Source: a bacterium
Lineage (GTDB): Bacteria; Patescibacteriota; Saccharimonadia; Saccharimonadales; UBA4665
Length of the DNA: 55,142 nucleotides
Reading direction: 5' to 3'
Assembly: GCA_021850865.1 (NCBI GenBank)
Contig: JAJZKN010000002.1
Coordinates: 47,588-102,729 of the forward strand
Shown: positions 1 through 55,142 of the stretch, one piece after another
How positions within the stretch are numbered: the first letter of the stretch is position 1
Layout: every line of letters starts with the position of its first letter
Made by a program: the position numbers and the translations under genes
The notes under the pieces: model-generated
The model's input: only the letters and a program-made list of their open reading frames with translations
Databases searched by the model: none
Told to the model about the DNA's origin: nothing

Positions 1-858
1 TTTCACCGGGCTAATAGAGGCGCTTTGCGTTTGGCTTTCACTGCGACGCTTCGGTAGCCTAACCGGTTCATGTGATTGAGTCAGTTGATCGGGCTGTTTG
101 GCTTTAGGATATGTTTTTTTCACCGGGTTTAAGCTGGTCTTCGGTGCTGTCCTAGGCGCAGTCCTTTTTACCTTAAAATCAAGTTTCTGGCTCTTATCCG
201 GTGTCCTAATCCGGCTTTTCGAAATGGTTTTCTCCGGCTGTTTCTCTTTAACTTTTGTCATATCATCATGCAGAATTCTTACCTGCATCTCCTGGATTCT
301 ATCAACCGGCTGTTTGCGGGCGGGTATCGTTTGTTTTTCTGGCAACGTATAGTCTAACTCGGTTTTGAGCTGTTCTTTTACCTGGTCCTTTGTCTGTTTT
401 TTCCCGGGTTTTTCTGACTGTGGTCTGTTGCCGGGCTGTATCTCTTCGGTATGTTCACTGGATGCTCTCTGTGCCGGCACGGGTGTTTCCAGAGATAATT
501 GTTTTAAGGCAGCAACAATGTTTAATCTGACCGCAGAGGCTGTGTTAGTGTCGCTTGGGTCAGCAGGGCTCTCCTGGCGGTTGCTTGTTGAGATTAGGGC
601 TTCGTCTGTTTTTACCAGTTGGCCATAGGTTGCAAACTGATGAATTAAGTCCATCTGATGTCCGGTCATGCCATTAAGAAAAGGACATTTGGATTTGTCG
701 ATTGCGCCCATATCTTCGCCTAGATTAGGGTGTTCAAGATATGCAGGCGCAGCTGCTAGTGTGTTCATCCCTAGGCTAGCTGATCTGGCCATGGCGGAAA
801 TAGAATTGTTTTCCTTGGCTGGGTCAGCCGCCAAAGAACCAAATTCGTTTCCGGCCAT
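1..858 (-). CDS. Lys/Pro/Gln-rich protein, C-terminus off the left edge
   Basis: An open frame starts at the ATG at 858-856 and runs 286 codons without a stop to the window edge. Residues 1-130 are mixed, with one Cys and a helix-like stretch near residue 120. The remainder is strongly basic and rich in Pro, Lys, Gln, Thr and Ser, so it is probably disordered. No signal peptide or membrane segment is visible and I recognise no family. It starts only 8 nt after the stop of the upstream gene on the same strand (867-1250), so the two probably form an operon. The frame assignment rests on an uninterrupted reading over the whole 858 bases with plausible composition; the short plus-strand frames here are antisense shadows. 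Confidence 0.75.
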   Translation of the reverse strand, partial: MAGNEFGSLAADPAKENNSISAMARSASLGMNTLAAAPAYLEHPNLGEDMGAIDKSKCPFLNGMTGHQMDLIHQFATYGQLVKTDEALISTSNRQESPADPSDTNTASAVRLNIVAALKQLSLETPVPAQRASSEHTEEIQPGNRPQSEKPGKKQTKDQVKEQLKTELDYTLPEKQTIPARKQPVDRIQEMQVRILHDDMTKVKEKQPEKTISKSRIRTPDKSQKLDFKVKRTAPRTAPKTSLNPVKKTYPKAKQPDQLTQSHEPVRLPKRRSESQTQSASISPVK

Positions 859-866
859 TTATTAAC

Positions 867-1250
867 CTAGGCCGTAACGTTCGGGCCCTGGTTTAAGGGT
901 TCGGCAGTACCGGGTCCATTCGCTGAAACGTTGGTGCTGTCAGGATTGAAGATTGCTAGTACATGTGAGCCGAACAACTCTACTGCCGCCTGGAAAGAAG
1001 CGCGTGTTGCTTCGTCCGCGCTTTTAATGTCGTATTTCGCGAAGCTCACGAGTCCGTTAAGTACAGCTCGTGCTTGTTGCTGTTGCATGCAAAGATCAAG
1101 CAGATCTTCCGCCTTATAGTCTTTCCCCTTATAGCGTATAACTTGCCCGATATAGTCTCCTAGGTTTAAAGCCCGCAGCGCACTCTGGCCATACTCGCTA
1201 TTAAGCTCGATTTTACCCTCAGCATTGCCTATGTTTTCCTGGTTATGCAT
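867..1250 (-). CDS. hypothetical soluble protein, 127 aa
   Basis: A 127-residue, mainly helical soluble protein with a Gln run (QQQQ near residue 56) and a low-complexity tail rich in Asn, Gly and Pro. No signal peptide, membrane segment or known motif is visible. It is the first gene of a minus-strand pair with the basic protein at 858-1 (8 nt gap). The ATG is divergent from the secreted-protein gene at 1379 across a 128-nt region that contains a small CGGGC/GCCCG inverted repeat (1321-1346). The function is not recognised. Confidence 0.6.
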   Translation of the reverse strand: MHNQENIGNAEGKIELNSEYGQSALRALNLGDYIGQVIRYKGKDYKAEDLLDLCMQQQQARAVLNGLVSFAKYDIKSADEATRASFQAAVELFGSHVLAIFNPDSTNVSANGPGTAEPLNQGPNVTA

Positions 1251-1378
1251 ACGTTCATTATTACAAGAAAATAAACATTAGTACATAGATACGAGCCGAA
1301 AATTTGACAACAACAATTAACGGGCTTATGTTTAATAACAGGCCCGATGATATCAGGGCTATATAAAGAGAGGAAACA

Positions 1379-2008
1379 ATGAACAGGTTAATTAGTAAAA
1401 ATAAGTTCGGATTCATAGCGGGTATTTTGACGCTGGTAATGGTTAGCGGCTCAACCGTTTTGGCGTTACCGAGCGGGGCTAACGCGCACGCCCAGGGCGT
1501 AGCGGCGGGCAATACTACGGCCACGGTCACCACCGGAAATGGCCACGGTAACGGACAGAGCCAGCTGACCGGCGGAAAACTTAAGGCTTGTCAAAACCGA
1601 CAAGTTGCCATCAAAAATATTATGACCAGAATTGATACCAGAGCCCAAAACCAACTGAACCTGTTTAACACTATCGCTACAAGAGTAGAGAGCTTTTATG
1701 TTAAGAAAGGTAAGACACTCAGCAACTATGACCAGTTAGTCGCTGCTGTTCAATCAGCCTCAGTTCAGACGTCCACAGATTTCGGGACTCTAAAATCGAA
1801 CAGCACATTCACCTGCAGCATAGGAAGCCCTAAAGGAATGGTTACCGTATTCCAAGGTTATCTGAAAACCGAGATCTCCGATCTTAAAAATCTTCGGACT
1901 GCCGTTAAGAATCTGATAGTCGGTGTCGCCTCAGCCAATGGCGTAACCATATCAAATTCGGCGCAGTCGGGATCAACCGGTAGCCAAACAACGAGAGGAA
2001 CTAATTAA
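1379..2008 (+). CDS. secreted protein, 209 aa
   Basis: The N-terminus has a basic start, a hydrophobic core (residues 10-30) and an Ala-rich region with an ANA-H type cleavage zone near residue 36, so a Sec signal peptide is likely. The mature part has a Gly/Asn/His linker (50-62), then an amphipathic helical region (68-125) and two cysteines (C71 and one near C145) that could pair. The end is Ser/Thr/Gly-rich. An AGAGAGGAAAC ribosome site lies about 5 nt before the ATG. The next gene, a pilin-like protein, starts 1 nt after the stop, so the two are co-transcribed and may act together at the surface. No family is recognised. Confidence 0.7.
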   Translation: MNRLISKNKFGFIAGILTLVMVSGSTVLALPSGANAHAQGVAAGNTTATVTTGNGHGNGQSQLTGGKLKACQNRQVAIKNIMTRIDTRAQNQLNLFNTIATRVESFYVKKGKTLSNYDQLVAAVQSASVQTSTDFGTLKSNSTFTCSIGSPKGMVTVFQGYLKTEISDLKNLRTAVKNLIVGVASANGVTISNSAQSGSTGSQTTRGTN

Positions 2009-2009
2009 G

Positions 2010-2321
2010 ATGAAAAAGCAATATCAAGAAGGTTTTTCGGCCGTCGAAGCAGTACTAACGGTCGTTATTGTTGCCGCGCTGGTGATTGTCGGATTTTACG
2101 TCTGGCACAACAATAGTAGCAAGAACAGCACCTCTTCGGGCAGTACAGCTTTAGCGCAACCGTCATCTACCTATCAATCTCCTGCGACTACAACAATGAA
2201 TGCGCCGCAAATTACAACCACGGCCAGCTTAAACACAGCTATGCAGGCACTTAATCAGGCAGGTATATCGTCTAATAGTACCGATAGCAACCAGCTAAGC
2301 ACTTACTCCTCGGGTTTTTAG
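2010..2321 (+). CDS. type IV pilin-like protein, 103 aa
   Basis: Residues 7-27 match a class III prepilin N-terminus. A short basic leader precedes GFSAVEAVLTVV, with the cleavage-site Gly-Phe and Glu at +5 of the mature protein, followed by an uninterrupted hydrophobic helix. The remaining 70 residues are Ser/Thr/Asn/Gln-rich with no cysteine pair, so this would be a minor or pseudo-pilin at most. It is translationally coupled to the upstream secreted protein (1 nt gap). A prepilin peptidase (PilD) would be needed for processing and is not in the window. The alternative is a simple single-pass membrane protein. Confidence 0.6.
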   Translation: MKKQYQEGFSAVEAVLTVVIVAALVIVGFYVWHNNSSKNSTSSGSTALAQPSSTYQSPATTTMNAPQITTTASLNTAMQALNQAGISSNSTDSNQLSTYSSGF

Positions 2322-2421
2322 GGCAACATTCAAGCTTCAGTTATTTGTCTCGAATTCAAAGTTGAGCGGATATAGTTATATGGCAATGGATAAGGTATAC
2401 TAATTGAGATATAGCCTAATT

Positions 2422-2497
2422 GGCGCTTTAGCTCAGTTGGTAGAGCAGAGGCCTGAAGAGCCTTGTGTCCCCAGTTCGAGTCTGGGAGGCGCCACCA
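2422..2497 (+). tRNA. tRNA-Phe (GAA)
   Basis: A complete cloverleaf is seen. The 7-bp acceptor stem pairs GGCGCTT with AGGCGCC, the anticodon stem pairs GAGGC with GCCTT, and the loop CTGAAGA gives anticodon GAA. The T arm carries GTTCGAG. Discriminator A and CCA (2495-2497) are encoded. A sigma-factor start codon follows 3 nt downstream. Confidence 0.95.
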
Positions 2498-2500
2498 TTA

Positions 2501-3160
2501 ATGGAAATAACTTTTGCCAACCCCGAAATTAATAAACAGTCGGCTAACGAGAGTAGGCCCGACCCGGCAACGACGGCCGCGCTTCGGTTTCAGGATATTT
2601 GTCAGTTGCATCCGGAAGACAGGCAGAGCTTGGACTTGGCATTTGCCGACATGGTCAACTTAACTTACCCGATGCTCTATAACGAGCTGGTAAGACGTGG
2701 TGCTAACGAGGACGACGCCCAGGAAGTTCTTCAGATCACTTATTTAAAAACCCTCAATTCTTTGGCTGAGGGTAAATTTGAGGGCAGGTCAAAGGTAAGT
2801 ACCTGGCTTTTTAGGGGTATGCTTAATAATTTCTATGATCTTCGGACTAGTCAGGCAAAACGGGGTAATCGCGAAATATCTAATGATATGTTTGAGAATC
2901 ACGAAATCCCAGACAGCACGGATGTCGAAGGAATGGTCATTGATAAGCTAGAAACAAAGCAGCTAGCCGACAAAATAGTACAACTCTTCGACGAACTTGG
3001 TATTAGTAGTAGAGATCAAAAAGTTGTATTTCTGAGAAGCAGAGGTATGCACTATACAGAAATCGCTGCCATTCTTGGCATTTCTTCCGCATTGGCCGCT
3101 AAAGTTATCGTTCACCGTGTGCGCACTAAGGTCCGGACCGAACTAAGCTCTTCGAGCTAA
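2501..3160 (+). CDS. ECF-like sigma-70 family RNA polymerase sigma factor
   Basis: This 219-residue protein has a sigma region 2 at about residues 50-120, with a DDAQEVLQITYLK segment followed by STWLFRGMLNNFYD, typical of region 2.2-2.4. A region 4 helix-turn-helix sits at about 160-215 (YTEIAAILGISSALAAKVIVHRV). It should direct RNA polymerase to a regulon of its own; no anti-sigma gene is adjacent. The frame is open further upstream into tRNA-Phe, but the first sensible start is ATG 2501, only 3 nt after the encoded CCA of the tRNA. There is no room for a leader or ribosome site, so the mRNA would be made by read-through and 3' processing of the tRNA and would be nearly leaderless. A downstream start near 2651 would remove part of region 2. 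Confidence 0.85.
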   Translation: MEITFANPEINKQSANESRPDPATTAALRFQDICQLHPEDRQSLDLAFADMVNLTYPMLYNELVRRGANEDDAQEVLQITYLKTLNSLAEGKFEGRSKVSTWLFRGMLNNFYDLRTSQAKRGNREISNDMFENHEIPDSTDVEGMVIDKLETKQLADKIVQLFDELGISSRDQKVVFLRSRGMHYTEIAAILGISSALAAKVIVHRVRTKVRTELSSSS

Positions 3161-3175
3161 GGGCTAAAGCCAAGA

Positions 3176-3248
3176 CGACTCGTTTCTGAAAACAGAAGCT
3201 TAAGGAGTCGCGGCGCAATGAATAAGTGCAAGCGGTTTTACTCATTGC
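3176..3248 (+). other. two inverted repeats after the sigma gene
   Basis: CGACTC (3176-3181) pairs with GAGTCG (3205-3210), with an inner TTCTG/CAGAA stem (3184-3197). A second, imperfect dyad has CAATGAATAA (3216-3225) facing TTACTCATTG (3239-3248). Neither is followed by a T run. They could end or process the sigma transcript before tRNA-Gly, but this is only a structural observation. Confidence 0.3.
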
Positions 3249-3274
3249 CTACTTTTGATAGAATAGACAACGAT

Positions 3275-3351
3275 GCGGGTGTAGCTCAGTTGTTTAGAGC
3301 GCGTCCTTGCCAAGGACGAGGCCATGGGTTAGAGTCCCATTACCCGCACCA
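3275..3351 (+). tRNA. tRNA-Gly (GCC)
   Basis: The acceptor stem pairs GCGGGTG with TACCCGC, the anticodon stem pairs CGTCC with GGACG, and the loop TTGCCAA gives GCC. Discriminator A and CCA are encoded (3349-3351), followed by a second CCA-like triplet. It marks the left border of the AT-rich accessory region. Confidence 0.95.
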
Positions 3352-3458
3352 CCAGATCGGATATTGGGGTCAAGTTTGATCTTGTTTTTATTTTTGCTTC
3401 GGCTCACTCCCTCAGTAGGCCGTTAGAATCTTATAAGCGTTTAATAATATCAAGCTAT

Positions 3459-3486
3459 TTGACTCAACTAGACAAAATTGTATAAT
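3459..3486 (+). promoter_or_regulatory. promoter of brnTA
   Basis: TTGACT (3459-3464) and a perfect TATAAT (3481-3486) are separated by 16 nt. Transcription should start near 3493, leaving about 5 nt before ATG 3498. The TTG at 3486 overlaps the -10 box and so cannot be the start codon. Confidence 0.75.
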
Positions 3487-3497
3487 TGAGTATATAC

Positions 3498-3797
3498 ATG
3501 AAGGTCAATTCTAAAGTATTGCAGTTTGAATGGGACTCGGGAAATTCTAATAAGAATAAACTTAAGCATGCTGTAGAGGACTGGGAATGTGAAGAGGTGC
3601 TCTTTGATAGTAAGAAAGTAATGTTTAAGGATAAGCTCCATTCTTATAATGAGCAAAGGTTCATTTTGCTGGGTAAAACCAGGCAGGAACGACTACTTTA
3701 CATAGTTTTCACTACCAGAAACGAGAAAATTAGAGTTATATCGGCAAGAGATATAACTAAAAGAAAGGAGATTGAACTGTATGAAAAAGCAAGTTAA
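3498..3797 (+). CDS. brnT: BrnT family ribonuclease toxin
   Basis: This 99-residue protein has the BrnT (DUF497) layout: an FEWD segment near residue 10, KNKLKH near 20, a central EERF-like stretch (NEQRFILLGKT), and the C-terminal R-N-x-K-I-R-V-I-S-A-R block with a final KRKEIELYE. BrnT toxins are RelE-fold mRNA-cleaving enzymes neutralised by BrnA. The start at ATG 3498 is set by the promoter just upstream and gives an almost leaderless mRNA. The reading frame overlaps the antitoxin gene by 17 nt, the usual toxin-first BrnTA order. No lesion is seen, so this copy should be active, unlike the broken copy at 7099-7392. Confidence 0.85.
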   Translation: MKVNSKVLQFEWDSGNSNKNKLKHAVEDWECEEVLFDSKKVMFKDKLHSYNEQRFILLGKTRQERLLYIVFTTRNEKIRVISARDITKRKEIELYEKAS

Positions 3798-4047
3798 TGT
3801 TCCAAAGTTTAAGAATGAAGAGGAAGAGCGAAAGTTTTGGGCCGAATTGGATCTCTCTGAGCATTTTGAGCCTAGTGACTTCGAGGCTGTTAGTTTCCCT
3901 AACTTAAAGCCTACTACCAGACCAATATCTATAAGAATTCCAGTCTCGGTATTAAATCGTGTCAAAGAGCGTGCTAACGAAACCAACGTTCCTTACCAAT
4001 CCCTTATTAAGGAATATATACGTGAGGGTGTTAGTGCTCATCGCTAG
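3781..4047 (+). CDS. brnA: BrnA family antitoxin
   Basis: This 88-residue protein has a charged N-terminal half (toxin-binding) and a C-terminal ribbon-helix-helix at about 45-80 (ISIRIPVSVLNRVKERANE, then YQSLIKEYIREGV). It should bind BrnT and repress its own operon. AAAGGAG (3763-3769) lies about 11 nt before ATG 3781, which is preferred to the in-frame TTG at 3772. The gene starts inside the end of brnT, so the two are translationally coupled. Confidence 0.85.
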   Translation: MKKQVNVPKFKNEEEERKFWAELDLSEHFEPSDFEAVSFPNLKPTTRPISIRIPVSVLNRVKERANETNVPYQSLIKEYIREGVSAHR

Positions 4048-4100
4048 TAATAGTTAATTAACTTTAAACTTTAACTACTTGCTCTATACTAACAAAGCAT

Positions 4101-4193
4101 TCTCTAATACACTTCTGGCCATACTTATTTCTCTAGATATATTTACAATCGATCTGTAAGATTTCATTCGGAATATGCCTAATAAGGGGCATC
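4101..4193 (+). repeat. island repeat A, copy 1
   Basis: This copy shares a long right half with copy 2, including TTAGATATATTTAC-like and TTTCATTCGGAATATGCC blocks and ending AATAAGGGGCATC. The left CCGAAAAATACCCC block is diverged here. It lies between brnTA and the YdcF-like gene. No open frame crosses it. Confidence 0.8.
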
Positions 4194-4293
4194 AATCTAT
4201 ATAATCGGCCTTGTTTTGGGCACGATTATTGTAAAATACATAATATAATGCTGTAATATACATTAATATTTTAATTTATTATTTTAAAGATTT

Positions 4294-4887
4294 ATGCCAA
4301 ATCCAGTAGAAATAGTCCATTCAGTATTAGATATTCCACAAGAGGTTACAGCCATTATTGCTTTAGGTAAGCAATACGGCGTTGACTCAATCCATAAAGA
4401 TATTTTAGCGAGTCCTGACCATCTTAGTGAAGATAGTCGGATAACGGTTATGGGTGTAGGCTTCACTTGTATGAATGCAATGGAAAGAGGGCAGGAGCTA
4501 AGAGTTCTATTTACTGGTAATAAAAAAGCTTTGTTTCCGGGTTCTGCTGTAGAGTTTATGTCTAAACAGTTCCCTAAAGTTCCAGAAAATTGGTACGATA
4601 ATCCAGACGAAGGCTCAGTAACTACCATGGACTCAGCCTTAAGAGTGCCAGCTATATTACTAAGCGAGGGGCATTCAAGTGCAGTGCTCGAAACAGTTAG
4701 CTTTCATGCAAAGCGTAGTCGTAGACAATTCACTACAACAGCGAGCAAATTAATTAAGTGCGTTGCAGCTACTGACTCATTAGTCGCTGAACAGTCTGAA
4801 GTAGGCGAAAAATTTATTGAAACCTGGTCAAATAGCAGTAGGGTTAAAAAAAGAACGAATAAAAGAAAAAATAGCTTTTGTAGTTGA
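4294..4887 (+). CDS. YdcF/ElyC-like (DUF218) protein with C-terminal frameshift
   Basis: The order of motifs resembles the DUF218 fold: a hydrophobic strand near 20-26, a VMGVG strand followed by a helix, LRVLFTGN (the family's SG strand), EFM, then EGSVTTMDSA (E..S..T pattern) and VSFHAKRSRRQF (family: TS..H..RA). It is cytosolic here, with no membrane helix. The last 15 codons look unnatural. Shifting by +1 at the GGGTTAAAAAAA tract (4841-4852) instead gives a plausible 33-residue tail ending at TAA 4940-4942. One extra base in this tract, or a programmed shift, would explain it. No toxin partner is adjacent, and repeats A and B flank it. Substrate unknown. Confidence 0.55.
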   Translation: MPNPVEIVHSVLDIPQEVTAIIALGKQYGVDSIHKDILASPDHLSEDSRITVMGVGFTCMNAMERGQELRVLFTGNKKALFPGSAVEFMSKQFPKVPENWYDNPDEGSVTTMDSALRVPAILLSEGHSSAVLETVSFHAKRSRRQFTTTASKLIKCVAATDSLVAEQSEVGEKFIETWSNSSRVKKRTNKRKNSFCS

Positions 4888-5009
4888 AGCAGGTATTATA
4901 GGTTCACTAGGAAGAAAAGCCGTAAAAGCTTACCGCCCTTAACTTTTAAAGCAGGTCAGGGGATAAACTAAATAACTCAACCAAGTTCTTTAGTTTATTA
5001 TCGTTAGTG

Positions 5010-5092
5010 GCATCTATGGAGCATGTTTGAAATACGTCAACTATGCTGCACCAAATCTTAATTTTTGATTATTTTAAGAATATCTTTAGAGA
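5010..5092 (+). repeat. island repeat B, copy 1
   Basis: This stretch aligns with 6904-6985 over about 80 nt (shared blocks ATGTTTG, CGTCA, CTGCACCA and an A/T-rich part ending TTTAGAGA), and a looser match continues to GAGTCTT near 5160. It fills part of the roughly 320-nt gene-free stretch between the YdcF-like gene and vapB, in which I see no gene. Confidence 0.65.
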
Positions 5093-5205
5093 CGACAGCT
5101 AGTCGACCTTGTGATAAATTCAGTTTTGTCAAAAAAATTACCTGTTATTTTGATAGAGTCTTATTTGCTCACTCGTACTGTTCTAACAGATAGTAGTCCA
5201 TCAAG

Positions 5206-5260
5206 GTATTACTAAATAATAACGTAATACATTGACATAAAGTATTACGCTCGATATAAT
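5206..5260 (+). promoter_or_regulatory. vapB promoter with three alternating 7-bp half-sites
   Basis: A consensus promoter has TTGACA (5232-5237), a 17-nt spacer and TATAAT (5255-5260). ATG 5267 lies exactly 6 nt after the -10 box, so the message should be leaderless. GTATTAC (5206-5212), GTAATAC (5224-5230) and GTATTAC (5242-5248) alternate in orientation with a strict 18-bp period and straddle the -35 box. They are good candidates for an autorepression operator of the AbrB-type antitoxin. Confidence 0.75.
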
Positions 5261-5266
5261 ACTAAC

Positions 5267-5554
5267 ATGACGTTTTATTCAACTGTTACGTCAAAGGGTC
5301 AAATAACTTTGCCGGCTAGTATCCGTGAGAAAATGAATTTAAAAGCTGGCCAGAAAGTTAGTATTACTCAAGATGATAACGGAAAAGTCAATATTCAAGT
5401 ACCGCCATCAATTGACGATATACGAGCTCAATTGCAAGTCAACTTACAAAAAAAAGGTTTTACACCGGCTAAGTTACGAAAAATTGCAGAAGAGTATAAA
5501 GGTGGTGATGGCTTCGCTAACTATGTTGAGGAAAAGTATAGTGCAAACCGCTAG
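5267..5554 (+). CDS. vapB: AbrB/MazE-fold antitoxin (VapB)
   Basis: Residues 5-50 form a SpoVT-AbrB swapped-hairpin DNA-binding domain (TVTSKGQITLPASIREKM, then GQKVSI). The C-terminal 45 residues are charged and would bind the toxin. It should neutralise the PIN toxin encoded next and repress the operon through the half-sites at 5206-5248. The start follows from the promoter spacing. The gene overlaps vapC by 14 nt. Confidence 0.85.
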   Translation: MTFYSTVTSKGQITLPASIREKMNLKAGQKVSITQDDNGKVNIQVPPSIDDIRAQLQVNLQKKGFTPAKLRKIAEEYKGGDGFANYVEEKYSANR

Positions 5555-5939
5555 TCTTGACGCCTGTTGTATCTTGCGTTGGTTGTTGCAGGATATTCCT
5601 GAGCAAGCACGAGCTGTGCATGGTCTGTTAAGCAACCCTGGCAGTTATTACATAGCCGACACGACACTTATGGAGGTAGTTTATGTACTCGAGAGAATTT
5701 ATAAGCAAGAAAGATATTTTATTGCTTCCTGTCTTAACCTGATTAGTTCATTGAATCAAATTAAATGCAGCAGACAACTTATTAAGTTGGTAACTCCTAT
5801 TTATGCGGAAAATCCAGCATTATCTTTTGCTGACTGTTGGGCTGCAGTATGCGCCGAACTAAATAAGGCTCAACCCCTACTGACTTTTGATAAAAAATTG
5901 GCTTCAAAATTACCCCAGGCTGAACTTTTGGCAGCATAA
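5541..5939 (+). CDS. vapC: PIN-domain ribonuclease toxin (VapC)
   Basis: With the GTG at 5541 as start the protein has 132 residues, a usual VapC length, and opens directly into the first PIN strand with its acidic residue (SLDACCILRW). The other expected acids are present: E in LMEVVYVLE, D in SFADCWAAVC and D in LTFDKKLA. PIN toxins use these for metal-dependent RNA cleavage. GAGGAAAAG (5528-5536) is placed as a ribosome site for the GTG; an in-frame ATG at 5523 is the alternative. The start lies inside the end of vapB, so translation is coupled. Confidence 0.85.
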   Translation: MQTASLDACCILRWLLQDIPEQARAVHGLLSNPGSYYIADTTLMEVVYVLERIYKQERYFIASCLNLISSLNQIKCSRQLIKLVTPIYAENPALSFADCWAAVCAELNKAQPLLTFDKKLASKLPQAELLAA

Positions 5940-5972
5940 AGCTTTAGTTAGGCGCATCAAACAGACTATTGC

Positions 5973-6077
5973 CCGAAAAATACCCCCCTAACATAATTCT
6001 CGCTAAACCTATTTCTTTAGATATATTTACAATTGATCTATAAGATTTCATTCGGAATATGCCTAAATAGGGGCACC
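5973..6077 (+). repeat. island repeat A, copy 2 (most complete)
   Basis: The full form is about 105 nt. Left block CCGAAAAATACCCC is followed by TAACATA, the middle has CCTATTTCTTTAGATATA and TTGATCTATAA, and the right block is TTTCATTCGGAATATGCC then AAATAGGGGCACC. The ends are imperfectly complementary (CCCC...CATA facing TATG...GGGG) and an inner TAGAT/ATCTA pair exists, so the element can fold. It lies between vapBC and the phd-PIN pair. Confidence 0.85.
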
Positions 6078-6168
6078 AATTCAACTCAAACGATTTTCAA
6101 ACAGTATAGTTTCTAACATTTGAGCTTTTCGAGGCTCTTTTAATGTAATCCATATGGTTTAACTGCTG

Positions 6169-6197
6169 TTGACATAGTCCACATAGTCCAGTAGACT
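6169..6197 (+). promoter_or_regulatory. promoter and possible operator of phd-PIN
   Basis: TTGACA (6169-6174), a 17-nt spacer and TAGACT (6192-6197) lie 6 nt before ATG 6204, again predicting a leaderless message. The spacer contains two tandem CATAGTCCA copies and the dyad TAGTC-N5-GACTA over the -10 box, a likely antitoxin binding site. Confidence 0.65.
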
Positions 6198-6203
6198 AAT
6201 AGT

Positions 6204-6449
6204 ATGAACGTAGTTAATGTCCACGAAGCTAAAACTAATTTCTCTAAACTACTGGAACGCGCAGCTAATGGTGAGCGTATTGTCATCGGCAAGGCCGGCA
6301 AGCCAGTTGCACGGCTAGAGCCCTTTTCGGGGACCAAAGCCGTACACAAGCAATTTAAAGGCGGTGGTTTTCGGCTGCAAGAAAAGCTAGGTCGCCCACT
6401 CACGCCAGAGTATATAAACGAGCTTGCCGCCAGTAAATACGATGACTGA
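6204..6449 (+). CDS. Phd/YefM family antitoxin
   Basis: The 81-residue protein starts with the classic Phd fold (VNVHEAKTNFSKLLERAANGE, then VIGKAGKPVARLEP). The C-terminal 35 residues are flexible and basic-to-acidic, as in Phd partners of PIN toxins. It should bind the operator at 6169-6197 and the PIN toxin. The start codon is fixed by the promoter 6 nt upstream. It overlaps the toxin gene by 8 nt. Confidence 0.88.
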   Translation: MNVVNVHEAKTNFSKLLERAANGERIVIGKAGKPVARLEPFSGTKAVHKQFKGGGFRLQEKLGRPLTPEYINELAASKYDD

Positions 6450-6861
6450 ATCGCCGGTTTTCTTAGACGCTAATGCTATCCTATATGCGTTTGACGAAAC
6501 AGGCCCGCACTTTGTAGAAACTGTTGCTGCAATACAGCGCTTACAACATGCTGATATCATACTCTGCACATCACATCATGTTATTGAAGAAGTGGTGCAT
6601 GTGATGCGTAAAGCGGGCGTTGCTGCTACTGAAACCGTACAAACGGTAGCCACTTTACCTAATCTGGTCTTGATTGAGCCAGATACGGTCTTGGCATTTG
6701 CTGAACGTTACGCAAAGTTGAGCGATGACCTACATATGGGCGTGAACGATGCACTTCTTTTGCAATTGTTGCTTGATGCTGGGATTACAAAGCTTTTGAG
6801 TTTCGATAAACGATTTGTCGAACGAGCTGCCGAACTAGGCATCAAGCAAGTGGCTAGATAA
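6442..6861 (+). CDS. PIN-domain toxin paired with Phd antitoxin
   Basis: This is a 139-residue PIN protein with D in VFLDANAILYAF, E in VIEEVVHVM, D in MGVNDALLLQLL and D in LSFDKRFVERA, the four acids of the metal site. It should cleave RNA when free of antitoxin. ATG 6442 sits in ATGACTGA, overlapping the antitoxin stop; the in-frame GTG/ATG-like codons further upstream are less likely. Codon use is slightly less AT-rich than in the neighbouring cassettes. Confidence 0.85.
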   Translation: MTESPVFLDANAILYAFDETGPHFVETVAAIQRLQHADIILCTSHHVIEEVVHVMRKAGVAATETVQTVATLPNLVLIEPDTVLAFAERYAKLSDDLHMGVNDALLLQLLLDAGITKLLSFDKRFVERAAELGIKQVAR

Positions 6862-6903
6862 ATTAAACAAACTTACAAGGTTTTTCAGCTTTTGGTCGCT
6901 GGC

Positions 6904-7057
6904 TGCATCGATTGCAGATGTTTGTAATGCGTCAGCTATACTGCACCACATGTACACTTTTGACTTATTTCAAAATATTTCTACAGATATAAAGCAGAGT
7001 TATATTAATCTCTGTTTGGCTGAATTATAACATCTTAAAACTTTATTAGAGTCTTGC
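6904..7057 (+). repeat. island repeat B, copy 2 (longest)
   Basis: The left 80 nt match copy 1 (GATGTTTG, CGTCA, CTGCACCA). The right part shares CTGTTTGGCTGAA, TTAAAACT and a GAGTCTTG end with copy 3 and loosely with the far end of copy 1. It occupies most of the gene-free stretch between the PIN toxin and the broken brnT. Confidence 0.65.
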
Positions 7058-7098
7058 GAGTATTAAGACATAGGCTATCTTAAAAACCATATAAAATT

Positions 7099-7392
7099 AT
7101 GTATAATAATACATATAAATTTTGAATGGCATGAGGGCAAGAATAGCCAAAATATTGCTAAACATGGCATTTTATTTCATGAAGCAAAACATATCTTCTC
7201 AGATAGTAATAGAGTAATAGAGTAATAGTTTTAGGCAAGAAGCATTCTGCTAGCGAGAAAAGATATTTTTGCATCGTTAAAACTAGAAGTAGTGAAATCG
7301 CTACTGTAAGATTCACTATAAGAAAGAGCCATATCCGCATCATTGGAGCTGGATACTGGCGGGAAGGAAAGAAAATTTATGAGCAACGTTAA
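7099..7392 (+). pseudogene. broken brnT toxin gene
   Basis: The piece from 7121 reads FEWHEGKNSQNIAKHG and continues through a BrnT-like FHEAKHIFSD, then hits TAA (7223-7225) inside a triple 8-bp repeat. The C-terminal BrnT part continues in another frame (VLGKKHSASEKRYF ... RFTIRKSHIRIIGAG) to TAA 7390-7392. With two 8-bp units instead of three the two parts would be in frame. The only good start, ATG 7099, is also out of frame by one T in the TTTT run (7120-7123 region). Two lesions make it most likely inactive, while its antitoxin downstream is intact. Confidence 0.8.
7205..7228 (+). repeat. triple 8-bp tandem repeat inside brnT remnant
   Basis: Three perfect copies of AGTAATAG (7205-7212, 7213-7220, 7221-7228). 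The unit length is not a multiple of 3, so copy-number change shifts the reading frame. Two copies restore continuity of the BrnT frame across this point. Confidence 0.9.
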
Positions 7393-7633
7393 TTACACAG
7401 CCGTACCAGATGATGTTCAGGAATCATTAGATAATCCTATTTTTGTTAATGATGGCTTATTGCCTTCGCCTGAAGAATTTGTCCGCAAGACTAAAAAAGA
7501 AAAGATTACTATAGCAATAGATAAGGATAGTTTAGATCTCTATAAAAAATACGCTAAAAAGCATAACGCCAAGTATCAATCTATAATAAACGGCGTGCTT
7601 AGCTCATATGCCGATAAGTTTTTAAGCAGATAA
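7379..7633 (+). CDS. BrnA-like antitoxin, intact, toxin lost
   Basis: This 84-residue protein has an acidic N-terminal arm and a ribbon-helix-helix-like C-terminal half (KITIAIDKDSLDLYKKYAKK, then YQSIINGVLSSYADKF). GGAAGGAAAG (7361-7370) precedes ATG 7379 by about 9 nt. It overlaps the end of the broken brnT, in the usual BrnTA arrangement. A close, degenerate copy is at 10640-10923. With its own toxin disabled it may be a relic, or it may cross-neutralise a related BrnT; residue identity with the antitoxin at 3781 is low, so cross-protection is uncertain. Confidence 0.75.
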   Translation: MSNVNYTAVPDDVQESLDNPIFVNDGLLPSPEEFVRKTKKEKITIAIDKDSLDLYKKYAKKHNAKYQSIINGVLSSYADKFLSR

Positions 7634-7665
7634 CTATCAACTGACTAGAGCACATCTACCTTACT

Positions 7666-7768
7666 CGAAAAATACCCCAATAACATATCGCTAGCTATTC
7701 CTATTTCTTTAGATAAACTAACGGCACTTCTATAACACTCCATTTGGAATATGCCTAATAGGGGGCAC
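7666..7768 (+). repeat. island repeat A, copy 3
   Basis: This is a full-length copy of about 103 nt. It has CGAAAAATACCCC, TAACATA, CCTATTTCTTTAGATAAAC and GGAATATGCC, and ends AATAGGGGGCAC. The end complementarity (CCCC...CATA with TATG...GGGG) is kept although the middle has diverged. It lies between brnA and mazEF. Confidence 0.8.
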
Positions 7769-7835
7769 TAAGCATAAGCATTATGACCTCAATAATCCGG
7801 GGTTTTTATTATATAGCACCTGTGCAAAAAAAGTA

Positions 7836-7868
7836 TTGACGAATCTGAGTATAGTGCGTACAATGTAC
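7836..7868 (+). promoter_or_regulatory. mazE promoter with palindromic operator
   Basis: TTGACG (7836-7841), a 17-nt spacer and TACAAT (7859-7864) stand exactly 6 nt before ATG 7871. The 13-bp palindrome CGTACAATGTACG (7857-7869) covers the -10 box and is a probable MazE/MazF autoregulatory site. The message should be leaderless. Confidence 0.75.
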
Positions 7869-7870
7869 GT

Positions 7871-8185
7871 ATGAATGCAATTAATACAACCCTTACAACA
7901 TCAGGTAACAGTGTTGCGGTACGCCTGCCTAAAGAACTGCTTAGAATGAGCGGTCTTAGTAGTAGAGTTAAGTTAGAGGCAAAGGAAGGGAAAATTATAA
8001 TAAGTAAACCAGCAAATCCTCGTGAAGGATGGGCGACTCAGATTAAGGAACTCATGAAAACAGAGAGAGAACCATCCCAGGAATTTAGAGATATGGATCT
8101 TGTCTCTAATGATGGTTTAAGTAATTTACCATGGAGTGGTCCTTCATTTGAAGAGTGGCAAAAAACTCATGATAGACTTTCCTAA
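7871..8185 (+). CDS. mazE: MazE-like antitoxin
   Basis: Residues 1-45 form an AbrB-fold domain (TTSGNSVAVRLPKELLRM, then RVKLEAKEGKIIIS). The C-terminal 55 residues include WATQIKELMKTE and a final PSFEEW segment like the MazF-binding tail of MazE. It should hold MazF inactive and repress at the palindrome upstream. The start is set by the promoter. The gene overlaps mazF by 17 nt. Confidence 0.85.
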   Translation: MNAINTTLTTSGNSVAVRLPKELLRMSGLSSRVKLEAKEGKIIISKPANPREGWATQIKELMKTEREPSQEFRDMDLVSNDGLSNLPWSGPSFEEWQKTHDRLS

Positions 8186-8498
8186 GCAGTCCTCGGTGTA
8201 CTGGTTTGACCCAGAACCTATTAAGGGTGCAGAGTTACGCAAAGTTCGGCCTTGTATTGTGGTTTCTCCTGACGATATGAACGAAGACCTAAATACTGTT
8301 CTAGTTGTGCCATTAACTTCTACCGTTAAGCCGTGGCCATTTCGAACCACTGTAACTATTCTGGGTAGAAAATCCAGTGCTGCTTGCGATCAATTAAGAG
8401 CTATTGATAAAAGTAGACTAAGGGCATATATAGGGGATTTGAAGAACATAGATTGTGAAAGACTGTATAGTTTACTGCAATCAATTCTTTCGGAGTAA
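8169..8498 (+). CDS. mazF: MazF family mRNA interferase
   Basis: This 109-residue protein is of standard MazF length, with the SH3-like barrel signature in order: VYWFDPEPIKGAELRKVRPC, then IVVSPDD, NTVLVVPLTS, CDQLRAIDKSRL and a C-terminal helix. The conserved RPC/VVSPD and QLRAIDKSRL segments hold the RNA-cleaving and binding residues. ATG 8169 lies in the end of mazE with a GAAGAG ribosome site at about 8151. No lesion is seen, so it should be active. Confidence 0.9.
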   Translation: MIDFPKQSSVYWFDPEPIKGAELRKVRPCIVVSPDDMNEDLNTVLVVPLTSTVKPWPFRTTVTILGRKSSAACDQLRAIDKSRLRAYIGDLKNIDCERLYSLLQSILSE

Positions 8499-8790
8499 GA
8501 ATTGTCTATAAGGTTCTTCTAGTATCTTCTCCCAACGAACTAGCTAATCACCAATAAGGTGTGAATTATTTCTCATTTGCTGCACCACTTGTTCAGCAAA
8601 CACGTTTCCATCCTCAACCTTCTATAAAAGACAACTACTGATCTGTAGCATTGACTGAGCATTTTGGTCTGGAACCGTTTCGTTCTGCGCACAGCCTAAT
8701 CCTCAGTCCCTAGGGGGCACACACCGTATACAAAGCGTAAAAAACAAAATTTTCTGTGAGGGATACGCATCAAAAAAGTCATGTTAATAT
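8499..8790. other. gene-free stretch between mazF and the glycoside hydrolase
   Basis: I see no gene. It holds a short TGCTGCACCAC match to repeat B (near 8580) and, near 8638-8712, a possible decayed copy of repeat A (GATCTGTAGCATT and TAGGGGGCAC). Both are too weak to annotate as copies. Confidence 0.4.
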
Positions 8791-10506
8791 TTGAGTGTGT
8801 CTTTTATTAAACTGCTAAAAAGTGACGACGCAAATCGCGATAAAGAAGACCAGTTAACGGCCAGATCGCAAGATAAAGTTTCATCAACATCTATACCTGA
8901 TGCTCTACCTTTTGTTGAAAGTTTCAAAAACGTCCCCTTGGAAAATTTAAATAAACAGACTAGAACAAAAAGACATAAATTTTCTAAGCTTTTGTTGTTA
9001 ATGATGCTAGCACTATTTAGCGTCCTAGTAGTACTCGGATATTTCCTCATTACGAATGCAAAACATGCAACTAAATATTTATCAGCCAACAGCGACATCA
9101 ATTTATCTCAAAAAGGACATACCAATAGTAAAGATACCGCCTTCAATTTTGGTTATGACCTCGCTTATATAGAGCCAGACTGGTACAAAACTAATGCCCA
9201 ATCGGATGCCAATGCTATAAAGGTGTTGAGTAATACTCCCGGAGCGATCGTCGATCAGACTCTCTACGGGGAAGGTGTAACAGCTAATCCCGAACCCTCT
9301 CCCGGCAACTTTAACGTTAGTGATTTTTCCTACCCCGATAATGTCTACGATCACAGCTTAGGGTCACGCATTACTTTGATAAGGAAAGCGAGGGATACCC
9401 CAGCAATTACCTTACTGGGTGTTCCACCGTGGATGTATGGTTGCGCTTCGATAGTCGACTCGACTAATGGTGTTGGAAACTGTAAAAGTTGCTCTAACGG
9501 CAACGGCACGACTCATCCTTGCACTAAATCTCCCTGTGACCCCGACGTCTGGAGTGCAAGCGGCTATAATCCGCCTTGCCCAGCCTATTACCAAGACTTC
9601 GCCAGCTTAGCAGCACACGTTGCTGCTTCGTTTCCGCAAGTGAAGTACTTTATCGTCTGGAATGAATTTAAAGGGTTTATGGATAATGGGGCTATTGATG
9701 CTTCGCATTATACTGCCATGTATAACGACGTTTATGCAGCCATCAAAAAAGTACGACCAGATGCCTTGGTTGGCGGACCATACGCCCCCATGGGGGCATT
9801 GCCGCTCAACGGTCAAAGCTGCAGTGGTTATACACTTTGCAGTACTAGCTGGGGCCGTGTGCCTCAACCCATAATAGCCGGTTTTAGTTATTGGTTGGCG
9901 AATAAAAGCGGCGCAGATTTTTTAACTGTGGATGGGCCAACGGAGATAGCTAGCGCCAGTAACGGCACCGGCAATAACACTATTGCCTCCAGCCCACTTG
10001 CCGCCAGCCAAATATATGCGGCTGTAGATATTTGGATTCGCTCACAGACATCTTTACCGATATGGTGGATGGAAGCCCATATTCAGCCATGCGACAGCAC
10101 AACTTCTTGCAATCCAAGTGCAAAATGTACCTCAGTTTCCTGTTGGTCAGATAAGCAGGCAGCTGCCAGCCGTATTGCAACGCTAGCTCTTATGAACGCT
10201 AGTGGTGCTTCAGTCGGCATGTGGTGGCAACCGCAAGAAGAACCCGATTGGCAAGATCAGGGGCTATGGACTTCAACATTATCTAGCGATGGCGGACAGC
10301 CGACAACGCTTGATCTCTACCTAAACCAAACTGCCTCTATACTGCGTCAACGATTGACATCAATTGGCGGCCAACCAAACGGTGTCATGGTGGTAACATC
10401 AGGCTCACAGGAATTACTCATCAATACTATGAATCATGGTTCCACCGCTACTTTAAACAAAAAGTATTATTATCTTGCCCCGGGACAGATACTGATCGAA
10501 AAATAG
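8791..10506 (+). CDS. membrane-anchored clan GH-A-like glycoside hydrolase
   Basis: A cytosolic Lys/Arg-containing tail (1-70) is followed by one membrane helix (about 66-88) and a large extracytoplasmic domain. The domain has TIM-barrel glycosidase signs: VPPWMYG near 207, VWNEFKGF with the Asn-Glu acid/base pair (Glu near 292), and WWMEAHI with a candidate nucleophile Glu near 428, an order and spacing typical of clan GH-A (GH5/GH39 type). Many cysteines (for example CKSC, CTKSPC, CSGYTLC) suggest disulfides. It probably trims glycans or host polysaccharide at the cell surface; the substrate is unknown. The start is TTG 8791 (GTG 8797 is possible), with no ribosome site. Within the island it stands alone as a single gene. 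Confidence 0.7.
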   Translation: MSVSFIKLLKSDDANRDKEDQLTARSQDKVSSTSIPDALPFVESFKNVPLENLNKQTRTKRHKFSKLLLLMMLALFSVLVVLGYFLITNAKHATKYLSANSDINLSQKGHTNSKDTAFNFGYDLAYIEPDWYKTNAQSDANAIKVLSNTPGAIVDQTLYGEGVTANPEPSPGNFNVSDFSYPDNVYDHSLGSRITLIRKARDTPAITLLGVPPWMYGCASIVDSTNGVGNCKSCSNGNGTTHPCTKSPCDPDVWSASGYNPPCPAYYQDFASLAAHVAASFPQVKYFIVWNEFKGFMDNGAIDASHYTAMYNDVYAAIKKVRPDALVGGPYAPMGALPLNGQSCSGYTLCSTSWGRVPQPIIAGFSYWLANKSGADFLTVDGPTEIASASNGTGNNTIASSPLAASQIYAAVDIWIRSQTSLPIWWMEAHIQPCDSTTSCNPSAKCTSVSCWSDKQAAASRIATLALMNASGASVGMWWQPQEEPDWQDQGLWTSTLSSDGGQPTTLDLYLNQTASILRQRLTSIGGQPNGVMVVTSGSQELLINTMNHGSTATLNKKYYYLAPGQILIEK

Positions 10507-10639
10507 TTCAAGTATTTGTAGCAAATAGTTATCGAGTTGTCAGATAGCACCCTTAATAGTCGTAATAAGCACAGAGTAAGCTTATTAATAAGCCACATTT
10601 TTAGTGCCCCAGACGATGTCGTAGCATCGTTAGTGGCCT

Positions 10640-10923
10640 CCATTTTCGTCAATGATTTATTGCCCTAACCCGAAGAATTCGTGCGCAAGACTAAAAAAGA
10701 AAAGATCGCTATAGCTATAGATAGGGACAGTCTAGATCTATACAAACGATATGCGAAGCAACACAATGCTAACTACCTGACTATGGTTAATGGTGTTCTG
10801 ACTTCATGCGCTGACAAGTTTCTCGGCAAGTATATAAGTGACGGTCTGCGAGCCAACACTAGCCATTTCCGAAAAATACGTACTCAGTATAGAGCTTACT
10901 TCCCTAGATGGGCTAATTACTGA
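10640..10923 (+). pseudogene. brnA relic, second copy
   Basis: From 10642 the sequence reads IFVNDLLP, a TAA stop (10666-10668), then PEEFVRKTKKEKIAIAI and an RHH-like remainder, closely matching the antitoxin at 7379-7633, where a Ser codon stands at the stop position. The start and the preceding 20 residues are missing, and no brnT is upstream. An internal GTG (10681) leaves an 80-residue open frame, but without a ribosome site. The end runs into repeat A copy 4. This is a duplicated cassette in decay. Confidence 0.8.
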
Positions 10924-10964
10924 TCGATAGCATTTCATTCGGAATATGCCTAATAAGGGTCACC
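10870..10964 (+). repeat. island repeat A, copy 4
   Basis: Left block CCGAAAAATAC and right block TTTCATTCGGAATATGCC followed by AATAAGGGTCACC are clear; the middle is diverged. It overlaps the tail of the brnA relic, as expected if the cassette and repeat were copied together. The remaining 220 nt up to the adaptor gene show no gene. Confidence 0.8.
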
Positions 10965-11182
10965 ACAAGCACAGATACAGGCAAGAAACTGGTCTGCCTA
11001 CCTCTCGTGTTAATGGTTAATCTTATGGCAAGCGTCTGAGTCCTGTTAATGTGTCTACTGATTGCAGGTGTAATTATTAGAGTTGAGTTCTAGAACCGTA
11101 CTACTGGGCTCAGCCATAATTCAGTAACTCATGACATGCTTACTGGTATAGCGCAAGATGCAACTAAGGGATATAGAGCGGA

Positions 11183-12469
11183 ATGCTAAAAACAGTTAAA
11201 AAGATGCTAGGTATAGCTGCCAAACATCGAATATTAATAACCGCCGGCACCATTATTTTTATTATTGGCCTCGGTATCTATGCGGTGTTAAATCCTCAGC
11301 CCGCAAAGTATACTTATATAACGCAGCCAGTTCAGGAGGGTACCCTCATTAATGACGTATCTGGCACCGGCAACTTAGCTTACGCACAATCTTCGGCAGT
11401 TAATTCTCAAGTTAGTGGCACCGTTTCTGCGATAAACGTAAGTCAAGGAGATACGGTTACGGCTGGAGAATCATTGTTTAGTATTTCAAACCCTAGCCTA
11501 AGTGATACAGCTGATAAGTTATATGCAACCTATCTAAAAGACAAATCATCAGTCTCAGGGGACCAAACGTTAATCATTCAAGATCAGAACAATTTAAATA
11601 ATGACAACGCTAGTATAGCTACTGATCAACAGCCTACTGCCTCTCCGTCTCAACAACAAGCGTTAGCAAATGCGCAGCAACAACAAGCAGTAGACTCACG
11701 GCAACTTGCTACAGCACAATTGGCACTAACTGCCGACCTAGCCAACGAACTTGCTGATTGGTCGGCTTACTCAACACAATTAACAACAATTAATGAGGAA
11801 AACGTAGTATCACCTATTAATGGCATGGTAGCAAGTATTAATGTTGCTCCTGGGCAAAACGTATCGGGATCTGCTGGCGGTGCGGCGGCGGCCAATAATC
11901 CAGAAATACTCATTGTTAGTCCCTCCAGTCTGGATGCGTCAATAACTTTAAATGAAGTAGATGCCGTAAAAGTTCAAACTGGTCAGACGGTGCAATTAAG
12001 CTTCAACGCCATTCCGGGCCTTAGTCTTACCGGTACAGTTGCTTCAATTAGTCCTCTTGGTACAATCAGCCAAGGCGTAGTCACCTATAGTGCTACCGTT
12101 GCCTTAAGTGTCGCAAACCCCCAACTGAAAAGCGGAATGAGTGTTTCCGCCAATATCACAACTGAAGCAAAAAATAATGTTATAAGTGTACCCAGTACAG
12201 CAATCAAGACCAATAGTAGCGGCGGCCAATATGTTCAGATACTCAGCAAGGGTAAACCGTTGAACGTGGACGTCCAAACTGGAATTGTTACTAATAATGG
12301 CACCGAAATAACGCATGGTCTTTCGGTCGGTGAGGCAGTTATAACTCAAACCATTTCAAGTAAATTACCAAAATCATTAAGTAGCCCCCTCAACGGGAGT
12401 AACCTACTCAAGCTTAATGGTGGCGGTAGTGGGCGCGGAGGAGCTAAAGCTCATGCAGGCAAACTATAG
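11183..12469 (+). CDS. MacA/HlyD-type adaptor of an ABC exporter
   Basis: This 428-residue protein has a membrane anchor (about 16-36), a lipoyl-type hairpin half (VSGTVSAINVSQGDTVTAGE near 78), a Gln/Asn/Ala-rich coiled coil (120-205), the second lipoyl half (SPINGMVASINVAPGQNV near 213) and beta-barrel and proximal domains. The order is that of membrane-fusion adaptors. The tail is Gly/Arg/Lys-rich. In a single-membrane cell such adaptors work outside the membrane with a MacB-type pump. It overlaps the ATPase gene by 1 nt in a three-gene export operon. The substrate (peptide, antibiotic or lipid) cannot be told. Confidence 0.85.
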   Translation: MLKTVKKMLGIAAKHRILITAGTIIFIIGLGIYAVLNPQPAKYTYITQPVQEGTLINDVSGTGNLAYAQSSAVNSQVSGTVSAINVSQGDTVTAGESLFSISNPSLSDTADKLYATYLKDKSSVSGDQTLIIQDQNNLNNDNASIATDQQPTASPSQQQALANAQQQQAVDSRQLATAQLALTADLANELADWSAYSTQLTTINEENVVSPINGMVASINVAPGQNVSGSAGGAAAANNPEILIVSPSSLDASITLNEVDAVKVQTGQTVQLSFNAIPGLSLTGTVASISPLGTISQGVVTYSATVALSVANPQLKSGMSVSANITTEAKNNVISVPSTAIKTNSSGGQYVQILSKGKPLNVDVQTGIVTNNGTEITHGLSVGEAVITQTISSKLPKSLSSPLNGSNLLKLNGGGSGRGGAKAHAGKL

Positions 12470-13221
12470 TGAAGACCGTCGCTGAATCATTTAGCCATCA
12501 AGATATACGCCCCGTTATAAGTTGTCATAATATTGTTAAAAAATACGGTAGTTCCACTAATGAGGTGACGGTTCTTGATAAGGTTTCTTTTGATATTTAT
12601 TCAGGGGAGTTTGTGGCTATAGTTGGTCCATCGGGATCAGGCAAGACTACTCTAATGAATATTTTAGGTGCTCTGGATAGTCCTTCTAGCGGTACTTATA
12701 CTCTTGATGGTGAGCTTGTGTCTAACCTCAAGGATGATGAGCTTGCAATAATAAGAAACACTAAGATCGGCTTTGTCTTTCAGTCGTATAATCTTTTGAC
12801 TCGAGCAACTGTTGAGCGAAACGTACGACTACCATTGATATATTCTTTGGTACTTTCTCCTACGGAGCGAAAAAAAAGGATAGAGGCGGTCTTGCAGTCG
12901 GCGGGCCTTTCTTTGGGATATCTCAAAAACAAGTCCAACCAATTGTCGGGTGGACAAATGCAAAGAGTGGCAATCGCCCGCGCTCTCGTTAACGATCCGA
13001 GTATTATATTGGCGGATGAGCCAACTGGTAACTTAGACCAATCGACTGGAAAAATTGTAATTAATTCCTTCCTAAAGCTTAATCAGGAAGGACGAACGGT
13101 AGTACTTATTACCCACGACCTTAATGTTGCCGGAAATGCTTCACGGATAATTCAAATTCAAGACGGTAAAATTATCTCTGATGAACTTAATGGGAACGAG
13201 CCTAAAAGGAAGTTAACTTGA
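12469..13221 (+). CDS. MacB/LolD-type ABC transporter ATPase
   Basis: This 250-residue ATP-binding subunit has Walker [10 protein letters not shown] near residue 54, a Q-loop (VFQSYNLL), the signature [15 protein letters not shown], Walker [13 protein letters not shown] and the H-loop VLITHD. It belongs to the MacB/LolD/FtsE class that drives mechanotransmission rather than direct pore transport. GTG 12469 overlaps the adaptor stop (TAGTG). The permease gene follows after 1 nt. Confidence 0.92.
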
Positions 13222-13222
13222 A

Positions 13223-14440
13223 ATGAGATATATAGACTTATTGCAAGAGACCTCCTATTCGTTACTTATGAATAAAGCAAGGTCGTTTCTGACCATTTTA
13301 GGGATCGTTATTGGGATTGCGGCCGTGATTGTATTAATTGCTGTAGGAGAGGGAGCGACTGCTGCGGTTACGAATAATATTAGTGCCTTGGGTTCAAATC
13401 TCATTGTTGTAGTGCCTGGTTCTGCATCTGGCGCGGTTAGCCAGGGCATTGGTAGTGCTCAAACGCTAACAATGAAGGACGCATCATTGCTACAGCAACA
13501 ACTTCAGTACGTTAGTGGTATATCGCCTGAGATAGCTAAACATTTTCAAATAACTTTTGGTGCAAATAATACCAATACTAATGTTATTGGCGCTGACCCG
13601 ATTTACTCTTTTGTGCACAACGTAACTATTAATAACGGCAGTTTCTTTAATCAACAACAAAACAACACCTTGCAGCGTGTAGCCGTTTTGGGTCCTGGTG
13701 TTAGTGAACTTTTATTCGGCAGCCCGTATGCGGGAGTTGGTAAGCAAATAGAAATTAACGGTAACCTATTTAGCGTCATTGGGGTGGCTAATATTAAAGG
13801 GGGCTCGGGAGTTAGTAGCGCGGATAATAATATTTATATCCCGCTTAAAACTGCCCAGCAATATTTATTCGGACAAAACCGAGCACTGACGAGCATTAGT
13901 ATTTCAGCCATGAACGCACAATCAATTAATACTGTAGAACAAGAAACATTTAATCTTTTGCTTCAAAGTCATGACATTCAAAACCCAGCAAATGCTGATT
14001 TTCAGCTAGTAAACCAATCGAGCATCGTAGCCAGCTTATCTTCTACGACTCAAACACTAACGGTTCTACTTGGATCGATTGCGGCCATAAGCCTTCTGGT
14101 AGCTGGTATTGGAATTATGAATATGATGTTAACTACCGTAACGGAGAGAACTCGCGAAATCGGACTGCGTAAAGCAGTTGGAGCTAAGAAAAAAGACATA
14201 GGATCGCAATTTTTATGTGAAGCAGTTGCCTTAACACTCATTGGTGGTTTATGTGGTATTTTGCTTGGTATTGGTATTATTGAAGTCCTATCCCTTACTC
14301 GCTCTGTAGCCGTGGTAACTCAATGGTGGTCTATTGCAATAGCTTTTGGCGTATCGATGTTAATTGGCATAGTATTTGGTTACTATCCAGCTCAGCGTGC
14401 AGCAAAGTTAAAGCCGATAGATGCTTTAAGGTACGAATAA
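13223..14440 (+). CDS. MacB-type ABC permease (FtsX family)
   Basis: The 405-residue membrane subunit has one N-terminal helix (about 20-42, [20 protein letters not shown]), an extracytoplasmic MacB_PCD domain (45-275) and three C-terminal helices (about 280-305, 325-355, 370-390) of the FtsX fold, with the typical [18 protein letters not shown] coupling segment between helices 2 and 3. It is complete and directly follows the ATPase gene. Together with the adaptor it forms a tripartite-like exporter. Confidence 0.9.
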
Positions 14441-14461
14441 ATAGTTAAGGAGGAATATCTT

Positions 14462-14824
14462 ATGTCTAAAAAAATTATCTTTATCATTGCAATTATCGCT
14501 GCCCTTGGCATCGGTTTCGGGGGTGGTCTGCTCGTTAGTTCGCATCATAAAGGGGTGCATAACGGGAGAGCAGGTAAGCATCACCACGCTCTGGCTACTA
14601 AAGGTGCTGCGACGTCAGGTACGGTTCTGAGTAGTTCGGGATCAGTCCTAACGATTAAACTTACTAATGGCAATACTGAAACAATCTACACCGGCAGCAA
14701 TACTTCTTACTCCCAGGTGTCTACGATCAGTAGCTCCAGTATTACGAACGGAGCCACTATTCGTGTAATAGGAGCTAAGAATAGTGACGGTAGCGTTACA
14801 GCTAAAAAAATAATTCTTCAGTAG
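14462..14824 (+). CDS. secreted small beta protein (DUF5666-like)
   Basis: The 120-residue protein has an N-terminal membrane anchor or signal (residues 4-26), a His/Lys/Gly-rich linker (HHKG, KHHHA) and a 65-residue OB-like beta domain (SGTVLSSSGSVLTIKLTNGN ... GATIRVIGAKNSDGSVTAKKI) as in DUF5666 domains. A strong AAGGAGG ribosome site lies 21 nt after the permease stop, so it is probably the fourth gene of the exporter operon. The His-rich linker could bind metal. Role unknown. Confidence 0.65.
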   Translation: MSKKIIFIIAIIAALGIGFGGGLLVSSHHKGVHNGRAGKHHHALATKGAATSGTVLSSSGSVLTIKLTNGNTETIYTGSNTSYSQVSTISSSSITNGATIRVIGAKNSDGSVTAKKIILQ

Positions 14825-14980
14825 TATATAAAGGTGTTAATTGATTAAAGTACCAAAATTCTAAGATCGACGAGTAAGAGATTCTATTTAAGCGTATCGG
14901 TTAAGCGGGACATGCGCGTTGAAGCCATAAAATCACCAACAGGATAGGTTATAGGTGTTCCAATTAGTTGAGTTTCATGA

Positions 14981-15034
14981 GCAAAACCCATACTTTTTAG
15001 AATTTCATTCGGAATATGCCTAAATAAGGGCGCC
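14981..15034 (+). repeat. island repeat A, copy 5 (truncated left)
   Basis: Only the right end is well kept: TTTCATTCGGAATATGCC (15003-15020), then AAATAAGGGCGCC. Upstream CCCATACTTTTTAGA is a weak match to the middle block. It sits in the 514-nt gene-free stretch after the exporter operon. Confidence 0.75.
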
Positions 15035-15040
15035 ACTAGA

Positions 15041-15118
15041 TCAGATATAGATGTCAATTTACAGCCTCTTTTTGTTTGGCTGAAATTAACTTATTAAAAC
15101 TTCACTAGAAGCTAGTTG
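15041..15118 (+). repeat. island repeat B, copy 3 (right half)
   Basis: CAGATATA, TGTTTGGCTGAA, TTATTAAAACTT and AGAAGCTAG-like blocks follow the order of the right half of copy 2 (6983-7057). It directly follows repeat A copy 5. The rest up to the P-type ATPase (15119-15338) shows no gene. Confidence 0.55.
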
Positions 15119-15338
15119 GGTGTTAAAGGTCTTGTTTTGGAGCTAGTATGATGAGTGGTTGCTCATGTGTTAAAAAAGTAACCCAATCAGAAGTCCTAAA
15201 ACAAAACTACCTGCGATATATGCCATTAATCGAGGTAATGGAACGCTGATAACTTGTACCGCGGAGGCAAGTATTATAAGGGAATGCACTTTTTGCAAAT
15301 TTTCATTTTATTTATCAATTGTTATTATAAGCATAAGT

Positions 15339-17837
15339 ATGGACAAAAAAAAGCTAAAAAACATTTCAGTCAACGAGCTTGCTGATTCGTTAAAATCATC
15401 TACTAGTGGACTTTCAACTTCCGAAGTTAAAAACAGACAAGCCCAGTATGGCTTTAACATCCTAAAGAATGAAGCCAGACGCGGCGCTATTAAACTTTTA
15501 GCCAAGCAGTTTAAAAGCCCGCTTGTGTATCTACTGGTTATTGCCTCAGCTCTGTCATTTATCTTAAAGGACCTAAATGATGGCATAGTTATTGCTGCAA
15601 TCTTGATAATAAATACAGGACTTGGCTTTTATCAAGAGTACAAGTCTGAAAAGGCAGTTGAAAAACTACAGAAATTAGTAGGGAAAGAAGTGCTTACCAT
15701 ACGAGATGGTAAGCAGACAATAGTAGCTGAACGCTTACTTGTGCCTGGAGATGTGGTTATCTTGCGTGAGGGAGATATAGTGCCGGCCGATATACGATTG
15801 TTTGGCACTGATGACCTGACTGTTAATGAGTCACAGCTGACCGGTGAGTCGGTAGCTGTTTCCAAAAGCACTGAAGGTGAGCATGCGTTTGTTTATGCAG
15901 GTAGCGTAATTGAACAAGGTGAAGGTCATGGGTTTGTTTATGCTACGGCCCGCAACACAGAACTTGGCAAAATTGCTCACCTGTCTAGTTCGACAAAACG
16001 AACCACGCAGTTTGAAAAATCACTCTCTTCTTTTAGTGGATTTCTTGTCAAAGTTACCTTCTTGACTTTACTGGCAGTTTTTATTTTAAAGATTATTATT
16101 ACCCATGATGCATCACACATAGGTACATTAGCACTGTTCATTATTGCGTTATCTATTGCAGTTGTCCCTGAAGCTATGCCCGTCATAATTACAGTCACTT
16201 TATCCAGGGGTGCACTTAATCTTGCTAAGCGTCACGTTATCGCGAAGACCCTTACTGCCGTAGAAGACCTGGGTAATGTAAATATTCTGTGCAGCGATAA
16301 AACTGGCACCTTAACGGAAAACAAGCAGACTGTCAAGAAAGTTATTGCCGTAGACAATAATTTTTTTCAATTGCTTGCTATTGCAAGCTTAGAGAGCATG
16401 GATGAAAAGCGTAAAAAATTTCAGAGTTCATTCGATAAAGCCTTTTTGGAATATGTGCCTCGAGATATACAAGACAAAGCAAAGTCCTTTAGTAGATTAG
16501 AAGAACTGCCGTTTGACCCTGTCGCTAGACGAAGGCGTGTAGTAACGAGTGATGGCAACAAAACCTACCTTATCGAAGTTGGGTCAGTTGAAACGCTACT
16601 GGATATAACTCAAAGCCCTAAAAAGAGTGAGTATATCAAAATAATAAAAGAAGATGGAAGGCTGGGGTTACGACATCTAGGTGTTGCATATAAAGAAGTT
16701 CAATACACATCGAGTAATGATTTTGATATTTTGAAGCTTGAGCAAGACTTACAATTCGTTGGATTTGTGGCTCTTGAAGATCCGCTTAGGCCATCAGCCA
16801 AGCGTACAGTTGCTCTGGCAGAAAAACTCGGCGTGGCAATAAAAATACTTTCCGGAGACAGTCGCGAGGTAACCCAATATGTAGCACGCCAAGTTGGCTT
16901 AGTTGATAGTGAGCATGGTATTTATACGGGAGAAGAGATAGATAAACTGTCAGATGACCAGCTAGCCAAAGTAATTGAAAATAACAGCGCATTCGCAAGA
17001 CTAAATCCCGAACAAAAGTATCGCATCATAAGGTTACTAAAATTACACGGCAATGTAGTGGGCTATCAGGGTGATGGAATCAACGATGCTCCAGCATTAA
17101 AGCTAGCTGACGTAGCAATCGCGGTTAATAATGCGACAGACGTGGCTCAGGAAAGTGCGGACATACTACTGCTCAGAGATGACATAGGGGTCATTGTCAA
17201 CGGAATTAAATATGGCCGGGGGATCTTCAGTAACATTAATAAATACATTAGATTTACTTTTGTTAGTAATTGGGGGAACTTTTTTGCTCTATCAGCGCTG
17301 TATCTAATGTCGGTATCTAACCTGCCCATATTACCCGTTCAGGTTTTGTTAACGAGCCTACTAACAGACTTGCCTTGTATCACTATAGCCACAGATAATG
17401 TTGATGTAGTAGAACTACAGCGGCCTAGTAAGTTTAATATCCATTCGTTGATGTTTATATCTATGTTTCTCGGTACTATCACGGCAGTATTTGAAATAAT
17501 GTACTACAATCTTATAAAAAGCCATTCTGCCGGTGTTGCAGCCACGGGATTATACCTATTCTTAACATTTACCGCCCTTATAGTCATATTTTCAATTCGT
17601 AACAAAAGTCATTTTTGGAAGGCTCCTAGATTGTCCGTGCCAATGAAGTTGGGCTTTGCAATCATTTCGGTAGTGTCAATAGCATTGGTCTATATCCCGG
17701 CAACGAAAAGGTTACTTTCCTTTTCCCACTTCTCATTAGAGCTAATCGGCATTACGGCATTAATGACAGCTATCTACTTCTTAGCGATGGATACCGTTAA
17801 AGTCTGGTTCTATAAGACGAATCTAGTTAAAGAATGA
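15339..17837 (+). CDS. P-type cation-transporting ATPase
   Basis: The 832-residue pump has all core motifs: actuator LTGESVAVSK near 168, phosphorylation motif SDKTGTLTE with Asp near 319, a nucleotide-binding domain (340-520), hinge GDGINDAPAL near 580, four N-terminal and about six C-terminal membrane helices. Helix 4 reads VPEAMPVIITVTLSRGA and the helix 5-6 region ends in LPCITIATDNVD, which recalls the MgtA (P3B) and P3A/P2 groups more than heavy-metal pumps; there is no CPC and no metal-binding N-terminal domain. Magnesium or calcium are the most likely ions. The leader is only a few nt and no ribosome site is seen. It is alone in its cassette. Confidence 0.88.
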   Translation: MDKKKLKNISVNELADSLKSSTSGLSTSEVKNRQAQYGFNILKNEARRGAIKLLAKQFKSPLVYLLVIASALSFILKDLNDGIVIAAILIINTGLGFYQEYKSEKAVEKLQKLVGKEVLTIRDGKQTIVAERLLVPGDVVILREGDIVPADIRLFGTDDLTVNESQLTGESVAVSKSTEGEHAFVYAGSVIEQGEGHGFVYATARNTELGKIAHLSSSTKRTTQFEKSLSSFSGFLVKVTFLTLLAVFILKIIITHDASHIGTLALFIIALSIAVVPEAMPVIITVTLSRGALNLAKRHVIAKTLTAVEDLGNVNILCSDKTGTLTENKQTVKKVIAVDNNFFQLLAIASLESMDEKRKKFQSSFDKAFLEYVPRDIQDKAKSFSRLEELPFDPVARRRRVVTSDGNKTYLIEVGSVETLLDITQSPKKSEYIKIIKEDGRLGLRHLGVAYKEVQYTSSNDFDILKLEQDLQFVGFVALEDPLRPSAKRTVALAEKLGVAIKILSGDSREVTQYVARQVGLVDSEHGIYTGEEIDKLSDDQLAKVIENNSAFARLNPEQKYRIIRLLKLHGNVVGYQGDGINDAPALKLADVAIAVNNATDVAQESADILLLRDDIGVIVNGIKYGRGIFSNINKYIRFTFVSNWGNFFALSALYLMSVSNLPILPVQVLLTSLLTDLPCITIATDNVDVVELQRPSKFNIHSLMFISMFLGTITAVFEIMYYNLIKSHSAGVAATGLYLFLTFTALIVIFSIRNKSHFWKAPRLSVPMKLGFAIISVVSIALVYIPATKRLLSFSHFSLELIGITALMTAIYFLAMDTVKVWFYKTNLVKE

Positions 17838-17979
17838 CAAAAACTACTTCAGCATTATGCGAATACCAAATGCAGCAATCACAGTGTAAAAAATTGCACT
17901 ACCGGTCTAAGTCCAGCAAATTCGGTCTAGTTGATTCATGTTTGTAATTGAGAATTGGCGACATAATAATTAGAAATGT

Positions 17980-18014
17980 GCTCGGGGAGTCTTACCTGAA
18001 AAACCCCCCCGAGC
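17980..18014 (+). terminator. hairpin after the P-type ATPase
   Basis: GCTCGGGG (17980-17987) pairs perfectly with CCCCGAGC (18007-18014) over a 19-nt loop, followed by ATATTT. It could end the ATPase transcript. The right arm lies in the left end of repeat A copy 6. Confidence 0.5.
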
Positions 18015-18075
18015 ATATTTCTAGCTACACCAATTTCTTTAAATATATTTACGGTTGATCTATAACATTCCATAT
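17996..18075 (+). repeat. island repeat A, copy 6 (truncated right)
   Basis: CTGAAAAACCCC, GCATATTTCTAGCTA, CAATTTCTTTAAATATATTTAC and TTGATCTATAACATTCCATAT are kept; the right end (GGAATATGCC...GGGG) is missing. Confidence 0.75.
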
Positions 18076-18486
18076 TTAACTGGACTATGGTTTCTAGAAC
18101 ATGGTATTCCCCGGGAAGGTCGTTCCTGAACCGGTCGCACCAATCACGGTTACCTAAGACAGTTTTGTTAAGCTAGCTGCTTAGGGTTGTACTGGTATTT
18201 TCTCAGTCCGGCACCTCAGTAGCATCCACTACTGTTGCAGCGATAGCTTTAGGTTATATGGCCTGTTTGGCTTAGTAGGCTAAACTTACCGCGACCTCTA
18301 GGGCAGCGGTAACGGTTTTAGTAGACTACCGGGTTAGAATGATGACATTCTGGCCGGATTAGTTTTTCGGGGCCAAACTGCCCATCTTAAACGTTTTTAA
18401 TCTTTGCTTCACTTAATATTTGCTTTAGTGTGTACATGTCTATGATTGTCCTTCTTGCTATGAACCCTTATCAACTGTTTTAGATT
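18076..18486. other. gene-free stretch with a possible P-loop relic
   Basis: No intact gene is found. On the minus strand near 18110-18170 one frame reads VTVIGATGSGTTFPGN, resembling a nucleotide-binding loop that has lost its Lys, with stops directly around it. This could be the remnant of a degraded gene, or chance. Confidence 0.3.
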
Positions 18487-18503
18487 ACCCATAAAATATG
18501 GGT
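18487..18503. promoter_or_regulatory. palindrome before small two-gene cassette
   Basis: ACCCATA-N3-TATGGGT is a perfect inverted repeat with 7-bp arms, 55 nt before the start at 18558. It could be an operator for the two small genes. Confidence 0.4.
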
Positions 18504-18557
18504 GCATAAGTTCAGAAACATATTGGATTCCTAGCTAATAAGTTAGGGGGATCAATC

Positions 18558-18776
18558 GTGTCCCATGAGTTGGTATCTAAAACAATCTTTATGTATGGCT
18601 TTGTGACGGGTGATGCTCGTAATGCTATGAACATAGAAGACATAACCCATCATAAAGATCGTAAGGTTATTGAGCCCAGAGTAAAAGTACTTAATTTCTT
18701 TGACTGTTATGGAGCTAACGCTACCAAGGAGGCATTTGCAGATAAAGTTGAGCATGGATTAAGGAGTCAAGCGTAA
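18558..18776 (+). CDS. small hypothetical protein, 72 aa
   Basis: A soluble 72-residue protein of mixed charge, starting at GTG 18558 with AGGGGG (18545-18550) as ribosome site. It has a THHKD segment and ends in a helix. It is followed without any gap by another small gene, so they are coupled like a two-gene cassette (the arrangement of toxin-antitoxin pairs), but neither sequence matches a toxin or antitoxin family I know. Confidence 0.5.
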   Translation: MSHELVSKTIFMYGFVTGDARNAMNIEDITHHKDRKVIEPRVKVLNFFDCYGANATKEAFADKVEHGLRSQA

Positions 18777-18983
18777 ATGCAGGCACATTTAGTTCGGGGA
18801 ACAGATAGCGAGCTGGCAATTCATGACGTGATGTTCAAGCTCGCAGAGCGACTTCGGAATAAATTTGGAGCTGAGCGTGTAAGCGCAATGCAGATGGTTG
18901 GCCAAAAGCATGCCATGGGGGACGATGTTTTCTTGCATACCGTTCGTGTTCCAAAATCTACTCAAAATAACCCAATCTCTTGA
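18777..18983 (+). CDS. small hypothetical protein, 68 aa
   Basis: A soluble 68-residue protein whose ATG directly follows the previous stop; AAGGAG at 18761-18766 is a good ribosome site, which supports real translation. Residues 15-35 form a likely amphipathic helix (LAIHDVMFKLAERLRNKF). It ends just before repeat A copy 7. No family recognised. Confidence 0.5.
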   Translation: MQAHLVRGTDSELAIHDVMFKLAERLRNKFGAERVSAMQMVGQKHAMGDDVFLHTVRVPKSTQNNPIS

Positions 18984-18990
18984 AAACTTA

Positions 18991-19045
18991 CCCGAAAAAT
19001 AGGCGCGTTATTAAGTCTAGTTAACTCTACTTATATAGATGTATT
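18991..19045 (+). repeat. island repeat A, copy 7 (left half)
   Basis: CCCGAAAAATA is followed by AGTCTAGTTAACTCTACTTATATAGAT, a diverged form of the middle block; the right end is absent. It is the last copy and marks the right border of the island. Confidence 0.55.
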
Positions 19046-19087
19046 GACTGCCTATCTATGGGAACGGTTTTGCTAGAATAGTAAGCG

Positions 19088-19504
19088 ATGACTGACAAAA
19101 TTGCATCCGAGCAAATTGAAGATATCATTAATCAATATAGCGGTTGGAAGTACGACTTATTAAGCCGTCTCCGGGTAATTATTGACCTTCCCGGTTCCGG
19201 GATAGTCGAAGAAGTTAAGTGGAAAATGCCAAGCAACCCAAAGGGTTTGCCTGTCTGGTCTCATCACGGAATTGTCTGTATTTTGCAGACCTTTAAGAAT
19301 GATATTAAATTAGTATTTTTTCAGGGTCCCCACCTAAGCGATCCAAGCAAACTGTTTAACGCTCGTTTAAAAGGTTCCACTCGGGCAATTGAATTTCACG
19401 AAGGTGATAACGTCGACGAAGCGGGGATCAAGGCGCTGGTGGCGGAGGCCGTAAAATACAATATTAATAGATCAATCAACCATTCGGCCGGTACTAGACC
19501 GTAA
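19088..19504 (+). CDS. DUF1801 family protein
   Basis: This 138-residue soluble protein has the DUF1801 pattern: a helical start (LLSRLRVIIDLPGSGIVEEVKWKMP), a small barrel with VWSHHGIVCILQTFKNDIKLVFF, GPHLSDPSKLF and a final helix. The biochemical role of the family is not settled. An extended -10 element TGCTAGAAT (19071-19079) ends 8 nt before ATG 19088, so the leader is only about 2 nt. It is the first gene right of the AT-rich island. Confidence 0.8.
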   Translation: MTDKIASEQIEDIINQYSGWKYDLLSRLRVIIDLPGSGIVEEVKWKMPSNPKGLPVWSHHGIVCILQTFKNDIKLVFFQGPHLSDPSKLFNARLKGSTRAIEFHEGDNVDEAGIKALVAEAVKYNINRSINHSAGTRP

Positions 19505-19552
19505 AAGCATAGATGATGCTACTAATATAGGCGATCATATGTTTTAGATCGA

Positions 19553-20350
19553 TTAGGCAACTACCGATAGTACTTTGTTCTCCAGCAGGTTATACAGCCA
19601 GTCCAGTCCATTGTCGGTAAATTTCTGAACCGCCTCGACCAGACTGCGTTGAGGGTGCTTAATTAGCTTTTCCTCTTTTGCCTTCTCGATTATCGGCTTT
19701 AAGTCCCTGACCGCATCGTCTGTTACATAAGCCAAAATTACACGAGCCGCCAACCGTCGTTGTGTCTCGCTTTCGGGGCGAAGAAAAACACTTACCAGAC
19801 GTCTTACTTCACGATCCGACAATACAGCTTCGAGCGTATTGTTGATCATGTAACCCCCCAAATATTTACCGATTTCGGCTTTTCTTGAACCCTTGGATTT
19901 AGCTGCCCCTTCAAACATAACTTTACGCCGGATAAAATCGTGCTGTATGTTTGATAGTTCGACGACTCGGAACTCGTTCGGGGCGTTTAGCTCAATTGCC
20001 TGCCGCGGAACAATGCCGGCGCAAGCTAAAACAACTGTCGTAAATTTATCTCGTGAATTTTCAGGAATTGCCGGGCCGTAAAAGTTATTATGATACCGAT
20101 CGTGTAGCCAGCGGGGCATAACTTGCCCACGGCAATACCTGACCGCAAGCCCCTCAATTATTTCGTCATGAGCATTACCGGTAGTATCTATGGTGTCATC
20201 GTTAAATCCTAGTGACTCACTTTTACGAGGATGAAAATGATGGTGATAGTCTTGCCGGCCCAGAATGAAATCGTTTGGGTTAGTGAGTATGGGGAGAGGC
20301 AAAAAACCCGTTACCCGATCGACTGGTGTAATTTCAACCCCGTTAGGCAT
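19553..20350 (-). CDS. hypothetical protein, 265 aa
   Basis: A soluble protein with a His-rich segment (YHHHFHPRKS near 36-45), RYCRGQVMPRWLHDRYHNNFYGP near 71-93 and a helical, basic C-terminal half (150-260). The repeated His, Cys and Asn might form a metal site, but I cannot assign a family. It is divergent from the gene at 20491 across 140 nt and convergent with the DUF1801 gene. Confidence 0.6.
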   Translation of the reverse strand: MPNGVEITPVDRVTGFLPLPILTNPNDFILGRQDYHHHFHPRKSESLGFNDDTIDTTGNAHDEIIEGLAVRYCRGQVMPRWLHDRYHNNFYGPAIPENSRDKFTTVVLACAGIVPRQAIELNAPNEFRVVELSNIQHDFIRRKVMFEGAAKSKGSRKAEIGKYLGGYMINNTLEAVLSDREVRRLVSVFLRPESETQRRLAARVILAYVTDDAVRDLKPIIEKAKEEKLIKHPQRSLVEAVQKFTDNGLDWLYNLLENKVLSVVA

Positions 20351-20490
20351 AAAGATTTTTGTTTGTTGGCCTCCAAGCTAATAGTAAAAAGTATAATTTA
20401 TAAATGCAAGTGGAATTTAGTCAAAAGCGCTTTCATATCCGATATTTACTGCTATTATTAGTCAATAACCCTTAAACGAGCCTAGATTTT

Positions 20491-20961
20491 ATGCCAGAAA
20501 GCCCTGAAAGCAAGTACTTTATATCAACATCCAGCGAAAAAGCATGCGAGACGACGACTATCTACCAGACAGACTCCAACTTAACGGGTTTAGCACTGGC
20601 GAACGAGGTAGTTCGTATGCGGAGGGAAGATTCGGATTATTATCAGGGTGAGGTAAAAAAAGTGTTGGCTCTTGGACTACAGGCTACAAAACCACTGACC
20701 GCCGAACTTAGGCCGGCGACGATTGGCGAAGTACGTTCCGCGATAGGTAGTTTTATGAAATATATTGCCTCAGCTTCGAGGAGTGGCTTTTTTATGACCG
20801 ACAATGCCTCGCGGGAAATTAAAGATATATTATTTGATGAAATGGCAAAATCGGAAGCCGAGAAAGTCAGCGGTTTAGAGTTTTTGGGAATAGAACCAAC
20901 GCGAGACAATGAAGACTATACGATTGACGAAAACACTCTCAAGACCGGTTTCTATTTGTAG
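20491..20961 (+). CDS. hypothetical soluble protein, 156 aa
   Basis: A charged, mainly helical 156-residue protein without signal peptide or membrane helix. A central stretch (TIGEVRSAIGSFMKYIASAS) may be an amphipathic helix; the end is acidic. No family recognised. Single gene, followed by a 296-nt gene-free region holding a GC-rich GGCCGGC/GCCGGCC dyad (about 21024-21067), which may end transcription. Confidence 0.55.
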   Translation: MPESPESKYFISTSSEKACETTTIYQTDSNLTGLALANEVVRMRREDSDYYQGEVKKVLALGLQATKPLTAELRPATIGEVRSAIGSFMKYIASASRSGFFMTDNASREIKDILFDEMAKSEAEKVSGLEFLGIEPTRDNEDYTIDENTLKTGFYL

Positions 20962-21257
20962 TGCAGTCAGTATGACGTTTACTTTGCTGACGTAATTTTA
21001 ATCGTTTCACGTCTGTTTTTTGTCGGCCGGCAGGTGGGTTTTCTAGCCTCCGGCTGCTTGGCCGGCCAATACGTGGGGATAATTAAAGGCAGGGGCCTTA
21101 AGTCTATATTGAGCTGTGCGGCGGCGGCGAAGCTCTGCTAATAACCGATACGACGATTCTTCGGGAACGCTTATCCGTATGCTTAAAAAAGTAGTTGGGC
21201 ATCTTTATTTATTCATAAGCAATTTTTATTCCTTAAATTCCATGTTAAAAATACTGC

Positions 21258-21938
21258 ATGTCTTTAGAGAACTACACTAGGTACATAAGACTCGTTAAGG
21301 ACCGGGCTGATTCTTTAGTTTTGGCCGGCGGGATGCTAATGGCTAATTTACTTGATCCGGAAGCGTTAAGCGTCCATGTCAATACCCCGTTAATTAAACA
21401 AGCCGCACTGTCGATATCATCAGCGTTGCCGGCGCCGGACATATATCCGAACTCGCCGGGATATCTGAATATACCCTGGCAAGTCGGCTACTCTGTTTTA
21501 AGTTTGGAGTTTGCCCGAAAAACTGCCTCTCGCAAGCAAATCGGCGCCGTGGCCTTAGGATCTCAAATTGCCGCTAGTGCCGCCGACTATGCAATCGGTC
21601 AGACGGGATTCATAAATGCCGCTGAACGAGCCCAGCCCAATAACGGCGCTTCAGCTATGGCAATTGCGATATTGGTCATGAGCGCGCTTGATCGAGCCCG
21701 TACAGCTTCATCGACGAGGGCAAGATATTTATGGAATATCGGCACTTTGGGGTTTGTTAGTTCGATGACAGCCGGAGCATATTTGGTCGAGGGCAGAAAC
21801 GGCGCTAAGTTGGATCTGGTAGCTCATAGCCTTGGTGCGGCTGTCGGCGCCGGAGGGTTTATGTGGCAAAGCCATAAAAACAAACGCCGGCAAAACTATA
21901 AATCGGCGAATCCAACCGACTTGTTACCGGCTAGATAG
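21258..21938 (+). CDS. integral membrane protein, rhomboid-like topology possible
   Basis: The 226-residue protein has about five or six hydrophobic segments (20-35, 75-95, 98-118, 130-148, 160-180, 190-205) and ends in a basic tail. The late segment VAHSLGAAVGAGGFMW, a His followed by Gly/Ala-rich helix, is reminiscent of rhomboid-like proteins, but no GxSx serine motif is clear, so I would not call it a protease. Single gene. Confidence 0.5.
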   Translation: MSLENYTRYIRLVKDRADSLVLAGGMLMANLLDPEALSVHVNTPLIKQAALSISSALPAPDIYPNSPGYLNIPWQVGYSVLSLEFARKTASRKQIGAVALGSQIAASAADYAIGQTGFINAAERAQPNNGASAMAIAILVMSALDRARTASSTRARYLWNIGTLGFVSSMTAGAYLVEGRNGAKLDLVAHSLGAAVGAGGFMWQSHKNKRRQNYKSANPTDLLPAR

Positions 21939-22099
21939 AGTTGACGGCTATGGTATTCCCGGACAACGTTAGGTTAGCGTGATTCATATTAGAGCAACAA
22001 AGAACATTTAAGTCGACCGGCCGCTTAAATAAAACAAACATGCGAAAAGCGTTACCCAAAAACCGGCTACCAGCTAATAATTGCGCATTAAACCATTGC

Positions 22100-22624
22100 T
22101 TAGGCCAGGAGTATGCCGTTTTTAGATACTTCCGGTTCGGTGCAGAGATTACGGTTCCAGCAGCAGGGGCGACGTTCGCCTGACTCCAGTTTAGAAATAG
22201 CGACCTTAACTCTTCGGTTCCGGGTTTCCGTGTTGGCGGTCGATCTGATCCAGCGAACCCACTCCCAACGGGCCAGAGGGGTAATTATTATCCAGAGCTG
22301 ATGAGCTTTTGGGCTGGCCGCCAAGGATTTTTTTAGATATGAAGGTACTAATGGCTCGGTCCAGTTATTTATCGGAATAAGAGAGACGCTTACCCGATCG
22401 CCGGACTTGACAGCGGCGGCTGTCATTAACTCTTTGTCTAGCTTTAACCAATGGCTCCAATTGCCGTCCGGTTCAAGCGGACTCTCAAAACCGGCGCCAT
22501 TAATTGATCCTTTGACCATTGTCTGGCCGCGAGAAGGCAACTTGGAGCTGGCCGTTTGTGGCAGGTGAAGAATAGTCCACGACCCGATGTTATATAGTTT
22601 GGTTTGGAACGAAATAGCTGACAT
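22100..22624 (-). CDS. YdeI/DUF1905-type protein
   Basis: Residues 3-90 match DUF1905 (SWTILHLPQTASSKLPSRGQ, then VKGSINGAGFESPLEPDG, GDRVSVSLIP). Residues 95-150 match the YdeI C-terminal part (SPKAHQLW, TPLARWEWVRWI, ETRNRRVKVAISKLESGERRP). The two-part layout is common in bacteria and its function is poorly known. No signal peptide. It is divergent from the penicillin-binding protein gene, 297 nt away. Confidence 0.8.
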   Translation of the reverse strand: MSAISFQTKLYNIGSWTILHLPQTASSKLPSRGQTMVKGSINGAGFESPLEPDGNWSHWLKLDKELMTAAAVKSGDRVSVSLIPINNWTEPLVPSYLKKSLAASPKAHQLWIIITPLARWEWVRWIRSTANTETRNRRVKVAISKLESGERRPCCWNRNLCTEPEVSKNGILLA

Positions 22625-22776
22625 TATTATTCCCCTATCAGTCTAATGTACACTATTTACTCAAGAGTAGGAGTAAGGAAAATTTTCCGGTGGAAAAGTA
22701 TTGTTAATTAGCCTTTTTAAAATTCGGCTAGATTAGTTTAGAATTAAGTAACCGCACATTCATAAAGAATTAACCT

Positions 22777-22808
22777 ATTACTCAGAATATGAGAATAATC
22801 TGAGTAAT
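22777..22808. promoter_or_regulatory. perfect 10-bp inverted repeat upstream of the PBP gene
   Basis: ATTACTCAGA (22777-22786) and TCTGAGTAAT (22799-22808) are separated by 12 nt. With no T run it looks more like an operator or RNA structure than a terminator. The rest of the 297-nt intergenic region has AAGGAG at 22851-22856 in front of a 7-codon mini-frame, and no other gene. Confidence 0.55.
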
Positions 22809-22921
22809 AAATGATTCTAAAGCGAGAAGCATTACTTTAGTATTAACTTTAAGGAGAAATGCGTAAAGGATTGACGGATTGAATAACTCTCGACTAAACC
22901 GTTAATCATATATATCTGTTT

Positions 22922-25801
22922 ATGGCTAAGACTACCAAATCAAAGCAAACCAAAGCGCCGGCCAAAAGCCGAACGAAGACCAAGTTCGATACCTGGAATA
23001 ATTTAAGTCCTTACGCCAAGAGCCCCAAGGACAAAAAGACAATTATCTGGCATCGCATTAAAAACTATTGGTTTAACCGTAAGGGTGCGATCAAGCTTTT
23101 AAAGATAGCCGGCATCGGTATTGCCGGGATGTTCGTGATCATGGTGGCGCTAGTGCTTTATTTTATTCATTCAACGCCGCATATCAGCAACCTGTACGCT
23201 CAAAAGCTTGGCGGTAGCATTACTTTCTACGATCGAACAGGAAAGACCGTGCTCTGGCAAGATTACAGCGACATTAAACGGGTGCCGGTAAATTCTAATC
23301 AAATAGCCAATTACATGAAAGAGGCGACTGTCGCTATTGAGGACAAACATTTTTATACCGACAGCGGATTCAATGTTACCTCGATTATCCGGGCCGGATT
23401 GCATGACGTTCTTCATCTGGGACACGGGCTACAGGGAGCTTCGACGATTACCGAACAGGTGGCTAAACTAAATGAGGGTTGGGCTGACCCGCTGACCATT
23501 CCGGAAAAGATTAAAGAAATAATTTTAGGCGCGGAACTGTCCAGCCAGTTTACTAAATCCCAGATTCTCACAGCTTATTTGAATATTGCGCCATATGGCA
23601 ACATTGAATACGGCGTGCAGTCGGCCTCCGAAGACTATTTCCACGAACCGGCATCCAAGCTGAGTCTGGCTCAAGCTGCCTTTATGGCTGCCATTCCCCA
23701 GGCTCCGACCGTCTACTCCCCTTACAGCAGTCCGCAGTTTAATCCGGCGGCCAGCGTTAACTATTTTGACCCGAGCGCTTTACTTGCCAGACAACACTAT
23801 GTACTGGATCAAATGGTGTCGCTTAATTACATAACACCGGCGCAAGCTGCTGCCGCCAAGGCGGTAAACATACTTGGGCAAGTACAGCCCCTGACGCCGA
23901 AGTTCCAGAATGTTCAGGCCCCGTATTTTGTTTTGGCGGCTAAACAGCAACTGGAAAAACAACTGGGCACCAGAATTCTGAAAAGCGGCGCCTGGAAAGT
24001 TATCACTACGCTGAATATTGCTCAACAGAATGAAGCCCAGAACCTAGTCCAAAATAATCTCTCCAATGTAATGCTCGACGGAGCCGATGAGGAGGCGATG
24101 GTTGTCGAGAACGTGCCGACTGGCCAGGTAACCGCTCTGATCGGCGGAGTGAACTTTAATAATCCGGTCGACGGGCAGATTAATTACGCTATGATACCGA
24201 TCAACCCCGGTTCGACCTATAAGCTATACGACTACACGGCACTAATTAACGACAACAACAATGTCGGTGCCGGTAGTGTGCTTTATGACGTCCAACAGCC
24301 GCTACCCGGCTATCCATGTACCAATAAGGCGTTGCCGTTAAACGGAGGTAACTGCCTGTATGACTACGATTTTCAATATCCGGGGCCGCTGTCGCTGCGT
24401 TATGCCTTAGCCGGCTCACGCAATGTTCCGGCCGTTAAAGCGATGCTGATAAACGGCGAACAAAAGACCATTAGCTTATCGGAAAAGATGGGCTTAACCA
24501 ATGGCTATAACTGTTATGCCAATAGCGCCCAAACAATCAAGACGACCTGTTATGGTTCGGCGGCGATCGGCGAGGGTGGCTATCTTGACCTGTATCAGAA
24601 TGTCAATGGATTTGCGACCGACTCCCGGCTAGGGAACTATATACCGCAGACTTTTATTCTAAAGGTGACCAATGCTTCGGGCCAGGCTGTCTATCAATGG
24701 AAACAACCTCAACCGAGCCAAGTCGTCAAACCGGATGCCGCCTACATCATTGACAATATCCTGAGTGATCCAAACGCCAGTTATCTACCGGGAAGATGTA
24801 GCGCCACTAACTGTACGCCGATTTCCAGCTTCGGCTGGAAGTTCCAGCACACTAACGGTTGGGACGTTGCCATTAAAACCGGCACTTCCCATGGCGACGA
24901 AACCGGTCTCATGATGGGCATGACTACTCAGTATGCCGTCGGTAGTTGGGTCGGCTATCATACAGCTACCAAGCCGCTAATATCTCACTATGGCGGACTC
25001 GAGGGATTAACTGAGCCTTTAACCAGGGGGATGATAACCTACTTAACAGCCAACCAGAAACCGGTAAATTGGCAGCAGCCGGCGGGCATTAAGCGTCTCC
25101 CGGCTTTCGTCGTCAACAATCCCCCCGCACAAGTATTGGGGCATTACTACGGTTGGGTCTATCCGAGTCCTTCAACCGACCTGTATCCTTCTTGGTATAC
25201 CGGTAATCCGTCGCATAGCGGAGTAGTTATCGATAAAGTCTCCGGACTACTGGCGACCTCCTGTACGCCGCCGCTGGCCAAAGAGTACATATCATCGATT
25301 TCTGCGTTTTCGATCGACACCTTTTACAATAGCAATAATCTCAGCGGCTCAATTCCAAAGGCCAGCGATAATATACATAATTGTTCCGATGCCGGGCCGT
25401 CAATTTCGATTACCAGCGTTACCTGTGACGACGTAAACGGCAAGGACAATTGCTCAGTCAATATTACGGCCGATCGCGGGACCTATCCGTTATCCGGTGG
25501 TTCGTATATAACATCCCCGGCTGGTACCATCACCTTTATGGATAATGGACAATCGGTGGAAATCGTTGACATTCCCGCAAACACCAGTCCATATCAAACG
25601 TCCGTCCAAATTAACGGGTTACCTAACGCCAGTACGCTAACCGCCAGAATTGTCGACAGCGTCCTCTACAGTAATACTTCGGCCCCGGTGTCAATTAATA
25701 CTTCCTCGACCACCTCACCTCAACCATCGACTTCCACGCCTAGTCCCGCTCCTACCACGTCACCGACCACTACTCTACCTTTGACCAACACTAACCCGTG
25801 A
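22922..25801 (+). CDS. bifunctional class A penicillin-binding protein
   Basis: This 959-residue protein has a basic cytosolic tail, one membrane helix (about 56-82), a GT51 glycosyltransferase domain (EDKHFY with catalytic Glu near 140, GASTITEQ, LNIAPYG) and a transpeptidase domain with STYK (near 430), SRN (near 500) and KTGTS (near 652). It polymerises and crosslinks peptidoglycan outside the membrane. After 810 follow an Ig-like domain with two pairs of cysteines and a Ser/Thr/Pro-rich tail, unusual additions that may span the wall. Such CPR proteins are commonly longer than E. coli PBP1a (850). No close ribosome site; single gene. Confidence 0.95.
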   Translation: MAKTTKSKQTKAPAKSRTKTKFDTWNNLSPYAKSPKDKKTIIWHRIKNYWFNRKGAIKLLKIAGIGIAGMFVIMVALVLYFIHSTPHISNLYAQKLGGSITFYDRTGKTVLWQDYSDIKRVPVNSNQIANYMKEATVAIEDKHFYTDSGFNVTSIIRAGLHDVLHLGHGLQGASTITEQVAKLNEGWADPLTIPEKIKEIILGAELSSQFTKSQILTAYLNIAPYGNIEYGVQSASEDYFHEPASKLSLAQAAFMAAIPQAPTVYSPYSSPQFNPAASVNYFDPSALLARQHYVLDQMVSLNYITPAQAAAAKAVNILGQVQPLTPKFQNVQAPYFVLAAKQQLEKQLGTRILKSGAWKVITTLNIAQQNEAQNLVQNNLSNVMLDGADEEAMVVENVPTGQVTALIGGVNFNNPVDGQINYAMIPINPGSTYKLYDYTALINDNNNVGAGSVLYDVQQPLPGYPCTNKALPLNGGNCLYDYDFQYPGPLSLRYALAGSRNVPAVKAMLINGEQKTISLSEKMGLTNGYNCYANSAQTIKTTCYGSAAIGEGGYLDLYQNVNGFATDSRLGNYIPQTFILKVTNASGQAVYQWKQPQPSQVVKPDAAYIIDNILSDPNASYLPGRCSATNCTPISSFGWKFQHTNGWDVAIKTGTSHGDETGLMMGMTTQYAVGSWVGYHTATKPLISHYGGLEGLTEPLTRGMITYLTANQKPVNWQQPAGIKRLPAFVVNNPPAQVLGHYYGWVYPSPSTDLYPSWYTGNPSHSGVVIDKVSGLLATSCTPPLAKEYISSISAFSIDTFYNSNNLSGSIPKASDNIHNCSDAGPSISITSVTCDDVNGKDNCSVNITADRGTYPLSGGSYITSPAGTITFMDNGQSVEIVDIPANTSPYQTSVQINGLPNASTLTARIVDSVLYSNTSAPVSINTSSTTSPQPSTSTPSPAPTTSPTTTLPLTNTNP

Positions 25802-25858
25802 TTCGCTAGCCGGTTAAAACTTAAAAAATTAGTCGAAACATCAAACGCTGCCCATAGT

Positions 25859-25876
25859 CCAACCGGTCTTGGTTGG
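25859..25876 (+). terminator. short hairpin after the PBP gene
   Basis: CCAACC-GGTCTT-GGTTGG forms a 6-bp stem 57 nt after the stop. It is followed by an AT-rich stretch but no T run, so termination is only possible. Confidence 0.35.
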
Positions 25877-26084
25877 ATAAATATACCTTATGCTTGCCGG
25901 GAAAGTCTTTATTAATGTTGCCAGTCAATTCAACGAAAGGCCAGAGAATAATCCAATTGTTACTTCGCCAAAATAAACGCCAAAGTGTATAATCAGTGTT
26001 TTAGTTGACGTGCTCAACAGTCGGCCAATACAATAAACTGACTCGTCATATTAAAAACTAAAATCTCCGAAAGGGATCTTTGCC

Positions 26085-27566
26085 GTGCCTCAAGTTGTCA
26101 ATCAGCCAAAACGCGCTACCAGTCACTGGTTTATTCTAATACTTTTGGCGTTGGCTCAGTTTATGGTGGTTTTAGATATATCGATTGTCAACGTTGCCCT
26201 GCCATCGATTCAGCGGGCGTTCAGTTTGAGTAACTCCAATTTACAGTGGCTGATAACTGCGTATACTCTGGCCTTTGGTGGTTTTTTGCTACTAGGCGGT
26301 CGCACTGCCGACTATTTCGGCCGGCGCATAACCTTTTTAAGTGGCGTAAGTGTTTTCGCCTTGGCGTCACTAGCAACCGGTCTCAGTCAGTCTGGAACGA
26401 TGATAATTATCTGTCGGGCGATTCAAGGACTGGCCGCTGCCTATATGTCTCCAGCCGCTTTGTCGATTGTTCTGGTTACTTATCGAGAGGGACATGAGCG
26501 CAACGTCGCTTTAAGCGTCTGGGGAGCGGTTGCTTCCGGCGGCGCAGCAGTCGGTGTCTTATTCGGGGGTATTATTACCCAGTATCTTTCCTGGAGATGG
26601 AATTTCTTTATCAATGTACCAGTAGGATTGTTTGTGGTGATTGCGTCGCTCAAAGTATTGCATCACCACAAAAGCGAAGCCGAACGTAAAAGTCTGGATT
26701 TGCCGGGAGCCATTTCCGGCACGCTAGGACTGATGTCGCTGGTTTACGCCCTGACCGAGGCACCGACTTACGGGTGGACCAGTCTCCGGATTTTACTGTG
26801 CCTGATTGCTGCCATCTGCCTAATAATCTTCTTTGTCTTAAATGAGGCGCGCAGTAAAGCGCCGCTGATGCCTCTGAGAATATTCCGAATCCGTAACATA
26901 TCAGGGGCAGACGGGCTGATGGTCTTTTTGTCCGCCGGTCTATTCTCGGTGTTTTTCTTCACTACGCTTTATCTGCAGAATATTTTGCACTATACACCAA
27001 TTAGGACGGGTCTGGACTTTTTAGTGGTGCCGGTCTGCATAACCATCGTAGCCGTTAATATTCCCCGTCTAATAAAGGTTATCGGACATAAACCGATTCT
27101 GGTTGTCGCCCCGTTATTCGTCAGCGGCGGACTGTTCTGGCTGTCGCAGATTCCTGTTAATGGTAACTTCTGGGCGAATGTCGCACCGGGGATAATGATT
27201 ATGGGTCTGGGCATGGGCGGAATGTTTGTTTCGGTTACCATCGCCGCTACGTCCGGCGTGCCGCACCATGAAGCCGGGCTAGCTTCCGGATTGCTTAACA
27301 CGGCGCAACAAGTCGGCGGAGCGATCGGCCTGGCGGTCTTAACGGGTATTTTGGCCAGCTCCTCATCATCTTACATAAAGTCGCTTAAGCTGCATGCTGC
27401 ACCTAACGCCACACAAGTAGCCGCCGCTACCGTCCATGGCTTCCATGACGGCTATCTGGTAGCATCCACTTTTGGTTTGGCGGCGTCTTTGCTGGCTATT
27501 TTTGTGATCCGGATCCAAAAAAATAAAACCGATCCCAGTGACAAAGAAATTACCCTTGTCGCTTAA
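26085..27566 (+). CDS. MFS drug exporter, DHA2 (EmrB/QacA) family
   Basis: The 493-residue transporter has about 14 predicted membrane helices, as in DHA2 drug:H+ antiporters. Motif D1 (LDISIVNVALPSIQ) is in helix 1, motif A (GRTADYFGRR) in loop 2-3, and motif C-like GGAAVGVLFGG in helix 5. It should export amphipathic toxic compounds using the proton gradient. The start is GTG 26085 with GAAAGGGA about 9 nt upstream. The next genes (LLM oxidoreductases) follow on the same strand after 56 nt and could be co-expressed. Confidence 0.9.
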   Translation: MPQVVNQPKRATSHWFILILLALAQFMVVLDISIVNVALPSIQRAFSLSNSNLQWLITAYTLAFGGFLLLGGRTADYFGRRITFLSGVSVFALASLATGLSQSGTMIIICRAIQGLAAAYMSPAALSIVLVTYREGHERNVALSVWGAVASGGAAVGVLFGGIITQYLSWRWNFFINVPVGLFVVIASLKVLHHHKSEAERKSLDLPGAISGTLGLMSLVYALTEAPTYGWTSLRILLCLIAAICLIIFFVLNEARSKAPLMPLRIFRIRNISGADGLMVFLSAGLFSVFFFTTLYLQNILHYTPIRTGLDFLVVPVCITIVAVNIPRLIKVIGHKPILVVAPLFVSGGLFWLSQIPVNGNFWANVAPGIMIMGLGMGGMFVSVTIAATSGVPHHEAGLASGLLNTAQQVGGAIGLAVLTGILASSSSSYIKSLKLHAAPNATQVAAATVHGFHDGYLVASTFGLAASLLAIFVIRIQKNKTDPSDKEITLVA

Positions 27567-27622
27567 GTTTTGCAGTTGTCTGCCAGCTATCGATCAGGTT
27601 TAGGGCTTATAATAACTGTTAT

Positions 27623-28618
27623 ATGGCATTGATCTATTGGTTTTGTTCCGATGAACAGTTTCAACCTGAGACAATTCTCGAGCAGGCCCGGGTTATCGAA
27701 CAGTCCGGCTTTGACGGGTTAATGTTGTCTGATCATTTTCATCCCTGGGTTGATGATGTCGGTGCGTCTGGTTTCGCTTATTCCATATTCGGAGCAATCG
27801 CTGCCGTTACCTCCAAGGTCAAAATAATGAGTGCCGTAACCGCTCCACTCTTCAGGTTTCATCCGGCGGTTATCGCGCAGGCGGCTGCAACCATTGACCG
27901 CCTGAGTGGCGGCCGGTTTGAACTCGGTATCGGTACGGGGGAGAATATCAACGAAGGTCCTCTGGGATTTATGCTGCCGGCGTATGCCGAAAGACAAGCT
28001 AGGCTAAACGAGGCTTTTGAAATAATTTCCCGGTTGTTGGCCGGCGAAAAACTGGATTTTACCGGCGAGTTCTACCAAACAAAAGCCGCCAAGCTGTATA
28101 GTCCGCCGGTTCATAAAATACCGGTTTTTCTGGCTGCTGGCGGGCCTAAAACCGCGGCAGCAGTGGCAAATGGTTACGATGGTCTCATGGTCAGCGTTAA
28201 GAATCCAGAGGAAACATTAACCAAGGTCATTGAGCCGGCAAAGCAAGCGGTCAGTGCTTTAGGAGGAAACCAATTAGTAAATAGTATGAAAATTGCGGCG
28301 GTTTCCTGGTCGATTTATGCTAAAACTGACGAAGAGGCGTGGCAAGCGGCTAAATCGCAACGCGGCCTTCGGGCTCCGGGGAGAGATGAGGCAATCGATC
28401 CGCTGCAGCTGCAACAAGCCGCCGATCAATTACCGCGCGAAGATATTATTTCCCGCTATAATAGAGTTGCGAGCGTCGACGACTACCGCCAACTATATGG
28501 TCCGCTGATTAGCGAACTGCATGCAGATATCGTCGGCATTCAAACCACTTCAATTAATCAGATTGACACCATTAAACTGTTAGGCCGGGAGTTGTTGCCC
28601 GCCCTGCGTAGTCTATAA
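27623..28618 (+). CDS. F420-dependent glucose-6-phosphate dehydrogenase-like LLM oxidoreductase
   Basis: The 331-residue TIM-barrel protein of the luciferase-like family matches the FGD group by SDHFHPW (36-42) and GIGTGENINE (102-111), where FGD1 of Mycobacterium has its catalytic His, Trp and Glu. Other family marks are FRFHPAVIAQA and VPVFLAAGGPK. FGD-type enzymes oxidise a sugar phosphate or alcohol and reduce deazaflavin F420. No F420 biosynthesis gene lies in the window, so the cofactor is inferred. TATAAT at 27608-27613 lies 9 nt before the ATG, giving a very short leader. It forms a pair with the next LLM gene (13 nt gap). Confidence 0.8.
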   Translation: MALIYWFCSDEQFQPETILEQARVIEQSGFDGLMLSDHFHPWVDDVGASGFAYSIFGAIAAVTSKVKIMSAVTAPLFRFHPAVIAQAAATIDRLSGGRFELGIGTGENINEGPLGFMLPAYAERQARLNEAFEIISRLLAGEKLDFTGEFYQTKAAKLYSPPVHKIPVFLAAGGPKTAAAVANGYDGLMVSVKNPEETLTKVIEPAKQAVSALGGNQLVNSMKIAAVSWSIYAKTDEEAWQAAKSQRGLRAPGRDEAIDPLQLQQAADQLPREDIISRYNRVASVDDYRQLYGPLISELHADIVGIQTTSINQIDTIKLLGRELLPALRSL

Positions 28619-28631
28619 AAGGAGGCAAATT

Positions 28632-29513
28632 ATGAAAGTAGGACTGCAAATCAACCGGTTTGACTTTCCGGGCGGCGAGAATAAAATCGGCGAACACTTA
28701 CGCTTGATCGCACAAGCAGCCGAAGACAGCGGTTTTGATAGCTTATGGGTAATGGATCATTTTTTCCAGCTACCAGGGATCGGTGTTTATACCGACCCGA
28801 TGCTTGAAGCCTATACTGCATTGGGGTATCTGGCCGGAGTTACGACTAAAGTCAAGTTGGGCACGATGGTCACCGGCGTAATTTACCGTGAACCGGCCGT
28901 ACTAATAAACGCGGTTACGACCTTGGATGTGGTTTCTGGCGGCCGGGCATACTTCGGTATTGGCGCCGGCTGGAACGATCAGGAAGCCAAAGCATTGGGT
29001 CTGTTGGACCCACTGAGTTCAAAACGTTTTATCCGGCTAGAGGATACGCTTAAGCTGGCTCTTAAAATGTGGTCGGCGGATTTTTCGCCGTTCAAAGGCG
29101 AAATATATGACTTACCCGAACCTTATTTATCTCCACAGCCAGTCAGCCGGCCGCACCCGCCGATTTTGATTGGCGGCGGTGGCGAAGAAAAAACCTTACG
29201 TTTTGTCGCGCAGTACGCTGATGCCTGCAATTTGTTTGCACGAGATATGGAACAGCTTAAACACAAGCTGGAAGTTTTAAAAGATCACTGCGTGAAACTC
29301 GGGAGAAACTACGATGAGATCGAAAAGACCTGTCTTGCCGGCATTGATATTTCTTCGGCGGCAAATAGTAAACCCGATACGCTTAAAGCTAAACTGGACG
29401 AACTGAAGTCCTTGGGCGTCGAGCACGTCATTTATGCAAACAGCAAAGATGCTGACGTTTCCTCCTTTGATAAGTTCTCTACTATAGTTGAGTACATTCA
29501 TGATCTTCATTAG
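28632..29513 (+). CDS. F420- or FMN-dependent LLM oxidoreductase
   Basis: A 293-residue luciferase-like TIM-barrel protein: SGFDSLWVMDHFFQ near 32-45, TKVKLGTMVTGVIYREPA, GGRAYFGIGAGWN near 107, PPILIGGGGE near 176. These are typical of the F420-dependent group in which enzymes reduce or oxidise diverse substrates. AAAGGAGG directly upstream makes it the second gene of an operon with the FGD-like gene; the pair could form an F420 reduction-and-use couple. Substrate unknown. Confidence 0.8.
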   Translation: MKVGLQINRFDFPGGENKIGEHLRLIAQAAEDSGFDSLWVMDHFFQLPGIGVYTDPMLEAYTALGYLAGVTTKVKLGTMVTGVIYREPAVLINAVTTLDVVSGGRAYFGIGAGWNDQEAKALGLLDPLSSKRFIRLEDTLKLALKMWSADFSPFKGEIYDLPEPYLSPQPVSRPHPPILIGGGGEEKTLRFVAQYADACNLFARDMEQLKHKLEVLKDHCVKLGRNYDEIEKTCLAGIDISSAANSKPDTLKAKLDELKSLGVEHVIYANSKDADVSSFDKFSTIVEYIHDLH

Positions 29514-29551
29514 CTTTAACTCAGCCATACAGCAGAGTGTGTTAGAGAACG

Positions 29552-29887
29552 ATGGGTTTTAACGCCAGTTTAAAATCGTCTCAGGCGGCCGCTCAGTATT
29601 TGGAAATGCGCGGCTTTGAAATTATCGAGCTTAATTTTCGCCGTTCAAAGTTCAGAATAGATATTATCGCTAAAAATAAAGGGATAATCTGTTTCGTGTT
29701 CGTTAGGTTAATTGACTTTGCCGCGGCGCCATCCGATTGGACTACCACTAGCCAGTTGGTACACATGAAATTGGCAGCCGCCAGATGGATAGAGGAAAAC
29801 GAATATCTGGGACCGATTAACTATGATTCGATTGAAATGGACGCGGACAGCCAATCGATTATTAGCTTCAGCGAAGGTTTTATCTAA
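29552..29887 (+). CDS. YraN/UPF0102-like protein with altered nuclease site
   Basis: The 111-residue protein keeps the YraN pattern (AAQYLEMRGFEIIELNFR, then a short loop and RIDIIAKN near 35-42). Where the family has E-x-K on the next strand (FVEVK) this protein has FVFVR (48-52), so both Glu and Lys of the restriction-nuclease-like site are replaced, while the Asp (37) remains. It is probably non-catalytic or uses another residue. It starts 38 nt after the LLM pair. Confidence 0.65.
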   Translation: MGFNASLKSSQAAAQYLEMRGFEIIELNFRRSKFRIDIIAKNKGIICFVFVRLIDFAAAPSDWTTTSQLVHMKLAAARWIEENEYLGPINYDSIEMDADSQSIISFSEGFI

Positions 29888-30162
29888 GACTAACGCCGCA
29901 GCAATAAAGCAGAGAAATTCTGAACTGACCAAACCGGCAGAACAGTGCTCAAGCAGAGGTATTTTTCGAGGGCGTAATTATAAAGTGAACCGATCAAAGT
30001 TATAAAACCAAAAAGACAATAACTGCATTAGTGGCGCCTGATCTTTTTTATCGGCTTACTTACGCCAATAGCGGCCTAGGCCCTCCGGTTTATTATTTGC
30101 TCGCCTGGTCAAAAGTTATCCTGTTGCCCAATACGGGTCGTGGACGGTGAGCACGTATAGGA

Positions 30163-30191
30163 TGGACAACAGACCATCATAATGTTATAAT
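30163..30191 (+). promoter_or_regulatory. leaderless promoter of the GGDEF gene
   Basis: TGGACA (30163-30168), a 17-nt spacer and TATAAT (30186-30191) end exactly 6 nt before ATG 30198. The other 275 nt of the gene-free stretch 29888-30197 show no gene and no clear terminator. Confidence 0.75.
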
Positions 30192-30197
30192 AAAGTA

Positions 30198-30851
30198 ATG
30201 ACAGAGAGACGTAATGTTCCCGGTGATCATCTGCTACCGGTTACAATAGACATACCACCAAAGCTGGATCCGCGCGAATGGAACGAGATCGCCGGAAACC
30301 TCTTTAATGAGATCAGGGGTCAAGGATTGCCGGTTAGCTGTGGGCTAGGCGACGCCGATCGCCTGAAATGGGTGAATGACGAACTCGGGCACGCCACCGG
30401 TGACAGGTTTCTGCAAGCTATTGAAACAACTCTAGACGTTAGGCACAATAGTGCTGAACTTTTGGCTTCCGGCCGGTCCTTCGGTCGCCGGGTAGGCGGC
30501 GATGAATTCAAGCTGTTAATCGTTGCCGACAGCCAAGGCGCCGAAGCTTATAAAAAAAGAGTTCTGGCCGGAGTAACTAGTTACTTAAACTTACCGGAAA
30601 ATCGGCAAATAAAAGATATAGGAGCCGGACTTAGCCTGGGCATGGCCACCGCTAGTCCAGATGATAATGTTTCCTTCGAAGAGTTAATGCACCAAGCCGA
30701 CCAGGCGATGTATGCCGAAAAACGCAAACTGCTTGAACTGAACCGAAAGCAGCGGATCGGAGCCTTTGTTATGAATGAGGTCGGCAGGTTATTCGGAGTA
30801 TCGCCTCAGGTTTATGCCGAGCGGGTTAGAAACTTTTCAGATAAAAAATAG
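30198..30851 (+). CDS. GGDEF-domain protein (diguanylate cyclase)
   Basis: The 217-residue soluble protein is essentially one GGDEF domain. It has GDADRLKWVNDELGHATGD (51-69), the intact active motif GGDEF (100-104), GLSLGMATAS and a final ADQAMYAEKRK helix. It should make cyclic-di-GMP from GTP. There is no sensor domain, no membrane helix and no RxxD inhibitory site before the motif, so product feedback is not expected. A 30-residue C-terminal helix is added. The start codon is fixed by a leaderless promoter. No EAL or PilZ gene is nearby. Confidence 0.85.
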   Translation: MTERRNVPGDHLLPVTIDIPPKLDPREWNEIAGNLFNEIRGQGLPVSCGLGDADRLKWVNDELGHATGDRFLQAIETTLDVRHNSAELLASGRSFGRRVGGDEFKLLIVADSQGAEAYKKRVLAGVTSYLNLPENRQIKDIGAGLSLGMATASPDDNVSFEELMHQADQAMYAEKRKLLELNRKQRIGAFVMNEVGRLFGVSPQVYAERVRNFSDKK

Positions 30852-30905
30852 ACAAGCATAAGCTTTTGCGCAATAATCAGAAATAACTAACTAAAAAGCA
30901 AAGTA

Positions 30906-31676
30906 ATGACTATGCGGCGCCTAAGTAGCGGAGTTTCTTATGATGAGGGTCTGATTGAGACCGGAAAGATCGATCTAAGGCGGCTGGAACAAGAATATCA
31001 AGCCCGGCTGGGGTGGTTCCGGGCAGCATTTGCCGCGAAATTGATGATGGCTGGGATTGTTGAACCCAATGAGCCCCAGGCTAGCTGGCAAATGTTTTAC
31101 GATGAATCTCCGGACGAAGAGCCTCTACGGTTATTTTTGCCCAATCATGAGCTGGACAAAGTGCCCTGTATCAGCAACTATCTCGGCCGATTCGTATTAA
31201 TGATTCAAGACCGCCGGGGAGTGAGCGAAGGCAATAACTCAGGCGACCCGGACATAAGAATTATCAGTAATGAAATACTGCTCGATAATCAATTGGAGCC
31301 GTACTGCTTCGCTCAGGATATTCATATCGGCGCCGGCGCAGAGCTGCCCGGGTATTCAATTGGTTACTCTTCTCTGCGGAACGAAGCAAATACGACCGGC
31401 GGGACGGACCGCAAGGATAGCGCCGATAATCTGGCTGGGGCAACAAGATTTCAGTTGAATGACACCGGTCTGTCGATTCAAGAAGGCGCCCGGTCGATAT
31501 CGGGTAGTTCAAGCGATTCCCCGATAAGCTACCTCAGCGTTAATGCCGCAGCTAATGCTGAACGCCCGGAGTCGTTAATTCTGGGTCTGAGCTTACTAGA
31601 AGAGGCTAGCGAGCTGCTAGACTCGGTAATCGATCAAAACCCGGTATTTTGTTCTGATCGACTGATCGTTGACTAA
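30906..31676 (+). CDS. hypothetical soluble protein, 256 aa
   Basis: An acidic 256-residue protein, helical at residues 20-50 and mixed later, with a Ser/Gly/Asn-rich middle (160-205). No signal peptide, membrane helix or known motif. It follows the GGDEF gene after 54 nt on the same strand, so it may be a downstream partner, and it meets the minus-strand transporter gene tail to tail with no gap. Confidence 0.55.
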   Translation: MTMRRLSSGVSYDEGLIETGKIDLRRLEQEYQARLGWFRAAFAAKLMMAGIVEPNEPQASWQMFYDESPDEEPLRLFLPNHELDKVPCISNYLGRFVLMIQDRRGVSEGNNSGDPDIRIISNEILLDNQLEPYCFAQDIHIGAGAELPGYSIGYSSLRNEANTTGGTDRKDSADNLAGATRFQLNDTGLSIQEGARSISGSSSDSPISYLSVNAAANAERPESLILGLSLLEEASELLDSVIDQNPVFCSDRLIVD

Positions 31677-32597
31677 CTAAGCGGACCTAGGCTCCGTGTC
31701 TTTTAAATGTTTTAATTCAGTTTTGGTTTGTATCACTAGAGTACCGAAACCAACAACCACCACACTGAAAATGACCAGCAGCAGCGGCAAACCGACCGCA
31801 TCCAGATTATGAATCTTGATGCCGGTAGCAAGGCTGGCGCCGGCAAACAGCGGCAAGACCAAACTAAAGATGCCCCCTAGTATAAAAGCCAGACCGCCCC
31901 AGGTAAGTGTATTGCCGGCGGTTTTCAAAGCGATGCGTCTGACCGCGTCGGATTTTAGGCCGCGGCGGATGGCAATTAGCCCAAACAAACCCCCGGCCAG
32001 CATTTGCATGATCATTGTGCCGATGCCGAAAACGGCGCCCGGGATCCAGGCAAATGCCGCCGAATGGGTCGCCGGCGCTAAAACGGTGTAGATAATTAAG
32101 GCGAAGGCGCCAAAGCCCCAACCGGCAATAAAACCGTGTACCGCCGGCATCCACGGCCGCGGGTCATTGAGCCAACTTTCGGTGGGACTGTTATCTCCTT
32201 CATGGTGGGCTTTAATAAATGGCAAATCAAAATGCAGAATCGTTTTACGCTTAACGATGTACACTCCGGCTAAGGCCATCAGTAAGCCAACAATCAGGTA
32301 GATGATATTATTCAAATAGGTGATTGTATACAGCCGGCTCAGTCCCAGATAAGCAAGTTCGCTAGCAATAGCCCGCTGAAGAGCGAAAGCCAGCGAAAAG
32401 ACCATTCCGGTTTTAATACCTTTTTTCGTGGAGTAACTACCTATGGCGTAGCTGAAAGTGATCGGCCAGGTGTGCTCATCGGGCGTAATTCCGTGAACTA
32501 TGCCTAAAATCAACGCTGTAAATACAATAGTCGTCCAACCCGCCAAATGAGAGGGGTTCCATAAATTAAGTGCCAGATAATGTAGTATCACAAGCAT
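31677..32597 (-). CDS. NicO/RcnA-like metal transporter candidate
   Basis: The 306-residue protein has about seven or eight membrane helices. Helix 1-2 carries GIVHGITPDEHTWP, similar to the His-x(4-5)-Asp/Glu-His motif of NicO/NiCoT nickel-cobalt transporters, and a second His-rich loop (IKAHHEGDN) follows. It is divergent from a Fur-family regulator with a perfect operator between them, which supports a role in metal (Ni, Co, Zn or Fe) export or uptake. Family assignment is tentative; TauE-like permeases are the alternative. Confidence 0.6.
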   Translation of the reverse strand: MLVILHYLALNLWNPSHLAGWTTIVFTALILGIVHGITPDEHTWPITFSYAIGSYSTKKGIKTGMVFSLAFALQRAIASELAYLGLSRLYTITYLNNIIYLIVGLLMALAGVYIVKRKTILHFDLPFIKAHHEGDNSPTESWLNDPRPWMPAVHGFIAGWGFGAFALIIYTVLAPATHSAAFAWIPGAVFGIGTMIMQMLAGGLFGLIAIRRGLKSDAVRRIALKTAGNTLTWGGLAFILGGIFSLVLPLFAGASLATGIKIHNLDAVGLPLLLVIFSVVVVGFGTLVIQTKTELKHLKDTEPRSA

Positions 32598-32623
32598 AGT
32601 ATGATGGGCTATTTGCTATGATA

Positions 32624-32662
32624 TTGCAAATTAGTTGCAATTTTATATACAATTGCAACTAA
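32624..32662 (+). promoter_or_regulatory. Fur-family operator and promoter
   Basis: TTAGTTGCAATT (32631-32642) and AATTGCAACTAA (32651-32662) are perfect 12-bp inverted repeats 8 nt apart. They overlap a promoter with TTGCAA (32624-32629), a 17-nt spacer and TACAAT (32647-32652). A regulator bound here would shut its own gene and, 34 nt away, the divergent transporter gene. Confidence 0.8.
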
Positions 32663-32663
32663 G

Positions 32664-33119
32664 ATGGATCAACAAAAGAGCACGGCGTCCCTTCGCCAAT
32701 ATCTTAAAGCCAGCGGCTATAGTTTTACTAAACAGCGGCGGAAGGTATTCGACTGCTTGATTCTTAATCATCCGATAGCAATGCATGAGCTACTAATCAA
32801 GCTTAACGATTCCATGGACCCGGTAAGCGTATACCGGACGATTGACTTGTTCGAAAAACTCAATATAGTCCAAAGAATCAATTTTGGCTGGAAATACAAA
32901 CTTGAATTGACAGATAACTTCGTTAACCACCACCACCATCTGTTATGTTTGGGCTGCGGCAAAGTGATTAACATAAACCAGGCCGAGATCGAGACGTTTA
33001 TCGGTTATACCGCCGCCAAACAAGGATTTTTAGCGTCTTCGCATCAACTGGAAATACAAGGGTATTGCCGCAGTTGCCTAACCGAAGCTAAAAAAACGGT
33101 TAATAGGAGAGTTGTCTAA
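32664..33119 (+). CDS. Fur family metal-responsive repressor
   Basis: The 151-residue protein has an N-terminal winged helix (SFTKQRRKVFDCL, then VSVYRTIDLFEKLNIV), the NHHHHLLCLGCGKV metal segment (88-101) and a second CRSC pair (135-138), so it has the structural zinc site and a His-rich sensory site. It could be Fur, Zur, Nur or PerR; the divergent NicO-like gene suggests zinc or nickel. The start lies right behind the operator, so leader length is about 5 nt. Confidence 0.88.
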   Translation: MDQQKSTASLRQYLKASGYSFTKQRRKVFDCLILNHPIAMHELLIKLNDSMDPVSVYRTIDLFEKLNIVQRINFGWKYKLELTDNFVNHHHHLLCLGCGKVININQAEIETFIGYTAAKQGFLASSHQLEIQGYCRSCLTEAKKTVNRRVV

Positions 33120-33640
33120 CAGCCTCCGTGTTCAAGGATAGCTACCGGGTTCAGTCCGAAAGTCCAACCGTAATACAGCGAAGCGATGGCATAGGCATTG
33201 GTTTCGAGTGGCGCACTGATTGTCGGCGTCGAATCCTGATTAGCAGCATTGCCATCCAGGCAGATGGCGGCGACAACTTGAGCCCCTGTTGGGGTATAAC
33301 CTAGCTTCATAACCGTCGGCTCCAGGGCTGCCATTGCTTTCCAGTCGTTGACATTGATTGCTCCGTTGGAACACTGGATTGGCGACGGATCGCCGTTAGA
33401 CGAATAGCTTAACGGTTCAGAGCACTCGGGGATTTTAGGCGGTACCGTAGCTGGGATTAGAACGGCGTAATCATTTCCCGCTTGCGTATAGCTGGAACTT
33501 CCCACCGTTCCGGGTACCTGCCTGGCGGCAACCGAAGACAGAATTAAATAAATAACCGAGACTACAATAATAAGCAAAATAGTCGTCGCGGCCAGCAGTG
33601 CGGCGGTTAGTTTTGAGCGAACATTCTTTAATTGGGGCAT
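33116..33640 (-). CDS. membrane-anchored exported protein, 174 aa
   Basis: One N-terminal membrane helix (about 11-35) follows a basic start, and about 135 residues lie outside. There are four cysteines (near 73, 90, 127 and the last residue), which may form disulfides, and a WKAMAALEPTVMKLGYTP segment. It could be a wall or substrate-binding factor; no family recognised. It overlaps the fur stop codon tail to tail by 4 nt. Confidence 0.6.
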   Translation of the reverse strand: MPQLKNVRSKLTAALLAATTILLIIVVSVIYLILSSVAARQVPGTVGSSSYTQAGNDYAVLIPATVPPKIPECSEPLSYSSNGDPSPIQCSNGAINVNDWKAMAALEPTVMKLGYTPTGAQVVAAICLDGNAANQDSTPTISAPLETNAYAIASLYYGWTFGLNPVAILEHGGC

Positions 33641-33712
33641 AATCTGATTACTTGACGTATTTTAACATGTGTTCTCAACGGTCACTCTTTTGAATGCTAT
33701 ACTTGAATAAAA

Positions 33713-34486
33713 ATGCTTTTGGTAATTTTGATTTTTGCCTTTATCGCCGTCGGCGGCGGCCTGACTTGGTATTTGCTAGCCAAAGATCAAGGTAAGAAAG
33801 AACCGATAGGAGCGCTTTGGCTGGTTGCCGGATTCGGAGTGTTGGCTGCGGTTGTTTCAGCCACCGCCGAACACTTTTTGATTCCCCAACGCTACCTGTC
33901 GCCGTTAGGCGGCCAGCCGCTGACCGATGTGCTGATAGGCGTTTTGGCGGTCGGCGCGATCGAAGAGTGTGCTAAATTTATTCCGGCGGCTCTTTTTTTG
34001 TGGCACAAACCCTATTTCCGCAACCATGTTGACGGGGTGATCTACTTCGCAATTGTCGGCTTGGCTTTCGGCATACCCGAGAATATTCTTTATAGCATCC
34101 AGTACGGAGCTAAGGCCGGCGCAGCCAGACTACTCCTTGATCCGTTGTTTCACGCGTCGGTTACGGCAATGGTCGGGTACGCCCTCGGCAAAGCAAAGGT
34201 CGACCAGCGCTCACTGGGCAAAACGGTTTTGACCCTACTGGCCGCTATCCTGATACATGCCCTTTATGATTTCGGACTGTTTTCACGCCAGCCGATACTG
34301 CTCGCTACATCAGCGAGCTTGTCGGTGGCCCTGGCTTTCGGACTGTTTGTGTTTTTTATCCGCGCTAAAGAATTGGACAGAGAAGACGGGTTAGCTGTGG
34401 TGGGGCACAATAATTTCTGTAGAAGCTGCGGCCAACCGAACCCCAAGCATTATCTTTTTTGCACTCACTGCGGCGCTCATGCTTAA
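33713..34486 (+). CDS. PrsW-like intramembrane protease with C-terminal zinc ribbon
   Basis: The 257-residue protein has about seven membrane helices and the PrsW/CPBP-type motifs: GAIEECAKF (Glu84-Glu85), IPENILY (Glu123), FHASV (His147) and IHALYDF (His182). PrsW proteases cut anti-sigma factors within the membrane. A cytosolic zinc ribbon (CRSC ... CTHC, about 237-253) is fused at the end. An extended -10 TGCTATACT (33695-33703) gives a leader of about 3 nt. The next gene also has a zinc ribbon, at its N-terminus. Confidence 0.8.
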   Translation: MLLVILIFAFIAVGGGLTWYLLAKDQGKKEPIGALWLVAGFGVLAAVVSATAEHFLIPQRYLSPLGGQPLTDVLIGVLAVGAIEECAKFIPAALFLWHKPYFRNHVDGVIYFAIVGLAFGIPENILYSIQYGAKAGAARLLLDPLFHASVTAMVGYALGKAKVDQRSLGKTVLTLLAAILIHALYDFGLFSRQPILLATSASLSVALAFGLFVFFIRAKELDREDGLAVVGHNNFCRSCGQPNPKHYLFCTHCGAHA

Positions 34487-34510
34487 ATACGATTAACGGT
34501 TTAAAAATAT

Positions 34511-35356
34511 ATGAACAATACTTGTCCAGAGTGCGGATTACCGATAGATAACGGCGTAGCTTTTTGTGGTAACTGCGGCCATCAGTTGTCGAACCATCCG
34601 TTTTATCCGGACGGGTCAATCTTGCCTAGCTATGCCTACGAACAGACGGTTCCGGAGGTCGACAAGAGTGAAAGGCTGGCCATCGCCGGTCTGATCATTG
34701 CCGCCGTGGCGCTAGCCTCGGCTATTTTCATTCCATTGGCTGCTTTAGTTCTAGGTCTTGCCGGTTTAATTATGGCAACCATTGCTCGCACCCGCTACCG
34801 CCACGCAATTTCTCTGGCGGCGATTTTTCTATCCGTGGCCGCGCTGTTGTCGGGTATTGGCGTTTGGGCATATGCGGTTAATAATACCCCGGGGCTTAAG
34901 CTGGCTGAAGGCAAAGCCGTCCCGTCATCCAGGCTGGTGGGTATTAATACGCCTTGTTATAGCGTATCGATCGATAGCGGCCTGAATAATTACCATCCGA
35001 GCAGCTGTAATTTCAACGCAGCTTCCTCGGCCGAAGATCTCAGTGTTACCGCCGTAATGAATCCGAATATTACCTTGGCCAACTTAGACCGGACGGCCCC
35101 GTCGATATTTAAGCAGGCACTAACTTCCTCTTCTGACGGGGGAAATGTTGCCGGCCAGTCCGGTATGGGCGTGTTCGCCGGGAGTCCGGCGTATATAGAA
35201 TACGTATCGAATGCGGTACAAAATACCAGAGGTATCTTTGCCATGGTTTTGAATCCTTCCTCAAGACTGGATAATGTTTATATTGTCGGCAGAGTCATCA
35301 AGACAGTTTATGTCCCGACCTTCGGTACCCTAGAAAGCGATTGGCAATGGAAATAA
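34511..35356 (+). CDS. zinc-ribbon membrane protein with DUF4190-like helices
   Basis: The 281-residue protein starts with a zinc ribbon (CPEC at 5-8, CGNC at 19-22), followed by two or three helices of DUF4190 type (about 52-75, 76-95, 98-120), then an exported domain (125-281) with two cysteines that could form a disulfide. It follows the PrsW-like gene after 24 nt. The shared zinc ribbons suggest that these two proteins meet in the cytosol; the exported part may be the sensor. No ribosome site is visible. Confidence 0.6.
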   Translation: MNNTCPECGLPIDNGVAFCGNCGHQLSNHPFYPDGSILPSYAYEQTVPEVDKSERLAIAGLIIAAVALASAIFIPLAALVLGLAGLIMATIARTRYRHAISLAAIFLSVAALLSGIGVWAYAVNNTPGLKLAEGKAVPSSRLVGINTPCYSVSIDSGLNNYHPSSCNFNAASSAEDLSVTAVMNPNITLANLDRTAPSIFKQALTSSSDGGNVAGQSGMGVFAGSPAYIEYVSNAVQNTRGIFAMVLNPSSRLDNVYIVGRVIKTVYVPTFGTLESDWQWK

Positions 35357-35661
35357 GCAGGCTTAAACTGCACAGCAGCGGTATCTTTGTTGCCTTAATC
35401 GGGCTATTGATTGCCGAAGCATTCATCAGTGTCAGCCAGAATTACGGCACTAACGCCCTTCAGTCCGCCGCCGGCGATTGGCTAAATAGCAACCTGACGC
35501 TTAAGTATCATCAAAACGGTTTATTTAGCTCGATAGGCGGGCTGTCGGTTTCTCCTAAGACCACAGCGAAACCGCTTAATCTGGCCGCCGAAATTACTGC
35601 CTCGGCGAGCGACCAGCTGCTCTTGGCGCAACTGTCAAAGTACAGCGCTAACTACCAATGA
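35347..35661 (+). CDS. small exported protein, about 104 aa
   Basis: ATG 35347 lies in the end of the previous gene (8-10 nt overlap). One hydrophobic segment (about 12-30) may be a signal anchor; the remainder is Ser/Ala/Asn-rich and soluble. It is probably the third gene of the PrsW operon. No family recognised. Confidence 0.5.
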   Translation: MEISRLKLHSSGIFVALIGLLIAEAFISVSQNYGTNALQSAAGDWLNSNLTLKYHQNGLFSSIGGLSVSPKTTAKPLNLAAEITASASDQLLLAQLSKYSANYQ

Positions 35662-35742
35662 GCATAGGGATAAAAAGACCGGACGGCTATGTACAAAAAA
35701 AGCCTGTTTATAGGATATACTTAGATAGTTCTGTTTTCGGCC

Positions 35743-35816
35743 GGCGTCGTGGCGGAGTGGTTACGCAGAGGTCTGCAAAACCTTTTACACCGGTTCAATT
35801 CCGGTCGGCGCCTCCA
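35743..35816 (+). tRNA. tRNA-Cys (GCA)
   Basis: The acceptor stem pairs GGCGTCG with CGGCGCC, the anticodon stem pairs GAGGT with ACCTT, and the loop CTGCAAA gives GCA. Discriminator T and encoded CCA (35814-35816) follow. Confidence 0.93.
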
Positions 35817-35843
35817 GATAGTCAGGGTGAATGGAACAAATTT

Positions 35844-35931
35844 GCGCGAGTGGTGGAATTGGTATACACAAGAGACTTAAAATCTCTCGCCCGATAACGG
35901 CTTGCGGGTTCGAGTCCCGCCTTGCGCACCA
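35844..35931 (+). tRNA. tRNA-Leu (TAA)
   Basis: The acceptor stem pairs GCGCGAG with CTTGCGC, the anticodon stem pairs AGAGA with TCTCT, and the loop CTTAAAA gives TAA. A long variable arm (TCGCCCGATAACGGCT region) marks a class II tRNA. CCA is encoded. It lies 27 nt after tRNA-Cys and is probably transcribed with it. Confidence 0.93.
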
Positions 35932-36028
35932 CAAGAATAAATGCTGGAATCACCAGCGGGTACGGGAAGATACATATCCCCGCTGTAATCTTTGTTCCGT
36001 CGATGTCATCTTAATCTAACAATGCAAC

Positions 36029-36059
36029 CCCGGTCTCCTTTCGGAATATACCGACCGGG
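36029..36059 (+). terminator. hairpin between the tRNA pair and the ATPase operon
   Basis: CCCGGTC (36029-36035) and GACCGGG (36053-36059) form a 7-bp GC-rich stem over a 17-nt loop. No T run follows. It may separate the tRNA transcript from the ATPase operon; the remaining sequence up to 36180 holds a TATAGT-like -10 box near 36143. Confidence 0.4.
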
Positions 36060-36179
36060 AAGGCGACTTCATTTAACTCAGATAAGCGGTCAATATGCTA
36101 CGGAAGATTCCTCCTGCTCTTAAAGCATTAACGGTTTTCTAGTATAGTAGTTAAGCAGAAACTGCTAATCGGCCGAAAG

Positions 36180-37022
36180 ATGGAAAAACAAATAAAAGCT
36201 AGATTTATAAATATCCGTTTGCTACTAGCTGGCTTGGCTGTGTCGGTATTATTGCCACTATTATTGCTTACCCGGGCGGCCGCGGAAACGGTTATTACCC
36301 AGGGATTTAACAGTTCGAGTTATTTGTCTTCGGGAACAATGGTCAGCCTTGCTAACGGCAGTTCGAACGACGTAGCTATAGCTAGCACGAAGAACGTCTC
36401 TAATCTTATTGGTGTCGTTGTTCCGAGTAATAACTCCCAGGTGGCGTTAGCCTCTGGTAGCGGGCAGTTGCAGGTAGCAACCAGCGGACTCGGCCAGGTG
36501 CTGGTAACTGACATGAACGGTAAAATTTATCCAGGTGACGAAATTACCGTTTCGCCGATAAACGGCGTCGGTATGTTGGCGACAACCAATGGCCAGGTGA
36601 TCGGGACGGCCCAGGCGCCTTTCCCTAATTCCAGTGCCACCAGGGAAACGATCGCCACCTCCAGCGGCAAACAGACAGTTAATATAGGGGATATCCCGGT
36701 ACTGATCAGCGTCAGTTACTATAACAAGCAGCCCCAAAAAACGATTATTCCTACGGCGATTCAAAATCTGGCTAACGCCATTGCGGGCAAGCCGGTTAAA
36801 ACCCTGCCGATCATACTGAGCGCCGTTATTTTTGTCTTAACCCTTATTGCTGTCGTCAGCATAATCTATTCTTTGGTTCATGGCAGCATCATTTCCATTG
36901 GCCGCAATCCGATGGCCCAATCGGCGGTTTACCGCAACCTGTTGCAGTTATCGGCGCTGGTAGTCGCTATAATTGGAGTTGCGATGTTTGCCATTTTTAT
37001 GATATTAACGAAGGTAAGCTAA
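36180..37022 (+). CDS. c-like ring subunit with extracytoplasmic domain, no ion-binding acid
   Basis: The 280-residue protein begins with a signal peptide or anchor (1-35) and an exported beta-rich domain (36-205; IYPGDEITVSP near 116). Two membrane helices follow (209-234 and 253-277), joined by GRNPMAQSAVYRN (241-253), the cytosolic polar loop that F-type c subunits have as R-Q/N-P. Counting from R242 as in E. coli c (R41), the proton-carrying Asp61 position is Val262. The Gly-rich face of helix 1 is also lost. N-out/C-out topology agrees with a c hairpin. It takes the atpE position in the operon and no a subunit precedes it. I infer a ring that cannot move protons but could turn an exported crown. 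Confidence 0.7.
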   Translation: MEKQIKARFINIRLLLAGLAVSVLLPLLLLTRAAAETVITQGFNSSSYLSSGTMVSLANGSSNDVAIASTKNVSNLIGVVVPSNNSQVALASGSGQLQVATSGLGQVLVTDMNGKIYPGDEITVSPINGVGMLATTNGQVIGTAQAPFPNSSATRETIATSSGKQTVNIGDIPVLISVSYYNKQPQKTIIPTAIQNLANAIAGKPVKTLPIILSAVIFVLTLIAVVSIIYSLVHGSIISIGRNPMAQSAVYRNLLQLSALVVAIIGVAMFAIFMILTKVS

Positions 37023-37032
37023 GCGGGGTGGC

Positions 37033-37638
37033 ATGAACTTATTTTTACAGATTTTTATCTACGTTGACGTCTTTATTATCGGGGTGGTATTTGCTACGGC
37101 GTTACGCCACGCTTATGCTCATTTCCGGCCTCATCCCGAGGCGGCGCATAATCAGGCAAAGCCTCAAGTTAAGCCTTCGCTGGATAAGGAGATGCGGACA
37201 GAACTGCTAGAGGAATCAGCAGCCAAGTACCGGCAGGTTCTGGAAAAGGAGGCGACCAAGCTGGGCGGTGAATTGGAGGTGACAGCCGAACGGATTAATA
37301 CGACCGTCAAGAAGCTGGCGGCGGATGTAGTTACCAAGGAGCTGGAGGGTTTTCAGCAGTTGTTTAAGGATTATCAGGCAAGCGCATCGGCCGAACTGGA
37401 GGGCACTAAGGATCAAACCGAAGCCTATAAAAACCAGTTGAAAGCCAAAATGGAGGAACAGGTTGAAGCAGAAAAGCAGCGCCTGATTGAGCTGATCGAC
37501 AACCGGCTGAGCGATTTAGTCATGTCTTTTTTAATTGAAGCTATGCAACACGAAATCGATCTAGGAGCCCAGGCGGACTATCTAATGAAGACCCTGGAAG
37601 ACCACAAAAACGAATTTAAACAAGCGTTGAACCAATGA
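37033..37638 (+). CDS. atpF: F-type ATPase b-like stalk subunit
   Basis: The 201-residue protein has one N-terminal membrane helix (5-25) and a long charged coiled coil (about 50-190), the form of the b peripheral stalk. Sequence similarity is weak, as is common for b, so the name rests on form and gene position between c* and delta. The retained stalk indicates that a stator is needed. It overlaps the next gene by 4 nt (ATGA). Confidence 0.75.
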   Translation: MNLFLQIFIYVDVFIIGVVFATALRHAYAHFRPHPEAAHNQAKPQVKPSLDKEMRTELLEESAAKYRQVLEKEATKLGGELEVTAERINTTVKKLAADVVTKELEGFQQLFKDYQASASAELEGTKDQTEAYKNQLKAKMEEQVEAEKQRLIELIDNRLSDLVMSFLIEAMQHEIDLGAQADYLMKTLEDHKNEFKQALNQ

Positions 37639-38123
37639 AGCTGAATTTGGGCGAGAACATAATTTCTCCGGCCGACTTAAGGTCGCTGATTGAAGAAGTT
37701 GAAGCCTATGCCGCCTATTCACGACACCGGCACATCCAGGCAAGAGCCGGGGCTAGGCCGACGAAAAACACCCCCAGGATTAGCGAAACCGCGAATGAAT
37801 TCCTGGCGGCGAATAAACCGAAAGACGGGTATAAACTGCGTGATTTGGATAGGCTTATAGCCGAGCTGGAACAGCGCTATCACAAATCGCCTCAGGCCAG
37901 AATCACCCTGGCCGATATCGCCTCAACGGGCTTAAAGCTGAGCATAAGCAATTGGCTAAGACTTAATGTCAACGAATCGGTGTTGATTGATTTCCGCAGC
38001 GACTCGACTATCCTTGGGGGAATGATCGTAGTTGTCGGTAGCCATATTTATGATTGGTCAATGCGCCGCCAATTACTTGAGACTAAAAATAAACTAATTG
38101 ATTTAGTGAGCAATAATGTTTGA
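37635..38123 (+). CDS. atpH: F-type ATPase delta-like subunit
   Basis: The 162-residue protein has a poorly conserved helical N-terminal part and a C-terminal end close to delta/OSCP: VLIDFRSDSTILGGMIVVVG (near 117-136), followed by IYDWSMRRQLL, matching the family's V-x-S-LIGG...VG...D-S-x-x-x-L. Delta ties the b stalk to the top of F1. A basic middle segment (30-45) is unusual. It overlaps b by 4 nt and alpha by 8 nt. Confidence 0.75.
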   Translation: MKLNLGENIISPADLRSLIEEVEAYAAYSRHRHIQARAGARPTKNTPRISETANEFLAANKPKDGYKLRDLDRLIAELEQRYHKSPQARITLADIASTGLKLSISNWLRLNVNESVLIDFRSDSTILGGMIVVVGSHIYDWSMRRQLLETKNKLIDLVSNNV

Positions 38124-39591
38124 AAACCGTAGGTTTCAGAAGCTGATCGAACAGGACAAGCTTAGTGGCGAAGTAGTTTCCACTAACGGCTTTATAATCG
38201 AGGTTAAGGGATTGAGTGGCGTCAGATTGGGTGCGCAAGTGCTGTTTGAGGACGGCCAGCGTGGACTGGTTCGAGAGGCCTATACTGACCGGGCTGTGTT
38301 GTTTAATATCGATTCAGAGCACATGGAGCCAGGTACGTTGGCGGTTGTGGAGAATGATTTATTGCAAGTACCGGTCGGCCAGGAGTTGATTGGACGGATA
38401 GTCACTCCGATGGGTGATCCGATCGATGGCAAGGGGCCGTTAAAAGCCCGTAAAACCTCAGGGATTTTCAATCAGGCACCGGGGATTATGGCCCGGAGCA
38501 TGCTAAACCAGCAGTTGGCCAGCGGCGTGCCGGCGGTGGATATGTTTTTTCCGATCGTCCTCGGGCAGAGAATTGCCATTTTAGGTGATAGTAAATCCGG
38601 CAAAAGTACTTTTCTGAGCCAGTTGGCGGCCAACCAGCAGGGTAATGACCGGATAGTGGTTTATGCAATGATCGGCAAACGCAAAGTAGATATCGAGGCG
38701 CTGCTCGCCGGACTTAATGAGTCCAAAGCGATGGATCATACTATTGTCGTCATTGCTGACATTTTCGATTCTCTATCGTTGTCCTATTTGGCGCCCTATG
38801 CCGCTTGCGCGATGGCCGAAGAACTATGGTACGCCGGTCATGACGTAATTATTGTCTATGACGATTTGTCATCCCATGCTGAAGCCTACCGGCAGCTGTC
38901 GCTGATCCAGGAAGTTGATCCGGGCCGGGATTCTTATCCTGGCGATATGTTTTACTCCCATTCGTCACTGCTGGAACGGGCCGGCAAGTTAAAAACCAGC
39001 CAAAAAACGTTGACCGCCCTACCGGTGGTTGTTACGCCCAATGATGACATCACTGCTTATCTATCGACCGCGATTATGTCTATTACCGATGGCCAGATAA
39101 TCTTTGATTTAAATGTTTTTCGCCAAGGCATCAGGCCGGCGGTGAATGCCGGGTTATCGGTATCCCGGGTCGGCGGTCAGGCTCAAAACGTGCGCCAGAA
39201 GCGTTTATCCGGTACGTTGTTCCAAAAAGTCGCGGCCTACCATCGGGCGGAGGAGTTTTCTCACTTTGGCTCCAACTTATCCAAAGAATCGGCTACCGAT
39301 TTGAGGTTGGGCAAGCAAATTTACGGCGTACTTAAACAACGGCCAGATGAGCTGTACAGTTTAACGGTGCAGCAGCTGGTACTGGAAACGGTTCTGCTCG
39401 GCAACGCCCAGAGCGAACTGGATATTGACGGCCTGAAACGGGCGAGCAAAGAAAGTGAGCGGCAGATAAAAGACGACAAAGATTTCGACCGGATTGAGAC
39501 CGAGCTTCTGAAACGTTTCTCATCGCCGCTGGCTGATACCGAGCCGGCGGGCAAACAAGAGGAGGGTTCATCATCCGATGCGTCGACCTAG
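38116..39591 (+). CDS. atpA: F1-type ATPase alpha subunit (divergent)
   Basis: The 491-residue protein follows alpha throughout: P-loop GDSKSGKS (about 157-164; usual GDRQTGKT), DDLSSHAEAYRQLSLI, GRDSYPGDMFYSHSSLLERA, ITDGQIIFDLNVFRQGIRPAVN and GLSVSRVGGQAQ with the arginine finger. It should pair with beta in a hexamer. The last 70 residues are charged and less conserved. Divergence is greater than between usual bacterial alphas, fitting a specialised paralogue. Eight-nt overlap with delta, 14 nt with gamma. Confidence 0.9.
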   Translation: MFENRRFQKLIEQDKLSGEVVSTNGFIIEVKGLSGVRLGAQVLFEDGQRGLVREAYTDRAVLFNIDSEHMEPGTLAVVENDLLQVPVGQELIGRIVTPMGDPIDGKGPLKARKTSGIFNQAPGIMARSMLNQQLASGVPAVDMFFPIVLGQRIAILGDSKSGKSTFLSQLAANQQGNDRIVVYAMIGKRKVDIEALLAGLNESKAMDHTIVVIADIFDSLSLSYLAPYAACAMAEELWYAGHDVIIVYDDLSSHAEAYRQLSLIQEVDPGRDSYPGDMFYSHSSLLERAGKLKTSQKTLTALPVVVTPNDDITAYLSTAIMSITDGQIIFDLNVFRQGIRPAVNAGLSVSRVGGQAQNVRQKRLSGTLFQKVAAYHRAEEFSHFGSNLSKESATDLRLGKQIYGVLKQRPDELYSLTVQQLVLETVLLGNAQSELDIDGLKRASKESERQIKDDKDFDRIETELLKRFSSPLADTEPAGKQEEGSSSDAST

Positions 39592-40441
39592 CGCTATTCT
39601 AGAAGATACCGAGCAGGTAGAAACTGTCGAGGATTTGACCGGAGTATTTGAGTCTCTGGCGACCACTCAGATCGCCAAAGTCAAAAATAAAGTAGATATG
39701 TCCAAGGAGTTCTTTAATCTGTTGTGGGCTAAGTATGCTTCGTTGCGTCTGGACCCGCAGTCGCGAATTACCAGCCGGGCTCGTAGCAGCAATGGACGAA
39801 TTGTTTTCGTGGTTATTTCCGCCGAAGCGGGCTTGTCCGGAGATATTGATCAACGTTTGATTGAAACGGTGCTTAGGGATTATGATCAGAAGTCCACCGA
39901 TATTGTGGTTTTGGGTAGTCACGGCGCCCAGCAATTGATGCAGCGCGGAGTCCGCTATGTTAAGTATTTCCGGGTGCCCACTAGTGATAGCTATATCGAC
40001 GTTAGTCCAGTCATTGAGGCAATTTCACCGTATGCTCAAGCTAAGGTTTATTACGAAGAGTATATATCGATTGGTGTTCAGGATATTAAATCGATCGATC
40101 TGATTCAGTCGATTCAAACAATGAGCAAAGACAGCGAAGGCAGCGAAGACATTATTTCCGAAAAAGACACGATCTTTGAGCCGTCGCTCAACGAAATTGC
40201 TGACATTATGGAGACGGCAATGATGAGCTTGGCGTTTTCCCAGGTGATTCTTGAATCGGGTTTGGCCCAGGACGCCAGCCGGTTTAATGCTATGGCGGTA
40301 GCCAAAAAACGAGCGTCGGAACTGGTGGGCCTCTATTCGATGGAATACAACCGGGCCAGACGCTCGCAAAACGACCGGCAAATGCGGGAAGTGATGGTCG
40401 CGCTGAAACGTAAAAAACATGAGCGGAGTAAATATGCCTGA
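39578..40441 (+). CDS. atpG: F1-type ATPase gamma-like rotor subunit
   Basis: The 287-residue protein has the gamma arrangement: a long N-terminal helix (25-60), a Rossmann-like middle (GRIVFVVISAEAGLSGDIDQ, then IVVLGSHGAQQL) and a C-terminal helix with SRFNAMAVAKKRASELVGLY and EYNRARRSQNDRQMREV, the well-conserved end that turns in the hexamer. A 20-residue acidic insert (about 186-205) is unusual. Presence of gamma indicates a rotating machine rather than a simple hexameric ATPase. Confidence 0.85.
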   Translation: MRRPSAILEDTEQVETVEDLTGVFESLATTQIAKVKNKVDMSKEFFNLLWAKYASLRLDPQSRITSRARSSNGRIVFVVISAEAGLSGDIDQRLIETVLRDYDQKSTDIVVLGSHGAQQLMQRGVRYVKYFRVPTSDSYIDVSPVIEAISPYAQAKVYYEEYISIGVQDIKSIDLIQSIQTMSKDSEGSEDIISEKDTIFEPSLNEIADIMETAMMSLAFSQVILESGLAQDASRFNAMAVAKKRASELVGLYSMEYNRARRSQNDRQMREVMVALKRKKHERSKYA

Positions 40442-41870
40442 GCTGGACAATGACCCCGATTACGTCGGTAAAATTACCGCCCTTAAGGGCTTGATGGTAG
40501 AAGTGGAAATCCTTGGCGCCAAGCCTACCGAAGGCGAACTGCTGCAGGTTGAAGGAATTAAGGATGTCCAGTTGCAAGTATCTTACTTTACGGATGACGG
40601 TGCGATTTGCGTCAACATCACCAACAATGTCGAGTTGTGCTGCGGGCTCAGTGTCAGCCGGACCAGGCATAAAGTCTCCGTGCCGGTCGGGCAGGAAACG
40701 CTAGGAAGGGTGTTTAACGCTTTGGGAAAGCCGCTTGATAACGGACCGGAACTGCAACATAACCGAAGAGTGGTCTCCGAGCCAAGCGGTATTAAATCCT
40801 ATCGTAAAGCCCAGCAGCTGGAGTTACTGGAGACCGGGCTTAAAGTTATCGATTTTCTCACTCCATTCGTTAAAGGACGCAAGATCGGTATTGTCGGGGG
40901 CGCCGGCGTCGGCAAGACGGTGCTGACGATGGAAATGATCCATAACGTTACCCGAAACGACAAAAGCCTGTCGATTTACTGCGGCGTCGGTGAGCGGATC
41001 CGCGAGGGCAACGAACTTTACGAAACGCTGAAGGAAACGGATGTATTGAAAAACACGGTAATGTTCTTCGGTCAGATGGACTCTACGCCGGCGATCCGGT
41101 CAATGGTAGGCCCGGCGGCCGCCACGGCTGCAGAGTACTTCCGCGACGAGGAGGGCCGTGACATTTTATTCTTCGCCGACAACATATACCGGCATATTCA
41201 GGCAATGACCGAGATCTCGACTAATTTCGGCCTGATTCCGTCCGAGGGCGGCTATGCCCCGAACGTATTCTCCGAGCTGAGACGACTGCAGGATCGGTTA
41301 AGTTCTACCGAAAAAGGGTCGATTACTTCGGTTCAGGCAGTATATATACCGGCCGATGACTTAAGCGATCCGGCGGTACAGTCAATTCAACAGCAGCTGG
41401 ACTCGGTGCTGGTACTCTCCCGGTCGATTGCCGAACAGGGGATTCGTCCGGCGGTTGATTTGCTAAAAACCACTTCATCGTTACTGACGCCGCAGATTGT
41501 CGGACAACGGCATTATGATCTGGTCTCGAAAGTCCAGGCGATAATGCAAAAATACGATTCACTTAAAAACATCATCGCGATTATCGGCGAGAACGAACTG
41601 TCTCCGGCCGATCGGCAGGATTACCAGAATGCCAAGAAGTTGATTACTTTCTTTTCGCAGGATTTTGCGGTGGCCGAGCATTTAACTGGCAAGGCAGGGG
41701 AATATTTTACCCGGGAACAGACCCTGGCTGGCATAGAAGAGATTTTAGGGATCAGTGCGCCGCCATCCGGCGCCGTCACCACTCCCCCATCACCCAAACC
41801 CGTCCGAAGAATAGCCGACAAAGCAAAAAACCGACTCGCTGGAAAGACTAAAACAGCCAAGCGTTTATGA
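40434..41870 (+). CDS. atpD: F1-type ATPase beta subunit (catalytic)
   Basis: The 478-residue protein has all catalytic elements: P-loop GGAGVGKT (near 155-162), CGVGERIREGNE with the catalytic Glu (near 188), LFFADNIYRHIQA (Walker B region), IPADDLSDPA and the catch-loop region ELSPADRQDY in place of DELSEED. ATP hydrolysis should therefore be possible. ATG 40434 is preferred to ATG 40419 because GCGGAG lies about 6 nt before it and the overlap with gamma (8 nt) resembles the other junctions. A basic, Pro-rich tail (450-478) is additional. Confidence 0.93.
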   Translation: MPELDNDPDYVGKITALKGLMVEVEILGAKPTEGELLQVEGIKDVQLQVSYFTDDGAICVNITNNVELCCGLSVSRTRHKVSVPVGQETLGRVFNALGKPLDNGPELQHNRRVVSEPSGIKSYRKAQQLELLETGLKVIDFLTPFVKGRKIGIVGGAGVGKTVLTMEMIHNVTRNDKSLSIYCGVGERIREGNELYETLKETDVLKNTVMFFGQMDSTPAIRSMVGPAAATAAEYFRDEEGRDILFFADNIYRHIQAMTEISTNFGLIPSEGGYAPNVFSELRRLQDRLSSTEKGSITSVQAVYIPADDLSDPAVQSIQQQLDSVLVLSRSIAEQGIRPAVDLLKTTSSLLTPQIVGQRHYDLVSKVQAIMQKYDSLKNIIAIIGENELSPADRQDYQNAKKLITFFSQDFAVAEHLTGKAGEYFTREQTLAGIEEILGISAPPSGAVTTPPSPKPVRRIADKAKNRLAGKTKTAKRL

Positions 41871-42124
41871 ATCAGGACCGCTTGCTTAAAGTTGACGCCC
41901 GTTCGCCGTTTGAGGTTTATTTCCAAGATAGCGCCTTAACGGTCAGCGGCAGCAATAAAGTGGGCAAGTTCGATATTCTACCCGGACACGCCGACTTCTT
42001 TTCGATTATCAATCCGGACAGTGAACTAGTGATCGGGACCGACCAAGAAGACATCCGGATTACCGCCAGCAACGGCATTATCTGCGTTAAGGATGATCAG
42101 GTACAGCTGTTTTTGAATATCTAG
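41867..42124 (+). CDS. atpC: F1-type ATPase epsilon subunit, N-terminal domain only
   Basis: The 85-residue protein is the beta-sandwich of epsilon (VGKFDILPGHADFFSII near 33-48, then ITASNGIICVKDDQVQLFL). The two C-terminal helices, which in most bacteria inhibit ATP hydrolysis, are missing. It overlaps beta by 4 nt and ends the operon. Lack of the inhibitory helices fits a machine meant to hydrolyse ATP. Confidence 0.85.
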   Translation: MNQDRLLKVDARSPFEVYFQDSALTVSGSNKVGKFDILPGHADFFSIINPDSELVIGTDQEDIRITASNGIICVKDDQVQLFLNI

Positions 42125-42135
42125 GCAAAACCCAA

Positions 42136-43203
42136 TTACTGTTCGACTATATAGTCAAGCTGATATAGACTGGCGTTTAAAGCCGAGGCGGTGTAAATAT
42201 CAAAGCCGCCGGTAGATAAATTGGCGACATAAAAGTCGCCCCAGCGGTTTAGGGGAGAAATGACAACGACAGGTGTGGCGCCGTAAGCTGAATGAAAAGC
42301 GATATGCGCGACAGCGCCGCTGGTTGCGGGGTTGGCGCCGACATTAATGTCGATAATCCCGGACATATCGTTGCCGCTGAGACTGACCGTGCCGTTAGAG
42401 CCGATGGCCGGTCCGGCCGGTCCGACCGCCGGACTGGATCCGGTAGTGACAATGTGTCCTTCGGCCTGAACAATGCCGGAAATTACCAGGTTTGATCCGG
42501 CAAGGGTGTTGGCGCTCAGTTCGCCACCAACGGATAAATTATTGGCTACGGCGGCACTACTGTCGACAGTGAGCAGCTGGGCAACCGTAACCGTATTCTG
42601 AAACTGAACAGCACCCCCGACAGATAAGTTGTTGCGGACGCTGAGCGACGACGCAGTAGCGCTGCCGTTGATATTCAGCGAGCTTACCGATGTATTGCCG
42701 GCCTGAAGCTGGGCCAGAATGGCGCTGGAAGCAGTCAGCGGCGCGTTAAGATGCAGCTGCCCACCGATACTGGCGCTGCCGGCTACCGTCAGGTTGGAGC
42801 CGAATACGGTATTCGGTCCGATACTCAGCTGTTCGTTGCTGTTGCCGATCTGGGCGTCGGTGACCCCCAGTTTATTTAATGTCGCCGGACTGATAGTTAC
42901 CGATTTGTTGCTGATGGCTTTCTGGTTGGAGCTTTCTTTTTGCAGCAAGAACAACAGCACGCCGGCGTTAAGCGCAATGATCAGGATGACGACCCCCAGC
43001 CCGATGAACGTCGCCTTGTGGCTTGGGCGGTAAGCAAATAGCCGCCGCTTCTGGGTGTCGCTCGGAGTGCTGTGACTGACTTTGGTCGTATCTTTTGTCT
43101 CGGTCTCGACTTTTTCACTCTCGTCCCGGGTTTTGAGTGTTTCGCCCGTCACAGAGCTATCCAGGGATTTATGATTGTTCTCCGATTCCGGAACGTTTGC
43201 CAC
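42136..43203 (-). CDS. surface protein with beta-roll repeats, membrane-anchored
   Basis: The 355-residue protein has a charged cytosolic part (1-65), one membrane helix (about 65-88) and an exported region with repeated motifs of 15-20 residues (NLTVAGSASIGGQLHLNA, NLSVGGAVQFQNTVTVAQLL, NLSVGGELSANTL), likely a left-handed beta-roll as in trimeric adhesins. A C-terminal beta domain (about 270-355, HIAFHSAYGATPVVVISPLN) caps it. The same motifs occur in the giant protein at 48613. It ends 12 nt from the ATPase operon, tail to tail, and is divergent from the next gene. Confidence 0.65.
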   Translation of the reverse strand: MANVPESENNHKSLDSSVTGETLKTRDESEKVETETKDTTKVSHSTPSDTQKRRLFAYRPSHKATFIGLGVVILIIALNAGVLLFLLQKESSNQKAISNKSVTISPATLNKLGVTDAQIGNSNEQLSIGPNTVFGSNLTVAGSASIGGQLHLNAPLTASSAILAQLQAGNTSVSSLNINGSATASSLSVRNNLSVGGAVQFQNTVTVAQLLTVDSSAAVANNLSVGGELSANTLAGSNLVISGIVQAEGHIVTTGSSPAVGPAGPAIGSNGTVSLSGNDMSGIIDINVGANPATSGAVAHIAFHSAYGATPVVVISPLNRWGDFYVANLSTGGFDIYTASALNASLYQLDYIVEQ

Positions 43204-43257
43204 CTGGATTCAGCCCTTGTTTATATTAACTATGCTTAATATATATAATAGTAAAAC

Positions 43258-43998
43258 ATGAGCGTATTGGGAAGACGGCGGCAATATCTTATCTATCTGG
43301 CTTTCTTTACTGTCTGGAGCATAGCTGCCACCGGGTATGTATCGGTCTTCGCCAGCAAGTCTACCAATTACCAGTTAATTGAAACCTCCGTCGGTGGAAC
43401 GGGGTCAATTAACACCTCTTCTCCTAATTACCAGGCCAGTGAATCGGGAGCGATTATCGGGTATGGCACTTCTACTGGTACGGCCTATCAGATTCAAGCC
43501 GGGCATGAAACCACCAGCGCGCCAACCCTGTCGCTTTCGATACTTAGCGCCAGTCCGAGTTTTGGCAGTTTTTCACCGACAACGACGGCCACGGCAACCT
43601 CTCAGTTCGAGGTAAGCGACTATACCAGCTACGGATATGTCGTCCAGATGTATGGTACGCCGCCAACTAACTCTTACGGCGACACAATCGCTCCGTTACT
43701 GGCGAATGCGGCGCCCAAGGTCGGCGTTGATCAGTACGGGTTTAACCTGGTAGCCAACACCGTGCCCATAACTTTCGGTGCCAATCCCAATTTCGGCCAA
43801 TTCGGCTTTGGCAGCGTGGCTACTAACTATGCCACATCTAATAGCTACCGCTTTGTCAACGGCGAAGAGATTGCTTATTCCGGCAAAAGCTCGGGAATTA
43901 CCGTTTATACCATCAGCTATATCGTTGATGTCGCCCAATTAACACCTGGCGGCCAGTACGCATCCACGCAAAATATTGTCTGTACCGCCACCTATTAA
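43258..43998 (+). CDS. secreted beta protein, WxL-like family member 1
   Basis: The 246-residue protein has a signal peptide (8-33) and a beta-rich mature part. The last 120 residues (DQYGFNLVANTVP ... YTISYIVDVAQLTPGGQYASTQNIVCTATY) match in order the C-terminal halves of the two proteins encoded next, a Y...YIVDV...GxY...C-T-x-T-aromatic ending that recalls WxL surface domains. TATAAT (43244-43249) ends 8 nt before the ATG, giving a leader of about 2 nt. Confidence 0.65.
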   Translation: MSVLGRRRQYLIYLAFFTVWSIAATGYVSVFASKSTNYQLIETSVGGTGSINTSSPNYQASESGAIIGYGTSTGTAYQIQAGHETTSAPTLSLSILSASPSFGSFSPTTTATATSQFEVSDYTSYGYVVQMYGTPPTNSYGDTIAPLLANAAPKVGVDQYGFNLVANTVPITFGANPNFGQFGFGSVATNYATSNSYRFVNGEEIAYSGKSSGITVYTISYIVDVAQLTPGGQYASTQNIVCTATY

Positions 43999-44014
43999 AG
44001 TAAGCATTAGGTTA

Positions 44015-44043
44015 TTGACAAGGTTTAGCGTTATTGGTAATAT
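44015..44043 (+). promoter_or_regulatory. promoter of the surface-protein operon
   Basis: TTGACA (44015-44020), a 17-nt spacer and TAATAT (44038-44043). Transcription should begin near 44050, giving an A-rich leader of about 50 nt before ATG 44101, unlike the leaderless genes elsewhere. Confidence 0.7.
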
Positions 44044-44100
44044 CAGCATGGAAAGCTAAAGACAAAATCCAAACAAAAAGAAAAGGACAAAAGCAGAGAG

Positions 44101-45261
44101 ATGTCAGCTAGACTGAAGAAATTGCTATATCTAGCAGTTGCTACTGGTTTAGGTGTATTTTCATTATCCAGTTTAATACTGCCTGGAGTTGCTTCGGCCG
44201 GCGTCCTTGAACCAAGAAGCTTAACGCTGCAAGCGGGTGCCACCGCCGGTGGATCCGATCCTGGCGGCACGGTAAACAACTTATTCCAGTTTACTATTCC
44301 TTCCACGGATACTTCTACGGCGATCCAGTCAATGAGCTTCCAATATTGTGAGGAAGCGGACAGCACCTGCGGTAATTTAAATACCGACTATGCGATGAGT
44401 ACGACCGGAGCCACGATAGGAGCCGCAACCTCATCTTTTCTAAGTACTTTTACGCTCGCCACTCCGGCTACCCAGCTCGAGCCGATTATTAGTTCGACTA
44501 CTGCTTTCACGCCGGGAACCAACGACGTTGTGACGGTACAGCTCGACGGTATTGTCAACCCGAACGTTGCCAACTATTCATTTTATGTCAGAATTACGAC
44601 CTGGACCGGCACCGACGGCTCCGGAACGGCTGTTTCTACGGGTAACGTGGCTGCAGCAACGGCCAACCCAATTCAACTAAGCGGCCAGATGCCCGAATCA
44701 TTGGTTTTTTGTACCGGTGCTACTGTCGGCGAGACGTCCGGAGTACCAGATTGTACCACTGCAACAGCCGGATCAGTCAGCTTTACTACTCTTTTCTCAC
44801 CTAACTATACCTCTACGGCGACTTCCCAGATGGCGGCGTCGACCAACGCCGGCAGCGGTTACGCCATAACCGTTAACGGTAATACGCTGCAGAGCGGTAG
44901 CTATTCAATTACGGCAATTGGAGCAACGGCTGCGAGTCCGGTGCATGGCACGGACCAGTTCGGGATGAATTTAATGGCGAATACGACCCTAACTGCAACC
45001 CCCGCACCTGGAGCGGCAGTTACGCCCGCTTCTGACGGAGTTAACTATTTTGCTCTCCCGACGACCGCCTACGGCACAGTTGACGAGTATGCATTCAGTT
45101 CCGGCAACACGGTGGCAACCAGTGGTTACTCGACTGGTACGCCGACGGTTGGTTCCGACGCACAGATTTATACCACGACCTATATCGTTGACGTTCAGGG
45201 TAGGCAGCAAGCCGGTACTTATACAACAACGCTTACTTACATCTGTACACCGACTTTCTAA
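44101..45261 (+). CDS. secreted beta protein, WxL-like family member 2
   Basis: The 386-residue protein has a signal peptide (1-36) and two parts: an N-terminal domain starting RSLTLQAGATAGGSDPGG with FQYCEEADSTCG, and a C-terminal domain with MPESLVFCTGATVGETSGVP, then MAASTNAGSGYAITVNGNTL and a final YTTTYIVDV ... AGTYTTTLTYICTPTF. It is a full-length paralogue of the next gene; paired cysteines suggest disulfides. It may be a wall-bound or secreted surface component. A rich A/G leader precedes the ATG. Confidence 0.7.
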   Translation: MSARLKKLLYLAVATGLGVFSLSSLILPGVASAGVLEPRSLTLQAGATAGGSDPGGTVNNLFQFTIPSTDTSTAIQSMSFQYCEEADSTCGNLNTDYAMSTTGATIGAATSSFLSTFTLATPATQLEPIISSTTAFTPGTNDVVTVQLDGIVNPNVANYSFYVRITTWTGTDGSGTAVSTGNVAAATANPIQLSGQMPESLVFCTGATVGETSGVPDCTTATAGSVSFTTLFSPNYTSTATSQMAASTNAGSGYAITVNGNTLQSGSYSITAIGATAASPVHGTDQFGMNLMANTTLTATPAPGAAVTPASDGVNYFALPTTAYGTVDEYAFSSGNTVATSGYSTGTPTVGSDAQIYTTTYIVDVQGRQQAGTYTTTLTYICTPTF

Positions 45262-45281
45262 TAAAATTGTTTGTAAGATTT

Positions 45282-45311
45282 TTGACAGTCCGATCACGCT
45301 CATGCTAATAT
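45282..45311 (+). promoter_or_regulatory. leaderless promoter inside the surface locus
   Basis: TTGACA (45282-45287), an 18-nt spacer and extended -10 TGCTAATAT (TAATAT at 45306-45311) end exactly 6 nt before ATG 45318. Confidence 0.7.
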
Positions 45312-45317
45312 CTGGAT

Positions 45318-46445
45318 ATGTTTCTGAGGCGGAATCCGGGGAAACTGTACTTGGCGGTTATAGCAGTATTCATCGTTGCCTTGGCCGGTGCGATGTTTCC
45401 TCAACAGCAAGTACAGGCAGCCCAAATAACAAACAGAAGTCTAACATTACAAGCAGGCGCTAGTGCTGGTGGTTCTGATCCAGGCGGCGTTGTCAATCAC
45501 TTATTCCAGTTTACGGTTCCTTCCAGCTCGCCGATTCAATCGATTGAGTTTCAATATTGTGTCTATGCTGAAGGCAGTACTTGCGGTACGCTGACGGGAC
45601 TGGTAACGACTTCCGCGACGATCGGCGCTTCAACTTCATCGGCACTTAGCACATTTACACTCGTTAACACCACCAACGCCGATCCATACCTTACCTCATC
45701 CACCGCTTATACGCCGGCCGCCAATACGGCTTTGACGGTTCAGCTGGATACGGTTACCAACCCGACCACCGCTAACTACGCCTTTTACGTCAGGATATCC
45801 ACCTGGAAAGAAGCTACTCCCGGTACTACTGAGGTTGATTCGGGAACGGTAGCAGCTTCAACCGCTAACCCGATCGTACTAACCGGTACGATGCCTGAAT
45901 CACTGATCTTTTGTACCGGCGCTACGGTGAGTGAAACCAGCGGCGTGCCCGACTGCACCACCGCCACGGCTGGGAATATAACTTTCCCGATGCTCTTTAG
46001 TCCGACAGCCACGGCTTACACGACTTCACAGATGGCCGCCTCCACCAATGCTACCACCGGCTATGTCATAACGGTTAACGGCAATACGCTGCAGAGCGGC
46101 ACTTATTCGGTCACGGCTATGACTACGGCGACCACTTCAACGATCGGTTCGTCACAATTCGGGATGAATCTTGAAGTAAATACTACGCCGGCTGTAGGAA
46201 CGGCCGTGACCCCGACTTCGGACGGTGTCAATTATTTCGCTTATCCGCAGACCGGCTACAATACGGCCAATACCTTTAAATTCCATTCAGGCGACACGGT
46301 AGCGGACAGCTCTGACGGCACGCCGCCACCCAAGCCTACCGACTCGCAGATTTATACTGTATCATATATCGTTAACGTACCTGGTAACTTGCCTCCCGGA
46401 ACGTATACGACGACGTTGACATACATTTGTACGCCGACGTTTTGA
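45318..46445 (+). CDS. secreted beta protein, WxL-like family member 3
   Basis: The 375-residue protein is a close paralogue of the previous gene across its length: RSLTLQAGASAGGSDPGG, FQYCVYAEGSTCG, MPESLIFCTGATVSETSGVP, TGYVITVNGNTLQSGTYS and the ending GTYTTTLTYICTPTF. Signal peptide 1-35. It has its own leaderless promoter, so its dose can differ from its twin. A tandem duplication is the simplest origin. Confidence 0.7.
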   Translation: MFLRRNPGKLYLAVIAVFIVALAGAMFPQQQVQAAQITNRSLTLQAGASAGGSDPGGVVNHLFQFTVPSSSPIQSIEFQYCVYAEGSTCGTLTGLVTTSATIGASTSSALSTFTLVNTTNADPYLTSSTAYTPAANTALTVQLDTVTNPTTANYAFYVRISTWKEATPGTTEVDSGTVAASTANPIVLTGTMPESLIFCTGATVSETSGVPDCTTATAGNITFPMLFSPTATAYTTSQMAASTNATTGYVITVNGNTLQSGTYSVTAMTTATTSTIGSSQFGMNLEVNTTPAVGTAVTPTSDGVNYFAYPQTGYNTANTFKFHSGDTVADSSDGTPPPKPTDSQIYTVSYIVNVPGNLPPGTYTTTLTYICTPTF

Positions 46446-46452
46446 GAGAACA

Positions 46453-47472
46453 ATGACTTATAGAGGAAAACTACGACTAATTTGTCTGCCGGTAATCGCC
46501 TTGCTGGTGGGAGTATTGCCTTTAAGCACGGTTGCCGCCGCTACTAAGGCCGGCACGGTGACGGGCCCCGGACAGGCGCTGGAAATAGCGCCGCCGCTGA
46601 TCGACGTCCGTGGCAATCCCGGCCAGACCATTAACGCTCAGATTTATATCCGGGATATTTCCAGCGGGCCGTTAGTGGTCACGAACCAGATCAATGATTT
46701 TACCGCCAAGGGCGAAACCGGTGTTCCGCAGATATTATTTAATAACAGCGCCAAGGATCCATATTCGCTCATCGGCTACATTTCGCCGCTGCCAAGCCTG
46801 CTGCTTAAGTCGGAGCAGTTAGAAAAGCTGACAATCCAAATCAACATACCCAAAAACGCTTCACCCGGCGGTCATTTCGGAGTGATCCGCTTTACCGGTA
46901 CGCCGCCGGCACTTAACGGTGGCAGCGGTGTGTCACTGTCCGCCAGTCTCGGCGCGTTGGTCCTCCTGACGGTTAACGGGAATATTGTCGAAAATCTCCA
47001 GACTAGTTCGTTCTCGGTCACTCCAAACGGCGGACGGCCCAGCAGTTTTTTTCAATCCGACCCGTTCTATTTCAATGAGGTGCTGAAAAATGCGGGCAAC
47101 GAACAGGTTATTCCGACAGGTATCATTACGCTTAAGGATATGTTTGGCCATACGGTCCTGCAAATGAATATCAACGAACCGCAGGGTAATATTCTCCCCG
47201 GAACGCTGCGAAAGTTTACTGAGGTGGTTAATCATAACGACGTCGGCAGTAAGCTGTTTTTCGGCGCCTATACCGCCAGCTTTGACGTTAAATACGGCAC
47301 ACCCATTAAAAATCTAGTCGGGACATTAAAATTTTGGGTAATCCCGGTTAACCTTATTCTGATTTGGGCGGTGGTATTAATCGGCGGCTTCTTCTTGCTA
47401 CGGTTTGCAATTAAGCGATATAATCAACACATAATAAGTAAGGCACAAAAACCGAAAAACCGAAAAAAATAA
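46453..47472 (+). CDS. DUF916-like surface protein with C-terminal membrane helix
   Basis: The 339-residue protein has a signal peptide (1-30), two Ig-like domains (LEIAPPLIDVRGNPGQTINA near 36-55, NASPGGHFGVIRFTG near 135) and a C-terminal membrane helix (about 293-315) with a basic tail. The layout is that of DUF916/DUF3324 proteins, which in Gram-positive bacteria are encoded beside WxL proteins in Csc surface clusters. It starts 7 nt after WxL-like member 3, which strengthens the comparison. Confidence 0.65.
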   Translation: MTYRGKLRLICLPVIALLVGVLPLSTVAAATKAGTVTGPGQALEIAPPLIDVRGNPGQTINAQIYIRDISSGPLVVTNQINDFTAKGETGVPQILFNNSAKDPYSLIGYISPLPSLLLKSEQLEKLTIQINIPKNASPGGHFGVIRFTGTPPALNGGSGVSLSASLGALVLLTVNGNIVENLQTSSFSVTPNGGRPSSFFQSDPFYFNEVLKNAGNEQVIPTGIITLKDMFGHTVLQMNINEPQGNILPGTLRKFTEVVNHNDVGSKLFFGAYTASFDVKYGTPIKNLVGTLKFWVIPVNLILIWAVVLIGGFFLLRFAIKRYNQHIISKAQKPKNRKK

Positions 47473-47494
47473 CACTAAAAAATAAACAATAAAC

Positions 47495-48493
47495 ATGCCC
47501 GCCAATATTAGCCTGAAAAGCCGTAGTCATAGTGGCCACTTAAGGCCACACGAGTATACATCTTATGCGCCACTGGGTGCATTGGTGTTGATTGCCGGTA
47601 TTCTGCTGTCGCTGCTAACCGTTTCGTCGTTCGCTTCCGCCAGCCCGCCGCCCCAATCCTCGTCTATCGCCTTAAGCGGAATTATGCCCGGATCCCCGCC
47701 ATCTACCGCCGCGAGTATTACTTATCCGGCCAACTTGCAGACTATCGCCAACTCGCCGGTGTCCGTCAGCGGCAGTTGTCCGTCGACCACCCTTGTTGAG
47801 ATTTATAAAAACAATATTTTTGCCGGGGCTGTCCCCTGCAGCAGCAACGGCACCTATTCGCTCAAGGTCGATTTACTCTACGGCCAGAATACACTCACTG
47901 CCGTTGACTACAACAACCTTAACCAAGCCGGCCCAACCTCTCAGCCGGTCAGCATTACCTATAACGTTCAAACACCCGTCCAGTCATTGCTCCAAAATAT
48001 TAATTTTTCCTCAACTCAGCTAATCGTCGAAACTGATGCCATTTACCGGGGCGTTCTTCCCAACCAGCAGTTCTACGTACCGATTAAGATTATTGGCGGC
48101 GTGGCTCCCTTTGCGCTCAATGTCAACTGGGGGGATAACACTAACCAAGTTATCCCGTCCAGCTCAAATACTACCGTCAACGCCAGCCATGTTTATAAAC
48201 AGCCGGGGATTTACAAGATAGTCATTCAGGCTAGCGACAGTCAACAGCGGGTAGCTTTTCTTCAGGTGGCGGCGATCGTTAACGGCCAGCCCGCGCTGGG
48301 TATCGGAGCGACCGGTGCATCGAACAATTCATCCGGCATTACCAACAAGCTGCTGGTTCTTTGGCCGCTGTATGCTTGCGTGGCTACTCTGGTTGTCAGT
48401 TTCTGGATGGGTGAAAAACGGGAAAAGCATGTATTAGAAGACGCCCTAAAGCCGGTACCCCATCTAGGACCGACGCCGCACCCAACGCACTAA
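47495..48493 (+). CDS. surface protein with Ig-like and PKD domains and C-terminal anchor
   Basis: The 332-residue protein has an N-terminal hydrophobic signal (about 28-50), a bacterial Ig-like domain (about 70-150), a PKD-like domain (about 180-262, with LNVNWGDNTNQVI and VYKQPGIYKIVIQASD) and a C-terminal membrane helix (about 287-307) followed by a charged, Pro/His-rich tail. It follows the DUF916-like gene after 22 nt in the same operon and is likely a further part of a surface complex. Confidence 0.7.
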   Translation: MPANISLKSRSHSGHLRPHEYTSYAPLGALVLIAGILLSLLTVSSFASASPPPQSSSIALSGIMPGSPPSTAASITYPANLQTIANSPVSVSGSCPSTTLVEIYKNNIFAGAVPCSSNGTYSLKVDLLYGQNTLTAVDYNNLNQAGPTSQPVSITYNVQTPVQSLLQNINFSSTQLIVETDAIYRGVLPNQQFYVPIKIIGGVAPFALNVNWGDNTNQVIPSSSNTTVNASHVYKQPGIYKIVIQASDSQQRVAFLQVAAIVNGQPALGIGATGASNNSSGITNKLLVLWPLYACVATLVVSFWMGEKREKHVLEDALKPVPHLGPTPHPTH

Positions 48494-48612
48494 AGCCGGT
48501 TGAAATTTACGCTTAAACGCTTATAGTTATTAGTGTAATTATCTGTGAGGAAATTGCTGGAGGGACTTTATATTAAAAACTTGCCACCACAGGCAAATAA
48601 AAAGTTAATGTA

Positions 48613-51600
48613 ATGAGTTTGGGAAAACGGGCTAAATCCCAGTTACTGATGTATAAGGCAGCGGCACTTGCGGCCTTGCTGTTAATTGTGCTAATCGTTC
48701 TGTCGCCGAACGCCCAGGCCGCTACCGGCATTAATCAGATGATCGAATTCCAAGGCCGGTTGTTAAACGCACAGGGCGCTACTGTTCCGGACGGCTATTA
48801 CAACATGGAGTTTAAGATTTACGAAAACGGTGATGGCACCGCTGCCGGCGACACTAGCGGTACGCCAGCCGGAACACTGCTGTGGACGGAGGATTATTTA
48901 AATTACAACACCCAGGGAGTTAAAGTAGTGAACGGTTTCCTGTCGGTTGAGCTGGGGTCAATCAACCCGTTCGGCAGCAGCATTAACTGGAATCAGGATA
49001 CTCTGTGGCTGTCGATGAATGTGGCTGGCACGTCAACGACCTGTACTACCTTTACTGCCTGTAGTCCAGATGGAGAGATGTTGCCGATGCAGCGGCTGAC
49101 CGCCAGCCCGTACGCGCTTAATGCCGGACAGCTGGGCGGGATGAGCAGTTCCCAGTTTGTCCAGTTGGGTCAGGGATTAGTGCAAACCGACGCCTCGACT
49201 AATGCCAGTATTTATATTAACAAGACGGGCACCGGCAACCTGTTGGACTTACAGTCCGCAGGGGTTAATTCATTTATTTTGGGCAACACCGGCGATCTAT
49301 CCTTTGGTTCCAATACGGCGACGCATAATATTGGGGTCAATACCGCCGCCGCGGCAACCGCCGGTACTGCGCTAAACATTTCCGCTGGGGCTGCCGGCAG
49401 TGGCAGTACTGCGCTGGCGGGCGGCAATCTTAATCTAACCGCCGGCACTGGCGGCGGCACTAACGGTAATGGCGGCAATGTCAGTATTGACGGCGGTCTT
49501 GCTAACGGTACGGGTACTAACGGCACGGTTGGAATCGGCACCGTTAATGCCAGCGGAGTTAGTATTGGGAATACGACCGGAGCAAGCGGTATCGCGATGG
49601 CGGTTGGCACCGGTAATTTTAGCCTGAACGGCGTCGGGGCTTCCACCTATGCGGTAGGTGCAGCCACTACTACCGGCACTATTACATTAGGCGGTAGTGC
49701 TCAAACCGGTGCTTTGGCGCTTCAGGCTCAAGGGATATCCGAATCGATTGACGGTAGCTCGACGGCTCCGGGAGTAGTTTTTCAGTCCTCGACTAACTCG
49801 GCTACGACGCTGCAGGTGCAAAACAGTAGCGGCAATCGAATCTTTGCCGTCGACACTTCGGGCAACCAGGCGGTTTTCGGCCAGTCCGGAGCGCAAAACG
49901 GCGCGGTGGAATTTAAAAACAGCTCTAATGCCAACACTATCAGTATTAACAGCAACAGCGTCTATTCCAGTTACAATTTGACTCTGCCAACCGTAGCGCC
50001 AAGCACCGGTTTGTGTCTGGAGACCAGTACTTCCAGCAGTTCGCAATTGGTTTTTGTCAGCTGTTCCAATAATAACGCCAGTATTACCGAAGTCCAGGAG
50101 TGGGATGGAAGCGGGGTCAACACTTTAGCTGACAGTCCTAGCAACGTTGGCGATGAAATGATTTTGACTACTGCGATCCCGACCAGCGGGGTTAGCGTAA
50201 CTTCGGTTACCGGGGGCGGCGTGTCTTCCTGGACCAAAGTATTAGCCAACAATGGCAATACGTCCTTATCGAGGGTGGAAATGTGGGTCGGTACGGTCAC
50301 GACAACGGGAGCGCAAACTATCACCGTAACCTATTCATCATCCCCGGGCACCGAGGAAATAACCGCCACTGAATTCACGGCCGCCGGAGTTAACGGCGCT
50401 ACTAACTGGGGTATTGATGCCAGCGGTTCCCAGCTCAATACCACGGCGTCGACCACCGTGACCTTCCCGAGTATTAATTCGACCAACAGCGACGAACTCT
50501 ATGTTGGTTACTCGCAAGTCCAGTATCCGCCCGCGTCGGCCGGTACCACCACTAATTTCAATTACATTATTACCAGTATTCAACACAATGTCCTGGCTTA
50601 TGACCTTTCGACGAACGCCAACACTAATTATCAGCCGACAGCTAGCCAAAGCACCGCCGGCGAGTCTAACGCCATTGCCATAATGTTGACTGCCTTTGTC
50701 AGCAGTTCGGCGATTAACAACTCAACATCGCTCCAGAAGGCTAACTATTATGTCCAGGCTTCGACCACTGGATCGGTCGCCGGCGTTTTGCAGGCGGCAC
50801 CAACCGGTTCCGGAGATGTTTTGGATCTGCGAAATGGCGCGGGTAATAACGTGGCCAGCTTTTCGGCTACCGGCGCAACCTTACTGCAAAACTCAACCGA
50901 TTCAACGGCGGCGTTCAGCGTTCAGGACGCTAACGGCCACAGTATCCTGGGAGTAGACACTACTAATGGCCAGGTTAGTTTAGGCTCGGGTAATAACGTG
51001 GACGGTGTACTAAACTTTTACGGTACGGCCAACACTAACGCAATTACAATTGCTTCTCCATCAACAATTGCCGCCAGCTACAATTTAAGTCTTCCGGCTA
51101 ACGCGCCAAGCGCCGGACTTTGTCTGGCTACCAGTCCTTCTAGTGCCACTCAGCTAGTGTTTACCTCGTGCGCTCAAGAAGTTACGGCTGCCACCATTTC
51201 TTTTGTTAATGACTGGTCAATTAACGGCACGGATGTTACTACCCTGGCTGACGCTCCGGCTAATGTCGGCGATTTGATGGTCTTTTATTCTATGGGCAGT
51301 AAAAATAGCGGCACAATTGCCAGTATCAGTGGCGGCGGCGTGTCGGTCTGGTCCAAAGTTACCAGCTATGATGCCGGCTCGACTAACTCAACCACTGTCG
51401 AGATGTGGCGCGGCGTGGTTACTACAACGGGCGCCAATACGCTGACGGTTACCTATAACAGTACGCCCGGCGTGAATGAACTGTCGGCGATTGAATATAC
51501 AATCGGAAGCACTACGGGTACCTGGGACATTGACACCAGTGCGACGCTAGTCGGTAGCGGCACGACAGTTGACTATCCGAGCCTGATCCCCACCAACTCC

Positions 51601-53751
51601 AGTGAGCTATATACCGGTTATGCTGTCGGCTCCAGTACTATGAGCGCTGGGACAACGCCCGGCTATAGCTATATCGGTACCAGCTTGGGGAACTACATCG
51701 CCTACAATTTATCGGTCAGCGGCGGGGTGGCCACTCAGCCGAGCGTGACTCAATCAAGCAGTACCGGCTATACCTCAATCGCGGCGACGATTGCGGCCTA
51801 TAACACCAACTCAGTGATTGCCGATTCAACCGCTACCCAGCAGGCCAACTTTAACGTCCAGGCGGCTACGTCCGGTAGCGTAGCCGGGGTTTTGCAGGCT
51901 TATGCCGGCGGCGGCACCGCCGATATTCTTGACGTTCGAAACAATACCGGCAATAATGTCGCGGCCATAAACAGTACCGGCTTGACGCTTGGCACGTCGC
52001 AAGCGGTCGGCGGTTCACTTACTTTTACGGATGCGACAGATACCAATAAAATAACTATTGCCGCTCCGACTGCGCTTAGCTCCGGCTATAACCTTAGCTT
52101 GCCATCGGCCGCGCCAACCACCAATATGTGCTTAAGCACCAGTGCCGCCAGCTCTTCGCAACTGGTGTTTGCCAGCTGTTCATCGCAGGTAACCTCAAAG
52201 GCGATTAGCTTCGTTAAGGAATGGGATACCAACGGTTCAAACATTACGACACTCAACGTCGCTCCGGCTAATGTCGGCGATTTGATGCTGTTATGGTCCA
52301 GTCCGAACAACGCCGACTCCATCACCTCCATTAGTGGCGGCGGCGTCAACTCCTGGGCTAAAGTAACCAGCATTTCCGGTACCAACCAGCTGGAACTGTG
52401 GCGGGGAATCGTAGCAACTACCGGCGCCAGTACAATTAATATTACCTATTCGACCGGTACTGGTACGCCTACGGAAATTGCCGCCACTGAGTTTAGCATG
52501 GGCAGCACCAGCGGTACCTGGGTGGTGGATAACAGCGGTACTTCGGCTAACGGATCAAGTACTACGATTAATTACCCCAGCCTGACACCGCAAGACTATA
52601 GCGACCTGTACGTCGGGTACGCTGTCGGTACGAGCACGATGAGCGCCGGTACAACGCCTGGATATACTTATCTGGCGACCGGTCTCGGACGTTATTTTGC
52701 CTATGATACCTCTGTTGTGGGCACCCAGCAGCCGACCGCCACGCAGTCTACCGCCGGAGCTTCAACTTCAATCGCGGCTCTGATAGCCGCTTTTGCTTCC
52801 GATTCGGTAATTGCCAACACTCAAGCTATCCAGGAGGCAAATATTTATCTTCAGGCCGGAACCGCCGGTTCGGTGGCGGCGGTCTTCCAACCGGCCAGCG
52901 GCGGCACGGCCGATAGCGTGGATATTAATAACGGCAGCGGCACGTTGGTAGACAGCTTCGGCAATACCGGCAATTTTTTGGTTAAACCCTCGACAGCGAG
53001 CGCTAGTGCATTTCAGGTACAGAACCCGAGCGGCGTAAACGTTTTTGCGGTTGATTCGTCGGCGATGCGGGTGAATGTCGGTGCGGGAGCTACCGGGGAA
53101 ACAACGCCATCGCTGCTGGTGGTTGATTCACAGACTGGATCCAGCACCGACCCGGGTGAAGTCAACGGCGGCATATACTATAACGCCACCACCAATAGTT
53201 TCCGTTGCGGGGTAGCCGGCGCCTGGCAGACTTGCAGCGGTTTGCTTTATGCGAACACCAACCATTCGGCTTCGGTCAGTACCTGCACCAACAACTGCGG
53301 CGCGTTCAGCACCGCAGCATCGGTTCCGGCCGGATATTGTCAAGTAGGGAGAGCGATTAAGATAGTTAGCGACGGTTACTACAGTACCGGTACTACGGCA
53401 AGTTCACTGCAGCTGGGCCTGTATTACGGGACCAGCAGCACGGCTGCCAGCAGCGACACGTTGATTGGCACGCTGAGTCCAAGCGTCTCTACGACCTCGG
53501 CGACTAACTACTATTTTCAGCTGAATTATGATGTTGTCTGTTTCTCGACTTCGTCGATGCAGGCCGAGGGCACGCTGAGTATTCAAAATAGCGCCAGTTC
53601 CTCGGGAATGTTGGTGCTGCCGATAGCTACGACAACGGCGACAACAGTCGCTACCTCAAGCGCCAACAATCTGTACATCTTTCCGATCTGGAGCCTGGCC
53701 AGCTCATCCAATAGCGCCACTTTGACGCAAATGATTGTTAACGGTTACTAG
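48613..53751 (+). CDS. giant adhesin-like surface protein, 1712 aa
   Basis: A signal peptide (1-37) is followed by a conserved N-terminal domain (38-220: MIEFQGRLLNAQGATVPDGY, LWLSMNVAG, MLPMQRLTASPYALNAGQLG) that I recall from other CPR surface proteins. A Gly/Thr/Asn-rich beta-roll comes next (225-430), then three long repeats starting near 452, 821 and 1157, each with a CL.TS..S..QLVF..C motif, a 220-residue beta domain and a linker with GSVAGVLQ and ILDVRN-like parts. The end (1500-1712) holds a Cys-rich cap. No C-terminal anchor is seen. The repeats may be lectin-like and lengthen the fibre. It is the last gene of the surface locus. Confidence 0.75.
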   Translation: MSLGKRAKSQLLMYKAAALAALLLIVLIVLSPNAQAATGINQMIEFQGRLLNAQGATVPDGYYNMEFKIYENGDGTAAGDTSGTPAGTLLWTEDYLNYNTQGVKVVNGFLSVELGSINPFGSSINWNQDTLWLSMNVAGTSTTCTTFTACSPDGEMLPMQRLTASPYALNAGQLGGMSSSQFVQLGQGLVQTDASTNASIYINKTGTGNLLDLQSAGVNSFILGNTGDLSFGSNTATHNIGVNTAAAATAGTALNISAGAAGSGSTALAGGNLNLTAGTGGGTNGNGGNVSIDGGLANGTGTNGTVGIGTVNASGVSIGNTTGASGIAMAVGTGNFSLNGVGASTYAVGAATTTGTITLGGSAQTGALALQAQGISESIDGSSTAPGVVFQSSTNSATTLQVQNSSGNRIFAVDTSGNQAVFGQSGAQNGAVEFKNSSNANTISINSNSVYSSYNLTLPTVAPSTGLCLETSTSSSSQLVFVSCSNNNASITEVQEWDGSGVNTLADSPSNVGDEMILTTAIPTSGVSVTSVTGGGVSSWTKVLANNGNTSLSRVEMWVGTVTTTGAQTITVTYSSSPGTEEITATEFTAAGVNGATNWGIDASGSQLNTTASTTVTFPSINSTNSDELYVGYSQVQYPPASAGTTTNFNYIITSIQHNVLAYDLSTNANTNYQPTASQSTAGESNAIAIMLTAFVSSSAINNSTSLQKANYYVQASTTGSVAGVLQAAPTGSGDVLDLRNGAGNNVASFSATGATLLQNSTDSTAAFSVQDANGHSILGVDTTNGQVSLGSGNNVDGVLNFYGTANTNAITIASPSTIAASYNLSLPANAPSAGLCLATSPSSATQLVFTSCAQEVTAATISFVNDWSINGTDVTTLADAPANVGDLMVFYSMGSKNSGTIASISGGGVSVWSKVTSYDAGSTNSTTVEMWRGVVTTTGANTLTVTYNSTPGVNELSAIEYTIGSTTGTWDIDTSATLVGSGTTVDYPSLIPTNSSELYTGYAVGSSTMSAGTTPGYSYIGTSLGNYIAYNLSVSGGVATQPSVTQSSSTGYTSIAATIAAYNTNSVIADSTATQQANFNVQAATSGSVAGVLQAYAGGGTADILDVRNNTGNNVAAINSTGLTLGTSQAVGGSLTFTDATDTNKITIAAPTALSSGYNLSLPSAAPTTNMCLSTSAASSSQLVFASCSSQVTSKAISFVKEWDTNGSNITTLNVAPANVGDLMLLWSSPNNADSITSISGGGVNSWAKVTSISGTNQLELWRGIVATTGASTINITYSTGTGTPTEIAATEFSMGSTSGTWVVDNSGTSANGSSTTINYPSLTPQDYSDLYVGYAVGTSTMSAGTTPGYTYLATGLGRYFAYDTSVVGTQQPTATQSTAGASTSIAALIAAFASDSVIANTQAIQEANIYLQAGTAGSVAAVFQPASGGTADSVDINNGSGTLVDSFGNTGNFLVKPSTASASAFQVQNPSGVNVFAVDSSAMRVNVGAGATGETTPSLLVVDSQTGSSTDPGEVNGGIYYNATTNSFRCGVAGAWQTCSGLLYANTNHSASVSTCTNNCGAFSTAASVPAGYCQVGRAIKIVSDGYYSTGTTASSLQLGLYYGTSSTAASSDTLIGTLSPSVSTTSATNYYFQLNYDVVCFSTSSMQAEGTLSIQNSASSSGMLVLPIATTTATTVATSSANNLYIFPIWSLASSSNSATLTQMIVNGY

Positions 53752-53758
53752 CAATAGA

Positions 53759-54328
53759 CTAGCTGGGGCGCAGCGAGTCGACTACTTGCATCAACAGCCC
53801 CTGGTTGATGTTTGCCGGAGCCGTAATAATCAGCCAAGGTCCGTGAATTACCGGTAGACTGACGATCGATCGCAGTGAGTGGTTAAAGTTGTATGAGCCT
53901 ACGGTAGCGGTTCCGACCGGCGTGCCTATTAATGTGTGAAGCGGCATGGTGCTGCTGATAAACCGACTAATAACCGATGATGCCGGCTGTCCTTGCTGAG
54001 TGATAATAATGTTTTCATTGTTCGGCCCGAGCATTGAAAAAACCACAATATTGCCAGTTAACACCTTAATCGATCCCCGAATGAGCGAAAAATTGATTGG
54101 TAGTCGGTTCGTATCGGGATAATAAACGCTATAGGGCACTGCCTTTACAACTGATGCCGGTAGCGGGTTTTGCGGCTTATTGGTGACTATTAGAATTGAG
54201 ATCAAACCGGCAATGATAATGATGATTACAGCCGCGATCATAATTTGAATGTTGCGGGTGAGCGGTCGTTTCTTGGTGTTCGGGATACTTTTCTTTACCC
54301 GGCTCATAATATAATCTGATGGTCTCAT
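53759..54328 (-). CDS. membrane-anchored exported protein, 189 aa
   Basis: A basic cytosolic start, one membrane helix (about 27-48) and an exported beta domain of about 140 residues (VFSMLGPNNENIIITQQG, SVISRFISSTMPLHTLIG, and a final amphipathic helix). The start could also be the internal Met8. It ends 7 nt from the giant gene, tail to tail. No family recognised. Confidence 0.6.
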   Translation of the reverse strand: MRPSDYIMSRVKKSIPNTKKRPLTRNIQIMIAAVIIIIIAGLISILIVTNKPQNPLPASVVKAVPYSVYYPDTNRLPINFSLIRGSIKVLTGNIVVFSMLGPNNENIIITQQGQPASSVISRFISSTMPLHTLIGTPVGTATVGSYNFNHSLRSIVSLPVIHGPWLIITAPANINQGLLMQVVDSLRPS

Positions 54329-54361
54329 CGGTCATACCATTATACAAAAAAATAAGTCAAG

Positions 54362-54844
54362 TTACTGCTTAACCATTAAATTCTGGTCCAGCACCGCCGT
54401 TTTACCGTAAAAATGGCAAGCAATCGATACCGGATACTGGCCGTAGGGCATATTTTGTGGCACCAGCCACGACCAGGTGACATTACCGTAAGCGTCGGCG
54501 ATCTTAGGCTTCAATGCCGGGTCAGCAGCGGGTTTGCCCCCGGCATAAATGACAGTAATGTCGCAGGTGGAGGTCGGCTGGGTAATAATAATGATAGAGG
54601 TTGTGTTACCGGGAGCTACCGGACTGTCGAAGCCTTCCAGAGCCACGCCTTCAGATTCATTAGGCGAGGGCTTGGCGGGCGGCGGCAACGCCTTATATTG
54701 AGCTGTAGCGGATTGATTAAGCGTAACCGAACCCGTGCTGGCAGCATCGCCGAAGTAGACATAGAAAAAACCGGCCAAAAACATGACTACGACAATACTC
54801 AAAAAGCTGAAAGCGATCTTGTGCGCCAGTTTCGGTTTAATCAT
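54362..54844 (-). CDS. membrane-anchored exported protein with Ig-like fold, 160 aa
   Basis: The N-terminal helix (about 10-32) acts as signal or anchor, a Pro/Ala-rich linker follows (50-65), and the remaining 95 residues form an Ig-like domain (TSIIIITQPTSTCDITVIYAGG ... ITWSWLVPQ-type end with a second Cys), with two cysteines (near 95 and 143) suited to a disulfide. It is upstream of the 189-residue gene with a 33-nt gap and probably co-transcribed with it. Confidence 0.6.
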   Translation of the reverse strand: MIKPKLAHKIAFSFLSIVVVMFLAGFFYVYFGDAASTGSVTLNQSATAQYKALPPPAKPSPNESEGVALEGFDSPVAPGNTTSIIIITQPTSTCDITVIYAGGKPAADPALKPKIADAYGNVTWSWLVPQNMPYGQYPVSIACHFYGKTAVLDQNLMVKQ

Positions 54845-54905
54845 ATTTATTACTTTGGCCTTTAGCTAGTATTATATATGCAACCGGCTAAATCCAAGCA
54901 TATAC

Positions 54906-54982
54906 GGGGTATTAGCTCAGTTGGCTAGAGCGCGGCATTCGCATTGCCGAGGCCGGCGGTTCGACTCCGCCATACTCCACCA
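54906..54982 (+). tRNA. tRNA-Ala (CGC)
   Basis: The acceptor stem pairs GGGGTAT with ATACTCC and contains the G3-U70 pair, the alanine identity element. The anticodon stem pairs CGGCA with TGCCG, and the loop TTCGCAT gives CGC. CCA is encoded (54980-54982). The 160 nt after it show no gene. Confidence 0.92.
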
Positions 54983-55142
54983 GAACTATCTTCTTTAATT
55001 AAGCGACGATAGTCTTGCCCTTGACCCCATTAAACTCCTAATGCTAATATAAGTTAGAAACAGGGATAAAAGTTAACCGGATAATTTTATCAGGAAAGGG
55101 CCTGAAAGCGGACGACCTTAAATTGTGGTTGTCCTTGCACGG

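Follow-up and report, generated by a model that had tools for sequence, protein, structure and literature searches.

The stretch of DNA analysed here (hereafter the window, 55,142 nucleotides of a Saccharimonadales genome of the UBA4665 lineage) carries a tRNA-Phe(GAA) gene and a gene for a sigma factor that almost touch each other (Table 1). A P-type ATPase encoded nearby places the genome in Candidatus Saccharibacteria: its three top matches among named genomes share 86-89% identity with it and come from two Saccharibacteria bins and one further bin. The tRNA gene encodes its own CCA (2495-2497, preceded by ...GGCGCC A), and the first-pass annotation was exact in stating that TTA alone parts this CCA from the ATG of the next gene. 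The encoded protein matches TIGR02937 with 61 bits (cut-off 42.9), spanning 2-165 of 165, and Sigma70_r2 (PF04542) with 28.1 bits (gathering score 24), while sigma region 4 (PF08281) is recognisable at 17.1 bits, under its gathering score of 25.7. By TIGR02937 together with Pfam region 2, the product is classed as an ECF-type sigma factor. Genes for ECF sigma factors usually, though not universally, sit beside the gene of a cognate anti-sigma factor. No anti-sigma gene is adjacent here, the flanking features being tRNA-Phe and tRNA-Gly, and this absence is not disqualifying because many ECF groups lack such a neighbour.

Table 1. Features at and around the junction of tRNA-Phe and the sigma factor gene (positions in the window)
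Feature	Position	Strand	Basis
Two pilin-like genes upstream of tRNA-Phe	1379..2321	+	appearance; no Pfam family
Probable -10 box TATACT of the tRNA-Phe promoter	2396..2401	+	one mismatch to TATAAT
tRNA-Phe(GAA) with encoded CCA	2422-2497	+	ARAGORN; genus matches
GGGAGG, Shine-Dalgarno-like, in the T-stem/acceptor 3' strand of the tRNA	2484..2489	+	sequence, fold
TTA, sole bases between CCA and start codon	2498..2500	+	sequence
Predicted ECF-type sigma factor gene, 219 aa	2501..3160	+	ORF, profile matches, homologue alignment
Spacer after the sigma gene	3161..3252	+	not homologous to G018; stem-loops without T run
Putative tRNA-Gly promoter TTTACT-16-TAGAAT	3237..3264	+	scan; alignment of relatives
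tRNA-Gly(GCC), original downstream neighbour of tRNA-Phe	3275..3351	+	ARAGORN, relatives' contexts

Is the ATG next to the tRNA really used as the start? The nearest homologue in the same genus (G001, L003), sited elsewhere in its genome and with GGGAG shortly 5' of its start, aligns with the sigma protein from residue 3 (ITFANPE / ITFVNPE), while codons translated inside the tRNA, 5' of ATG 2501, do not align with it; ATG 2501 is therefore supported as the true start. By the same alignment a start inside the tRNA (GTG 2465) was rejected, and so was ATG 2651, since homology reaches upstream to residue 3. A conserved downstream start, which the first-pass annotation had raised as possible counter-evidence, is thus not borne out.

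How easily can such a tight join appear by chance? Among the 19 genomes of the genus, there are 71 places where an ATG lies 0-6 nt after an encoded tRNA CCA, and in 68 of them the ATG opens a frame of 32 codons or fewer. Long frames are opened at the remaining three: the sigma gene, 3 nt after tRNA-Phe, a frame of at least 301 aa 2 nt after tRNA-His in G016 (L111), and a frame of 208 aa 6 nt after tRNA-Pro in G013 (L132). The start of the sigma gene is more than a chance ATG, and tight joins between a tRNA and a protein gene arise occasionally in the genus as independent cases, with different tRNAs and unrelated genes. In the genome to which the window belongs, all 23 tRNAs found end in CCA, and only tRNA-Phe is followed within 13 nt by a same-strand ATG frame of at least 60 codons; tRNA-Cys has a 62-codon frame at 14 nt, which overlaps the next tRNA-Leu.

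Then, from where is the sigma gene transcribed? The GATAnnnTATACTnATT context of the TATACT box upstream of tRNA-Phe is common to another genome with a tRNA-Phe locus of like layout (G018, L297). No convincing -35 element was found for this promoter, and the two-hexamer scan also missed the box. Between 2402 and 2500 there is no TAnnnT with one mismatch or fewer to TATAAT, the only TAnnnT having three, so that the body of the tRNA holds no -10-like site for the separate promoter that the first-pass annotation had named as an alternative. A terminator between tRNA-Phe and the ATG is impossible because the spacer is 3 nt. Neither promoter nor terminator was thus found between the two genes, as expected of a dicistronic unit. 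Since no -10-like hexamer lies between TATACT and the ATG and a terminator has no room, we infer, as was first proposed, that read-through from the tRNA promoter would be the likeliest and simplest source of the sigma message. Downstream of the sigma stop codon, too, no intrinsic (T-run) terminator was found before tRNA-Gly, and therefore the transcript may run into tRNA-Gly. The latter seems to have a promoter of its own, whose TGnTAGAATA box is kept in six aligned sequences, with one base changed in one of them.

The surroundings of tRNA-Phe tell how the sigma gene may have come to this place. Among 12 same-genus matches, ten have an identical tRNA-Phe sequence and two differ by one base. 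In the 12 other genus contexts, tRNA-Ala(GGC) lies within 20 nt before tRNA-Phe in ten, and tRNA-Gly(GCC) lies 23-52 nt after it in eight; here, tRNA-Ala(GGC) is found about 3.8 kb upstream on the same strand (C9:46090) and tRNA-Gly 777 nt downstream. The layout of G018 is likewise spread, with 3.1 kb between tRNA-Ala and tRNA-Phe and 1,277 nt between tRNA-Phe and tRNA-Gly, and its Phe-Gly gap holds a gene on the opposite strand (L018 1576-2760) that by its look is laminarinase-like. This gene occupies the slot that the sigma gene has here, and only 2 nt part its stop codon from the CCA of tRNA-Phe. When the window is compared with G018 by blastn, 2419-2497 (100%) and 3253-3352 (93%) match and nothing between them does. 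Of the 78 tRNA-Phe contexts in the family, 43 have tRNA-Gly downstream, no more than 100 nt away in 28 of them and at a greater distance in 15. Because the window and G018 hold unrelated cargo and 15 family contexts have a distant tRNA-Gly, the Phe-Gly gap is a recurrent place for cargo. A gene pair like the two pilin-like genes also precedes tRNA-Phe in G018, with 52% identity in the first gene; a functional link between this pair and the sigma factor was rejected, as G018 (73% complete) has the pair without a sigma gene there.

Such a junction is not kept by relatives. After six partial tRNA-Phe matches were dropped and 6 of the 78 contexts with 151 or fewer bases downstream were set aside, 72 informative contexts were left, and a same-strand frame of at least 80 codons starting within 25 nt after tRNA-Phe occurs in the window only; the next nearest same-strand frame starts at 27 nt (L207). 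Close members of the sigma family (E below 1e-80, all five being included in the query alignment) occur in 5 of the 93 family genomes (G000, G001, G004, G025 and G072), a patchy distribution, and the loci examined for the other four homologues contain no tRNA. The own assembly of 571,302 bases is 68% complete and many relatives are also incomplete, by which statements of absence are limited. The conservation of the junction, proposed at first as a check, is therefore seen in one context of 72, and the idea that sigma output is tied to tRNA transcription and processing as a regulatory device finds no support in it or in the tRNA-free homologues. The junction looks like a lineage-specific insertion of a gene rather than a conserved regulatory device. 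As to the vehicle, a reading as an att site was rejected, since a search of the window for the final 28 bases of tRNA-Phe, with up to 3 mismatches allowed, gave a single copy and hence no direct repeat there. A viral or plasmid origin was rejected as well, no relative being present among viral_contigs or plasmids, and no relative of the sigma protein was found among the named genomes scanned.

It might be possible that the sigma gene has a promoter invisible to the consensus scan, for example an ECF promoter of its own, located either within the tRNA or before it, or that the gene is silent cargo. The scan covers sigma-70-type sites only, and the patchiness of the gene in the family is like that of accessory cargo. 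However, a hidden promoter giving a leaderless or short-leader start must sit in the tRNA itself, where the sequence is fixed throughout the genus, and silent cargo does not sit well with regions 2 and 4 being conserved enough for family matches; we regard this explanation as unlikely.

If the message is transcribed as a tail of tRNA-Phe, its 5'-terminus depends on how the 3' end of the tRNA is made. RNase Z (TIGR02651) is over its curated cut-off in none of the 19 genus genomes and gives weak matches in six, the one in the own genome being a protein of 676 codons that by length and look is RNase J-like. A control search found the RNase Z family in 14 of 14 known genomes, over the cut-off in only nine, and so a diverged RNase Z may exist in the genus. 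The CCA-adding enzyme family (PF01743) is present in 2 of the 19 genomes and RNase R/II in 1, no separate RNase PH was found in the 19, and PNPase is present in 16 including the own genome, with both domains in one frame. The processing cut assumed by the first-pass annotation is hence not supported by the genome content, no RNase Z passing the cut-off in any of the 19. tRNA-Phe may be matured by an exonuclease, and plain 3'-trimming would then consume the sigma message. An endonuclease that cuts at the CCA or behind it would save the message, and a cut more than 3 nt after the CCA would damage the start codon.

From this dependence one can imagine a switch, in which the sigma message is destroyed by exonucleolytic maturation but released when maturation is slow or an endonuclease cuts, and sigma output thereby reports on tRNA-Phe processing. 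The enzyme repertoire just described, with PNPase in 16 genomes, RNase R/II absent from 18 and RNase Z over the cut-off in none, would suit this idea, and so would a junction with no spacer to hold a terminator or an early 3' end. Against it, the junction is unique among the 72 informative contexts, no sigma homologue keeps it, and the own genome is of the limited completeness given above; we think a switch quite unlikely. To its fullest form, in which the sigma mRNA is bounded by the 3' end of tRNA-Phe and by RNase P at tRNA-Gly and the choice between endonuclease and PNPase sets the output in a cell with no recognisable RNase Z, we would give very little chance.

Can a message with such a short leader be translated? 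In 86 genes of at least 150 codons, taken from the window and from the stretches of G001 and G018, a -10-like box lies 4-11 nt before the ATG in 16 (mean 5.88 and maximum 11 in 68 control windows, which overlap mutually), and a Shine-Dalgarno-like motif lies at the same distance in 13 (control mean 2.37, maximum 6); none of the 16 genes with a close -10 box also has the motif. In the window alone the leaderless signal is weaker, with 9 of 47 genes. This pattern seems to be what is expected of a lineage with leaderless genes beside Shine-Dalgarno genes, and because of it, leaderless translation of a sigma message with a 3-nt leader is plausible. The message of about 3 nt leader envisaged in the first-pass annotation thus holds as far as its translation goes, but the cut that would produce it is unsupported. 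Judged by titles and abstracts, no literature on leaderless genes in Saccharibacteria or Patescibacteria was found.

The GGGAGG within the tRNA, 11 nt before the ATG, leaves room for another route, in which Shine-Dalgarno-dependent translation may start on an unprocessed transcript: the sigma factor would be made from the uncut tRNA-sigma RNA in a fraction of which the tRNA part is misfolded. When the tRNA is folded together with leader and ORF start, the predicted minimum-energy structure is not the full cloverleaf. In both predicted folds that contain it, however, GGGAGG is mostly paired, as it would be in the folded tRNA. The motif is fixed by the tRNA sequence, which relatives lacking the sigma gene share, and is therefore better taken as incidental than as selected for sigma translation; translation from the uncut transcript appears very unlikely.

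Each part of the proposed route has a parallel in known systems. The leader of the tufB message contains a ribosome-binding site of its own. In the outline given in PMC6134099, the thrU-tyrU-glyT-thrT-tufB operon of Salmonella and E. coli is driven by a tRNA promoter through tRNA genes and then a protein gene. The sigma gene likewise stands behind a tRNA, on a joint transcript that we infer, but unlike tufB it has 3 nt between CCA and ATG. Messages of human mitochondria have almost no leader. They are bounded by tRNAs and freed by tRNA processing, the tRNA punctuation summarised in PMC5203842. The sigma gene also lies between tRNAs; unlike in mitochondria, this concerns one gene and not a genome-wide layout, and RNase P and the tRNase Z ELAC2 do the cutting in mitochondria, while in this genus no genome has an RNase Z over the cut-off. 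Leaders shorter than 10 nt are common in actinobacteria, at least by the accounts for Streptomyces, Propionibacterium and Mycobacterium in PMC4681348, PMC3848588 and PMC4633059, though such leaderless mRNAs start at a promoter, while here tRNA processing would create the 5' end. For CCA-encoding tRNAs of P. acnes and S. coelicolor, two of these accounts describe an endonuclease whose cuts fall either a few nt beyond the tRNA or between the two Cs of its CCA (PMC4681348, PMC3848588). With a cut of this type the leader here would be about 0-5 nt long; in contrast to the present genus, with PF01743 in only two genomes, these two species have a CCA-adding enzyme. The locus would then work like a tRNA-mRNA operon that has hardly any spacer.

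Weighing these points, we find it rather probable that the sigma gene is an accessory insertion expressed by read-through from around 2396 and by a cut at the CCA that makes its message leaderless, without any conserved circuit. An accessory ECF-type sigma gene would have entered a tRNA-Ala/Phe/Gly cluster that was once tandem, landing in its Phe-Gly gap right behind the CCA. Having no promoter of its own, it would be transcribed as the tail of tRNA-Phe, and an endonuclease would cut at or just after the CCA to leave a leaderless or near-leaderless mRNA starting UUAAUG, which may end at the RNase P cut before tRNA-Gly. The tight join would be a product of insertion and genome compaction, with no sign of retention as a conserved regulatory circuit. 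Against this explanation stand the lack of an RNase Z over the cut-off in all 19 genomes and the four sigma homologues away from tRNAs, which leave a functional value of the tRNA link unsupported. As it stands, the locus neatly illustrates how a tRNA cluster can hold accessory cargo, a compact insertion whose expression route, as read from sequence alone, would be of interest. If the message is truly cut from a tRNA transcript, compact Saccharibacteria could express genes without promoter or leader of their own, and it would have to be asked how their tRNA 3' ends are completed when no RNase Z can be recognised.

Some other features around tRNA genes may be mentioned. Directly after tRNA-Gly (3486-6861 of the window), there are several small genes that by appearance are toxin-antitoxin-like, among them BrnT at 3498-3797 (by Pfam). 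Just before the start of the window, a run of N (L063 4079-4088) joins two copies of a tandem repeat, and the repeat-rich minus-strand gene there may be misassembled. In G000 (C7 15707-19475), three tRNA-like 3' ends, each followed by CCAGATCATG, lie within 4 kb, and this context of a tRNA-like 3' end and CCAGATCATG recurs in other genomes of the genus.

Follow-up and report, generated by a model that had tools for sequence, protein, structure and literature searches.

The window, by which we mean the whole stretch of 55,142 nucleotides that was analysed, carries an F1-like operon whose first gene (36180-37022, + strand, ATG start codon) encodes a putative c-like rotor protein of 280 residues with an exported domain. 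The locus raises the question of whether this protein is a true homologue of the c subunit of F-type ATP synthases and, if it is, what an F1-like enzyme would do with it. No Pfam or NCBIfam family was assigned to the full-length protein.

The AlphaFold2 model of the 280-residue protein (mean pLDDT 89) contains an N-terminal helix (residues 2-29), a beta domain (39-181), a helix at 192-202 and a C-terminal hairpin. A signal peptide was placed at residues ~1-35 (36180-36284, +) from the sequence, the N-terminal helix of the model and the hydropathy of the homologues; its n-region, MEKQIKAR, is followed by a hydrophobic core, and cleavage near TRAAA/ETV was judged by eye. The exported beta domain follows at residues ~36-185 (36285-36734, +). 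Helix 1 of the hairpin spans residues 208-242 (36801-36905, +) and helix 2 residues 246-279 (36915-37016, +), the two flanking a GRNP turn that forms the polar loop (residues 241-244; 36900-36911, +). A preliminary description of this DNA had proposed a signal peptide and exported domain ahead of the hairpin, which was borne out by an N-terminal hydrophobic segment in 75 of 77 distinct homologues, and an R-N-P loop at 242-244, which was found there and is kept in all 77. The hairpin that it had placed at 209-277 was present in the model of the protein alone, where the C-terminal helices match c, with the correction that the first helix begins near residue 208.

The position corresponding to the ion site in helix 2 is occupied by Val261/Val262 (36960-36965, +). 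The motif LVVAI covers residues 260-264, and Val262 lies at P+18, counted from the proline of the loop, where E. coli c has Asp61, as the preliminary description had claimed. The window protein thus has valine at both P+17 and P+18. The canonical c subunit encoded by the host's own genome has its ion-site glutamate at P+17, and other Patescibacteria c subunits have the acid at P+18.

The window protein and the F-type c subunit are truly homologous, and we regard this homology as firm because the profile search of PDB sequences, Foldseek, hhalign and the whole-genome matches agree. A profile of 31 hairpins searched against 177,635 distinct PDB sequences gave seven matches, all of them ATP synthase c subunits (best E 1.8e-4). 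When the hairpin model was compared with 350,542 PDB chains by Foldseek, ranks 1-44 were all c subunits, with TM up to 0.83 and rmsd of about 1.6-1.8 A for the best matches; the E-values are weak (0.4 and above), as for short helical models, and the evidence lies in the specificity of the match list. Alignment of the hairpin with canonical Patescibacteria c by hhalign gave a probability of 95 (P 4e-8) over 67 collinear columns, and the reversed-profile control gave 0.4 (P 0.15). After the five GRNP(L/M) motif columns were masked the probability was 24 (P 8e-4). A likeness due to the RNP motif alone was therefore rejected, the match to c being weakened by masking and still present, and a chance motif or artefact was ruled out by conservation in 77/77 homologues together with the reversed-profile control. 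In the whole-genome profile search of 16 genomes, the sole non-hairpin matches in seven were canonical c subunits; these matches were weak (E 5e-6 to 6e-3, three loci checked), and the c genes concerned adjoin a gene for the a subunit.

The features common to the window protein and F-type c (PF00137) are the two-helix hairpin, the cytoplasmic RNP loop, and the helix lengths and spacing. Unlike F-type c, the window protein has a signal peptide and an exported domain of ~150 residues ahead of the hairpin, and the hairpin proteins lack both the ion-binding Asp/Glu and the glycine motif of helix 1. With the threshold relaxed to E<1, PF00137 itself matched just 2 of the 31 hairpin members (best 0.003).

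The alignment of 77 distinct homologues defined what is constant and what has changed in the family. Both hairpin helices are present in all 77, as is the loop [GSAI]RNP, which reads GRNP in 70. An Asp or Glu at P+17 or P+18 was found in none of the 77, as against 21/21 canonical Patescibacteria c subunits, and no conserved acid was found elsewhere in helix 2 among the 77. A compensating acid was accordingly discarded, five homologues having a non-conserved Glu at P+12. The acidic residue that follows RNP in most canonical c subunits is Leu or Met in the hairpin family. Two columns of helix 1 that are glycine in 100% of canonical c are glycine in 12% and 9% of the family, and the alignment against canonical c showed no GxGxG-type packing motif in helix 1. 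Judged from these sequences, ion binding appears lost in the c-derived hairpin. The helix-1 glycines of c allow tight ring packing, so with their loss any ring must be packed differently or more loosely.

The exported domain is similar to decoration proteins of phage capsids (8pkh, E 7e-4), and it recurs in open frames of 500-4400 residues in the phylum (up to 4404). The hairpin is likewise found with other cargo. One genome (G147) encodes, at L148:457-8157 (-) near L141, an exported protein of 2566 residues with NHL repeats (propeller) and a Big domain, which ends in a c-like GRNP hairpin without a carboxylate; its gene lies ~10 kb from the third F1-like operon there, with an ABC transporter pair between. 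The same hairpin on such a protein indicates that it acts as a module fused to differing exported cargo, and would fit its use as a modular anchor that joins external cargo to a rotor.

The operon of the window (36180-42124) consists of seven genes on one strand, in the order hairpin, b, delta, alpha, gamma, beta and epsilon-N. The b-like peripheral-stalk protein (37033-37638, +) has an N-terminal TM segment and a coiled coil; sequence identifies it only weakly (NCBIfam match to subunit b, E 0.17), and the assignment draws also on alignment with the host's own canonical b and on gene position. The delta/OSCP-like subunit (37635-38123, +) was recognised by its C-terminal OSCP part (PF00213, E 3.9e-7). 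The F1 head set (alpha, beta, gamma, epsilon) is present with intact catalytic motifs: the alpha-like subunit (38116-39591, +) keeps the Walker A sequence GDSKSGKS and the arginine-finger motif SVSRV, and the beta-like catalytic subunit (40419-41870, +) keeps Walker A GGAGVGKT and the catalytic GER, with a degenerate DELSEED. The gamma-like rotor shaft (39578-40441, +) matches PF00231 (E 8e-27). The epsilon-like subunit (41867-42124, +; PF02823, E 3.9e-9) is a beta-sandwich only, and its lack of the C-terminal inhibitory helices fits a dedicated hydrolase. No a subunit (PF00119) was found in this operon or in any F1-like operon examined, PF00119 occurring at most once per genome and belonging to the canonical enzyme.

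The host, a member of the Saccharimonadales, also has a complete canonical F1Fo operon on contig C6, comprising a, c (RNP loop and Glu), b, delta, alpha, gamma, beta and a full epsilon. A second-type F1-like operon without a hairpin gene beside it was observed on contig C9 of the host (8.1-13.1 kb; L008:8108-13105) and in genome G030 (L150:6802-12028), adjoining in both cases iscS-like aminotransferase and tRNA-thiouridylase-like genes. On another contig of the host a lone hairpin gene adjoins Pam genes (L043:13445-14293).

The protein scan of contigs gave two close relatives only, and whole-genome searches were far more productive. A whole-protein match was obtained in 174 of 295 genomes of the order and a profile match in 142 of 380 genomes across the phylum, the number with the hairpin being below 142/380 because many weaker matches were to the exported domain only, inside very long frames. 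Of the 47 hairpin genes read with sufficient flank, 35 lay within 3 kb of F1-like alpha/beta genes, and for nine no F1-like operon was in view; the hairpin gene is usually the next one upstream of b or alpha. An F1-like alpha/beta pair was present in all 13 hairpin-positive genomes inspected (12 single-contig genomes and the host), either in addition to the canonical pair or as the sole pair. The latter applied to three single-contig genomes (G433, G550 and G397; loci L144, L104 and L143), in which the F1-like pair belongs to the only F1 complex and there is no a. The 20 hairpin-negative genomes comprised nine without an F1 complex at the threshold, ten with one, and G030 with a second, F1-like operon, so that 19 had no alpha/beta pair beyond the canonical. 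The inspected genomes were picked by hand from lists, and these counts show association, not frequencies.

One branch of the beta tree (86/99) parts the F1-like from the canonical beta subunits, of which there were four rows only; the topology is compatible with a single origin of F1-like beta. The b and delta genes are kept in most F1-like operons. An operon at L094:9236-13879 (G507) has a hairpin gene and lacks b and delta. At L098-L101 (family f114) two different hairpin genes cluster with one F1-like operon, possibly giving a heteromeric rotor.

Downstream of the operon lies a divergent gene (42136-43203, -) for a membrane-anchored surface protein with a cytoplasmic tail, one TM segment, a repeat region and a C-terminal domain. 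In most of the Saccharimonadales loci read it is conserved at this place, with the operon on one side and PamT on the other, and its product is a possible partner and candidate link between motor and pilus. Next come genes of a Pam (CPR-type) pilus: PamT (43258-43998, +; NF058579, E 7e-66, slightly below the cut-off, and NF058581 above the cut-off), two Pam pilins (44101-45261 and 45318-46445, both + and NF058581) and PamR, an RbmA-like pilus system protein (47495-48493, +; NF058578 over the cut-off). A protein of 1712 residues encoded after the Pam genes (48613-53751, +) had no NCBIfam match. Pam genes flank the F1-like operon in Saccharimonadales; in the loci read outside that order none were seen near F1-like operons. 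Among the large neighbours scanned in those other lineages no single conserved partner was found, the neighbours being mixed (a MerR-like N-terminus on giant proteins, Leu-tRNA synthetase, MutS/MutL). Literature text searches, with preprints and most subscription papers outside their scope, returned no description of Pam pili.

From these results we favour, with somewhat better than even confidence, the reading in which the c homologue together with b, delta, alpha, beta, gamma and the short epsilon makes up an F1-like, ATP-driven motor without a, acting on exported domains. ATP hydrolysis in alpha3-beta3 would turn gamma-epsilon while b and delta hold the F1-like head. The RNP loop contacts gamma and epsilon in known enzymes, and here the RNP loops would couple gamma-epsilon to a hairpin oligomer, probably a ring, which would take up the torque and turn in the membrane, carrying the exported domains round. 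Work would be done outside the cell, in Saccharimonadales probably by assembling, turning or tensioning the Pam pilus or acting on its base; the synteny suggests that this pilus is the probable target there. The enzyme would thus probably burn ATP to turn or move something at the cell surface instead of pumping ions. We infer the oligomer or ring, its rotation, the direction of energy flow and the pilus target, and likewise the crown of 8-15 rotating copies coupled to gamma that the preliminary description had envisaged. The c homology, the missing carboxylate, the invariant RNP, the lack of a, the catalytic motifs and the conserved operon speak for a motor, as do the F1-like pair in every hairpin-positive genome inspected, the three genomes in which it is the sole F1 pair, the Pam genes beside the operon in Saccharimonadales and the NHL protein with its terminal hairpin. 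Against it stand the hairpin genes far from F1-like operons, the F1-like operons with no hairpin gene nearby, the weakly assigned b, the loci beyond Saccharimonadales where no Pam genes were seen, the lost glycine motif, which makes ring formation uncertain, and the cargo of 2566 residues, which is hard to fit in many copies on one ring. The broader proposal, of a phylum-wide class of rotary ATPases in which an ion-independent, c-derived ring turns an extracellular crown, a pilus base or a giant adhesin, we consider evenly balanced.

The last two of these objections are also the points that favour a static anchor or receptor, in which one or a few c-derived hairpins would link the F1-like complex both with the membrane and with a protein at the surface, and a push-pull or conformational signal would pass outward with no ring or continuous rotation. 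Models of the F1-like X0 ATPases of mycoplasmas likewise invoke conformational change or a crank motion (PMC12994834, PMC11864180). However, the b and delta stator genes kept in most operons make sense mainly if the head is held against a turning rotor, and the coupling loop is invariant; an anchor is therefore a minority view that we would give perhaps one chance in a few. If the complex were an ATPase for export or assembly, on the analogy of FliI/FliJ, the F1-like head would power the movement of Pam pilins, or their assembly, through or around a hairpin ring. The Pam pilin genes do adjoin the operon, but the Pam proteins have N-terminal signal peptides of their own (by eye), so that Sec can export them, and in most other Patescibacteria the complex occurs with no Pam genes in view; we consider this role improbable, and the motor reading could still accommodate pilin assembly outside the membrane. 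The complex might also pump ions or make ATP through a non-canonical ion site, and the c homology, the presence of b and delta and the Glu at P+12 in a few homologues could be cited for this; we consider it very improbable given the absence of an acid at P+17/P+18 from every homologue and of a conserved one elsewhere in helix 2, the operons without a in genomes whose one PF00119 protein at most is that of the canonical enzyme, and the three one-contig genomes that have the complex and no a at all.

If an external crown does rotate, the complex would be a new class of motor. It would give a second reason for F1 genes in bacteria without respiration, and might also power the surface appendages of bacteria that live as epibionts on others. 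F1 genes in such genomes may also be misread as ATP synthase, G433, G550 and G397 holding the a-less form only.

Several known systems resemble the complex in part. The FliI/SctN export ATPases are likewise F1-like heads serving a surface appendage; they are homohexamers without gamma, epsilon or a c-like rotor. The N-type ATPases (alt_F1F0, TIGR03324/TIGR03305) are likewise encoded by a second F1-type operon in the genome, and they have an a subunit and a c ring that binds ions in the normal way (PMC5376962). The window alpha and beta scored far below the cut-offs of both FliI/SctN and alt_F1F0. We know of no described N-, V-, A- or F-type enzyme with such a c subunit, and the literature text searches, again with preprints and most subscription papers outside their scope, found none, in agreement with the preliminary description.

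The nearest analogue, set beside the window operon by published descriptions, appears to be the F1-like X0 ATPases of mycoplasmas, whose types 2 and 3 are the gliding motor of M. mobile and the MIB-MIP ATPase (PMC3369863, PMC12994834, PMC11864180). As here, these are encoded by an extra alpha/beta/gamma/epsilon operon without a, and action at the cell surface has been proposed for them (PMC3369863, PMC12994834, PMC11864180). Their clusters encode a 12-TM protein and have no separate b or delta genes, whereas in the window operon genes for b-like and delta-like subunits are present and a 12-TM protein is absent. As described, the mycoplasma clusters include a large protein with a signal peptide and two C-terminal TM helices, a layout that may correspond to that of the hairpin protein; no relation of that 2-TM protein to c is reported in the publications consulted, and protease data place part of the mycoplasma protein MSC_0620 in the cytoplasm. 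The path by which torque crosses the membrane is unknown for both the gliding motor and the MIB-MIP ATPase (PMC11864180, PMC12994834), and a c-homologous rotor with a domain outside would offer a concrete, testable answer to that crossing in other ultrasmall bacteria.
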